From contig JAADGQ010000032.1 in the NCBI GenBank assembly GCA_013152295.1, forward strand, positions 1 through 41,297: a DNA stretch of 41,297 nucleotides, written 5' to 3'. The translations under genes and the position numbers were made by a program. Of the stretch, positions 1 through 41,297 are shown one piece after another. The notes under the pieces were generated by a model. It saw nothing but the letters and a program-made list of their open reading frames with translations. It did no database searches and was not told the DNA's origin. The stretch is from Gammaproteobacteria bacterium. GTDB taxonomy: Bacteria; Pseudomonadota; Gammaproteobacteria; JAADGQ01. The stretch's first letter is position 1, and every line of letters starts with the position of its first letter.

Positions 1-8
1 TCCCAGAC

Positions 9-308
9 GTGGGCGACCTGCCCCACACCAGCGTAGAACACCGACGGGACCAGGTTGTTTTAACCAGATCCCGTATCGGTCATTCGAGGCTGACTCACTC
101 ATTTATTCTGAAACAAGAGCCACAACCCGAGTGTATCGGGTGTCAGTGTATTTTGACAATGGAACATCTACTGTTAGAGTGTACCGATTTTGCGTTGCAC
201 AGGCAACGTTTTTATCGTGCACAGAACTTGCGCGAACTTTTCACCACGATCAAACCTGAAGTGATTTTGGGTTTTTTAAAAGCAGCTGGATTACACAGAC
301 TTTTGTAA
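9..308 (+). mobile_element. C-terminal tail of a eukaryotic non-LTR retrotransposon ORF2 (partial)
   Basis: The reading frame is open to the left edge, so the 5' part is missing. The translated tail has the pattern RSRIGHSRLTHSFILK, followed by a zinc-knuckle-like C-x2-C-x8-H-x4-C (CIGC...H...C), then FALHRQRFY, an LRELF block and a closing LGFLKAAGLHRLL. This matches the C-terminal end of reverse transcriptase polyproteins of Jockey-like non-LTR retrotransposons that are abundant in animal genomes. I know of no bacterial family with this arrangement. It lies directly against a truncated bacterial gene. The best explanation is host or eukaryotic DNA joined during assembly or library construction; a genuine insertion in a bacterial chromosome is less likely. 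The assignment rests on remembered family motifs, not a search. Confidence 0.75.
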
Positions 309-430
309 ATCCTTTCCGTGGTTGTGGTGTACCCAAGGGCACCAAAACCCATAAATAATGAATATATCCAAATTTGCATTTCAAACCTTTGGAAAAATTT
401 CACCCGTAAAGTAACACTTTTTGACATAAA
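309..430. other. Junction zone between eukaryotic-type and bacterial sequence
   Basis: This stretch after the retroelement stop codon is visibly more AT-rich than the DNA further right (for example the run around 345-425). It reads plausibly as the 3' untranslated tail of the retroelement. Recognisable bacterial PP2C sequence starts at about 430. The exact breakpoint cannot be placed from sequence alone. The open frame that crosses it (from 318) is probably a chance continuation. Confidence 0.5.
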
Positions 431-1529
431 TCTCGATCTTAAAGCACAGGCTGTTGTCACTGCTGCGCTGGGCAATAGCAGCCACGATAACCTCACCTGC
501 CAGATTATTCGCGTTAGCTCATTGCCCATTCCCGATGAGGATGAGCTCTACGATCAGCTCACCGAGCTGCCGTTTCCTCCCGAGTTGTCACCTGGTGTGA
601 TGCTTGATGGCTACCGTATTATTGCCGAGATGCACGCCAGCAGTCGCAGTCAGGTCTATTTGGCGCTGGATACGCACAGCGACGAAAAAGTCGTGGTGAA
701 AACGCCGTCTGTTAATTTCTGTGATGATCCGGCCTATATCGAACGTTTTCTTTTTGAGGAGTGGGTCGGGCGACGCATCAACAATCTACATGTATTAAAG
801 GTGCACGAGCAGCAAGAGAAGAAACATTTTCTCTACTACGCTACCGAATATGTGCAGGGTGAGACGCTGGCGCAGTGGATTGAAAACAACCCACAACCCG
901 ACATTAAAATCGTCCAGCAGATCGTTGAGCAGGTCGCTCGTGGCGTGCGCGCCTTTCACCGGTTGGAGATGCTGCATCAAGACTTAAAACCGGACAATAT
1001 CGTTATCGACAAATCGGGCGTTGTTAAAATAATCGACTTTGGATCCACTAAGGTGTCAGGGCTTGCTGAAATCGCATCACCCATCGAGCGCAGCGATATT
1101 CTCGGCACTGTTGATTATACCGCGCCAGAATATATTGTTGGCAAAGCTGCTACCAACCGCGCTGATATCTATTCGCTGGGTGTGATTTGCTACCAGATGC
1201 TCACCGGCAAACTGCCCTACGGTGAGCTGCCAAACAAGCCCACAACACGCAGTGTGGCAAAGATGAGATACACCCCCAGTTATCAATGCAATCCGATGGT
1301 TCCGCCGTGGCTTGACGGCGCGCTAAAAAAGGCTGTTCACCTCGAAGCGGAACAGCGCTACGAAAAATTGTCAGAGTTTATTTATGATCTGAAAAACCCC
1401 AACAAAGCGCTGACTTCTGCCAGCCAGACACCACTGTTGGAGCGTAATCCGCTGTTATTCTGGCGCACACTGAGCTTGCTGTTGCTGATCGGCAATCTCG
1501 TGCTGCTGGTTGCACTGTTTAGAACGTAG
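318..1529 (+). CDS. PP2C phosphatase / Ser-Thr protein kinase fusion, 5'-truncated
   Basis: Real homology begins at about 430 with the end of a PP2C phosphatase domain (SSHDNLTCQIIRV; the usual motif is GSxDNLT). A complete Hanks-type kinase follows: beta-3 lysine in VVVKTP (about 702), catalytic loop HQDLKPDN (about 975-998), IIDFGS metal-binding loop and GTVDYTAPEY activation segment. One C-terminal transmembrane helix (LSLLLLIGNLVLLVALF) ends the protein, which would anchor the enzyme in the inner membrane. In intact family members the phosphatase domain is about 230 residues; here nearly all of it is missing because the gene abuts the retroelement sequence. The GTG at 318 is therefore not trustworthy as a start. 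The phosphorylation target is unknown. HQD instead of HRD in the catalytic loop keeps the catalytic Asp. Confidence 0.8.
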   Translation: MVVVYPRAPKPINNEYIQICISNLWKNFTRKVTLFDINLDLKAQAVVTAALGNSSHDNLTCQIIRVSSLPIPDEDELYDQLTELPFPPELSPGVMLDGYRIIAEMHASSRSQVYLALDTHSDEKVVVKTPSVNFCDDPAYIERFLFEEWVGRRINNLHVLKVHEQQEKKHFLYYATEYVQGETLAQWIENNPQPDIKIVQQIVEQVARGVRAFHRLEMLHQDLKPDNIVIDKSGVVKIIDFGSTKVSGLAEIASPIERSDILGTVDYTAPEYIVGKAATNRADIYSLGVICYQMLTGKLPYGELPNKPTTRSVAKMRYTPSYQCNPMVPPWLDGALKKAVHLEAEQRYEKLSEFIYDLKNPNKALTSASQTPLLERNPLLFWRTLSLLLLIGNLVLLVALFRT

Positions 1530-1712
1530 GGGGCACAGCTTGGAGTATTTTCGTTTTCCCTTCGTGTCCGCGCCTTCTATTGCTTGCGCGCTTGCTTCGT
1601 ACCGCTAACTCTACAACCTGTTAATGGCGCGTTTTTACGGCTTGGTAAACAAGACATTATGTTGGACTAGAGTGGATGATGGCGTGAGATCTGCCTTGCC
1701 CGTTGAGTCCCG

Positions 1713-2096
1713 CTATTTTTTACCAACCAGCTCAATCTGGTAAGCGTCGGGGTCCTCAACGAAGGCGATAACGGTGGTTCCGCCCTGCATTGGCCCGGCA
1801 TCGCGAACAACATTGCCGCCGCTTTGTCTGATTTGATCGCAGGCGCTGTAGACATCGTCCACTTCAATGGCGATATGGCCAAAGGCTGTGCCCAGCTCGT
1901 AAATTTTACTGTTCCAGTTGTGCGTCAGTTCGATAACCGCCGATTCTGACTCTTCGCCATAGCCGACGAACGCCAGCGTGAATTGTCCCTCTGGATAGTC
2001 TTGGCGGCGTAGCAGACGCATCCCCAGCACATCGCAGTAAAATTCGATGGAGCGCTCAAGATCACCGACGCGCAGCATCGTATGCAATATCCGCAT
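1713..2096 (-). CDS. gloA: Lactoylglutathione lyase (glyoxalase I)
   Basis: 127 residues, the normal size for bacterial GloA. It converts the hemithioacetal of methylglyoxal and glutathione to S-lactoylglutathione in the cytosol. The sequence opens with [20 protein letters not shown], with metal ligand His5, and carries VIELTHNW (Glu ligand), [10 protein letters not shown] (His ligand) and DAYQIELV (Glu ligand) near the end. These are the four metal-binding positions of the two vicinal-oxygen-chelate modules. A purine-rich ribosome site (agagagga) lies 9 bases before the ATG. It follows the OmpA-domain gene on the same strand with a 65-base gap and may be cotranscribed, but no functional link is evident. 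Confidence 0.95.
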
Positions 2097-2161
2097 GTTC
2101 TACATTCCTCTCTAATTACCGGGTTAATTTCAATACGTCTGTTCAATGCAGACGCATTGTA

Positions 2162-2734
2162 TCACCCAGATTCACCAATAAGTTGCTTCAGCACATGAAT
2201 CTCTACATGGCGATTTGTCTGGCGTCCTTTGCGGGTCCAGTGCTCATCGATATGCTGCTCTTCGCCGTTGCCAGAGAGGCTGAGCATGTTCTCTGAAATA
2301 CCACGATTGATCAAATAGTTTTTTACAGCCAGTGCCCGATTATCTGAGAGCCGGTAGTTGTAGTTGCGGGTCTGGCGGTGATCCGTGTGGCCATCAATGA
2401 ATACTCGCTGAATAGTCGGTGTGTTTTTAATGAACGTGCTGATGTTGTTCAAAACTCTCTTTGATGCTTCGCGCAGCTCATATTTATCCACATCAAAATA
2501 GACGTTTTTTAGTGTTAAAAACTCGAATTTTGGACGCCGGCTGATGATGTTGTAGCGCTGGGAGACAGCATGATTTTTGTGCTTTTTTGTTATTAGTGGC
2601 TCGGTTTTTTTTTCGGCGCTACTTTCGGTCTTTCTGGTGCTCTGTTCAGTATTATTGTCAGCGACTTCACTGGCAGCGGCGCTGGAGACGAGCAGTATCA
2701 GTATTAAGGGTAATGTGCGTGTTGGGTTTATCAT
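2162..2734 (-). CDS. OmpA-family peptidoglycan-binding outer membrane protein
   Basis: 190 residues. An N-terminal signal peptide (hydrophobic run TLPLILILLVSSAAA) is followed by a charged low-complexity linker rich in Thr, Glu and Lys (about residues 25-60). The C-terminal OmpA/MotB domain starts at VYFDVDKYEL and contains IDGHTD, the peptidoglycan-binding helix NYNYRLSDNRALAVKNYL with its conserved Asp and Arg, and the usual TNRHVEI ending. There is no Cys after the signal peptide, so it is not an obvious lipoprotein. It is likely a periplasmic or outer-membrane protein tethered to the cell wall. It is divergently transcribed from mtnA, 113 bases away. Its specific role is unknown. Confidence 0.9.
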   Translation of the reverse strand: MINPTRTLPLILILLVSSAAASEVADNNTEQSTRKTESSAEKKTEPLITKKHKNHAVSQRYNIISRRPKFEFLTLKNVYFDVDKYELREASKRVLNNISTFIKNTPTIQRVFIDGHTDHRQTRNYNYRLSDNRALAVKNYLINRGISENMLSLSGNGEEQHIDEHWTRKGRQTNRHVEIHVLKQLIGESG

Positions 2735-2847
2735 CGGACGATTTTTGATTGACGGATACAGGTAGGTGGTGTGCGACTTTTTCGCACCTCCAGCTTGGGT
2801 TAGTATCGGCGCTTTTTGTTATTGGCTTGAAAGCGGAGGAGGGCGTG

Positions 2848-3924
2848 ATGTCGGAGGCAGAGCAGGGCAGCGATTCAGTTCGTGCGGTGCAGTGGGAGCA
2901 AGGCAGATTGAAGTTGTTGGACCAGCGGATATTGCCGTTGCGTCAGACCTATCTCTATTACGATAACGTCGTTGATGTCGCTGAGGCGATTACGCAGATG
3001 GTGGTGCGTGGTGCACCGGCAATCGGTATTGCCGCCGCGTATGGGGTGGTAGTGGCGGCGATGCGTCGTATCGAACAGTCACCCGATCACTGGAAAACGG
3101 CGATTGAGGCAGATTTGGATCTGCTGGCCCGGTCGCGCCCTACCGCTGTGAATCTGTTTTGGGCATTAGAGAAAATGCGTGAGGCGATCACCGCTTGCGA
3201 TGACGACCCCTCTAACGCCAGCAGCTTGGCGGATGCGCTGCTGGTGGTTGCCCGTCGCATCCATCAAGAGGATATCGCTGCTTGCCAGCGCATGGGTGAG
3301 CTGGGTGCCGAGCTGATCAGCGCTGGCGGTGCGGTGTTGACCCACTGCAATGCTGGCGCACTGGCCACGGGTGGCTACGGGACGGCGCTGGGAGTGGTGC
3401 GAGCAGCTTATGCTACGGGCAAGATCGAGCAGGTCTACGCCGATGAGACACGGCCATGGATGCAGGGCGCGCGCCTTACGGCCTGGGAGCTGAACGAAGA
3501 TGGCATTCCCGTGACGCTGATCGTCGAAGGGGCGGCAGGCCACCTGATGAAGCAGGGCGAAGTGAGCTGGGTGATCACTGGTGCCGACCGCATTGCTGCT
3601 AATGGTGATGCCGCGAACAAGATCGGCACCTACAATCTGGCCATCATCGCTCGTCGTCACGGCGTAAAAATGATGGTGGTTGCCCCTACTAGCACGGTGG
3701 ATATGGCGATCTCTGACGGCGATGCGATCCCGATTGAGATGCGCTCCCCCGACGAAATTCTGCAGCACAATGGTCAGTCCCACGTTGCTGCTGGTGTGTC
3801 GGCATGGAATCCCGCTTTTGATGTCACGCCTGCGGCGCTCATCGATGCCATCGTTACAGAGCGTGGTGTGGTGATGGCGCCTGATGCTGAAAAAATGGCG
3901 GCGATGATGGCGGCTGGTGGCTGA
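2848..3924 (+). CDS. mtnA: Methylthioribose-1-phosphate isomerase
   Basis: 358 residues. The enzyme isomerises 5-methylthioribose 1-phosphate to the ribulose form in methionine salvage. Diagnostic motifs are [32 protein letters not shown] with the catalytic Cys, [16 protein letters not shown], and [11 protein letters not shown] with the catalytic Asp. The C-terminal NPAFDVTPA...[10 protein letters not shown] is typical. The ATG at 2848 is chosen over an in-frame upstream start because ggaggagg sits 5 bases before it and the family begins near there. No other methionine-salvage gene is in the window. It lies just upstream of gyrA, with its own 213-base gap. Confidence 0.95.
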
Positions 3925-3969
3925 TGTTGTAGCGCGGTGGCGGTGGGCGTTCTGTCTGCCGTAGTTCTA

Positions 3970-3998
3970 TTACTTTGGGTTCGCGGGTGTGTTACTAT
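3970..3998 (+). promoter_or_regulatory. Candidate gyrA promoter with extended -10
   Basis: TACTAT at 3993-3998 is preceded by TG and one base (3990-3992), an extended -10 motif. TTACTT at 3970-3975 gives a 17-base spacing as a weak -35. It lies about 140 bases before the gyrA start. This is read by eye and not tested. Confidence 0.35.
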
Positions 3999-4137
3999 TC
4001 CGCGCTTTGCAAACGCGCTGTCACGGAGCTGTCAGGCGCTTTCGGCGGACAAGCAAAGGATGGCAAGTTTTCGTTTAACTGCCGTTGTCAGCGATTTTTA
4101 TCGTTGGCAAGGGACAAAGGCTCGGTACTGTTAACCC

Positions 4138-6777
4138 GTGGATACATTTGCTAAAGAAGTTCTCCCCATCAATATTGAAGAGGAGATGAAGCTGTCGTAC
4201 ATGGAGTACGCGATGAGCGTTATCGTCGGGCGAGCGTTGCCTGATGTGCGCGATGGCCTCAAACCGGTCCATCGGCGTGTTCTGTTTGCCATGCGTGAGC
4301 TGGGCAATGAATGGAACAAACCCTATAAAAAATCGGCGCGCGTGGTTGGTGATGTGATTGGTAAATACCACCCGCACGGCGATACTGCGGTCTACGACAC
4401 CATTGTTCGTATGGCGCAGCCGTTCTCCCTGCGTTATATGTTGATTGATGGTCAGGGTAACTTCGGTTCGGTAGATGGCGACGCGCCAGCGGCGATGCGT
4501 TACACCGAAGTGCGCATGGCGCGTATTGCGCACGAAATGTTGCTGGATCTCGACAAAGAGACCGTTGACTTCATCGCCAATTACGATGAGTCGGAGCATG
4601 AGCCGACGGTATTGCCCGCGCGGCTGCCGAATCTGCTCATCAATGGTTCTGCCGGTATCGCGGTGGGTATGGCGACCAACATCCCGCCGCACAACATCGT
4701 CGAAGTGATCAGTGCCTGTCTGGAACTGATCGAAAATCCCGCTGCGGACATTATGGATTTGATGCGCCATGTGCCTGGCCCTGACTTCCCTACCGGGGCG
4801 ATCATCAACGGCGCGGCGGGCATCAACAAAGCGTACGCCACCGGGCGCGGCATTATTAAAGTGCGCGCACTGACCCATTTTGAAGAGAGCAAAGACGGTA
4901 CTCGTCAGGTGATTATTGTCACCGAACTACCCTATCAGGTGAATAAGGCACGGTTGCTCGAAAAGATTGCCGAGCTGGTCAAAGAGAAGAAGCTGACGGG
5001 TATCTCCGAACTGCGTGACGAGTCGGATAAAGATGGCATGCGCATGGTGATTGAGCTGCGCCGTGGCGAGAGTGCCGAGGTGATTCTCAATAATCTGTTT
5101 CAACATACTCAGCTGCAGACCGCGTTTGGCATCAATATGGTGGCGCTGGTTGATGGCCAGCCGAAACTGATCAACTTGAAGCAGGCACTCGAAGCGTTCC
5201 TCCGCCATCGTCGCGAAGTGGTGACGCGGCGTACTATTTTCGAGCTGCGCAAAGCGCGCGAACGAGCGCATGTATTGGAAGGGCTGGCGGTCGCTCTGGA
5301 GAGCATCGACGAAATTATCACTTTGATCAAAGCGGCACCCGATCCGGCAACCGCTAAACGCGAGCTGGTGGCCAACGTTTGGCGCCCCGGTGTGGTGGTG
5401 GATATGCTTGAGCGCAGCGGCGCTACGGTATCCCGTCCAGAAGAGCTGGCTGAAGAGTTCGGCTTTCACGATGATGGTTATCATCTGTCGCCCAATCAGG
5501 CTCAGGCGATTCTCGATCTGCGTCTGCATCGTCTGACCGGTCTTGAAAAAGGCAAGATCCTCGATGAATTCAGAGGGCTGCTGGAGATCATCGGCGAACT
5601 GTTGAAAATCCTCGCCAGCGATGCACGCTTGCTGGAGGTGATTCGCGAAGAGCTGGAGCAAATTCGTGACCAGTATGGTGACAAACGGCGTACGGTGATT
5701 CTGCAGGATCACCTCAACCTCAGTCTGGAAGATCTCATCACCGAAGAGGATGTGGTGGTGACACTCTCTCATGCCGGTTATGTCAAAGCGCAGCCGGTGA
5801 CAGCTTACAGTGCGCAGCGCCGTGGTGGTCGGGGTAAATCCGCCACCAACATGAAAGAAGAGGATTTCATCGATAAGCTGTTTGTGGCCAGCACGCACGA
5901 CACGATTCTCTGCTTCTCCAGCCGTGGCAAAGTCTACTGGATGAAGGTCTACGAGCTGCCGCAGGCGAGCCGCCTCTCTCGCGGTAAACCGATCGTCAAC
6001 ATGTTGCCGCTGGAAGAGGGCGAGCGTATCAATGCGGTGTTGCCAGTGCGTCAGTTTGAAGAGGATAAATATGTCTTCATGGCCACTGCCAGTGGCACGG
6101 TGAAAAAGACGCCGCTTAAAGATTTTTCAAGACCGCGCGCCAACGGCATTATCGCACTGGAGTTGCGTGATGATGACTGTTTGATCGGTGTCGAGATCAC
6201 TGACGGTCATCGTGATGTGATGCTGTTTACCAGCGCCGGTAAAGTGGTGCGTTTCAATGAGGAGCGCGTGCGCTCAATGGGACGTACTGCACGCGGCGTG
6301 CGTGGTATTCGCTTGAGCGAGAAGCAGCGGTTGATATCGCTGTTGATTGCTGCGCCGGGTTATGTGCTGACTGCCACTGAGCGTGGCTTCGGCAAATGTA
6401 CCGCCATTGATGAGTACCCTAGTCATGGGCGTGGCGGGCAGGGCGTGATCTCGATTCAGACATCAGAGCGCAACGGCAGTGTGGTCGGTGCCGAGCTGGT
6501 AACCGAGAAAGACGAAGTGATGCTGGTGACCGATGGCGGCACGCTGGTCAGAACACCTGTTGCTGATATTTCAGTGGTCGGGCGCAATACTCAAGGCGTG
6601 ACCCTGATTCGTCTGTCCAAAAAAGAGAAGCTGGTCAGTATCGAAAAAGTGGACGCATTGGAAGGTGTCGATGATGCCGTCAGCGTTGAGGGCGTCGAAG
6701 GTGCTGAAGAGAGTCCCGCTGCGTCGCAGGGCGGTGCAGATAACGAACACAACGATAGTAACGAAACCGAGGAGTAA
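4138..6777 (+). CDS. gyrA: DNA gyrase subunit A
   Basis: 879 residues, normal length. Gyrase A breaks and rejoins DNA to introduce negative supercoils, as an A2B2 complex with GyrB. The active-site tyrosine is Tyr122 in [10 protein letters not shown]. The quinolone-resistance region reads [11 protein letters not shown]: Thr83 with Asp82 and Asp87 kept, the same natural Thr83 as in Pseudomonas rather than Ser83 of E. coli. The GyrA box QRRGGRG in the C-terminal beta-pinwheel separates it from ParC. The protein ends in a highly acidic tail of about 45 residues. Translation starts at GTG. The stop lies 8 bases before serC, so the two genes are likely cotranscribed. Confidence 0.98.
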
Positions 6778-6785
6778 CAAGCACG

Positions 6786-7868
6786 ATGTCGCGGGTCTAT
6801 AATTTCAGTGCCGGTCCGGCCATGTTGCCGCAAGAAGTTCTACAACAAGCGCAGCAGGAGATGAGTGACTGGCAGGGCAGTGGCATGTCGGTGATGGAGA
6901 TGAGCCATCGCAGCAAGGAGTTTATCTCGATTGCCACCCAGGCAGAGGCTGATCTGCGCGAGCTGTTGGCGATTCCTGCTAACTACAAAGTGCTGTTTTT
7001 GCAAGGTGGTGCCAGCAGTCAATTTGCTATGGCACCGTTAAATCTGCTGTGCGGTAAAACCAGCGCCGACTATTTTAATACCGGCATGTGGTCGAAAAAA
7101 GCGATTGCCGAGGGCAAGCGCTACTGTACAGTTAATATTGTGGCCAGCGCTGAAGCCGCGAAATTTACCACGGTGCCGGAGGTTGATGAATGGCAGCTGC
7201 ATCGCGATGCCGCCTACGTGCACTACACGCCCAATGAGACCATTGGCGGTGTTGAGTTTGCCGATATCCCTGATGTTGGTGATGTGCCTCTGGTGGCGGA
7301 TATGTCGTCAACGTTGCTATCACGCCCCCTTGATGTCTCTAAATATGGGGTGATCTACGCGGGCGCGCAGAAGAATATCGGCCCTTCCGGGATGACGGTG
7401 GTGATTGTGCGTGACGATCTGCTTGTTCATGCCGGTGCAGAAACCCCGGCCATGTTTAACTATAAAACCCATGCCGATGCGGAGTCGATGTACAACACGC
7501 CGCCGACCTATACATGGTATCTGGCCGGCCTGGTTTTTCAGTGGCTGAAGAGAAACGGTGGCTTGAGTGCCATGGCGGCGCTCAATAAGCGCAAGGCAGA
7601 CAAACTGTATGCGGCTATTGATGGCTCCGACTTTTACAACAATCCTGTCACTCCGCGCTATCGTTCGTGGATGAATGTACCGTTCACGCTGGCCGATGCG
7701 GAGCTGGACGGCGCGTTCCTGGCAGCCGCAAAAGAGGCCAATTTGTTGACATTGAAGGGCCACCGCTCTGTGGGCGGTATGCGTGCCAGCATCTATAACG
7801 CGATGCCCGAGGCGGGAATCGATACGCTGGTCGAGGTGATGGCTGACTTTGAGCGCAGTCGTGGTTAG
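6786..7868 (+). CDS. serC: Phosphoserine aminotransferase
   Basis: 360 residues, normal length. A PLP enzyme that transaminates 3-phosphohydroxypyruvate with glutamate to phosphoserine; it also acts in pyridoxal phosphate synthesis in many gammaproteobacteria. It begins [14 protein letters not shown] and carries [12 protein letters not shown] for phosphate binding. The PLP lysine lies in [12 protein letters not shown], and [12 protein letters not shown] is near the end. Start is ATG with gaggag 12 bases upstream, inside the end of gyrA. serA follows directly, giving a serine-synthesis pair. Confidence 0.97.
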
Positions 7869-7939
7869 TGGCGGCGCGCCAAACCTCTTTCAATGTAAAT
7901 CTTTTTGTGAGCAGAAAAAAGGCTGTTAACGGAGTACGA

Positions 7940-9103
7940 ATGCACAAAATACTGACACTGAATAATATCTCCGTTGCGGGTCTGGAGCGGTTGCCGCGAG
8001 ACAGCTACGAAGTTGCTTCCGAGATTCAGCATCCAGATGCCATCTTGCTGCGCTCCTTTAAGATGCACGGCATGGAGATCCCTTCGACCTTGAAGGCGAT
8101 TGGTCGTGCCGGGGCCGGTGTTAACAATATCCCTGTGGACGAGATGAGTGAGCGTGGTATTGCGGTGTTTAATGCGCCGGGTGCCAACGCCAACGCGGTC
8201 AAAGAGTTGGTCATCGCAGGCATGCTGCTCGCTTGCCGCAATATTTGCCAAGGTTGGGAGTATGCCCGTGAGCTCGAAGGTGACGACTCAACCATTCACA
8301 AAGCGGTGGAGTCAGGCAAGAAAAATTTTGTAGGTTATGAGCTGCCGGGCCGTACGTTGGGTGTTATCGGCTTGGGTGCCATCGGTATTCAGGTGGCCAA
8401 TACCGCGCTGAAGTTAGGCATGAAGGTGATCGGCTATGATCCGTCGATTACGGTGCAGGGTGCGTGGAAGCTCTCATCCGAGGTTGAGCAGGCGACTAGT
8501 GTTGATGACCTCTGTTCCAAGGTGGATTTTCTCTCATTTCATGTGCCGCTGATCGATGCCACGCGCGGCATGCTGAGTACCGAACGGTTGCAGGTCATGA
8601 AAGATGGCGTGGTTATCCTCAACTTTTCCCGCGACGGCATTGTCGACGATGCTGCGTTGTGCGCGGCTATTGAGCGCGACAAGGTGTATGCCTATGTTTG
8701 TGACTTCCCCAGTAATCTGCTGAAAAATCATGACCGGGTCATTACGCTGCCTCATCTGGGTGCTTCTACCGCAGAAGCGGAGGATAACTGCGCCATCATG
8801 GTTGCAGACCAGGTGAGTGATTACCTCGAAAACGGTAATGTGCTTAACTCTGTTAATTTTCCGGATATGAATATGCCGCGCACTGATGGTGTACGTATGG
8901 CCATTGTGCATCGCAACATTCCCAATATGGTGGCACAGATCTCAACTGCCATGGGCTGCTGTAATCTGAATATCGTTGATATGCTCAACAAATCGCGTGA
9001 CGATCTGGCTTATACCTTGGCGGATCTCTGTGGTGACGATGTGGATGGCGCGGTGAGCACGATTAAAGCTATCGATGGCGTACTGTCGGTTCGGGTTATA
9101 TAA
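7940..9103 (+). CDS. serA: D-3-phosphoglycerate dehydrogenase
   Basis: 387 residues. Oxidises 3-phosphoglycerate to phosphohydroxypyruvate, the first committed step of serine synthesis, and feeds the adjacent serC product. The nucleotide-binding motif is LGVIGLGAIGIQVA. The catalytic Arg lies in LNFSRDGIVDD and the catalytic His in LPHLGASTAEAEDNCA. A C-terminal ACT domain (about residues 315-387, VRMAIVHRNIPNMVAQIS) probably binds serine for feedback. ATG 7940 is preferred over a GTG at 7868 because ggag lies 5 bases upstream and the family begins at MHKILTLN. It is slightly shorter than E. coli SerA (410). serA in this position, between serC and pheA, is not the E. coli order. Confidence 0.95.
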   Translation: MHKILTLNNISVAGLERLPRDSYEVASEIQHPDAILLRSFKMHGMEIPSTLKAIGRAGAGVNNIPVDEMSERGIAVFNAPGANANAVKELVIAGMLLACRNICQGWEYARELEGDDSTIHKAVESGKKNFVGYELPGRTLGVIGLGAIGIQVANTALKLGMKVIGYDPSITVQGAWKLSSEVEQATSVDDLCSKVDFLSFHVPLIDATRGMLSTERLQVMKDGVVILNFSRDGIVDDAALCAAIERDKVYAYVCDFPSNLLKNHDRVITLPHLGASTAEAEDNCAIMVADQVSDYLENGNVLNSVNFPDMNMPRTDGVRMAIVHRNIPNMVAQISTAMGCCNLNIVDMLNKSRDDLAYTLADLCGDDVDGAVSTIKAIDGVLSVRVI

Positions 9104-9125
9104 GTTAAGTGCTGGATTAACGGGT

Positions 9126-10208
9126 TTGAGTGATAAATTACAGCAGGTCCGCGGGCGCATTGATGCGCTGGATGATCAGATCCAGTCACTGATTAGCGAG
9201 CGCGCCCGTTGCGCTGTGGAAGTGGCGCAGATCAAGCACGATGCAGGTGATGATGCACAGTTTTACCGCCCCGAGCGCGAGGCCCAGGTGTTGCGTCGTA
9301 TACAGGCGCAGAACCAGGGGCCGTTGGCAGATGATGAGATCGCTCGTCTGTTCCGTGAAATTATGTCAGCCTGTCTGGCGCTGGAGCAGCCGTTAAAAGT
9401 TGCGGTGCTGGGACCGGAGGGGACGTTTACCCACGCTGCTGCGCTGAAGCATTTTGGCCACTCTGTGCGTGTTCTCCCCGAGAAAAATATTGAAGCGATT
9501 TTTCGCGCAGTAGAGTCTGGCGCTGCGCAGTACGGCGTTGTGCCGGTTGAAAACTCCACGGAGGGCGCAGTCAATCGTAGCCTCGATCTGTTCGTTGGCT
9601 CGCCGCTGCAGATCTGTGGTGAGGTGAAGCTGCGTATTCGCTGCCATCTGCTCGGCGATAGTGAAAAAGATCTGGCGGCAGTGACACATGTGTATGCCCA
9701 CGAGCAGTTGTTGGCGCAGTGTCGTGGCTGGCTTGCGGCTCACCTGCCCAATGCTGCTCAAGTTGCAGTGAGCAGCAATGCCGAGGCTGCGCGACAGATC
9801 AAAGGCAGTGCTCATGCAGTCGCGATTGCCGGAGAGATGGCCGTGCAGCGTTACGCGCTTAAAGTGCTGGCAGAAAGCATTGAAGACGAGGCGCAGAACA
9901 CCACTCGCTTCGCCATCATCGGGGAGCAGGGGACTCACGCCAGCGGGTGTGATAAAACGTCGTTGCTGCTCTCCGCGCCCAATCGTCCTGGTGCGCTCTC
10001 CCGACTGCTGCGGCCGTTTGAGCGCTGCGGTATCTCTTTGACCCGGATTGAGTCCCGCCCATCGCGTCGCGAGCGTTGGGACTATCTGTTTTTCATCGAT
10101 ATTGCCGGTCATGTTGATGATGCCAAAGTTGCGGAGGCGTTGGCTGAACTTGGTAAAGAGTCGGTGATGGTCAAGGTGCTGGGTTCATATCCGTGTGCAG
10201 TGTTGTAG
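9126..10208 (+). CDS. pheA: Bifunctional chorismate mutase / prephenate dehydratase (P-protein)
   Basis: 360 residues in three domains. The AroQ chorismate mutase is at about 1-90 (LQQVRGRIDALDDQIQSLI, then ERARCAVEVAQIK). The prephenate dehydratase is at about 95-270 (VAVLGPEGTFTHAAA, VPVENSTEGAV and the catalytic NTTRFAIIG). An ACT domain follows with GALSRLLRPF and the Phe-sensing ESRPS motif. It makes phenylpyruvate from chorismate and is probably inhibited by phenylalanine. The start is proposed at TTG 9126, where the protein would read MSDKLQQVRG as in relatives; an in-frame ATG at 9075 inside serA would add 17 unlike residues. The ribosome site is weak for both. Confidence 0.93.
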   Translation: MSDKLQQVRGRIDALDDQIQSLISERARCAVEVAQIKHDAGDDAQFYRPEREAQVLRRIQAQNQGPLADDEIARLFREIMSACLALEQPLKVAVLGPEGTFTHAAALKHFGHSVRVLPEKNIEAIFRAVESGAAQYGVVPVENSTEGAVNRSLDLFVGSPLQICGEVKLRIRCHLLGDSEKDLAAVTHVYAHEQLLAQCRGWLAAHLPNAAQVAVSSNAEAARQIKGSAHAVAIAGEMAVQRYALKVLAESIEDEAQNTTRFAIIGEQGTHASGCDKTSLLLSAPNRPGALSRLLRPFERCGISLTRIESRPSRRERWDYLFFIDIAGHVDDAKVAEALAELGKESVMVKVLGSYPCAVL

Positions 10209-10295
10209 CTGTTTTTGCGCGTAATGGGACAGGCTTCGCTTCATGTTTTTCTCACCTGCGGTGATTTCCTAACTAAATATTTGTGGTTTGACTGA

Positions 10296-11312
10296 ATGAT
10301 TATTGTGATGAAGCACGACGCCAGCGGAGCGCTGGTGGACGCGGTAAAAGAGAAGCTGATCGCGATGGATATGCGTACCAATATATCCCGTGGTACCAAC
10401 CGTATCGTTGTTGGTGCGATCGGTGATGTGCAGTATGTCGATATAAAAGTACTCGAAGCACTGCCCGGCGTCGAAAGTGTTGTACGCGTCGCCAAACCAC
10501 ATAAAATTGTCGCCAGAGAGTCCCACTCTGGTGATACGATCGTCAACGTTGGTGGTGTTGAAATTGGCGGTAATACCGTGCAGGTTATCGCTGGCCCCTG
10601 CTCTGTTGAGACGCAAGAGCAGATGGATAGCGCTGCGCAAGCGGTGGTTGCTGCCGGTTGCCGTCTGATGCGTGGCGGCGCCTTCAAACCACGCACCAGT
10701 CCCTACTCTTTTCAGGGGTTGGGTGTCGAGGGGTTGGAGCTGTTTCAGAACGCTGCACGCAAGCAGGGGCTGCCCATTGTCTCCGAGCTGATGGATGTGC
10801 GCATGCTGGATGCTTTTCTTGAGCACAAGGTCGATGTGATCCAGATCGGCACGCGCAACATGCAGAACTTTGACCTGCTCAAAGAGGTCGGTGGCATTCA
10901 GACGCCGGTGATTCTCAAGCGCGGTATGTCGGCGACGATTGCGGAGTGGTTGATGTCTGCGGAATATATCGCGGCTCGCGGCAATCACAACATCATCTTT
11001 TGCGAACGTGGCGTGCGCAGCTTTGAAACGGCCTATCGCAATGTGCTGGATGTGACTGCGATTCCAGTGCTCAAACGCGAGACGCACTTGCCGGTGATCG
11101 TTGATCCCAGCCATGCTGGTGGTAAGGCGTGGATGGTGCCTGCGTTGTCGAGGGCCGCAGTGGCGGCGGGTGCTGATGGACTGTTGGTCGAGATGCATCC
11201 GACACCTGCAGAGGCCTGGTGTGACGCTGATCAGGCGCTCTCCCCCGATGAACTCAACGATCTGATGGCCGAGCTGAAAGGCATCGCTCAGGTGATTGGC
11301 CGCACACTGTAG
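10296..11312 (+). CDS. aroF: 3-deoxy-7-phosphoheptulonate synthase, type I-beta
   Basis: 338 residues. Condenses phosphoenolpyruvate with erythrose 4-phosphate in the first step of the shikimate pathway. An N-terminal ferredoxin-like regulatory domain (residues 1 to about 70, MIIVMKHDA...) precedes the barrel, marking the type I-beta class also found in Thermotoga and Bacillus rather than the larger E. coli I-alpha type. Barrel motifs are VIAGPCSVET, RGGAFKPRTSPYSFQG, QIGTRNMQNF, ILKRGMSAT and VDPSHAGGK. The N-terminal domain usually carries tyrosine or phenylalanine feedback. It lies between pheA and tyrA. The symbol follows common usage for this class. Confidence 0.92.
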   Translation: MIIVMKHDASGALVDAVKEKLIAMDMRTNISRGTNRIVVGAIGDVQYVDIKVLEALPGVESVVRVAKPHKIVARESHSGDTIVNVGGVEIGGNTVQVIAGPCSVETQEQMDSAAQAVVAAGCRLMRGGAFKPRTSPYSFQGLGVEGLELFQNAARKQGLPIVSELMDVRMLDAFLEHKVDVIQIGTRNMQNFDLLKEVGGIQTPVILKRGMSATIAEWLMSAEYIAARGNHNIIFCERGVRSFETAYRNVLDVTAIPVLKRETHLPVIVDPSHAGGKAWMVPALSRAAVAAGADGLLVEMHPTPAEAWCDADQALSPDELNDLMAELKGIAQVIGRTL

Positions 11313-11324
11313 CATGCTGGGTTG

Positions 11325-12236
11325 ATGACGGTGAGCGCGCTAAGCATAAAGAAAAGCGACAACTGTTCGGTCGATACGCTCTGCATCATTGGCGTCGGTT
11401 TGATCGGTGGTTCGCTGGCGCGTGGATTAAAATCAGTCGGTTTCTGTCGGCAGGTGGTGGGTTATTCGCGGCAGCCGCAGGCGCTGCGTGATGCACTGGA
11501 GCTTGGTGCAATCGACCGTGCGGCCAGTGATGTCGGCGATGCGGTGAGTGGCGCCGATCTGGTCGTGGTTGCGGTGCCCGTGGGCGCGATGGAGGCGATC
11601 TTTCGGCAGATCAACGGATATTTGGCCGCGCATACTGTCGTGACCGATGTGGGCAGCACTAAAGGCAGTGTTGTTAACGCGGCGCGGGCCGCCTTTGGCG
11701 AACTGCCGTCTCATCTGGTACCTGCGCACCCCATTGCCGGCGCAGAGAAGAGTGGTGTCAAACACTCCCAGATTGCGCTCTTTGAGGGGCACAACGTGAT
11801 TATGACCCCGCTTGCCGAAACAGAGCCCGACGCAGTGGCGCTGGTTCGTGCCATGTGGCAGAGCGTTGGTGCTCGGGTCAGCGAGATGAGCGTTGCGGAT
11901 CACGACAGCATCCTCGCTGCCACGAGCCATCTGCCGCATCTGCTGGCCTATCTGTTGGTGGGCACGCTGTCGCGTATGGATCAAAGCGAGGCGATTTTCG
12001 ATTACGCAGCGGGTGGCTTTCGCGATTTTACCCGTATCGCATCCAGTGATCCGGTGATGTGGCGGGATATCAGCCTCGCTAATCGCGATGCGATCATTGC
12101 CGTTGCCGAGCGCTTTGAAGGTGAACTGACACGATTGAAGGCGGCGATCCGTGATGAGGATGCCGCTTACGTCGAGAATTTGTACAGCGCCGCCAAGGCG
12201 GCGCGTGATCGATCCATTCTGAAGTCTGACCAATGA
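11325..12236 (+). CDS. tyrA: Prephenate dehydrogenase
   Basis: 303 residues. Oxidatively decarboxylates prephenate to 4-hydroxyphenylpyruvate for tyrosine synthesis. The nucleotide-binding motif is IIGVGLIGGSLARGL. HPIAGAEKSGV and the helical C-terminal domain with TSHLPHLLAYLL carry the catalytic His and substrate-binding residues. There is no fused chorismate mutase or ACT domain, unlike E. coli TyrA. ATG 11325 is chosen; a TTG one codon upstream is also possible. The stop overlaps the aroA start in an ATGA, indicating translational coupling. Confidence 0.94.
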   Translation: MTVSALSIKKSDNCSVDTLCIIGVGLIGGSLARGLKSVGFCRQVVGYSRQPQALRDALELGAIDRAASDVGDAVSGADLVVVAVPVGAMEAIFRQINGYLAAHTVVTDVGSTKGSVVNAARAAFGELPSHLVPAHPIAGAEKSGVKHSQIALFEGHNVIMTPLAETEPDAVALVRAMWQSVGARVSEMSVADHDSILAATSHLPHLLAYLLVGTLSRMDQSEAIFDYAAGGFRDFTRIASSDPVMWRDISLANRDAIIAVAERFEGELTRLKAAIRDEDAAYVENLYSAAKAARDRSILKSDQ

Positions 12237-13549
12237 GCACAACAGTAAAGCGTTTTCTCCTTGAACCCGGTGGCTGTCTGCGCGGGCGTATTCGCGTGCC
12301 CGGTGATAAATCCATTTCACACCGCTCCATCATGTTGGGCTCCATCGCTGAAGGATGCACTGAAGTGAGTGGCTTTTTAGAGGGCGAAGACGCGCTGGCT
12401 ACATTGCGCGCATTTCGTGACATGGGTGTGGTTATCGATGGCCCGGAGCGGGGCCGGGTGACGGTACACGGCGTTGGATTGCATGGGCTTAAAGCGCCGC
12501 TTGACGTGCTCAATCTGGGTAATTCGGGCACCTCCATGCGCTTGATGTCAGGGCTGCTGGCGGCACAATCTTTTGATGTCACGATGTGTGGTGATTCATC
12601 GTTGTCGAAGCGACCCATGCGCCGTGTCACCGAGCCACTGGCGCAGATGGGGGCGTTGATCGACACCAGCGCCGATGGTACGCCACCGCTGAAAATTCAC
12701 GGTGGTCGCGCTTTAGTCGGCATTGAATACACCATGCCTGTTGCCAGCGCGCAGCTGAAATCTGCGCTGCTATTGGCCGGACTATACGCTGCGGGAACCA
12801 CATCGATAACGGAGCCTGCACTGACGCGCGACCACACCGAGCGCATGTTGCGTGGTTTTGGCTATGCAGTAACAACCGATGGCTCCACGGCATCCCTCAA
12901 GGGTGGCGGTACGCTCAAGGGGTGCGCGATTGATGTGCCTGCTGACATTTCATCCGCTGCTTTTTTTCTGGTGGCAGCCTCGATTGCTGAGGGTTCCGAT
13001 TTGCTGCTGGAGCATGTGGGCGTGAATCCCAGCCGTACCGGCGTCATCGATATTTTGCGCATGATGGGCGCCGATATTGTGCTGCTCAACGAGCGCGATG
13101 TTGGTGGTGAGCCGGTGGCCGATATCCGCGTGCGTTCGGCACCGCTGAAGGGGGTCGAGATTCCTGGCGAAGCCGTGCCCAGGGCGATTGATGAATTTCC
13201 GGTGCTGTTTGTTGCCGCCGCTTGTGCAGAGGGGCAGACCGTGTTGACCGGCGCCGCAGAGCTGCGTGTGAAAGAGAGCGATCGCATTCAAGCGATGGCC
13301 GATGGCCTGATTGCGCTGGGTGTCGATGCACAGCCGACCGAAGACGGTATGGTGATTCGTGGCGGCGCGCTGGGTGGCGGCACGGTAGAGAGCCATGACG
13401 ACCACCGCATTGCGATGGCTTTCGCTGTCGCAGCGCTACGGGCTGACAGTGCGATTACGGTGCGCGATTGTGCCAACGTCAATACATCGTTCCCCGGTTT
13501 TGTTGCATTGGCCCGGGAGTGTGGCTTGAGAATTAGCGATGGCGGCTGA
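12233..13549 (+). CDS. aroA: 3-phosphoshikimate 1-carboxyvinyltransferase (EPSP synthase)
   Basis: 438 residues. Transfers enolpyruvate from PEP to shikimate 3-phosphate, the sixth shikimate step. Motifs are VPGDKSISHRSIM with the PEP-binding Lys, LGNSGTSMRLMSGLL, DEFPVLFVAAACAEG with a catalytic acid, and LRVKESDRIQAM. NSGTSMR with Ser and Thr rather than the E. coli-type NAGTAMR resembles class II enzymes (Agrobacterium and Pseudomonas type); this class call is tentative. The ATG overlaps the tyrA stop and the gene end overlaps cmk by 11 bases, so tyrA-aroA-cmk form a tight operon. Confidence 0.97.
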   Translation: MSTTVKRFLLEPGGCLRGRIRVPGDKSISHRSIMLGSIAEGCTEVSGFLEGEDALATLRAFRDMGVVIDGPERGRVTVHGVGLHGLKAPLDVLNLGNSGTSMRLMSGLLAAQSFDVTMCGDSSLSKRPMRRVTEPLAQMGALIDTSADGTPPLKIHGGRALVGIEYTMPVASAQLKSALLLAGLYAAGTTSITEPALTRDHTERMLRGFGYAVTTDGSTASLKGGGTLKGCAIDVPADISSAAFFLVAASIAEGSDLLLEHVGVNPSRTGVIDILRMMGADIVLLNERDVGGEPVADIRVRSAPLKGVEIPGEAVPRAIDEFPVLFVAAACAEGQTVLTGAAELRVKESDRIQAMADGLIALGVDAQPTEDGMVIRGGALGGGTVESHDDHRIAMAFAVAALRADSAITVRDCANVNTSFPGFVALARECGLRISDGG

Positions 13550-14213
13550 TAAGCAGGTGCCGGTGATTGCCATTGATGGTCCCAGTGGGTCAGGTAAAGG
13601 GACTGTTAGCCGTATTCTGGCGCAGAAGCTGGGGTGGCACTACCTTGACAGTGGCGCGTTGTACCGGCTGGTTGCATATGCCGCCGTTAACGCTGGAACT
13701 GCGCTGGACTCTGAAGCTGCACTGGCTGCTATTGCATCGTCTATGGCGGTGGTTTTTGACCAGAGCGATGGCAGGGTGCTCCTTAATGGTCGGGATGTCA
13801 GCGACGATATTCGCAGCGAGTCGTGTGGTAACGGTGCATCCCAAGTGGCCGCGCTGCCAGCGGTTCGACAGGCGTTGCTGCAGTGGCAACGAGCCTGTCG
13901 TCGCGCGCCGGGGCTGGTTGGCGATGGACGCGACATGGGCAGCGTGGTCTTCATCGATGCGCAGCTGAAAATATTTCTTACCGCCAGCGCCGAGGAGCGC
14001 GCGAGGCGGCGCTATAAGCAGTTGAAAGAAAAGGGGGTGAATGTTAGTCTTGGCCCGATTTTGCAGGGCATCGAGGCGCGCGACTTGCGGGACAGTCAAC
14101 GCAAGACGGCGCCGCTGGTTGCAGCTGCGGATGCTGTCGTGCTGGATACGACAGCGATGTCTGTTGATGCCGTTATCAGTGAGATCGAGGCCCGTTGGGC
14201 CGCTGTTGGCTAG
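13539..14213 (+). CDS. cmk: Cytidylate kinase
   Basis: 224 residues, normal length. Phosphorylates CMP and dCMP with ATP. The P-loop is AIDGPSGSGKGT. YLDSGALYR binds the nucleoside, GRDMGSVVF is the conserved Arg-Asp motif, and the LID region reads ERARRRYKQL. The start codon lies inside the aroA end. The aroA-cmk-rpsA order is conserved across gammaproteobacteria. No terminator is evident before rpsA. Confidence 0.96.
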   Translation: MAADKQVPVIAIDGPSGSGKGTVSRILAQKLGWHYLDSGALYRLVAYAAVNAGTALDSEAALAAIASSMAVVFDQSDGRVLLNGRDVSDDIRSESCGNGASQVAALPAVRQALLQWQRACRRAPGLVGDGRDMGSVVFIDAQLKIFLTASAEERARRRYKQLKEKGVNVSLGPILQGIEARDLRDSQRKTAPLVAAADAVVLDTTAMSVDAVISEIEARWAAVG

Positions 14214-14450
14214 GTTTTGACGAACCGGGGCTTCCGCACATGCGGTGGTCGCTATGCTTATATCATTTGTTGCTTGTACAGCGTTGGCATTCGTGAAAGC
14301 GGAGGTTACCGCGTGGTATGGAGCAACAAGAGGTAGGGGCGTCTGTTTGGGGGGATTTTCTCAGGCAGGCTTTTTTTAACTAACCTGCGGTTTATCCGCA
14401 AACAACCAGATAGGGATTCTCCAGGCAGATGGGGGATTAAAGGTCATCCA
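14214..14450 (+). promoter_or_regulatory. rpsA leader with small stem-loops
   Basis: This 237-base leader contains a GCAGG/CCTGC pair (14365-14369 and 14384-14388) and a TGCGG-TTTAT-CCGCA stem (14386-14400) that compete with each other. A pyrimidine run (14370-14377) sits between them. E. coli S1 represses its own leader, and an autoregulatory leader here is a reasonable inference. I could not place a convincing sigma-70 promoter. Confidence 0.3.
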
Positions 14451-16130
14451 ATGAGCGAGAGCTTTGCACAATTATTTGAAGAGAGTCAAGTAGAAGAACG
14501 TATGCGTCCCGGTTCCATCGTGACGGGTATCGTTGTTGAAGTAAAACCCGATGTTGTCATCGTTAATGCGGGCCTCAAGTCGGAAGGTGTGATTCCGATT
14601 GAGCAATTTTATGACGATGAGGGTGTCTCTCAGGTCGCTGTTGGAGACTGTATTGATGTTGCGCTGGAGGCTCTGGAAGATGGCTTCGGCGAAACCCGTT
14701 TGTCGCGCGAAAAAGCCAAACGCCACCAGGCGTGGACCGAGCTTGAGAAAGCGCTTGAAGCCGAAGAGACCGTCAAAGGTGTTCTTACTGGCAAAGTTAA
14801 AGGTGGCTTTACTGTTGATTTGGGGCCGATCCGTGCCTTCCTGCCGGGCTCTCTGGTTGATGTTCGCCCGCTGCGTGATATTACCCATCTCGAAGGAAAA
14901 GAGCTCGAATTCAAGGTTATCAAGATCGATCGCAAGCGCAACAATGTTGTTGTTTCACGTCGCGCGGTTGTTGAGAAAGAGAGTTTTGCAGAGCGCCAAA
15001 ACTTGCTGGACAACCTGCAAGAGGGCGACGTTATTAAGGGTTACGTTAAGAACCTCACCGACTATGGCGCATTCGTTGACCTTGGTGGTGTTGATGGATT
15101 GCTGCATATCACAGACATGGCGTGGAAGCGCGTCAAGCAGCCTTCTGAGATCGTCAATGTTGGTGACGAGATTTCAGTCAAGGTATTGAAATACGACAAA
15201 GAGCGCACCCGCGTTTCGCTGGGCCTCAAACAGATGGGTGAAGATCCGTGGGTCGATCTGTCACGCCGCTACCCAGTGAGTAGCCGTCTGTTTGGTAAGG
15301 TGACCAACATTACCGATTACGGCTGTTTTGTCGAGATTGAGAATGGCATTGAAGGTCTGGTGCATGTCTCCGAAATGGATTGGACCAATAAAAACGTCAA
15401 CCCTTCCAAAATGCTGCACCTTGATCAAGAGGTCGAGGTGATGGTGCTGGATATTGACGAAGAGCGCCGTCGTGTCTCTCTGGGCATCAAGCACTGCATA
15501 CCCAATCCATGGGATGAGTTTGCTGCGACTCACAATAAGAATGACAAGGTTACAGGTAACATCAAATCGATTACTGACTTTGGTGTCTTTGTCGGCCTTG
15601 ATGGATGCATCGATGGCTTGATTCATCTGTCGGATATCTCTTGGGATATGCCTGGCGAAGAGGCTATTCGCAACTACAAGAAGGGCGATGAGATCGAAGC
15701 GGTTGTTTTGGCTATTGATCCCGAGCGCGAACGTATCTCTTTGGGTATTAAACAGCTTGAAAAAGACCCCTTCTCTGGCTATGTTGCTGAACATGCCAAG
15801 GGCACCATTGTTAAGGGAACGGTGGGCGAGGTTGATGCTAAGGGTGCTATTATCCATCTTGAAGGTGCTGCTGAGGGCTATTTGCGTGCCTCAGAGCTAT
15901 CTCGCGACCGGGTGGAAGATGCACGTACCGTGCTGAACACAGGGGATGAGATCGAAGCCAAGTTTATGGGTGTGGATCGGAAGAACAGGACCATTAGCCT
16001 CTCTTTGAAAGCGAAAGAGATGGGGGATGAGGCTGCCGCACTGGATGATTACAATCGCATGGCATCCAATGGTGGCAACGCGACGCTGGGCGACATTCTG
16101 AAGGAGCAGATGCGCTCTCAGGGAGAGTAA
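14451..16130 (+). CDS. rpsA: 30S ribosomal protein S1
   Basis: 559 residues, against 557 in E. coli. Six S1 RNA-binding repeats are visible, at about residues 20-87, 105-171, 192-260, 277-347, 364-434 and 451-520. Repeats 3 to 5 share the pattern GxVxxxTDYGxFVxLxxGxxGLxHxSDxxW and repeat endings such as RISLGIKQ. The first two repeats diverge, as usual for the ribosome-binding part. The protein brings mRNA to the 30S subunit. The cmk-rpsA-ihfB order is the classic gammaproteobacterial one. Confidence 0.98.
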
Positions 16131-16165
16131 CTTTCTCTCGATTGCGCGGATTCTCGTTGACTGCG

Positions 16166-16194
16166 GGTTGAGGCTGCCGGTGGTAGCCTCAACC
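16166..16194 (+). terminator. Hairpin after rpsA, probable terminator or attenuator
   Basis: Arms at 16166-16178 and 16182-16194 form a 13-bp stem with one G-U pair and a 3-base loop. A run of six T follows only after about 13 bases (near 16206), so termination may be partial and ihfB may be read through. Confidence 0.55.
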
Positions 16195-16307
16195 TCGTGG
16201 TTCTGTTTTTTGTGTTGATGGATGGTCTCTGTTGAGCGGTATCCAAGACTTTTTTGGGGTTACTTTTCGAGGTTGTTGCAGGCTGTGTGTTGGGGGAATA
16301 TGAAAAG

Positions 16308-16610
16308 ATGACCAAGTCGGATTTGATTGAGATACTGGCGCAGAGGCAGAATCAGCTCTCCAGTAAGGACGTGGAGTTTGCTGTCAAGAATGTGATTGAG
16401 CAGATGTCGCAGGCTTTGGCAAATGGGGAGAGGATTGAGATCCGCGGCTTTGGCAGCTTTTCGTTGCACTATCGACCACCTCGGGTAGGTCGAAACCCCA
16501 AAACCGGCGAATCTGTTGAACTGACCGGGAAGCACGTTCCGCACTTTAAGGCGGGCAAGGAGCTGCGTGAGCGTGTCAACAACGGGTTGCACATTAGTAT
16601 TGATGAGTAG
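16308..16610 (+). CDS. ihfB: Integration host factor subunit beta
   Basis: 100 residues. Forms the DNA-bending IHF heterodimer with IhfA, acting in nucleoid structure, transcription and recombination. It starts [11 protein letters not shown] and carries [21 protein letters not shown], the beta-arm containing the intercalating proline, and the ending [21 protein letters not shown] 16308 matches the family start; upstream in-frame codons add unlike sequence. Gggggaat lies about 10 bases upstream. Position after rpsA supports IhfB over HU. Confidence 0.96.
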
Positions 16611-16744
16611 GTAGTACTTAAAGCAGGCGTAAAAGAGTCAACGGGCTCCAGCTGAAAAGCTGAAAAAAAATGATGGGTGGTTTCCATTGTGCTGCATACA
16701 ATGGGAGCGCCTATATAACGACTAATAGATGTTGGGGAGGCAGC

Positions 16745-17002
16745 ATGGCTCGTTTATATAACGTTTTTATTTTGGTTTTTATCTTGGCGGTTTTAATCGC
16801 CTACACAGCGTTTGCATCGCACAATACTGCTGTTGTGGAGTTCGATTACTATTTTGGCACGATGCGAACGCCTCTCTATCTGCTGTTGACGGGCACACTG
16901 GTTATCGGTGCTCTGTTGAGCATGCTTGCTGTTTCCGGTCCGATGATGTGTTTGAAGGTTAAGTTGTCGCGGATGACCAAAAAAGCTAAAGCTGCATTTT
17001 AG
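16745..17002 (+). CDS. lapA: LapA-domain inner membrane protein
   Basis: 85 residues with two transmembrane helices (VFILVFILAVLIAYTAF at about 6-24 and LYLLLTGTLVIGALLSML at about 43-60) and a basic cytoplasmic tail ending KKAKAAF. This is the LapA (DUF1049) fold. In enterobacteria LapA works with LapB to control LpxC turnover and lipopolysaccharide synthesis. Here lapA follows ihfB as usual, but no lapB follows. The ATG at 16745 has ggggagg 5 bases upstream. Confidence 0.88.
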   Translation: MARLYNVFILVFILAVLIAYTAFASHNTAVVEFDYYFGTMRTPLYLLLTGTLVIGALLSMLAVSGPMMCLKVKLSRMTKKAKAAF

Positions 17003-17052
17003 CGCAAGCGACTTGAGGCGGGTTATCTAACCCGCCCTTAAATGTTTTATAC

Positions 17053-17094
17053 GGCGAAAACTGGGCCAGAGGTTGGTCTGGTTTTCGCCTTTTT
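17053..17094 (+). terminator. Rho-independent terminator after lapA
   Basis: GGCGAAAAC (17053-17061) pairs with GTTTTCGCC (17081-17089), with an inner CCAGA/TCTGG stem, and is followed at once by five T. A second, T-less hairpin (GGCGGGTT/AACCCGCC, 17017-17036) precedes it. Together they close the housekeeping block. Confidence 0.85.
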
Positions 17095-17330
17095 GGTTTG
17101 AATTTGATTCATTTCGAACCGACTCTCTTCTCTCCTTGATTTCTGCGTAGCTTTGCCGGGCTTGTTTGGCAATATTGTCGTGCTAGACAAGATGCAAAAT
17201 CCTCGCTTCTTCTTTCTCGATGCCCGCCATGGGCGTTGCTGTACTTGCTGACCGCAGCTCCCTTCCTAATACTAATAGTCTAGCTGGATCAGCTTGCCTC
17301 TTTGCATCTGTCACTCAAATAGCTGCAACA

Positions 17331-17350
17331 GCATTACAAAACTGTAATGC
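17331..17350. promoter_or_regulatory. Perfect palindrome, candidate metal-response operator
   Basis: GCATTACA (17331-17338) and TGTAATGC (17343-17350) are a perfect 8-bp inverted repeat around AAAC. The layout resembles the boxes of copper or heavy-metal two-component response regulators (CopR/CusR type). It sits 137 bases before the DUF2231 gene in the 392-base gap between the terminator and that gene. The rest of the gap shows nothing I can name. No response regulator is encoded in the window. Confidence 0.45.
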
Positions 17351-17486
17351 GTCCGTCACCTGAATGACAGCGTGTTTCGACTATCTTTTTGCATATAGAT
17401 GATTTGGCGTCGCATGTAGCGAGTGCGTCATGTCGATGGTCACGCTATGAAATGAGCGCTCGCTCTCTAAATTAAAGGAGCATTAA

Positions 17487-18101
17487 ATGCCTGAAATTAT
17501 CCCCAATTTGCATCCGATTTTTGTTCACTTCACTGTCGCGTTGTTGTCATTGGCTGTGGGGCTCTATGTGGTGGTGCCATTTGTTAAATCCCCTTTGAAA
17601 GAGCAGTGGCAAACGGTTGCTCGTTGGGCACTGTGGTTTGGTGCCGGTATTACCATTATTACCGGTTTTGCCGGGCTCTACGCCTACAACACGGTCGCCC
17701 ACGACACCCCGTCTCACCTGGCGATGACCGATCATCGAAACTGGGCTGTCGTCGCCATTGCACTGTTTCTGGCGCTGGCGGTCTGGTCCATCATTTGGGC
17801 ACGCAAGGGCAAGGTTCTAGGTGCTGTTTTTGTGGTATGCATGGTTATTGCTGGCACTGTTTTGGCCTCTACCGCATGGCGTGGTGGGGAGGTGGTCTAC
17901 CGCTATGGCTTAGGTGTGATGTCGCTGCCGAAGGCAGAAGGTGAGGGGCATAGCCACTCGCATGGCGATGGTGGCGGCCACGATCATGCTGGCAGCGGTA
18001 GTGTGGATAGTGGCCAAAACAGTGCCGGTAGTGATGCGGATATGGATTTTAGTGGCATGGACGAGATGATGAATGACGATGGCCATGATCACGCACATTG
18101 A
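17487..18101 (+). CDS. DUF2231-type membrane protein with His-rich tail
   Basis: 204 residues. It opens PNLHPIFVHFTVALL, the DUF2231 signature with two conserved His, and has about four transmembrane helices (residues 10-32, 46-66, 86-104, 110-130). The C-terminal tail (about 150-204) is dominated by His, Asp, Gly and Ser, with HSHSHGDGGGHDH and a DGHDHAH ending, which could bind copper or another soft metal. Aaaggag lies 7 bases before the ATG. It heads the metal island. The transported or bound substrate is unknown; a metal role is inferred from the tail and neighbours. Confidence 0.8.
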   Translation: MPEIIPNLHPIFVHFTVALLSLAVGLYVVVPFVKSPLKEQWQTVARWALWFGAGITIITGFAGLYAYNTVAHDTPSHLAMTDHRNWAVVAIALFLALAVWSIIWARKGKVLGAVFVVCMVIAGTVLASTAWRGGEVVYRYGLGVMSLPKAEGEGHSHSHGDGGGHDHAGSGSVDSGQNSAGSDADMDFSGMDEMMNDDGHDHAH

Positions 18102-18192
18102 AAATGTTGGTATCTACCAGGAGTGCGGCGCTGCCTCCTAGCGGCCGCCGTGTTGAGAACTGTTGTTCGTGTGAGCATAGGAGGAGGTTGTG

Positions 18193-18336
18193 ATGCCAGA
18201 TGAGATTATGAGTACGATGCATGAGACGGGAATGCCAGGCAGTCATCACTGGCTCTTTTGGGTCGTGGTGGTGGCGGTGTTTGCACTGTTGTTCTTTTTG
18301 GTTTGGTGGTTTGGTATACGCGGTAAGCGCTCCTGA
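18193..18336 (+). CDS. 47-residue single-helix membrane peptide
   Basis: ATG at 18193 with a strong ggaggagg 6 bases upstream; TGA at 18334-18336. The translation starts MPDEIMSTMHETGMPGSHHW, continues as one long hydrophobic helix (LFWVVVVAVFALLFFLVWWF) and ends in basic GIRGKRS, so the C-terminus should be cytoplasmic. The Met/His-rich N-terminus (five Met and three His in 19 residues) suits copper or silver contact. It sits between the DUF2231 gene and merR. I recognise no named family, although short membrane proteins of this form are common in metal operons. Confidence 0.7.
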   Translation: MPDEIMSTMHETGMPGSHHWLFWVVVVAVFALLFFLVWWFGIRGKRS

Positions 18337-18344
18337 AAAAAGTG

Positions 18345-18376
18345 TTGACCTGTGTGCAGCACCTGGGACTTACACT
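18345..18376 (+). promoter_or_regulatory. MerR-type promoter with 20-bp spacer
   Basis: TTGACC (18345-18350) and TACACT (18371-18376) are 20 bases apart, the over-long spacing typical of promoters activated by MerR-family metal sensors. GTGCAGCAC, a small palindrome, lies within the spacer. It directly precedes the merR gene and probably drives merR and the ATPase gene. Confidence 0.6.
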
Positions 18377-18409
18377 CAGTATGACGTTACAACAAAACGA
18401 TGGGTGAAG

Positions 18410-18817
18410 ATGATGTTAACGGTCGGTGAGCTGTCAAAAACCACACAGGCAACGGCGGATGCGATACGTCACTATGTACGTATTGGACTGTTAACGCCGA
18501 CGCGTAACCCAGACAATGGTTATAAACTCTTCGATTGCGACGACATAAAAAGAGTGAAGTTTATTCGTCGAGCCAAGGGGCTTGGTTTCTCGTTGAGTGA
18601 TATCCAGACTATTTTCGACCACAGCAACAATGGGCGATCGCCCTGTCCGGTAGTGCGCAACATCATCAGTCAGCGTATTGATGAAAACAGGGCCAGGCTG
18701 GCTGAACTTAATGCGCTGCAACAACGCATGGACGACGCCCTGGATAGATGGAAGTCGATGCCCGATGGTGAGCCGGATGGTGAGGCGATATGTCATTTGA
18801 TCGAGTCGATAAATTGA
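18410..18817 (+). CDS. MerR-family heavy-metal regulator
   Basis: 135 residues. The N-terminal winged helix-turn-helix reads LTVGELSKTTQATADAIRHY, with the usual RIGLLTPTRNPDNGYKLF. RVKFIRRAKGLGFSLSDIQTIF is the second DNA-binding helix pair. The dimerisation helix begins SPCPVV and the protein ends EAICHLIESIN. The two Cys (one before the long helix, one near the C-terminus) are candidates for metal binding, similar to ZntR/CueR/CadR-like sensors. Which metal cannot be told. Start is ATG 18410 or 18413. It lies 20 bases before the P-type ATPase gene, which is its likely target. Confidence 0.88.
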   Translation: MMLTVGELSKTTQATADAIRHYVRIGLLTPTRNPDNGYKLFDCDDIKRVKFIRRAKGLGFSLSDIQTIFDHSNNGRSPCPVVRNIISQRIDENRARLAELNALQQRMDDALDRWKSMPDGEPDGEAICHLIESIN

Positions 18818-18837
18818 ATAATTAATGGAGACAAAGC

Positions 18838-21435
18838 ATGAAAACCGATCCGGTTTGCGGCATGAAAGTGGCGGAGGGCAAGGGGTATCACGCAGATCAT
18901 CATGGCGAGAGCTACCACTTTTGCAGCGAGAAGTGTCTGCATAAATTCGAGGCCAATCCTGCTCAATATGTGCAAAGCGAGTCGCTGAGCGATCCAGTGT
19001 GCGGCATGACGGTCAGCGCAGAGTCGCCACACCACACTGAACACGAAGGCGAGATGCACTACTTTTGCAGTGAGGGTTGTTTGAGTAAATTTATCGCATC
19101 GCCGAAACAGTATGTGACGAAAGAGCAGGATGAAGAAAAAGGTAGCTGCTGTGCTGGCAAACATCACGACCATCACGCGGTGAAAACATCAAACCAGACG
19201 GTAGATGAGTCGGCGATTTACACCTGCCCGATGCACCCTGAAGTCGAACAACAAGGTCCTGGCAGTTGTCCTAAGTGCGGTATGGCGCTTGAGCTGAAAG
19301 ATATCCCGCTATCCACGACAAAAACCGAATATACCTGTCCCATGCATCCTGAGATTGTGCAGGACCACCCCGGTAGTTGCCCTAAATGCGGCATGGCGCT
19401 GGAGGCTGTCACGGTAGAGGCGCAAGAAGATAGTAGCGAGCTTGATGACATGACGCGCCGTTTTTGGGTGAGCGCGATCTTGGCAATACCGGTGTTTTTC
19501 AGCGCCATGGCGGCGGAGTTTTGGCCCGCCGCGATCAATGGACTGATCGAACCAGTAACCCGGCAATGGGTTGAACTCGTGTTGTCCGCCCCCGTCGTAT
19601 GGTGGGGCGGTTGGGTATTCTTCCAACGTGGTTGGCAGTCGATCGTTACCCGTCATCTCAATATGTTCACGTTGATTGCGATTGGCGTTGGTATTGCCTG
19701 GATCTATAGCTTGATTGCGGTGCTGCTGCCGGGCATTTTTCCACCAGAAGTATTCAGTGAGGCAGGTGTGGTACCGGTCTATTTTGAAGCCGCTGCAGTG
19801 ATTACCGCACTGGTTTTATTGGGGCAGGTCATGGAGCTGCGTGCGCGCAGTCAGACCAATGCTGCGATCAAGCTGCTGCTGGGTTTGGCACCAAAAACAG
19901 CACGCATTGTTCGTGAAGATGGTACAGAGGAGGATATCCCTCTCGAGCATGTGCAACCCGGCGATCAGTTGCGTGTTCGTCCCGGTGAGAAGGTGCCAGT
20001 GGATGGTCAAGTAATTGATGGTGAGAGTAACGTTGATGAGTCGATGGTGACGGGCGAACCTATTCCTGTTGCCAAGGTGGCCGGTGAGAAGCTGATCGGT
20101 GCGACCGTGAATGGCACCGGTGGTCTGCTGATGCGCGCCGAAAAAGTGGGTGCGGATACCTTGTTGTCACAGATCGTGAAAATGGTGGCTGAAGCACAGC
20201 GCTCGCGTGCACCCATACAAAAGTTAGTGGATGTCGTTGCAGGCTACTTCGTTCCGACGGTCATGATTATTGCTGCCATCACTTTTTTAATCTGGACTTT
20301 TTTCGGGCCGGAACCCGCCATCGCCTACGCCATTATCAATGCAGTTGCTGTATTAATCATCGCCTGCCCCTGTGCACTCGGTTTGGCGACGCCGATGTCG
20401 ATCATGGTAGGTACAGGAAAGGGCGCGATGATGGGGGTGTTGATTAAAAATGCCGAAGCGTTGGAGATCATGCAGAAGGTGGATACTCTGGTTGTGGATA
20501 AAACCGGCACGTTGACCGAAGGCAAACCCAAGCTGGTCTCTGTCTTTGCCAATGCGGGTTTTGAGGAAAACGACAACCTGCGTCTGGCGGCCAGCCTGGA
20601 GCGGGCCAGTGAACATCCCCTTGCCGAAGCAATCGTGCAGGGTGCCGAAGCGCGTGGCGTCGAGTTGGCGCAGGCGGATAACTTTCAGTCGGTGACGGGT
20701 AAAGGTGTAACCGGTGTGGTGGATGGCCGTGAAGTGGCACTGGGTAATCTTAAATTATTGCAGAGTCTAGACATTGATGCAGGTGACCTGCCGAAACAGG
20801 CGGACACTCAGCGCGCAGAGGGTCAGACCGTGATGTTGCTGGCGGTGGATGGCAAAGCGGCGGGGCTGATTGGCGTTGCCGATCCGATCAAAGAGAGCAC
20901 GCCTGAAGCGATTCGCGATCTGCATAGCGAAGGTATTCGTGTGGTGATGCTCACGGGCGACAGTCGTAAGACCGCCGAAGCGGTGGCCGCCAAACTCGAT
21001 ATTGATCAGGTTCAGGCCGAGGTTCTGCCTGAAGAGAAAGCTGAAGTTGTCAAACAGCTTCAGGCCGATGGCCATATCGTTGCGATGGCCGGTGATGGAA
21101 TTAATGATGCTCCAGCTTTGGCACAGGCGCATGTCGGTGTGGCGATGGGTACCGGCACCGATGTTGCGATGGAGAGTGCTGGAGTGACGCTGGTCAAGGG
21201 TGATTTGCGTGGCATTGTACGAGCGCGCCGTCTGAGCCGTGCCACCATGCGCAATATTCGCCAAAACCTCTTTTTCGCTTTTATCTACAACGCAGCGGGC
21301 GTACCGATCGCGGCGGGTGTGCTCTATCCATTTTTTGGATTGCTACTCTCCCCGATGATCGCTGCAGCAGCGATGAGCTTCAGTTCGGTGTCGGTGATTA
21401 CCAATGCCCTCAGGCTAAGAGGTGTGAAACTGTAG
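18838..21435 (+). CDS. copA: Copper-type P1B ATPase with doubled YHS and metal-binding domains
   Basis: 865 residues. Exports Cu+ (or Ag+) from the cytosol using ATP. The N-terminus carries two YHS domains (DPVCGM at 4 and 52, each with a later FCS-x2-C), then two heavy-metal-binding modules (YTCPMHPE...[10 protein letters not shown] at 129-152 and 165-189). These replace the usual HMA domain. The membrane core has the CPC motif at 510-512 ([12 protein letters not shown]), phosphorylation Asp554 in [27 protein letters not shown] and [10 protein letters not shown]. The ending [13 protein letters not shown] is normal for CopA. Ggagacaaagc precedes the ATG. The CPC motif supports copper or silver over zinc (also CPC but different C-terminal residues). 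Confidence 0.93.
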
Positions 21436-21466
21436 GGTGCGCATAGCGCACCCTACGAGAATTTTT
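21432..21466 (+). terminator. Long hairpin after copA
   Basis: GTAGGGTGCGC (21432-21442) and GCGCACCCTAC (21446-21456) form a perfect 11-bp stem with an ATA loop, starting within the copA stop codon. Five T follow after a short spacer (21462-21466). This could be a terminator or attenuator; the same stem type also occurs as a dispersed palindrome in other gammaproteobacteria. Confidence 0.6.
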
Positions 21467-21490
21467 CTAAATAAAGGAGAGTGTTGAATC

Positions 21491-22168
21491 GTGCATGGTG
21501 AAGTCGAATATGCCTACGGCATGTGGGTGGTGGCAGCGTTTAATGTTGGCATCTTCCTCTTTTTTATCCTCAGTTTTCTCAAGCCGCGTGGTGGTCAGGA
21601 GTGGCGCAGTATGGGGGTGGTCGCTGCCTTTTTAGTGGCACTTTTTGCCGAGATGTATGGTTTTCCACTGACCATCTACTTGCTCACAGGTTGGTTGGGT
21701 GATGCCTATCCGGTGTTGCAGCCTTACGGGCACAAGTTTGGTCATCTGTGGGTGGTGGTGTTCGGTGGCTCAACCCTGGCGTGGGTGATGGTGATGGGCT
21801 TGAGTCTGGTGTTTATGATCATGGGATACATGTTGCTGTCAGATGGTTGGACGCAGATTCACGCCGCTCGCGGCAAACTGGTTACCGATGGCATCTACGC
21901 CTACGCTCGTCATCCACAATACACTGGGTTGTTTCTCGTCATTATCGGGTTTTTGGTGCAGTGGCCGACACTGCTCACCGTGCTGATGGCGCCCATTATG
22001 CTCTACGCCTATGTACATCTGGCTAAGATTGAAGAGCGCCGCGCCGAGGCTGAGTTTGGTGAGGCATACACGGAGTACGCACGTAAAACGCCAGCTTTTT
22101 TCCCACCACTCAATCAGTGGAAGGCATTTCTAACGGTTGATGTGGAAGATGAAGAAGAGAAGCGGTGA
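21491..22168 (+). CDS. Isoprenylcysteine carboxyl methyltransferase-like membrane protein
   Basis: 225 residues with about five transmembrane helices. The C-terminal half has the ICMT/PEMT methyltransferase signature: LVTDGIYAYARHPQYTG, then IEERRAEAEFGEAYTEY and TPAFFPP. Bacterial members are poorly characterised; some sit in metal-resistance operons, as here. The substrate is unknown and it probably uses SAM. Start is GTG at 21491 with aaggaga upstream. The ending is strongly acidic (DVEDEEEKR). Confidence 0.82.
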   Translation: MHGEVEYAYGMWVVAAFNVGIFLFFILSFLKPRGGQEWRSMGVVAAFLVALFAEMYGFPLTIYLLTGWLGDAYPVLQPYGHKFGHLWVVVFGGSTLAWVMVMGLSLVFMIMGYMLLSDGWTQIHAARGKLVTDGIYAYARHPQYTGLFLVIIGFLVQWPTLLTVLMAPIMLYAYVHLAKIEERRAEAEFGEAYTEYARKTPAFFPPLNQWKAFLTVDVEDEEEKR

Positions 22169-22201
22169 CGGGTGTTTGATTGCTGTTTCAGGAGGTGATG
22201 T

Positions 22202-22522
22202 ATGGAGGGCTTAATCTCATTTTTACTCTTTGCCGCGCTGTTTTATTTCATGATGCGCTATGGCTGCGGCGCGCACATGATGCATGGTCATGGTGGTCAC
22301 GGGAAACATAGTGTTGATGAAGCGCGCGGTACCGTGAAGGGTAAATCGGTTGACCCGGTGTGTGGCATGGAGGTTGAGCCTGACGAAGGCTACGCCAAAA
22401 TGCACAATGGTCAGGAGTACCGTTTTTGTAGTTCTGGTTGTTTGAGTAACTTTGATCGTGATCCTGAGCGTTATCTGAAAAACGAGTGGAAAAAAGAGGA
22501 CGATGAAGGAGGGCTTCAATGA
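22202..22522 (+). CDS. Membrane-anchored YHS-domain protein
   Basis: 106 residues. One N-terminal transmembrane helix (LISFLLFAALFYFMM), then a His-rich HMMHGHGGHGKH stretch, then a YHS domain (DPVCGMEVEPDEGYAKM ... YRFCSSGCLSNFDRDPERY) close to those at the start of the ATPase. It is probably a copper-binding or copper-delivery protein for the same system. Strong ribosome site aggaggtg before ATG 22202. It overlaps the next gene by ATGA. Confidence 0.85.
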   Translation: MEGLISFLLFAALFYFMMRYGCGAHMMHGHGGHGKHSVDEARGTVKGKSVDPVCGMEVEPDEGYAKMHNGQEYRFCSSGCLSNFDRDPERYLKNEWKKEDDEGGLQ

Positions 22523-22791
22523 AACAGGGTATTTCATTTTGGGGGGTCGGGCACGCCACAAGCTTTTTGTTGGCGATCAGTTTTGCGCTCTGCGTTATTT
22601 TTGACCTGTTTTTCCCTGATCATGCCATGTATGAGACTTGGCAAAAGCTGTTGCCAGGGTTCGAGTGGTTGAGTTGGAAAAGCTTTTTTCTGGGTTTGGT
22701 CGAGGCCTATGGCTACGGCTGGTATTTCGCTTTGATTTGGGTGCCGATCTACAACTTCGTGGTGCTTCGTAATCAGAAGGGAGCACGTTAG
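22519..22791 (+). CDS. Small membrane protein, DUF5676-like
   Basis: 90 residues with two transmembrane helices (SFLLAISFALCVIFDLFF and ALIWVPIYNFVVL) and a conserved-looking centre LLPGFEWLSWKSFFLGLVEAYGYG split around the second helix. I associate this with the DUF5676 membrane family, often found in metal-efflux operons, but from memory only. Its ATG overlaps the YHS gene stop and its stop overlaps the GTG of gdhA. Confidence 0.65.
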   Translation: MKQGISFWGVGHATSFLLAISFALCVIFDLFFPDHAMYETWQKLLPGFEWLSWKSFFLGLVEAYGYGWYFALIWVPIYNFVVLRNQKGAR

Positions 22792-24041
22792 TGGATAAAA
22801 AATGCATCTGCCAAGAGACTCAGCGCCATTTTCTCAATCGGGCGTTTGAGCGCCTAAAACTAAAGGGCTCACAGCGTGAGCTGTTGTTGTCATCGTTTCG
22901 TGAGACACGGATTACGGTGCCGGTGACGTTACGTCACAATGGTGAAAACAGACTGCATACCTTTCAAGGTTATCGTGTACAGCATAACCATGCGCGTGGG
23001 CCTTTTAAGGGTGGGTTGCGTTTTCATCCTGACGTTAACATGGGCGAGATTCGCGCGTTGGCGCAGTTGATGACCTGGAAGACGGCGCTGGTCGATATCC
23101 CTTTTGGTGGTGCCAAAGGTGGCGTTGCCGTTGACCCACGACAGCTGAACGAGACCGAACTCGAAGAGCTCTCCAAGCGCTTTTGTCAAAAAATGGCACC
23201 GATCATCGGTGTGTACGACGACATCCCTGCGCCCGACATCGGTACCAATCCGCAGGTGATGGCGTGGATGTTGGATGAGTACAGCAAAACTCACGGTTTT
23301 AGAACAGCCATTGTTACCGGCAAACCGGTAGAGCTGGGTGGCAGCGCCGGGCGGCTGGAGGCGACGGGGCACGGTGTTGCTCATCTTGCTCACAAGGCTG
23401 CGGCGGAGATGTCGCTTGTTCCCGAGCAGAGCCGGGTGGTGATTCAGGGCTTTGGCAATGTCGGTTCTCATACAGCGATCGCTCTGGCGAACAAGGGCTA
23501 CAAAATCATCGCGCTCTCTGATGTCAACGGCGGTGTCATCAATGAAGCTGGTTTCTCAATTGATCATGTTCTGGCACATGTCAACGAAAATGGTGGTTTG
23601 ACGGATCTACCCGGCAGTTCGCCCATCAGTAATGCCGACCTGCTTGAACTCCCATGTGACATTCTGGTTCCCGCTGCGCTGGAGGCCACGATCACCTGTG
23701 ACAACGCTGAAGCGATTCGGGCCAGGCTGATTGTGGAGGCTGCCAATATGCCGGTCACTCACCGTGCGGATGCACGATTGCAGCAGCGCGGCATCGTCAT
23801 CGTGCCTGATCTTCTGGCCAATGTGGGTGGTGTGTTGGCCTCCTATTACGAGTGGGTACAAAATCTTCAGCAATTTCCATGGGATCGGGAACTGGTGTTG
23901 AGTCGTCTGGAAAAACGGCTCTCCCATGCCTACGAGGCCGTGCGCGATCTAGCGCGGGAGCGGCAGGTCGATCTACGCGCTGCGGCATATGAACTGGCCA
24001 TTGGGCGAGTTGAAGAGGCGATTCGACTGCGTGGCTTTTAA
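22791..24041 (+). CDS. gdhA: Glutamate dehydrogenase
   Basis: 416 residues, the hexameric Glu/Leu/Phe/Val dehydrogenase family. Interconverts glutamate with 2-oxoglutarate and ammonia. Motifs are GPFKGGLRFHPDVNMGEI and the catalytic-site Lys in DIPFGGAKGGV. PAPDIGTNPQVMAWMLDEY and the nucleotide-binding VVIQGFGNVGSHTA follow. The length and sequence fit the NAD(P)-flexible type rather than the 447-residue E. coli enzyme. The GTG start overlaps the previous stop (TAGTG), so it is coupled to the metal operon. Its product 2-oxoglutarate links to the 2-oxoacid oxidoreductase and PII-like protein downstream; this link is inference. Confidence 0.94.
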   Translation: MDKKCICQETQRHFLNRAFERLKLKGSQRELLLSSFRETRITVPVTLRHNGENRLHTFQGYRVQHNHARGPFKGGLRFHPDVNMGEIRALAQLMTWKTALVDIPFGGAKGGVAVDPRQLNETELEELSKRFCQKMAPIIGVYDDIPAPDIGTNPQVMAWMLDEYSKTHGFRTAIVTGKPVELGGSAGRLEATGHGVAHLAHKAAAEMSLVPEQSRVVIQGFGNVGSHTAIALANKGYKIIALSDVNGGVINEAGFSIDHVLAHVNENGGLTDLPGSSPISNADLLELPCDILVPAALEATITCDNAEAIRARLIVEAANMPVTHRADARLQQRGIVIVPDLLANVGGVLASYYEWVQNLQQFPWDRELVLSRLEKRLSHAYEAVRDLARERQVDLRAAAYELAIGRVEEAIRLRGF

Positions 24042-24061
24042 CAACAAAGAAAAAGAGTGAT

Positions 24062-24820
24062 ATGCCAAAAGTAAATTATGGCCACAAAGCGTGGTTTGAG
24101 GATCAATACAGGGGTTCGGCGCAAGACCCCTGGGGGCTTGACTGGCGACCTTCGCAGGAGATGCGCTATGAGAGAAAGGTGCGGCTCCTGTCAAAAATGA
24201 CAGAGGGTCGGAGCAACTTATCTGTTTTGGATATTGGCTGCGCCACCGGAATTTTTACGCACAAGCTTGAAGTTGCATTGGGTGAGCGGTGTCGGCGCAT
24301 TATCGGTTGTGATTTCTCTGAGCAGGCGATTGAACGTGCGCGCGCTCGCTACCCTGAAATCGAATTTGAAATCTCTTCATTGGAGGAGTGCAGCGAAAGG
24401 TATGCAGGGAGCATTGATGTTGTGAGCTTTCTTGAGGTGTTTTACTACATTGATGATGAAAAACGGCGTGAAGCGTTGCGTAGCTTAAAAAATTTGCTGA
24501 CGGATGATGGCATTGTGCTGATCTCATCCATGGTGGCGAAGCCGCCCTATCTGACCGCCGCTGAGCTGCGTGCACGGGTTGCCGAGGAGTTCGATATTCT
24601 TGAAGTGGGTGAGATGCATCTCAAGGTGCTCTCCACGCTTGAAAAAACTGCCTTGAAAGCCAGTAAATTGATGGGAGTAAAAGATTCCCGTGCGCTCAAA
24701 TGGCTATCCAGATCAATCTCGCCACCAAGGGCCGGGAAGATAGAGCAGATATCCCGCCGCCTGTTTGGTACAGCATCCGTTTCAAATGCATTTGTTGTCG
24801 CTAAAAAACCGTCAGGTTGA
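24062..24820 (+). CDS. SAM-dependent methyltransferase, NodS-like
   Basis: 252 residues. Class I methyltransferase with motif I LSVLDIGCATGIF (about 53-65), motif II IIGCDFSEQAIERA, and VSFLEVFYYIDD at motif IV. The N-terminus DPWGLDWRPSQEMRYERK resembles NodS or SAM transferases acting on small molecules. The C-terminal basic segment is not assigned. It starts 20 bases after gdhA with only a weak aaag ribosome site. The substrate is unknown; proximity to the RquA-like gene makes a quinone or lipid substrate possible, but nothing in the sequence proves that. Confidence 0.75.
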   Translation: MPKVNYGHKAWFEDQYRGSAQDPWGLDWRPSQEMRYERKVRLLSKMTEGRSNLSVLDIGCATGIFTHKLEVALGERCRRIIGCDFSEQAIERARARYPEIEFEISSLEECSERYAGSIDVVSFLEVFYYIDDEKRREALRSLKNLLTDDGIVLISSMVAKPPYLTAAELRARVAEEFDILEVGEMHLKVLSTLEKTALKASKLMGVKDSRALKWLSRSISPPRAGKIEQISRRLFGTASVSNAFVVAKKPSG

Positions 24821-24925
24821 TCGGGCAGCATCTCTCTAAACGGCCTGCTAGCCAAATAGAGCGCGCTATTTTCGGTTCCAAATATATTAATCGTTACGTA
24901 AATATTCAAAGGCAAAAAAACAGCG

Positions 24926-25012
24926 CCGTAGGCTCGTTCAAGCCTTGGCGGAACGGGCGGGGCCTTCCTGCACATCAACGCCTGATCCGCTTGGGCTTGA
25001 TCAGGCCTACGG
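24926..25012. repeat. REP/PU-like palindromic unit
   Basis: GCCTGATC (24980-24987) and GATCAGGC (24999-25006) form an 8-bp stem, followed by CTACGG. This is strikingly like enterobacterial REP (PU) hairpins. An outer imperfect inverted repeat joins CCGTAGGC...TCAAGCC (24926-24944) with GGCTTGA...GCCTACGG (24994-25012). It lies in the 277-base gap before the RquA-like gene, otherwise without recognisable genes. Confidence 0.55.
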
Positions 25013-25097
25013 GTGACCTGTATGAATAGCGGCATGAATATTCGCCGTTAATTTTCCCCATTAGGGTGAAAAAAGTACTGAATGAGGGACGAGCAAC

Positions 25098-25880
25098 ATG
25101 CCAGCGAAGCCGTACAAAAACAGTGGGTCGCGCCTTGGTATTTGGCACCATTTTCTCGATGGTCAACCGGAGTATCTGGCGCGTCATTACTGGTGGGCCT
25201 ACCTGTGGCGCTGGGGCGTCTGGTTTTTTGATCATCAGCCTATTATCAACGCCATCCTCTTTGGTCAGTACCAAACGCTCTCACATCGGGCACTGCATGA
25301 CTGCATCAACAAGAGGCCTGCAGGACGGCTATTGCAGTTGACCTGTGTCTACGGGAGTCTGACCCCATCCCTTCTTAAAGAGATAGACGATGAGCTCTAT
25401 CTTATGGATGTGGCTGAAATACAGCTCTCTTCAACACGCAAAAAACTGGTTGAGGCGGAGAAAGCACGCCTGCTTTGTGCGCGCATGAATGCGGAGTACC
25501 TCGCCTACGGTGATAATCTGTTTGCCACCATTTTGATCTTTTTTCTGTTGCACGAACTGCCGCCCGAAGCGCGTGAGCGCACGCTTCACGAAGTTGTGCG
25601 AGTGCTGCGACCCGGCGGACGCCTGGTGATCACTGAGTATGGCCCCTGTCCCAAGCGTCACTTGTTGTGGCAGTTGTGGCCTGCGCGTGTTCTGCTAGAG
25701 TGGTTGGAGCCGTTTTTAAACAGTTTTTGGCAGCAGGATCTTGCGGCGACACTGGCTGAATATGCGCGAAGTCGTGGCAAAGTGCTACGCCAGGTGGATG
25801 AGTTTCGCTGTTTTGCCAGTTTTTACCGGGTTTGCGTTTTTGAATTAGACGAATCATCTGTTGCAGATATTGCAGAATGA
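25098..25880 (+). CDS. rquA: RquA-like rhodoquinone biosynthesis protein
   Basis: 260 residues. RquA converts ubiquinone to rhodoquinone, the low-potential quinone used by fumarate reductase under low oxygen, using SAM as amino donor. Family marks seen are PEYLARHYWWAYLWRWGVWFFD (28-45 in part), a degenerate SAM motif LTCVYGSLTP (81-90) in place of the Gly-rich D-x-G-x-G-x-G, LYLMDVAEIQL (100-110), and IFFLLHELP (147-155). VLRPGGRLVITEYG follows. Residue 131 is Asn where related methyltransferase folds usually have an acidic residue. It starts a tight gene run with the heme-c protein 19 bases downstream. The alternative is an unrelated methyltransferase of the UbiE superfamily; the motif match makes RquA more likely. 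Confidence 0.72.
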   Translation: MPAKPYKNSGSRLGIWHHFLDGQPEYLARHYWWAYLWRWGVWFFDHQPIINAILFGQYQTLSHRALHDCINKRPAGRLLQLTCVYGSLTPSLLKEIDDELYLMDVAEIQLSSTRKKLVEAEKARLLCARMNAEYLAYGDNLFATILIFFLLHELPPEARERTLHEVVRVLRPGGRLVITEYGPCPKRHLLWQLWPARVLLEWLEPFLNSFWQQDLAATLAEYARSRGKVLRQVDEFRCFASFYRVCVFELDESSVADIAE

Positions 25881-25899
25881 AAATTGGAGTAAGACAACA

Positions 25900-26679
25900 A
25901 TGAGCAAAATAGAGCAAGCAGAAACCTGTCCGGCCATCCGTCCACGCCGTTTCTACGACTGCAGTCTTAACGAAAAATTTCTCTACACCTCATTTTTAAT
26001 GTTGGCGGGCTTGGCCTATATTATGGCTCTGGCCTATCTCTACACCAGTTTCGATGGTATCGATGGCAAGCCGGGCCTGTCGGTGGAGGATATTGCCGAG
26101 AACTACTACGGTAATCGCAGCGGTACGCGGCTGGAGTCGGCTATTCGTGGCCCCATGGCGAGCAATATTGATAAAGAACAACGCAATCATGTGGTCGAGT
26201 GGCTGAAATCAGGTGCGCCTGAAGCGGGTTATGAACGTGTTATCAAACCTATATTTAGCAAGCGTTGCGTGATGTGCCATAACCCGGCCTCTGGGTTGCC
26301 GATTCCTGATCTCTCCAGCTATGAGGGGGTCAAGCAAGTTGCCAATGTGGATACCGGCGTTTCGCTGCACAGCCTGATGAAGGTGTCGCACATCCATCTG
26401 TTTGGTATCGGTCTGGTTGCGTTTGGTATTGGCCTCGTGTTTCGTTTTGCCCTGTTGCCCTCCTGGTTTCAACAGACACTGACCCTACTGCCATTTATCG
26501 CTATTTTTGCCGATATCGCGGCCTGGTTTTTGACTAAGTGGGATCCGGTTTATGCCTACACGGTGATCATTGCGGGTGGTCTGTTGGGGTTGTCATGGGC
26601 GCTGCAGATTCTTATCTCCCTCTATCAAATCTGGTTTTTACGTTGCCGCGTGGAGATTGAGCATGACGAACAAAAATAA
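25900..26679 (+). CDS. Membrane protein with one c-type heme site
   Basis: 259 residues. Transmembrane helix 1 spans about 29-49. It is followed by a periplasm-facing segment of about 110 residues containing a single heme c attachment site CVMCH (123-127) within IFSKRCVMCHNPASGLP. Three more helices follow at about 167-186, 193-212 and 219-246. HSLMKVSHIHLFG (157-169) offers three His at the membrane edge, possible ligands for another heme. I know no characterised member. ATG 25900 has ggag 10 bases upstream. The gene end overlaps the oxidoreductase gamma gene by 17 bases, suggesting a stoichiometric link: an electron carrier between the quinone pool and periplasm is plausible, but unproven. 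Confidence 0.7.
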   Translation: MSKIEQAETCPAIRPRRFYDCSLNEKFLYTSFLMLAGLAYIMALAYLYTSFDGIDGKPGLSVEDIAENYYGNRSGTRLESAIRGPMASNIDKEQRNHVVEWLKSGAPEAGYERVIKPIFSKRCVMCHNPASGLPIPDLSSYEGVKQVANVDTGVSLHSLMKVSHIHLFGIGLVAFGIGLVFRFALLPSWFQQTLTLLPFIAIFADIAAWFLTKWDPVYAYTVIIAGGLLGLSWALQILISLYQIWFLRCRVEIEHDEQK

Positions 26680-27256
26680 CGCGGCCGCCCCGCCCCGTTC
26701 CTACGAAATTCGTTTTCACGGCCGAGGTGGTCAGGGCACGGTGTCGGCCGCGGCACTTATGGCACTGGCGGCGTTTGAAGACGGTTTTGAGTCTCAGGCT
26801 TTTCCCAAGTTTGGTTCCGAGCGGCGCGGCGCGCCGGTGGAAGCCTACGTGCGCATCAGTCAGTTGCTTATTCGCTCCCATAATCAGGTCTATATGCCTG
26901 ATGCCGTGGTGATTCAGGATGCGGGTCTGTTGCGTTCTGAGCCACTGTTGCGAGGGTTAAAAGCTGACGGGCTTGTTGTTTTGAACGCGGCAGAGAAGCC
27001 AGCGGATATGAGTGATAATTTTCGCTGGATCTGTCTGCCTGCCAGTCAGATTGGTGAGCGCCATTTAGGTCGCCCTTTATCGAACACCGTGTTGTTGGGT
27101 GCACTGGCGGCGGGTACAGGCTGGGTCACCCTTGCCGCACTGGAGCGTGCGATAACAGATCACTTGGCCAGCAAAGGCGAAGCGGTGGTGGTGGCTAATA
27201 TCGAAGCTGTGCGTGAGGGGTATGGGTTCATCGCGCCAAAAGAGGACGTGGCATGA
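26663..27256 (+). CDS. porC: 2-oxoacid:acceptor oxidoreductase, gamma subunit
   Basis: 197 residues. The gamma domain of pyruvate/2-oxoglutarate:ferredoxin oxidoreductases, which helps bind coenzyme A. It begins IRFHGRGGQGTVSAAALMA, the family signature, then FPKFGSERRGAPVEAYVRIS and LSNTVLLGALAAGTGW. It overlaps the cytochrome gene upstream and the alpha subunit gene downstream (ATGA). A separate gamma polypeptide marks the four-subunit architecture. The substrate (pyruvate, 2-oxoglutarate or branched-chain 2-oxoacid) cannot be settled by eye; the symbol is by architecture only. Confidence 0.88.
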   Translation: MTNKNNAAAPPRSYEIRFHGRGGQGTVSAAALMALAAFEDGFESQAFPKFGSERRGAPVEAYVRISQLLIRSHNQVYMPDAVVIQDAGLLRSEPLLRGLKADGLVVLNAAEKPADMSDNFRWICLPASQIGERHLGRPLSNTVLLGALAAGTGWVTLAALERAITDHLASKGEAVVVANIEAVREGYGFIAPKEDVA

Positions 27257-28434
27257 AGAGGCTGCTGGAAGGCTCACAAGCGGTGGCCGAAGCGGTGCGC
27301 TTGTGTCGCCCGCAGGTGGTTGCGGCTTACCCCATCACACCACAGACCCATATTATTGAACGCCTGGCGCAACATGTGGCCGATGGCGAGTTGAAGGCGG
27401 AGTTCATTAACGCCGAGAGCGAGTTCGGTGCTGCTTCAATTGTGTTGGGCGCCGTTGTCGGTGGCGCGCGCGCTTTCACCGCCACGGCCTCGCAAGGTTT
27501 GCTACTGATGACCGAGGTGCTCTACAACATCGCCGGATTGCGTCTGCCGCTGGTGATGGTCTGCGCCAACCGTGCTGTGGGCGCGCCGATTAACATCTTC
27601 AGCGATCACCAAGACAGCATGTCGGTGCGTGATGCGGGTTGGATACAGCTCTATGTCGAGAGTAATCAGGAAGCTGCAGATACGTTGATTCAGGCCTACC
27701 GCATTGCCGAGGCGTGTGAGCTGCCCGTTATGGTCTGCATGGATGGCTTTTTATTGACCCACACCTTCGAGCCAGTGGACCTACCCGCGCAAGTGGCGGT
27801 GGATAACTTTCTGCCCCCTTTTCATTTCTCCCGCACCCTCGATCCAGCCCGGCCAATGACGTTGGGTGGTGCCAGCGAAGTGGATAATTATCAGGAGTAC
27901 CGCGTCGCCCAACACGAGGCGCTGGAAAATGCCTCAGCGCTGATCGAAGCGTTTGATGCTGAATTTGGTGAGCAGTTCGCGCGTACCTGTGGTGGTCTGG
28001 TACAGGGTTATTGTCTTGACGGTGCGCAGACGGTGCTGCTGGGTATGGGCTCGCTGATGGGGGCGGTGCGCGATGTGGTGGACAAGTTGCGCGCGCGAGG
28101 GGAGGCTGTGGGCGCGCTACGTCTGCGCTGTTTTCGTCCCTTTCCCGCATCTGCTTTGGTACGGCTGCTGAGTGGTGTACAGCGGATTATCGTGCTGGAA
28201 AAAGCGATCAGCATCGGTGCAGGCGGTATCGTCGCCGCTGAACTGCGCGCGGCACTGCAGCAGGCGGGTACGCCTGTGGAGGGTGTGGTCGGCGGGCTGG
28301 GTGGTCGCGATCTGACTCCAGATGTGATCGAGAAGATTTTTCAGGAGGTGACCCCGGATGAGGGGGGTAATACGTTGCGGTTCGCCTCTACTCATGTTTC
28401 TCCCGATTCAAAAAAGGAGGTTGACAATGGATAG
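27253..28434 (+). CDS. porA: 2-oxoacid:acceptor oxidoreductase, alpha subunit
   Basis: 393 residues. The pyrimidine-binding domain I of the thiamine diphosphate enzyme, with domains II and III. Signatures are VVAAYPITPQTHIIE, FINAESEFGAASIVLGA with the catalytic Glu, FTATASQGLLLMTEVLYN and NRAVGAPINIFSDHQD. The C-terminal domain has MGSLMGAVRDVVD and LRLRCFRPFP. It reductively carboxylates an acyl-CoA or oxidatively decarboxylates a 2-oxoacid, together with the beta subunit. ATG overlaps the gamma stop. The direction of the reaction depends on the electron partner, which here is unusual (see the 29415 gene). Confidence 0.9.
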   Translation: MKRLLEGSQAVAEAVRLCRPQVVAAYPITPQTHIIERLAQHVADGELKAEFINAESEFGAASIVLGAVVGGARAFTATASQGLLLMTEVLYNIAGLRLPLVMVCANRAVGAPINIFSDHQDSMSVRDAGWIQLYVESNQEAADTLIQAYRIAEACELPVMVCMDGFLLTHTFEPVDLPAQVAVDNFLPPFHFSRTLDPARPMTLGGASEVDNYQEYRVAQHEALENASALIEAFDAEFGEQFARTCGGLVQGYCLDGAQTVLLGMGSLMGAVRDVVDKLRARGEAVGALRLRCFRPFPASALVRLLSGVQRIIVLEKAISIGAGGIVAAELRAALQQAGTPVEGVVGGLGGRDLTPDVIEKIFQEVTPDEGGNTLRFASTHVSPDSKKEVDNG

Positions 28435-29425
28435 ACGTGACCCCTTTCGCCATAACGTGCTCACCTCAGGCCATCGCGCTTGCTCCGGCTGTGGCGAGGC
28501 GATGGCGGCGCGCATGGTTAGTGACCTGATCGGTCCCGATGCCATCTACATCAATGCCACCGGTTGTTTGCAGGTGTTCACCACGCATAATCAACAGAGT
28601 GCCTGGCAGGCGCCGTGGATCCACTCGGTGTTTGCCAATGCAGCGGCAGTGGCCTCGGGTGTCGAAGCGGCATTGCGCGCCCAACGCAAAAAGACGCCGG
28701 TTGTGGTGCAAGCCGGTGATGGCGGCACTTTCGATATCGGTTTGCAGTGCCTCTCTGGCATGATCGAGCGCGGCCACGATGTGCTGTTTGTCTGCTACGA
28801 CAATGAAGCCTATATGAATACCGGCGTGCAGCGCTCCAGCTCTACGCCGCATGCGGTGCACACGACTACTTCACCACCGGGGCGGGTCAGTCAAGGCAAA
28901 CGCCACCTGAAAAAGGATCTGATTTCGATTATCGCCGCCCACAATATGCCCTACGCGGCTACGGCGACGATCGCCTATTTTCCTGATCTGAAGGCCAAGG
29001 TGGAGAAAGCGATGGGGATTACAGGGCCACGTTTTCTTCATCTGCTGTCACCTTGTCCACTGGGTTGGGCGCATGACAGTGCGCTCTCCGTTTCGGTCTC
29101 CCGGCTGGCGGTTGAAACCGGCCTGTTTCCATTGGTGGAGCTGGAGCATGGTGAACTCACCGGGGTGATGCGTCTGGCAGAGCAGAAACCGGTGGAGGCC
29201 TATCTGCGTCCGCAGGGGCGCTTCAAACATCTGTTTGACAGTAAAGAGGGCGGTGTGGAGCTGCGCCACCTGCAAGCGCTGGCTGATGCCCGCATCCGTC
29301 GTTATGGCCTGCTTGAAACCGACACGCAGTGGGATACGCACAGCGCGATGCAGAGCGCACGACACGGTCGCGGTGGTTACGCATCCCCTATGTCTACTGT
29401 GGAGGCGCTGAACAGTGACGCCTAA
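28427..29425 (+). CDS. porB: 2-oxoacid:acceptor oxidoreductase, beta subunit
   Basis: 332 residues. Thiamine diphosphate pyrophosphate-binding subunit with one [4Fe-4S] cluster. GHRACSGCGEA gives Cys19 and Cys22, NATGC gives Cys47, and SPCPLGW gives the fourth Cys near residue 210. The Mg/ThDP motif is GDGGTFDIGLQ (97 onward) ending at YDNEAYMNTG. Strong aaaaggagg lies 6 bases before ATG 28427. It overlaps the alpha gene by 8 bases and the flavoprotein gene by 11 bases. The C-terminal extension beyond about 290 is longer than in many PorB and has no motif I recognise. Confidence 0.9.
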   Translation: MDRRDPFRHNVLTSGHRACSGCGEAMAARMVSDLIGPDAIYINATGCLQVFTTHNQQSAWQAPWIHSVFANAAAVASGVEAALRAQRKKTPVVVQAGDGGTFDIGLQCLSGMIERGHDVLFVCYDNEAYMNTGVQRSSSTPHAVHTTTSPPGRVSQGKRHLKKDLISIIAAHNMPYAATATIAYFPDLKAKVEKAMGITGPRFLHLLSPCPLGWAHDSALSVSVSRLAVETGLFPLVELEHGELTGVMRLAEQKPVEAYLRPQGRFKHLFDSKEGGVELRHLQALADARIRRYGLLETDTQWDTHSAMQSARHGRGGYASPMSTVEALNSDA

Positions 29426-31061
29426 ACTCGAGATCGAACCTGGCAGCAGCAACGCCTATCATACGGGCGCTTGGCGCACTCAGCAGCCTGTCTATTACGA
29501 TAAATGGCCGCCATGCAGCCAGACCTGTCCTGCGTCGGAAGATATCCAGAGCTGGTTGGCGCATGCCACCGAACAGCAGTGGCAGGCGGCGTGGCGCAAG
29601 TTGACCGAGCGCAACCCGTTTCCGGCAACGATGGGGCGCATCTGTTACCACCCCTGCGAATCGGCCTGTAATCGCAAACACCTCGACAGCGCGGTCAATA
29701 TTCACGCCATGGAGCGTTATCTTGGCGACATGGCCCTTGTCCAGGGGTGGCGCCATCAAGTGTTGCATGAGACGCCGCAAGTGCAGCGGGTCGCCATTAT
29801 CGGCGCAGGCCCAGCGGGCCTCTCGTGCGCGTTTCAGCTGGCTCGGCGTGGTTATCCCGTGACGATCTTCGACGCGCAAGCGACACCCGGTGGCACGCTG
29901 CGCAGTGGCATTCCCAGCTACCGTTTACCCAAGTCGGTGCTGGCCAGTGAAATCGACGCCATTCTCGCGCTGGGTATTGAGCTGCGTCTCAATAGCCGTG
30001 TTGGTGTGGAGGTCAGTGAAAGTGATTTGCTCGATGCGTTCGACGCCACTTTTCTTGCCATTGGCACCCAGCGACCGCGCCTCTATTCCGAAAGCAGTGG
30101 GCAGGATAACGGCACGACCCCGAGCCATAGCGTGATGAGCGGCATCGATTTTCTGTACCGCTTGAATCGTGGTGAAGCAATGCAATTGCCAAAGCAGGTT
30201 GCTGTGGTGGGCGGCGGCAACACTGCGATCGATGTAGCGCGCTGTGCCAGGCGTCTGGGCGCAGCGGTGACGCTGCTCTGCCCGCAAGATCCGCACGGCA
30301 GCCATCACCATGATTTAGGTACAGAGATGCCAGCATCGCAACAGGAGGTTGTCGAGGCCGAAACCGAAGGCGTCAACCTGCGCTATCGGGTTGGGGTGCG
30401 TCGTTTGGTACGCAGTGGTGAGCATCTTTCAGGCGTAGAGATCGCGCATGTGGACCGGGTGCATGATCGTCACGGCCATTTTAACCCGGTGCTGTTTGCA
30501 GGCACCGAAGAGTTTATCCCTGCTGGTCTGGCTATTTTTGCGATTGGTCAAGAGGCCGACTGGCAGGGGCTGGGTTATCTGAGTCAGGTTGGCGAGGCTG
30601 AAGGTGTGTGGATTGGTGGTGACGCAGCGAGCCAGGCGAAGTTGGCAGTGACGGCTGTCGGCAGTGGTTACAAGGCTGCCATGTCGATGATGGCCACTTT
30701 TAAAAACGAAGCGCTGCTATTTGATGCGCGTAAAAAAACAAAAATCACCTACAAAAAAATGCAGCTTCACTATTACCCCAAACAGTCGCGTCATGAAGGT
30801 AAGGTGAGCGAAGCGCGGCTTAGTGGTTTCACTGAAGTGGTTAAAGGTCTGGTTGACGATAACGCGAAGCACGAAGCAAAACGCTGCTTGAGCTGTGGCG
30901 TCTGTTTTGAGTGTGATAACTGTTGGCACTTCTGCCCTGATGCAGCGGTGATCAAAAAAGAGGGTGGTTACACGATTGACTACGACTACTGCAAAGGGTG
31001 CGGCATCTGCGCTCAGGAGTGTCCGTGCGGGCATATCGAAATGGAGCCTGTGACGGACTGA
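29415..31061 (+). CDS. GltD-like NAD(P)H flavoprotein fused to a ferredoxin domain
   Basis: 548 residues. N-terminal iron-sulfur Cys: PPCSQTC (34, 38) and RICYHPCESAC (77, 81, 85). FAD site VAIIGAGPAGLSCAF (about 126-140), NAD(P) site VAVVGGGNTAIDVARCA (about 262-278), and GGDAA near 395 follow. The C-terminal part has two cluster motifs, CLSCGVCFECDNCWHFC (about 493-509) and CKGCGICAQECPCGH (about 523-537), like the delta (PorD) subunit. It thus joins a glutamate-synthase-small-subunit flavoprotein to the ferredoxin subunit of the oxidoreductase and should pass electrons between NAD(P)H and the beta subunit. DsrL of sulfur oxidisers is built alike, but is longer and lies with dsr genes, absent here. 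Start GTG overlaps porB. Confidence 0.88.
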   Translation: MTPKLEIEPGSSNAYHTGAWRTQQPVYYDKWPPCSQTCPASEDIQSWLAHATEQQWQAAWRKLTERNPFPATMGRICYHPCESACNRKHLDSAVNIHAMERYLGDMALVQGWRHQVLHETPQVQRVAIIGAGPAGLSCAFQLARRGYPVTIFDAQATPGGTLRSGIPSYRLPKSVLASEIDAILALGIELRLNSRVGVEVSESDLLDAFDATFLAIGTQRPRLYSESSGQDNGTTPSHSVMSGIDFLYRLNRGEAMQLPKQVAVVGGGNTAIDVARCARRLGAAVTLLCPQDPHGSHHHDLGTEMPASQQEVVEAETEGVNLRYRVGVRRLVRSGEHLSGVEIAHVDRVHDRHGHFNPVLFAGTEEFIPAGLAIFAIGQEADWQGLGYLSQVGEAEGVWIGGDAASQAKLAVTAVGSGYKAAMSMMATFKNEALLFDARKKTKITYKKMQLHYYPKQSRHEGKVSEARLSGFTEVVKGLVDDNAKHEAKRCLSCGVCFECDNCWHFCPDAAVIKKEGGYTIDYDYCKGCGICAQECPCGHIEMEPVTD

Positions 31062-31076
31062 ATTGGAGCCAATGCA

Positions 31077-32219
31077 ATGGAAAATAAAATTCAATTCAAG
31101 GCACCCATCGAGGTCGCGGGTGCCGGGCCCGCTGGATTGGCGGCGGCGATTACTCTGGCTCACGCAGGGCGCCGGGTCATCGTGCACGAAACTCAAAAAG
31201 AGGTGGGGCACCGTTTTGGTGGTGATTTCCAGGGAATAGAGAACTGGACCACCACGGAAGATGCACTCAGTGTGCTCAAGAAATCAGGCATTACAACAGA
31301 CTTTACTGCCATGCCGAGTCGTAACGGCACCGTTTTCGATGGTGCTGGAAAACCCTATGCAATCAATAGCGACGAGCCACTCTTCTATCTTGTGGAGCGC
31401 GGTCCTGGTCCCGATACCTTCGACAGCGCTCTGCTCAGGCAGGCACAAGCACTTGGTGTGGAGGTGCGTTTCAACAGTCGTCTGCGCCATATGGCTGGGG
31501 AGGGCATTCTCGCCGCAGGTCCGCGCGCTGCTGATGCCATCGCCGTGGGTTACCACTTCGAAACTGACATGGCCGATGGTTACTGGGCTATTTGTGATAA
31601 CGAACTAGCACCGCAGGGGTATGCCTATCTTTTAGTCATGAACGGTAGAGGCACCGTAAAGAGCTGTATGTTTTCCGGCTTCAAACAGGAAAAGCGCTAT
31701 TTACAAAGAACCATTGCGGCTTTTGAACGATTGGTGGGTTTGGAGATGCGCAATCCTCAACCCCATGGCGGCAGTGGTAACTTTCGTATACCGGATAGCG
31801 CCTACAGCGGTCCCCATCCATTGGTGGGCGAGCAGGCCGGTTTTCAGGATACATTGTGGGGGTTTGGTATGCGTCTGGCGGTCTCGTCCGGTGTGCTGGC
31901 TGCGCAGAGTCTGTTGAGTGGTGAAAACTATGACACGCTTTGGCAGCGTGAACTGAAACCACAGATGAAGACCTCTGTCGTTAACCGGGCACTGTTTAGT
32001 GTGGCGGGGAGCTACGGCTATAGCTGGTTTTTAAAACAGCTGGTCTCGACTCCAAACCTGCGCGAATCCCTGCGTCAGCACTATCAACCGTCGTGGCCCA
32101 AGCGCTTACTGGGCCCGTGGGCCCGGCGTCGCTATGAGAGCCAGCGCAAAGATCTCACCTGTGACCATATCGATTGCCACTGTATCTGGTGTCGTGGGGA
32201 GTGTTGTGCGCATGATTAA
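31077..32219 (+). CDS. Geranylgeranyl-reductase-like flavoprotein with Cys-rich tail
   Basis: 380 residues. FAD-dependent oxidoreductase of the geranylgeranyl reductase or RebC-like group: VAGAGPAGLAAAITLAHAG (13-31), GDFQGIENW and a late PLVGEQAGFQDTLWGFGMR that matches the GDAAG-type flavin motif. The C-terminus is unusual: six Cys (362, 367, 369, 372, 376, 377) plus His in the last 19 residues, likely a metal or iron-sulfur site. It lies 15 bases after the flavoprotein gene with ttggag upstream, so it belongs to the same transcript. Reduction of isoprenoid double bonds (quinone or lipid tail) is possible, as is another role with the oxidoreductase. Confidence 0.72.
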   Translation: MENKIQFKAPIEVAGAGPAGLAAAITLAHAGRRVIVHETQKEVGHRFGGDFQGIENWTTTEDALSVLKKSGITTDFTAMPSRNGTVFDGAGKPYAINSDEPLFYLVERGPGPDTFDSALLRQAQALGVEVRFNSRLRHMAGEGILAAGPRAADAIAVGYHFETDMADGYWAICDNELAPQGYAYLLVMNGRGTVKSCMFSGFKQEKRYLQRTIAAFERLVGLEMRNPQPHGGSGNFRIPDSAYSGPHPLVGEQAGFQDTLWGFGMRLAVSSGVLAAQSLLSGENYDTLWQRELKPQMKTSVVNRALFSVAGSYGYSWFLKQLVSTPNLRESLRQHYQPSWPKRLLGPWARRRYESQRKDLTCDHIDCHCIWCRGECCAHD

Positions 32220-32270
32220 AGAGTGCACCTGGACGCTTTGAGGGCATGTTGTAACTTGAAGGAAGTAACC

Positions 32271-32594
32271 ATGAATTATAGAAAAGTGACCGCAATATTT
32301 CGCATGAGTTTATTGGAAAAAGTGGAGCGTAAATTACAGGAGCTGGGTGTCAAGGGTTTCTCAATTTCCAAAGTAAAAGGTTATGGTGAATATGCCGATT
32401 TTTACGCCAAAGATTGGTTGACTAACCATGCACGTATTGAAATTTTTCTCGATGAGAAAGATGCTGAAGTGACTGCACAGGCGATTATGGATGCTGCCAG
32501 TCTTGATCTGGAGGGTGACGGTATCGTGGCGATAGTGCCGGTGGAGAAACTCTACCGAATTCGCACCAAAACCGAGATTGTTGATGAGGGTTGA
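32271..32594 (+). CDS. PII-family signal protein with shortened T-loop
   Basis: 107 residues. Starts MNYRKVTAIFRMSLLEKVERKL in the manner of GlnB and ends with the B-loop/C-loop pattern GDGIVAIVPVEKLYRIRTKT. The T-loop region (about 37-53, KGYGEYADFYAKDW) is shorter than in GlnB or GlnK and lacks the uridylylated RGAEY tyrosine. It is therefore probably not controlled by GlnD. PII proteins sense ATP/ADP and 2-oxoglutarate, which makes sense beside a 2-oxoacid oxidoreductase and downstream of glutamate dehydrogenase. Aaggaag lies 8 bases before ATG 32271; it is 51 bases from the previous gene. It could regulate the module or bind bicarbonate like other divergent PII. Confidence 0.78.
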   Translation: MNYRKVTAIFRMSLLEKVERKLQELGVKGFSISKVKGYGEYADFYAKDWLTNHARIEIFLDEKDAEVTAQAIMDAASLDLEGDGIVAIVPVEKLYRIRTKTEIVDEG

Positions 32595-32682
32595 TGGATC
32601 ACTTTATTACCACATCAATACGATGCCTTATTGCTTGTAACGCTGTATTGACTATTGTGATGCGTCATCTTGTATTGGAACT

Positions 32683-33831
32683 GTGGGCGTGATGATCGCC
32701 AAGCACTGTGCATGCAGTCCCGATGCGGACTCGAAGGCCAAAATTGAGTCACAAACGATGCTGAGTAGTGATGCCATTGTGCTCTATAGCGAAGGTGATG
32801 CGCTGTTTGACGCGATGCTTGCAGCTATCGGCAGCGCGCAGCAGAGTGTGTGGATGGAGACCTATATCTTTGCCGATGATGAAGTGGGTCAGCGCTTTGC
32901 CCATGCACTGTCGGAGCGGGCACGGGCCGGGATTGATGTGCGTCTGTTGGTCGATGCGCTGGGCTCTCTGTTTCAGTTTTATCGTTCACTCGGGCCAGAG
33001 CTTGAACAATCTGGTGTGCAGGTGCGCCACTTTCACCGTTGGCAGTGGCGTGAGCCACTGCGCTATAACCGGCGTGACCATCGCAAGCTACTGGTGGTGG
33101 ATGGCCAGCAGGCTTTTCTGGGTGGGTTCAACATTCATCGACAGAGTTCACGGCGCTATTTCGGTGCACTGCGTTGGCGCGACACCCACGCCTCTTTTCA
33201 GGGCTATTTAGCTCGCCAGGCTGCCGAGTTGTTCGACGCCTTTTGGTGCGGTGATCGACACCGACTACCCAAAGAGAACGCGCAAGAGAGTAGTGTGCTT
33301 GTTCCCAACCAGACACGTCTGTGTCGGCGGCGATTGGCTTGCATCTATGCTGATTTTTTGGGTAGCGCCAAGCGCCAGGTCTGTTTGACGACACCCTATT
33401 TTGTGCCAGACCATCACACACAACAGGCGTTGCTCGCAGCTGTAAAGCGCGGGGTCGAGGTTCGTCTGCTTGTACCACGCAGCAGCGACGTGCGTCTGGC
33501 GCGCTGGGCCGCTAACGCGGTCTATGCTCGCCTGCTGGATGCCGGAGTCAAAATCTATGAATACCTGCCCAGAATGCTACATGCCAAAATTGCCGTTGTT
33601 GATGGAAAATGGGCAACCCTGGGTACGGCTAATCTCGATTATCGCAGTCTGTTTCAAAACTATGAATTGAATTTGGTTAGTCGGGATATTGCATTTTGCA
33701 GCCGATTGCAGGCGCAGTTTGAGCGTGATCTGACAGAGGCGGTTGCCGTCTGTGCTACACGTTGGCGGCAGCGCCGTTGGGTGCCACGGCTTGCCGAGCT
33801 ACTGGGTTGGAGTGTGAGGCGGTGGTTATGA
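32683..33831 (+). CDS. Phospholipase D-family cardiolipin synthase
   Basis: Up to 382 residues. Two HKD motifs: HRKLLVVDGQQAFLGGFNI in the first half and HAKIAVVDGKWATLGTANLD in the second, with YIFADDE and TPYFVPDHHTQQALLAA of the ClsA/ClsB group. It should join phosphatidyl groups to form cardiolipin at the inner membrane. There is no N-terminal transmembrane helix, which is closer to ClsB. The start is uncertain: GTG 32683, ATG 32692 or ATG 32758; none has a good ribosome site. It overlaps the next methyltransferase gene by ATGA. Confidence 0.87.
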   Translation: MGVMIAKHCACSPDADSKAKIESQTMLSSDAIVLYSEGDALFDAMLAAIGSAQQSVWMETYIFADDEVGQRFAHALSERARAGIDVRLLVDALGSLFQFYRSLGPELEQSGVQVRHFHRWQWREPLRYNRRDHRKLLVVDGQQAFLGGFNIHRQSSRRYFGALRWRDTHASFQGYLARQAAELFDAFWCGDRHRLPKENAQESSVLVPNQTRLCRRRLACIYADFLGSAKRQVCLTTPYFVPDHHTQQALLAAVKRGVEVRLLVPRSSDVRLARWAANAVYARLLDAGVKIYEYLPRMLHAKIAVVDGKWATLGTANLDYRSLFQNYELNLVSRDIAFCSRLQAQFERDLTEAVAVCATRWRQRRWVPRLAELLGWSVRRWL

Positions 33832-34481
33832 GGCGTACCAGTTTGAAAAACGATCATGAAAACCCTGTGCAGAAAGAGTATGCCCAGCTCGCACAGAAAT
33901 ACGATGATAAGTGGCGATTTTATGTTGAGGAAACGCTTTTAGAAACACTGAAAAGAGTTGAAATTCATGCCGGAGAGCGTTTGCTTGATGTTGGCTGTGG
34001 AACGGGTGCTCTACTGGAAGCGATAGACAAACTCTGCCCTGATGCTGTTTTGTCAGGCATTGACCCTACTCAGGAGATGCTCGATATTGCAGGTAAACGA
34101 TTGCCGAAAAAAATTTACATCGCGCAGAGCTGGGCTTCAAATCTTCCATTTGAAACCGAGACGTTTGATGTCGTCGTTTTTTGCAGTATGTTTCACTATA
34201 TTCGCGATCCGATTATTGCCCTCAAAGAGGTCACGCGTGTTTTGAAACCGGCAGGGCGAATAGTGATTACCGATTGGTGTGACGATTACATTACCTGTCA
34301 ACTATGTGACCTGTTTCTTCGTGCCTTTAACAAAGCACATTTCAGAACATATAAAAAAAGAGAGTGCCACCACTTCCTGTTGTCGTCAGGGTTTGATGAT
34401 ATAAAAATTGACAGCTACAAGATCAACTGGTTTTGGGGGATGATGACGGCAACGGCGCGCAAAAAAGCACTTGTAAAGTAG
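33828..34481 (+). CDS. Class I SAM methyltransferase, UbiE-like
   Basis: 217 residues. Motif I is RLLDVGCGTGALLEAID (about 51-67), then SGIDPTQEMLDIAGKRL, LPFETETFDVVVFCSMFHYI and VLKPAGRIVITDW. This matches ubiquinone/menaquinone- or phospholipid-type small-molecule methyltransferases. ATG overlaps the stop of the cardiolipin synthase gene, so a phospholipid substrate (for example phosphatidylethanolamine N-methylation) is a fair guess. No substrate-specific motif is visible. It is slightly AT-richer at its 3' end than its neighbours. Confidence 0.8.
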   Translation: MRRTSLKNDHENPVQKEYAQLAQKYDDKWRFYVEETLLETLKRVEIHAGERLLDVGCGTGALLEAIDKLCPDAVLSGIDPTQEMLDIAGKRLPKKIYIAQSWASNLPFETETFDVVVFCSMFHYIRDPIIALKEVTRVLKPAGRIVITDWCDDYITCQLCDLFLRAFNKAHFRTYKKRECHHFLLSSGFDDIKIDSYKINWFWGMMTATARKKALVK

Positions 34482-34564
34482 TTGTTGCAGTTGTGAGGAG
34501 ACGAACGGCTGTGGGCCGTAGACGTTATCATGACTTACTAGCGGGTTAGCTCATGAGGAATAAA

Positions 34565-35467
34565 ATGAAGATCGGTGTGGTGTTGAGTTCAGGTGGTGGG
34601 CGCGGCGTGTATGCCCATACCGGATTTTTACTTGCTCTGGAAGAGATGGGTGTCGAGATCGCAGCCATTGCAGGGTGTAGCGCAGGCGCATTGGTGGGCG
34701 GGGTCTGCGCCAGCGGCACAGATTTACAGCAGTGGGCAGAGCGCATTGCCAATGTGGATACAGGTGACTATTGGACGCCCGATTCATGGGCACGCTTTAT
34801 CTGGCAAATGGTGGTGCGCAAAGGACGCGGTTATAGCGGCATTTCAGGTAGCTGCGCGGCGATTAATTTTATTCGTAACAGCCTTACCGTGCAGACTTTT
34901 GGTGAGTGTCAGATCCCTTTTTACAGCCTCGCGGCCAACCTCACCCAAGGGAGCAAAACACTGTTTTCGTCGGGTGATTTAGCCCCTCGTATTATGGCTA
35001 GTGCAGCCATGCCTGTGTTGTACCGGCCGGTGGAGGTCGATGGCGAGCTATACAGTGACGGCGCGACGATCGAACTCTCGTCTACTGAAGCACTCTGTTG
35101 TCGGCACCAACTGGATGCACTGATCGTTCACCATACATCTGTTCATCACGAGGGGCCGGAGGGTTTGGCGCATGCCTTGCAACAACCGTGGTCGCTGGTG
35201 GAAATTCTTTATCTGCTGCTCTATCGTAAGCGCCCCTGGTATCTGAGCGATCAAACACTGGCGCTTCACCATTGTCGTTGTGGTTGCAGTGCGCCTGTGA
35301 TTGTGGTGGAGCCTGATCTGTCTGAAATTACCTGGCCGTTGAGCACGGGTGGCGTTGAGGTGCAGGCCGATGCACAGCGGCAGGCCAAGGATTTGCTGGG
35401 GCAATATGCTGATTTTTTGAAAGGCGATGTGCAGCAACTACAACCGTTGCCTGTAGCCATACCTTAG
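34565..35467 (+). CDS. Patatin-like phospholipase
   Basis: 300 residues. Oxyanion loop LSSGGGRGVYAHTG (7-20), nucleophile Ser39 in GCSAGA, and catalytic Asp165 in YSDGATIE form the Ser-Asp dyad of the RssA/PlpD-type patatin fold. It hydrolyses acyl ester bonds of lipids; no signal peptide is visible, so it is probably cytoplasmic. ATG 34565 is preferred over ATG 34553 because tgagga lies 5 bases before it. A cluster of Cys and His (ALHHCRCGCS, about 237) is odd for the family. It sits among cardiolipin synthase and a methyltransferase, pointing to membrane lipid remodelling. Confidence 0.88.
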   Translation: MKIGVVLSSGGGRGVYAHTGFLLALEEMGVEIAAIAGCSAGALVGGVCASGTDLQQWAERIANVDTGDYWTPDSWARFIWQMVVRKGRGYSGISGSCAAINFIRNSLTVQTFGECQIPFYSLAANLTQGSKTLFSSGDLAPRIMASAAMPVLYRPVEVDGELYSDGATIELSSTEALCCRHQLDALIVHHTSVHHEGPEGLAHALQQPWSLVEILYLLLYRKRPWYLSDQTLALHHCRCGCSAPVIVVEPDLSEITWPLSTGGVEVQADAQRQAKDLLGQYADFLKGDVQQLQPLPVAIP

Positions 35468-35517
35468 GTAGGCGTGAGTCATTATCCACTATTTTTAAGT
35501 GTTTAAACGAGGTTGAC

Positions 35518-36207
35518 ATGATATCTGATCAATATGTCTGGCTGCTTTGGTCGAGCGCTTTTTTGATCCCCTGGGGATCGGTCTATTGGTGCTTCCCTGC
35601 ACAACGGCGGGCGATGTTGTGGGCGAGCTTGTTTACGATGCCGTTTGGATTGAGTGAACCGCTGTTTGTGCCGGAATATTGGATGCCACCCAGTCTGTTT
35701 GATCTGGCCGAAAATACCGGGTTTGATATTGAAAGTCTGATTTTTTGCTTTGGTATAGGTGGTATTGCTGCTGTGTTTTACAATATCCTGACGCATAAAA
35801 TGCCTCAGGCAGTGGGTGCCTGCGTGCGCCACCACGCCTCGCACCGGCATCACTACAAGGCACTGGCTGCACCGTTTGTTGTTTTTGTAGCGCTCTATTT
35901 CTTTCCTTGGAACCCGATCTACCCTTCAATCATCGCCATGTTTGCCGGTGCGTGGGCAACCATCCTCTGTCGACCGGATCTGAAACAAAAAACATGGATT
36001 GGTGGCCTACTCTTTTTGGTCTATTACGCTATCTTCCTGGCAGGATTGGAGTGGAGCGCACCGGGTTACATTGATCGAGTATGGAATATGGATGTGTTGT
36101 CCGGCATTACCGTTTGGTTTATGCCCATCGAAGAGCTGCTGTTTGCCATCGGTTTTGGCATGTACTGGTCAGGTGTGTATGAGCACTTTACCTGGAAAAA
36201 AATATGA
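35518..36207 (+). CDS. Lycopene cyclase-domain membrane protein
   Basis: 229 residues with about six or seven transmembrane helices. The first repeat has PFGLSEPLF...FDIESLIFCFGIGGIAAVFYNI (Glu72) and the second MPIEELLFAIGFGMYWSGVYEH in part (203-222). The PxEE-LF motif is that of CrtYc/CrtYd-type lycopene cyclases. No phytoene synthase or desaturase is in the window, and bacterial members of this domain outside carotenoid clusters have no established function. The loop VRHHASHRHHYK (103-114) is rich in His. Start ATG 35518 with gagg upstream, 50 bases after the patatin gene. Confidence 0.72.
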   Translation: MISDQYVWLLWSSAFLIPWGSVYWCFPAQRRAMLWASLFTMPFGLSEPLFVPEYWMPPSLFDLAENTGFDIESLIFCFGIGGIAAVFYNILTHKMPQAVGACVRHHASHRHHYKALAAPFVVFVALYFFPWNPIYPSIIAMFAGAWATILCRPDLKQKTWIGGLLFLVYYAIFLAGLEWSAPGYIDRVWNMDVLSGITVWFMPIEELLFAIGFGMYWSGVYEHFTWKKI

Positions 36208-36509
36208 GGAACAGCTAAAAATAGAGCGTAAAAACACTATTCTTGTTTTATAGCAATTCCCTAACAAGCCTTCACAATAAGTTGTGGCTTGACCCATGTA
36301 AAATGATCGGGCATCCTCAAAATCTGCTCGTTACTGAGCAGACCACTCAAACGGGGAAAAAGGTCAAAGTTTGTAGTTTTTGTCTTTTCGGGTCATCGTG
36401 TGGCGTGATTTTATTTCTTCCGGGTTTCGCAAGCTCAACTCAGGTTACAGGTTCTGGTTGTTACGTATGTAATAAAAGTAGTTTGGATATAACAGGGTAG
36501 GGTTGTCTG
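36208..36509. other. 302-base intergenic region before mdh
   Basis: AT-rich with no supported gene. A 7-bp hairpin TCTGCTC/GAGCAGA lies at 36323-36342. TTGACC at 36289-36294 could be a -35 box, but no good -10 follows at the right distance. An open frame at 36243-36500 has no ribosome site or family resemblance and was not called. Confidence 0.4.
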
Positions 36510-37424
36510 ATGAAAAAAATTACTATTGTTGGGCCGGGTCGTGTGGGTGAATCTGCAGCCCAAATTATTGCCAAATCTGAACTGTGTCATGAGCTGGTTT
36601 TGCTGGGGCTGGAGGATGAAGAGACTCGGGGTATTGCACTTGACGTGCAGGAATCTGCGCCACTGTTTGATTTTGATACACACGTCACCGGCAGTGCTGA
36701 TCCTGCAGCTATGAGCGGTTCCGATTTAGTTATTTTTACTGCGGGATTGCCTCGCAAGCCTGGCATGTCAAGAGATGAGCTGGCCAGCGCAAACTTGTCT
36801 GTGTTGCGCACAGTGATCGATAGCATTTTACGGTATGCGCCAAACGCAATATTGCTGCTCGTAACCAATCCGGTGGATATTTTGACTTATTACGCATGGA
36901 AATGGACGGGTTGGCCAAGAGAGCGGATTTTAGGGCTTTCAGGGGTTTTAGACAGTGCGCGTATGGCCAGTTTTATTGCTCAAGAGACCGGGTTCTCGGT
37001 TCATGACATTAATACGCTGGTTATTGGCGGGCACGGTGATGCAATGGTCCCCCTGATACGCTATGCCTGTATCAACGGTATTCCTATTGATCAATTCCTT
37101 GATGAAAATACGATTGCTAAATTAGTTGAACATACTCGCAAGGGTGGTGCTGAAATTTTAGCGCTGAAAAAAACCAGCAGTGCTTATGATTCACCTGCTG
37201 CGAGTATTGCAATTATGGTCGATTCTATTGCTCGAAATCGACAACGAATTTTGCCTTGTGTGGCGATTCTTGAAGGTGAATACGGTGAAAATGATATTGC
37301 CATGGGAGTGCCCGTCGTATTGGCAAAAAACGGAGTCTCTCGTGTGATTGAATTGCCGCTGAGGCAAGAGGAGTTGCAAGCTTTGGCAGTTTCAGCAGAA
37401 GCCGTGCGCAAGAATATTAAATAA
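36510..37424 (+). CDS. mdh: Malate dehydrogenase, LDH-like (Chlorobium type)
   Basis: 304 residues. Interconverts malate and oxaloacetate. Nucleotide loop GPGRVG (8-13), malate-type Arg82 and Arg88 in GLPRKPGMSRDE, LVTNPVDILTYYAW, GVLDSARMASF and catalytic His175 in IGGHGDAMVPL. It follows the short LDH-like MDH of Chlorobium and other reductive TCA organisms rather than the E. coli type. At the end of the second beta strand, where NAD-dependent members have Asp (ELVLLD), this protein has Gly33 (ELVLLG) followed by LEDEE. That may change coenzyme preference. No ribosome site stronger than agggttg is visible before the ATG. Confidence 0.93.
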   Translation: MKKITIVGPGRVGESAAQIIAKSELCHELVLLGLEDEETRGIALDVQESAPLFDFDTHVTGSADPAAMSGSDLVIFTAGLPRKPGMSRDELASANLSVLRTVIDSILRYAPNAILLLVTNPVDILTYYAWKWTGWPRERILGLSGVLDSARMASFIAQETGFSVHDINTLVIGGHGDAMVPLIRYACINGIPIDQFLDENTIAKLVEHTRKGGAEILALKKTSSAYDSPAASIAIMVDSIARNRQRILPCVAILEGEYGENDIAMGVPVVLAKNGVSRVIELPLRQEELQALAVSAEAVRKNIK

Positions 37425-37467
37425 ACTTGGTTAATCCATTGCGCATTGCGCACAAAATAACGGTGAT

Positions 37468-37524
37468 TTTGGAATAAAATCCAAACACATTGAGCAGTTA
37501 CAACACAGATTTGTTTATTCCAAA
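37468..37524. terminator. Inverted repeat between convergent genes
   Basis: TTTGGAATAAA (37468-37478) and TTTATTCCAAA (37514-37524) are a perfect 11-bp inverted repeat with a 35-base spacer, placed between the mdh stop and the end of the convergent zinc-ribbon gene. A bidirectional terminator is possible, but the stem is AT-rich and the loop long. Confidence 0.3.
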
Positions 37525-37560
37525 TTATCCTGCGTTGGTGGTATCTCGAGTGGATAGCGC

Positions 37561-37779
37561 TTAACTATCAGAATCAATAGATTCATCGAGTCCAATGTGG
37601 TCGATGCGCGGGTAAGGTCTCCATTTAAACGTTTGTGGATGGTTGCAAATGATGCATTCATGTTTAATGTCACCCGTCACAGGGTCCATCTCTCCCACTT
37701 TTTGCATCATCCCATACCCACATTTATCGCAAACATAATTTACCTCAATAGTTTGTACGGGTCGTTTTACTTCAGGCAT
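37561..37779 (-). CDS. Small zinc-ribbon protein
   Basis: 72 residues. Two Cys pairs, CDKC and CIIC, about 25 residues apart (YVCDKCGYGMM ... HECIICNHPQTF) form a zinc-ribbon or rubredoxin-like knuckle. This resembles short uncharacterised proteins of proteobacteria with no known role. It ends in an acidic tail. Ggagg lies 9 bases before the ATG on the minus strand. It is isolated and convergent with mdh. Confidence 0.75.
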   Translation of the reverse strand: MPEVKRPVQTIEVNYVCDKCGYGMMQKVGEMDPVTGDIKHECIICNHPQTFKWRPYPRIDHIGLDESIDSDS

Positions 37780-38139
37780 TTTATTTAATCCTCCAACTGA
37801 CTGGTTATAGCGTTGTCAATTTTTGCTTTTTTCAGCTTGTATTGCCAAGGTATGTAGGAAGGATAAACACCTCATTCTTCAAATTCAACCTACCGTTCAA
37901 TATTTGAGTGGCTGGCTGATGCATAAGGTATTCGCTGTGATGCGGACAGCTGCGATTGTGGCTAAAGGTAGCCTGGGTTGAGCTTTCGAAACCTGGGATG
38001 ATGTTTGGGTATTTTGTAGGATTGGCTTCAAATAAATGAATTTTGGGTCAAGTCTTTAATTTTAGCTTTATGGTTTTGCCCCCCCTTGGTTTTGCAAGCT
38101 CAGCCCAAGTCACGGGCTGAGCTTATCGGTGTTTTTTCG
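37780..38139. other. 360-base intergenic region
   Basis: No supported gene. Near its right end AAGCTCAGCCC (38096-38106) pairs with GGGCTGAGCTT (38114-38124), an 11-bp hairpin just beyond the end of the minus-strand gene that ends at 38140. This is the likely terminator of that gene, although no T-run follows on that strand. Confidence 0.5.
38096..38124 (-). terminator. Hairpin after the secreted OB-fold-like gene
   Basis: Perfect 11-bp stem with a 7-base loop, 16 bases beyond the minus-strand stop codon. The U-run is missing (GCAAAACC follows), so this may act with Rho or as a stabilising stem. Confidence 0.5.
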
Positions 38140-38826
38140 CTACTTGGTAAACGTCGCATCCTCGACGATAACCGGGTAGAGGTAGCCCATGCCGAAATCT
38201 TTGTCGACCTCCAGGCGTCCTTCAGCGGTGACCACATCGCCGACGACAACGGTGTCGCTGGTTGATCTGAAGACAACCTTGTCACTGCCCTTTGTACCGC
38301 TGCCATCTTTAATGTGTACCCAGGTTCTGTCCAGAATGTTTCTCGATATTTTGACCACTTCGCCACGCACCTGAACAGTTTTGCCGTTCAGCGCCTCTTT
38401 TTGGGCATAAAGATCGGCAATGGTGTAAGCACCCTCGGGTTTGCTGATCGATGCGGATTTGAGCGCTGCGACTTCGGTCGCTACCGGAGCGGGGTGGGGC
38501 GTTGCGGCGTGGGCCGGGCTGGATGCATCGCCTTCGATGGTGGTGACAAAGAGCACTTTATCGAATGTACGGTCTAACGATTTGCTGTGAAAATTTTGCA
38601 TCCACATCTGCTCGGTAAAATGAACCTCTTCGCCAACGGCGATGTTGCTCTGTTGTCCGGCCACCCAGTAGGTGTCGCCGTTCTCCTCTACTTTCGCGTA
38701 GGTGTAGCCACCGCTGTTCATGGTTTCAATGACTTTTCCTGAGTGCTGCGCTGCTGCGCTGCAAACGCCGACCATCGCCATGAGCAATGCTGCTGATATG
38801 AATACCGCTACTGTTCTGTTTTTCAT
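38140..38826 (-). CDS. Secreted NrfJ-like protein with two OB-fold-like domains
   Basis: 228 residues. A signal peptide (VAVFISAALLMAMVGVCSAAA) is followed by domain 1 (about 28-95, GKVIETMNSGGYTYAKVEENG and a WVA strand). This pattern occurs in NrfJ-related periplasmic proteins. A Pro/Ala/His linker leads to domain 2 (about 140-228, LNGKTVQVRGEVVKISRNI, DRTWVHIKDGSG), an OB-fold-like domain. No heme site is present. Such proteins occur near cytochromes in sulfur and iron bacteria; the ligand is unknown. Start ATG with agga about 8 bases upstream. Confidence 0.7.
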   Translation of the reverse strand: MKNRTVAVFISAALLMAMVGVCSAAAQHSGKVIETMNSGGYTYAKVEENGDTYWVAGQQSNIAVGEEVHFTEQMWMQNFHSKSLDRTFDKVLFVTTIEGDASSPAHAATPHPAPVATEVAALKSASISKPEGAYTIADLYAQKEALNGKTVQVRGEVVKISRNILDRTWVHIKDGSGTKGSDKVVFRSTSDTVVVGDVVTAEGRLEVDKDFGMGYLYPVIVEDATFTK

Positions 38827-38956
38827 GATTCGTCCTGTCGATTGCTGCTGTTGGTGGGTGTGAAAATTGAGACCACGCAGAATAATCGCTAACAGCCATT
38901 GACTGCAACGTTTGGTGTTGAGTCAGTGCCCTCTTTTCTGTTGTGCCAAACCCCTG

Positions 38957-39023
38957 GTAGGAGCGGCGTCCCGCCGCGATTGGGCTTGGCAGCAAAACTA
39001 TCGCGGCGGGGTGCCGCTCCTAC
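38957..39023. repeat. GC-rich palindromic repeat, copy 1
   Basis: Arms at 38957-38980 (GTAGGAGCGGCG... CGCGAT) and 39000-39023 pair over 24 positions, with two G-U pairs at the only mismatches, and a 19-base loop. The arm matches copy 2 at 41243 except for one base. The sequence resembles the TAGGAGCGGC-type REP elements of pseudomonads. It lies in the gap between two minus-strand genes. Confidence 0.85.
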
Positions 39024-39055
39024 GTCAGATGTGGTTATTAATATGACACGGTGAA

Positions 39056-39454
39056 TTAATCCGTGAAGAGCGTGGCCAGCTCTGCGGGCACGAACGGGCG
39101 GCCTCTTTCGTTGAGTGAGGTGCCGATGATCTTGCCGTTGAGTATCAGCTTGTTGTCTGACGATCGGTAGATGGATTGCATGAATTCAAACCTGACTTTG
39201 GATGCTTGCCTGACGTTGACGCCGATCCAGAACTGGTCGCCACTCTGCAGCGGGAGTTTGTAGTCCAGCTCCGCTCTGACGACGACCAGATGAATGCCGC
39301 GTTGTGCAAGTTCGGCAAAATCGACGCCTGATTGCAGAAGGTATTCGTGGCGGGCATGTTCGAGATAGTTTTGGTAGACGCTGTTGTTAACCACCCCCTG
39401 TATGTCACATTCGTAGTCACGGACTTTGAGTTCGATCCTGTATGAAAATTCCAT
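39056..39454 (-). CDS. Acyl-CoA thioesterase, YbgC/FadM-like
   Basis: 132 residues. Hot-dog fold 4HBT thioesterase: VRDYECDIQGVVNNSVYQNYLEHAR holds the catalytic Asp (with the D-x-x-G-x-V-x-N-x-x-Y pattern). It probably hydrolyses acyl-CoA or hydroxybenzoyl-CoA-type esters in the cytosol. ATG 39454 is preferred over GTG 39460 because ggag lies 5 bases before it. It is followed upstream by the antiporter gene, same strand, 38 bases apart. Confidence 0.87.
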   Translation of the reverse strand: MEFSYRIELKVRDYECDIQGVVNNSVYQNYLEHARHEYLLQSGVDFAELAQRGIHLVVVRAELDYKLPLQSGDQFWIGVNVRQASKVRFEFMQSIYRSSDNKLILNGKIIGTSLNERGRPFVPAELATLFTD

Positions 39455-39491
39455 TGTCACTCCATCTGTTTGACGTTATAAAATCTGTGCT

Positions 39492-40724
39492 CTATTCATC
39501 TCTGCGCTGCTCGTGGATCGGCTGCAGGTGATCCGCGTAGTGTGCGTAAAACCACTTCATTATAAAAGGTGGCAGTAGTGTGGTGAGTGCGATTACGATC
39601 ACCATGCCTGCATAGATCTCGTTGTTGAAGATATTGCTGACCCTTCCCAGTTCGGCAAATATGAGCCCCACCTCGCCACGGGGGATCATCGCCACCCCTA
39701 TGATCCAGCGTGCAGCCCACGGCTCTTTGATCAAAAAAGCGCCGACCAGTTTACCAATGACCGCGACGGTCAGTAGCGAGAGCGAGAATCCCCAGATGAA
39801 GGGGGAACTCCAGTCGATTTCGCGCAGGTTGAGAGAGAGCCCCACATAGACAAAAAATATCGGTGTGAACAGGTAGACGATCGGCTTCATCTGGTTTTCA
39901 ATGCGGCACGCGAAATCTTCATCACGACGCAGGGCGATGCCCAGTGGTAGAAAGAAGCGTCTTGATAGCGCCAAGCCTGCCGCAAAGCCGCCAAGCAGCT
40001 CCGGCGCCCCCAGGGCGTTTGCCAGCCAGGCGAAGAACAGCACCAGCGCAACAATGGTGGTTGGCAGCAGGCCGGGGATCTCGCTGACCGCATCGAAGCG
40101 CCTGATGATCAGTGAGATCAGTTTGGCGGCAATGGGAGCCAGTACAAAAAATGCGACGACAAACAGCAGAACTTTACCGGCACTCAACAGGCTGGCGCCG
40201 CCACCAACAGAGAACTCATAGAGCAGTGCCAACAGCACCACGCCCAGCACGTCATCCAGTACGGCTGCCCCTAGGACAATTTGCCCCTCGGGTGCCTGCT
40301 GGCGTTTAAGGTCTGTCAAAACGCGCACGGTAATGCCGATGCTGGTGGCGGTGAGTGTGCCGCCGATAAACAGCGATACCAGCAGTGATAAACCGAATAG
40401 CCAGTAGCTCAGTGCGAATCCCAATAGCAGTGGCAATATAAACCCCGCTATTGCTACCACAAAGGATTTCAGTCCGCTGCGCACCAGGCGTTTTACGTCG
40501 GTTCCCAGACCGACCTCGAACAGCAGCAAAATAATACCAATCTCCGCCATCAATTTGATCGCTTCAACGGGTTCAACCCAACCAAACAGGCTGGGGCCTA
40601 GCACCACACCAGCGAACAGTTCACCGATGACGGATGGCGCTTGCATGCGTACCGCCAGCTCGGCAAACACGCGCGCGGCCAACAGAATGATGAGCAGGTA
40701 GAGGAAAAAATCATGAGTTTCCAT
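39492..40724 (-). CDS. CPA2-family cation/proton antiporter
   Basis: 410 residues with about twelve transmembrane helices. Key marks are AELAVRMQAPSVIGELFAGV, LLFEVGLGTD and GAAVLDDVLGVVLLALLYE, with the paired Asp of the ion site in helix 5. AMIPRGEVGLIFAELG is in helix 10. It exchanges Na+ or K+ for protons across the inner membrane. It lacks the C-terminal KTN domain of KefB/KefC. The substrate is not resolved. It sits 13 bases after an unknown gene and 38 bases before the thioesterase gene on the same strand. Confidence 0.92.
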   Translation of the reverse strand: METHDFFLYLLIILLAARVFAELAVRMQAPSVIGELFAGVVLGPSLFGWVEPVEAIKLMAEIGIILLLFEVGLGTDVKRLVRSGLKSFVVAIAGFILPLLLGFALSYWLFGLSLLVSLFIGGTLTATSIGITVRVLTDLKRQQAPEGQIVLGAAVLDDVLGVVLLALLYEFSVGGGASLLSAGKVLLFVVAFFVLAPIAAKLISLIIRRFDAVSEIPGLLPTTIVALVLFFAWLANALGAPELLGGFAAGLALSRRFFLPLGIALRRDEDFACRIENQMKPIVYLFTPIFFVYVGLSLNLREIDWSSPFIWGFSLSLLTVAVIGKLVGAFLIKEPWAARWIIGVAMIPRGEVGLIFAELGRVSNIFNNEIYAGMVIVIALTTLLPPFIMKWFYAHYADHLQPIHEQRRDE

Positions 40725-40737
40725 AGGGGGCTCTCAA

Positions 40738-41181
40738 CTATTCTGACGCGCTTGCTCTGATGGTGACTGCCTCGACCTGTTGTTGCTGGTTGAGGTGAGC
40801 CACCAGATGGGCGCGCTTTGGCATCTCTTGCAGCGATGCGCGCGTAATACGTTCATAGTGTTGTGGTAACGGTTGCCGTGATGCCAGCCATGCGGCCAGC
40901 GGCAGATAGAAATCGCCGAAGCGCTGAGTCAGTGCGGGCTGGACTGTAATTTTTTCGAGCTTGAGCTGTTCAGCGAAGATTTTTTGCAGGCGCGGCTGCA
41001 ATGCATTCAGCTCATCCTGCGCCAAGTGGTGTAACTTACGGTACCAATTCAGGGTCAACGCTGCTCCTTTGGGCGCACACAGCAGGTGTCGCCAAGGCTT
41101 CTGTAGACTGTTTCTGGTGCGTTGTAACAGCCCGTTAACATTAATGAAATATTCTGAATAATCCGCTAACAAATAGTGCAT
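40738..41181 (-). CDS. Hypothetical protein, possibly an N-terminal kinase remnant
   Basis: 147 residues with no family I can name safely. It starts MHYLLADYSEYFINVNGLLQ, is rich in Leu, Gln and His, and contains FGDFYLPLAAWLASRQPLP. This last string recalls the segment that precedes the P-loop in D-glycerate 3-kinase-like proteins, but no P-loop follows and the frame ends 13 bases before the antiporter gene. No signal peptide or membrane helix. No clear ribosome site before the ATG at 41181. It could be an orphan or a truncated gene. Confidence 0.45.
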   Translation of the reverse strand: MHYLLADYSEYFINVNGLLQRTRNSLQKPWRHLLCAPKGAALTLNWYRKLHHLAQDELNALQPRLQKIFAEQLKLEKITVQPALTQRFGDFYLPLAAWLASRQPLPQHYERITRASLQEMPKRAHLVAHLNQQQQVEAVTIRASASE

Positions 41182-41242
41182 CTTGAGAGCTGAATCTTAA
41201 CAGGCTTTAATTCTATTTCGTCACATTTGATAAGTGCACCTT

Positions 41243-41297
41243 GTAGGAGCGGCGCCCCGCCGCGATGAATCTCGCGACCAAACTCAATCGCGGCGGG
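41243..41297. repeat. GC-rich palindromic repeat, copy 2 (cut by window end)
   Basis: The left arm at 41243-41266 differs from copy 1 by one base (C for T). The right arm begins at 41287 (ATCGCGGCGGG) and runs off the window. The loop is 20 bases and differs from copy 1. Confidence 0.85.

Follow-up and report, generated by a model that had tools for sequence, protein, structure and literature searches.

An RquA-like protein from a gammaproteobacterium falls in a sister group of RquA carried by iron-oxidising and deep-sea-vent bacteria

Does the RquA-like gene in the window (the whole stretch of 41,297 nucleotides analysed here, contig JAADGQ010000032.1 of a Gammaproteobacteria bacterium) encode a rhodoquinone-making enzyme, as its preliminary description proposed? 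The gene starts with ATG and its boundaries were as first given (Table 1). The motifs quoted at the time, LTCVYGSLTP (residues 81-90), YWWAYLWRWGVWFF (31-44) and FFLLHELP (148-155), and the numbering of Asn131 were also correct.

Relationship of the window protein to RquA

The window protein matched the RquA profile NF038261 over residues 24-248 (E=2.6e-51), which bore out the proposed family relationship, and its score of 174.4 bits narrowly missed the equivalog cut-off of 175 bits. All other curated families scored far below this profile (UbiE NF001240, 42.4 bits against a cut-off of 378). An AlphaFold2 model based on 47 sequences (pLDDT 91.3, pTM 0.88) had the strand order of a class I methyltransferase, and the best fold match in the PDB was 4obw, SAM-bound yeast Coq5, a ubiquinone C-methyltransferase. 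With UbiE/Coq5 the protein shares this fold, the Asp that ends strand 2 and an Asn at the adenine-contact position, but it is set apart from UbiE/MenG by the lack of a Gly-rich motif I, by an equivalog score below the cut-off and by the RquA-specific H152 and E153. A plasmid search for a named RquA returned other methyltransferases only.

Scores against NF038261 divided the RquA homologues into two groups, a core at 225-318 bits and a sister group at 143-186 bits, which includes the window protein and straddles the cut-off. Among 369 genomes of the class, the core comprised ten genomes at 280-318 bits and one intermediate at 225 bits; a second cluster, including the window, lay at 143-183 bits, and the next match was found only at 72 bits. 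The same split was seen in a sample of the phylum (279-317 versus 155-186 bits). In a rooted tree the core RquA clade had a support of 98/100 and 41 sister proteins one of 98/94, with a long stem separating the sister group from core RquA. Forcing the window protein into the core clade was rejected (p-AU 0.0083, for a group that was defined after the tree had been inspected), while a single clade of all 43 sister proteins was not rejected (p-AU 0.32). The tree was built without the RquA of Rhodospirillum rubrum and without the Desulfobacterota RquA that gave no rhodoquinone in E. coli; R. rubrum RquA is taken to belong to the core because the NCBIfam model scores core proteins at ~300 bits. 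Placement within the RquA clade, on which the preliminary description had staked its assignment, was thus not recovered in this tree, where the window protein lay outside the core.

Three lineages deserve separate mention. A deep-branching sister-type lineage (L024 and L025, from G111 and G326; also G228) has Asp at position 131; the G111/G326 lineage branches close to the root, and the side of the tree to which it belongs is unsure. The intermediate RquA (L013, from G007; 225 bits) is related to both groups and joins the core clade by a long branch; unlike the window protein, it retains a DFH His and D143, and its host has the UbiU/UbiV pair. Core-type RquA is also carried by G373, a genome of 4.7 Mb in one contig. 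The RquA of Magnetococcus marinus is functional in E. coli (PMC11707229).

Table 1. Features of the rquA-like gene and of the genes downstream of it (positions in the window)
Feature	Position	Strand	Remarks
rquA-like gene, 260 aa	25098..25880	+	RquA sister group; heads co-directional run
Degenerate SAM motif I LTCVYGSLTP, residues 81-90	25338..25367	+	Q80, Y85 and G86 invariant in 144 proteins
Asp104, equivalent of R. rubrum Asp118 (ribose-binding acid)	25407..25409	+	Invariant, 144/144
Asn131, at the position of R. rubrum Asp143	25488..25490	+	Asn in 96/104 sister proteins
FFLLHELP, residues 148-155	25539..25562	+	H152, E153 and P155 invariant in both groups
Gly182, at the invariant His of core RquA (DYH)	25641..25643	+	Residue comparison
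Membrane protein c7, CxxCH haem motif	25900..26679	+	20 bp after rquA; ~80% conserved
PorC, pyruvate:ferredoxin oxidoreductase gamma subunit	26663..27256	+	Family match
PorA, alpha subunit	27253..28434	+	Family match
PorB, beta subunit	28427..29425	+	Family match
GltD-like NAD(P)-binding flavoprotein with C-terminal PorD-like ferredoxin domain	29415..31061	+	Family match
Geranylgeranyl-reductase-like FAD protein	31077..32219	+	Ends tight co-directional run
Malate dehydrogenase	36510..37424	+	TIGR01763, 371 bits (cut-off 352)

Conserved and divergent residues

The residue comparison covered 40 proteins of the core, 104 of the sister group and 13 from an outgroup. Those common to core and sister proteins and absent from the outgroup include Y26, A34, Y35, Q80, Y85, Q109, H152, E153, E204 and Y243, although some outgroup proteins have either H152 or E153 alone, and UbiE does not have them as a pair. 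P155 is a further RquA-specific residue, different in enzymes of the UbiE type, that the protein retains. The window protein therefore has in common with RquA of the R. rubrum type the degenerate motif I with its Q and CVYG, the D118 equivalent, the WAY, FFLLHExP, EP and Y243 motifs and a ubiquinone-making host; it differs in its separate clade, with ~30% identity to core members, in the missing DYH His and in having Asn for D143. In R. rubrum RquA, Asp118 contacts the SAM ribose (PMC9814641). The equivalence of D104 with D118 was established by alignment to core members, the R. rubrum sequence itself not being included.

The position following a conserved DY or EY is His in all 40 core proteins and in 1 of the 104 sister proteins, nearly all others having Gly or Ala there. 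This missing His is the clearest active-site difference of the sister group from the core. RquA requires Mn2+ (PMC9814641), and the His may be a metal ligand. Further changes of the sister group relative to the core are A82 to Thr, N57 to Gln and Q244 to Arg.

The preliminary description had noted that Asn131 stands where an acidic residue is common and had asked for the activity of the enzyme to be confirmed for that reason. The residue is indeed non-acidic, a conservative replacement, but as a sign of inactivity it largely loses its force, given its prevalence in the sister group (Table 1) and the Asn at the D143-equivalent position of yeast Coq5. The Coq5 residue at this position contacts N6 of SAM (PMC9814641), and Asn131 is therefore consistent with the binding of SAM. 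The only published inactive RquA variant is the double mutant D118A/D143A (PMC9814641).

Genomic setting, carriers and quinone genes

The rquA-like gene is followed, after a 20-bp gap, by c7 and porC-porA-porB with overlapping starts as far as the GltD-PorD fusion. For c7 neither Pfam nor NCBIfam gave a match, and its structure model (pLDDT 54) was too poor for use. The order rquA-c7-POR was repeated in several vent relatives, often together with malate dehydrogenase, which in several relatives is directly linked to the rquA-POR run, and often with a putative citrate synthase. A second subclade (L064) has rquA after POR instead. Five of the nine genomes with a POR alpha subunit at least 70% identical carried sister rquA (nominal Fisher p=1e-4). 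The c7 gene is usually found with POR, and c7-POR occurs without rquA in G312. In G203, a member of the window's family, a deletion of ~0.9 kb has taken away the greater part of rquA along with the beginning of c7 (L057, G203:C11; contig base ~12669-12880), so that the first 68 rquA codons are fused out of frame to c7 while the POR operon is intact. Since G312 and G203 have POR without an intact rquA, the link between the two is real but not obligatory. In Gallionellaceae, the rquA-like gene lies among housekeeping genes (argS, SPOR, dsbA and an SDR), a setting that is uninformative on function.

Directly upstream of rquA lies a NodS/UbiG-like methyltransferase gene (24062-24820), preceded at 18221-24041 by genes for a MerR regulator, a copper-type P-ATPase, an ICMT-like methyltransferase, a DUF5676 protein and glutamate dehydrogenase; much of this island is kept beside rquA in relatives. 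Control by FNR was considered and rejected: the best upstream site had 2 mismatches, none was common to the relatives, and the window is rich in such matches. A scan for promoters and terminators gave nothing useful.

A public genome scan returned 556 stretches related to the window protein, and the best 80 of these all belonged to the sister group: 30 from Gammaproteobacteria (for the most part MAGs, from deep-sea vents and elsewhere), 22 from Gallionellaceae, 15 from Mariprofundia (Zetaproteobacteria), six from alphaproteobacteria and a few others. The carriers among these 80 include M. micogutta ET2, Mariprofundus sp. KV and 'Ca. Ferrigenium straubiae'. Members of the sister group are thus found among iron oxidisers and bacteria of deep-sea vents, in Gallionellaceae, Mariprofundaceae and vent Gammaproteobacteria. 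In Mariprofundaceae, sister rquA was present in 28 of 74 genomes; six copies matched named Mariprofundus contigs at 95-100% identity. Because the distribution is patchy (19 of the 36 good genomes of the family), a requirement of the gene for iron oxidation was rejected. Mariprofundus S139_64 has two sister-type copies (L122 and L123), the second on a contig that starts with a multihaem cytochrome. A copy from an Emcibacter MAG (L143) is nested among the Mariprofundus copies, which represents either a transfer or bin contamination.

The ubiquinone-making host implied by the preliminary description was supported, as UbiA of the window genome scored 335 bits, above its cut-off, and UbiE was found. 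Of 38 genomes tested from the two groups, 37 had UbiA above the cut-off. MenD exceeded its cut-off in 0 of 53, in a search that covered the MenD route to menaquinone as distinct from the futalosine pathway. The UbiU/UbiV pair of the O2-independent pathway was present in 34 of 40 core carriers, in agreement with its published co-occurrence with RquA (73/84; PMC11707229), but only 3 of 34 carriers in the sister group had it (Fisher 3e-11 with genomes as the units, 0.02 with families); the hosts of the sister group thus mostly lack the pair. The sole U32 protein of the window genome is TrhP. Its sole complex II is a forward-type SdhCDAB, the second flavoprotein being NadB. The suggestion that the organism could run fumarate reductase found no support in its original form: no dedicated fumarate reductase was found in this genome, which is 92% complete, so that gene absences are provisional. 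The companion suggestion of a reversed complex I is speculative.

Function of the sister group and its consequences

Judged from its sequence, the gene product is a SAM-dependent RquA-superfamily enzyme with a UbiE/Coq5 fold from a clade distinct from the core, a close cousin of the rhodoquinone-making enzyme rather than a proven member. Of the original equation of the gene with RquA and hence with rhodoquinone, the family assignment stands, while the position outside the core clade and the absent DYH His speak against the rest. The most likely function is a SAM-dependent modification of what we infer to be ubiquinone; that the product is rhodoquinone has about an even chance. The RquA-only residues common to both groups speak for conservation of the unusual SAM chemistry; the lack of the His and the divergent genomic setting call for caution on rhodoquinone.

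The best overall explanation, on which our judgement is evenly balanced, is that of a ubiquinone-modifying relative of RquA that serves rhodoquinone synthesis and low-potential quinone use. The sister enzyme would act on ubiquinone and convert part of the pool to rhodoquinone, as RquA does, providing a low-potential quinone for a microaerophile without menaquinone. Since the window's lineage encodes it in one operon with pyruvate:ferredoxin oxidoreductase and a c-haem membrane protein, the low-potential quinol probably accepts electrons when O2 becomes limiting for the metabolism of pyruvate and malate, and the only succinate dehydrogenase would then work in reverse. As SDH is the only such enzyme in the window genome, fumarate reduction would need to use it. 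Iron oxidisers could instead use a quinone standing between ubiquinone and NADH to split, and so ease, the uphill work of reverse electron flow to NAD+. In vitro, RquA depends on an oxidant, a role that oxygen filled (PMC9814641), and oxygen as the oxidant would suit microaerophiles. These physiological uses of the product are conjectural. In favour of the explanation are the Coq5 fold match, the retained RquA residues and D104, the occurrence of UbiA without MenD and the POR operon. Against it are the position outside the core, the absent His, the replacement of D143 by Asn, the score below the cut-off, the rarity of UbiU/UbiV, the absence of a dedicated fumarate reductase, the c7-POR locus without rquA in G312 and the loss of most of rquA in G203. 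A published Desulfobacterota rquA, which may belong to either clade, gave no rhodoquinone in E. coli (PMC13386864) and was also counted against it.

Several of these points would fit a SAM-dependent quinone-modifying enzyme with another product or substrate, such as an amino-, demethyl- or methyl-quinone or a ubiquinone precursor. The active-site changes are consistent and group-specific (His to Gly/Ala, D143 to Asn, A82, N57 and Q244), the stem to the core is long, UbiU/UbiV are rare and the genomic setting differs. Yet every shared RquA-specific residue is kept, including H152 and E153, and no alternative product is known; we regard this reading as the less likely one. That the protein is a standard rhodoquinone synthase, merely diverged, for fumarate respiration as in R. 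rubrum is unlikely: its score comes within a bit of the cut-off, which about half of the Mariprofundaceae carriers exceed, but core-clade placement was rejected, a dedicated fumarate reductase was not found and the tie to O2-independent ubiquinone synthesis is lacking. An ordinary methyltransferase for an unrelated small molecule, with a likeness to RquA that is historical only, could have the same general fold, but motif I follows the RquA pattern and not that of usual methyltransferases, and the carriers make ubiquinone, which renders this very improbable. Hardly any weight is given to a decaying, non-functional gene in the window genome; in G203, from the same family, a deletion has removed most of the gene, but here the ORF is intact, all group-invariant residues are present and the operon position is conserved.

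The more interesting result is the sister clade as a previously unrecognised second branch of the RquA family. RquA serves as the marker of rhodoquinone, and a 2026 survey used it to extend rhodoquinone to 24 orders (PMC13386864); the marker family here consists of two clades with differing active-site residues and genomic settings. As the NCBI cut-off cuts through the second clade, database labels there are almost random. Our literature search found no published quinone data for 'Ca. Ferrigenium straubiae' or Mariprofundus, and none of the best 40 matches listed was relevant to a link of rhodoquinone or of the second clade with iron oxidisers. It is possible, if doubtful, that the whole sister group makes a quinone other than rhodoquinone or carries out another SAM reaction on ubiquinone; the published inference from RquA to rhodoquinone would then be partly wrong across Proteobacteria, and iron oxidisers would hold an undescribed quinone or a new quinone reaction would exist. 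Should rhodoquinone be the product of the second clade, a low-potential quinone would become available to microaerophilic iron oxidisers and their reverse electron flow would have to be redrawn. With strain-level carriers such as M. micogutta ET2 and Mariprofundus sp. KV, the quinone product is directly testable.
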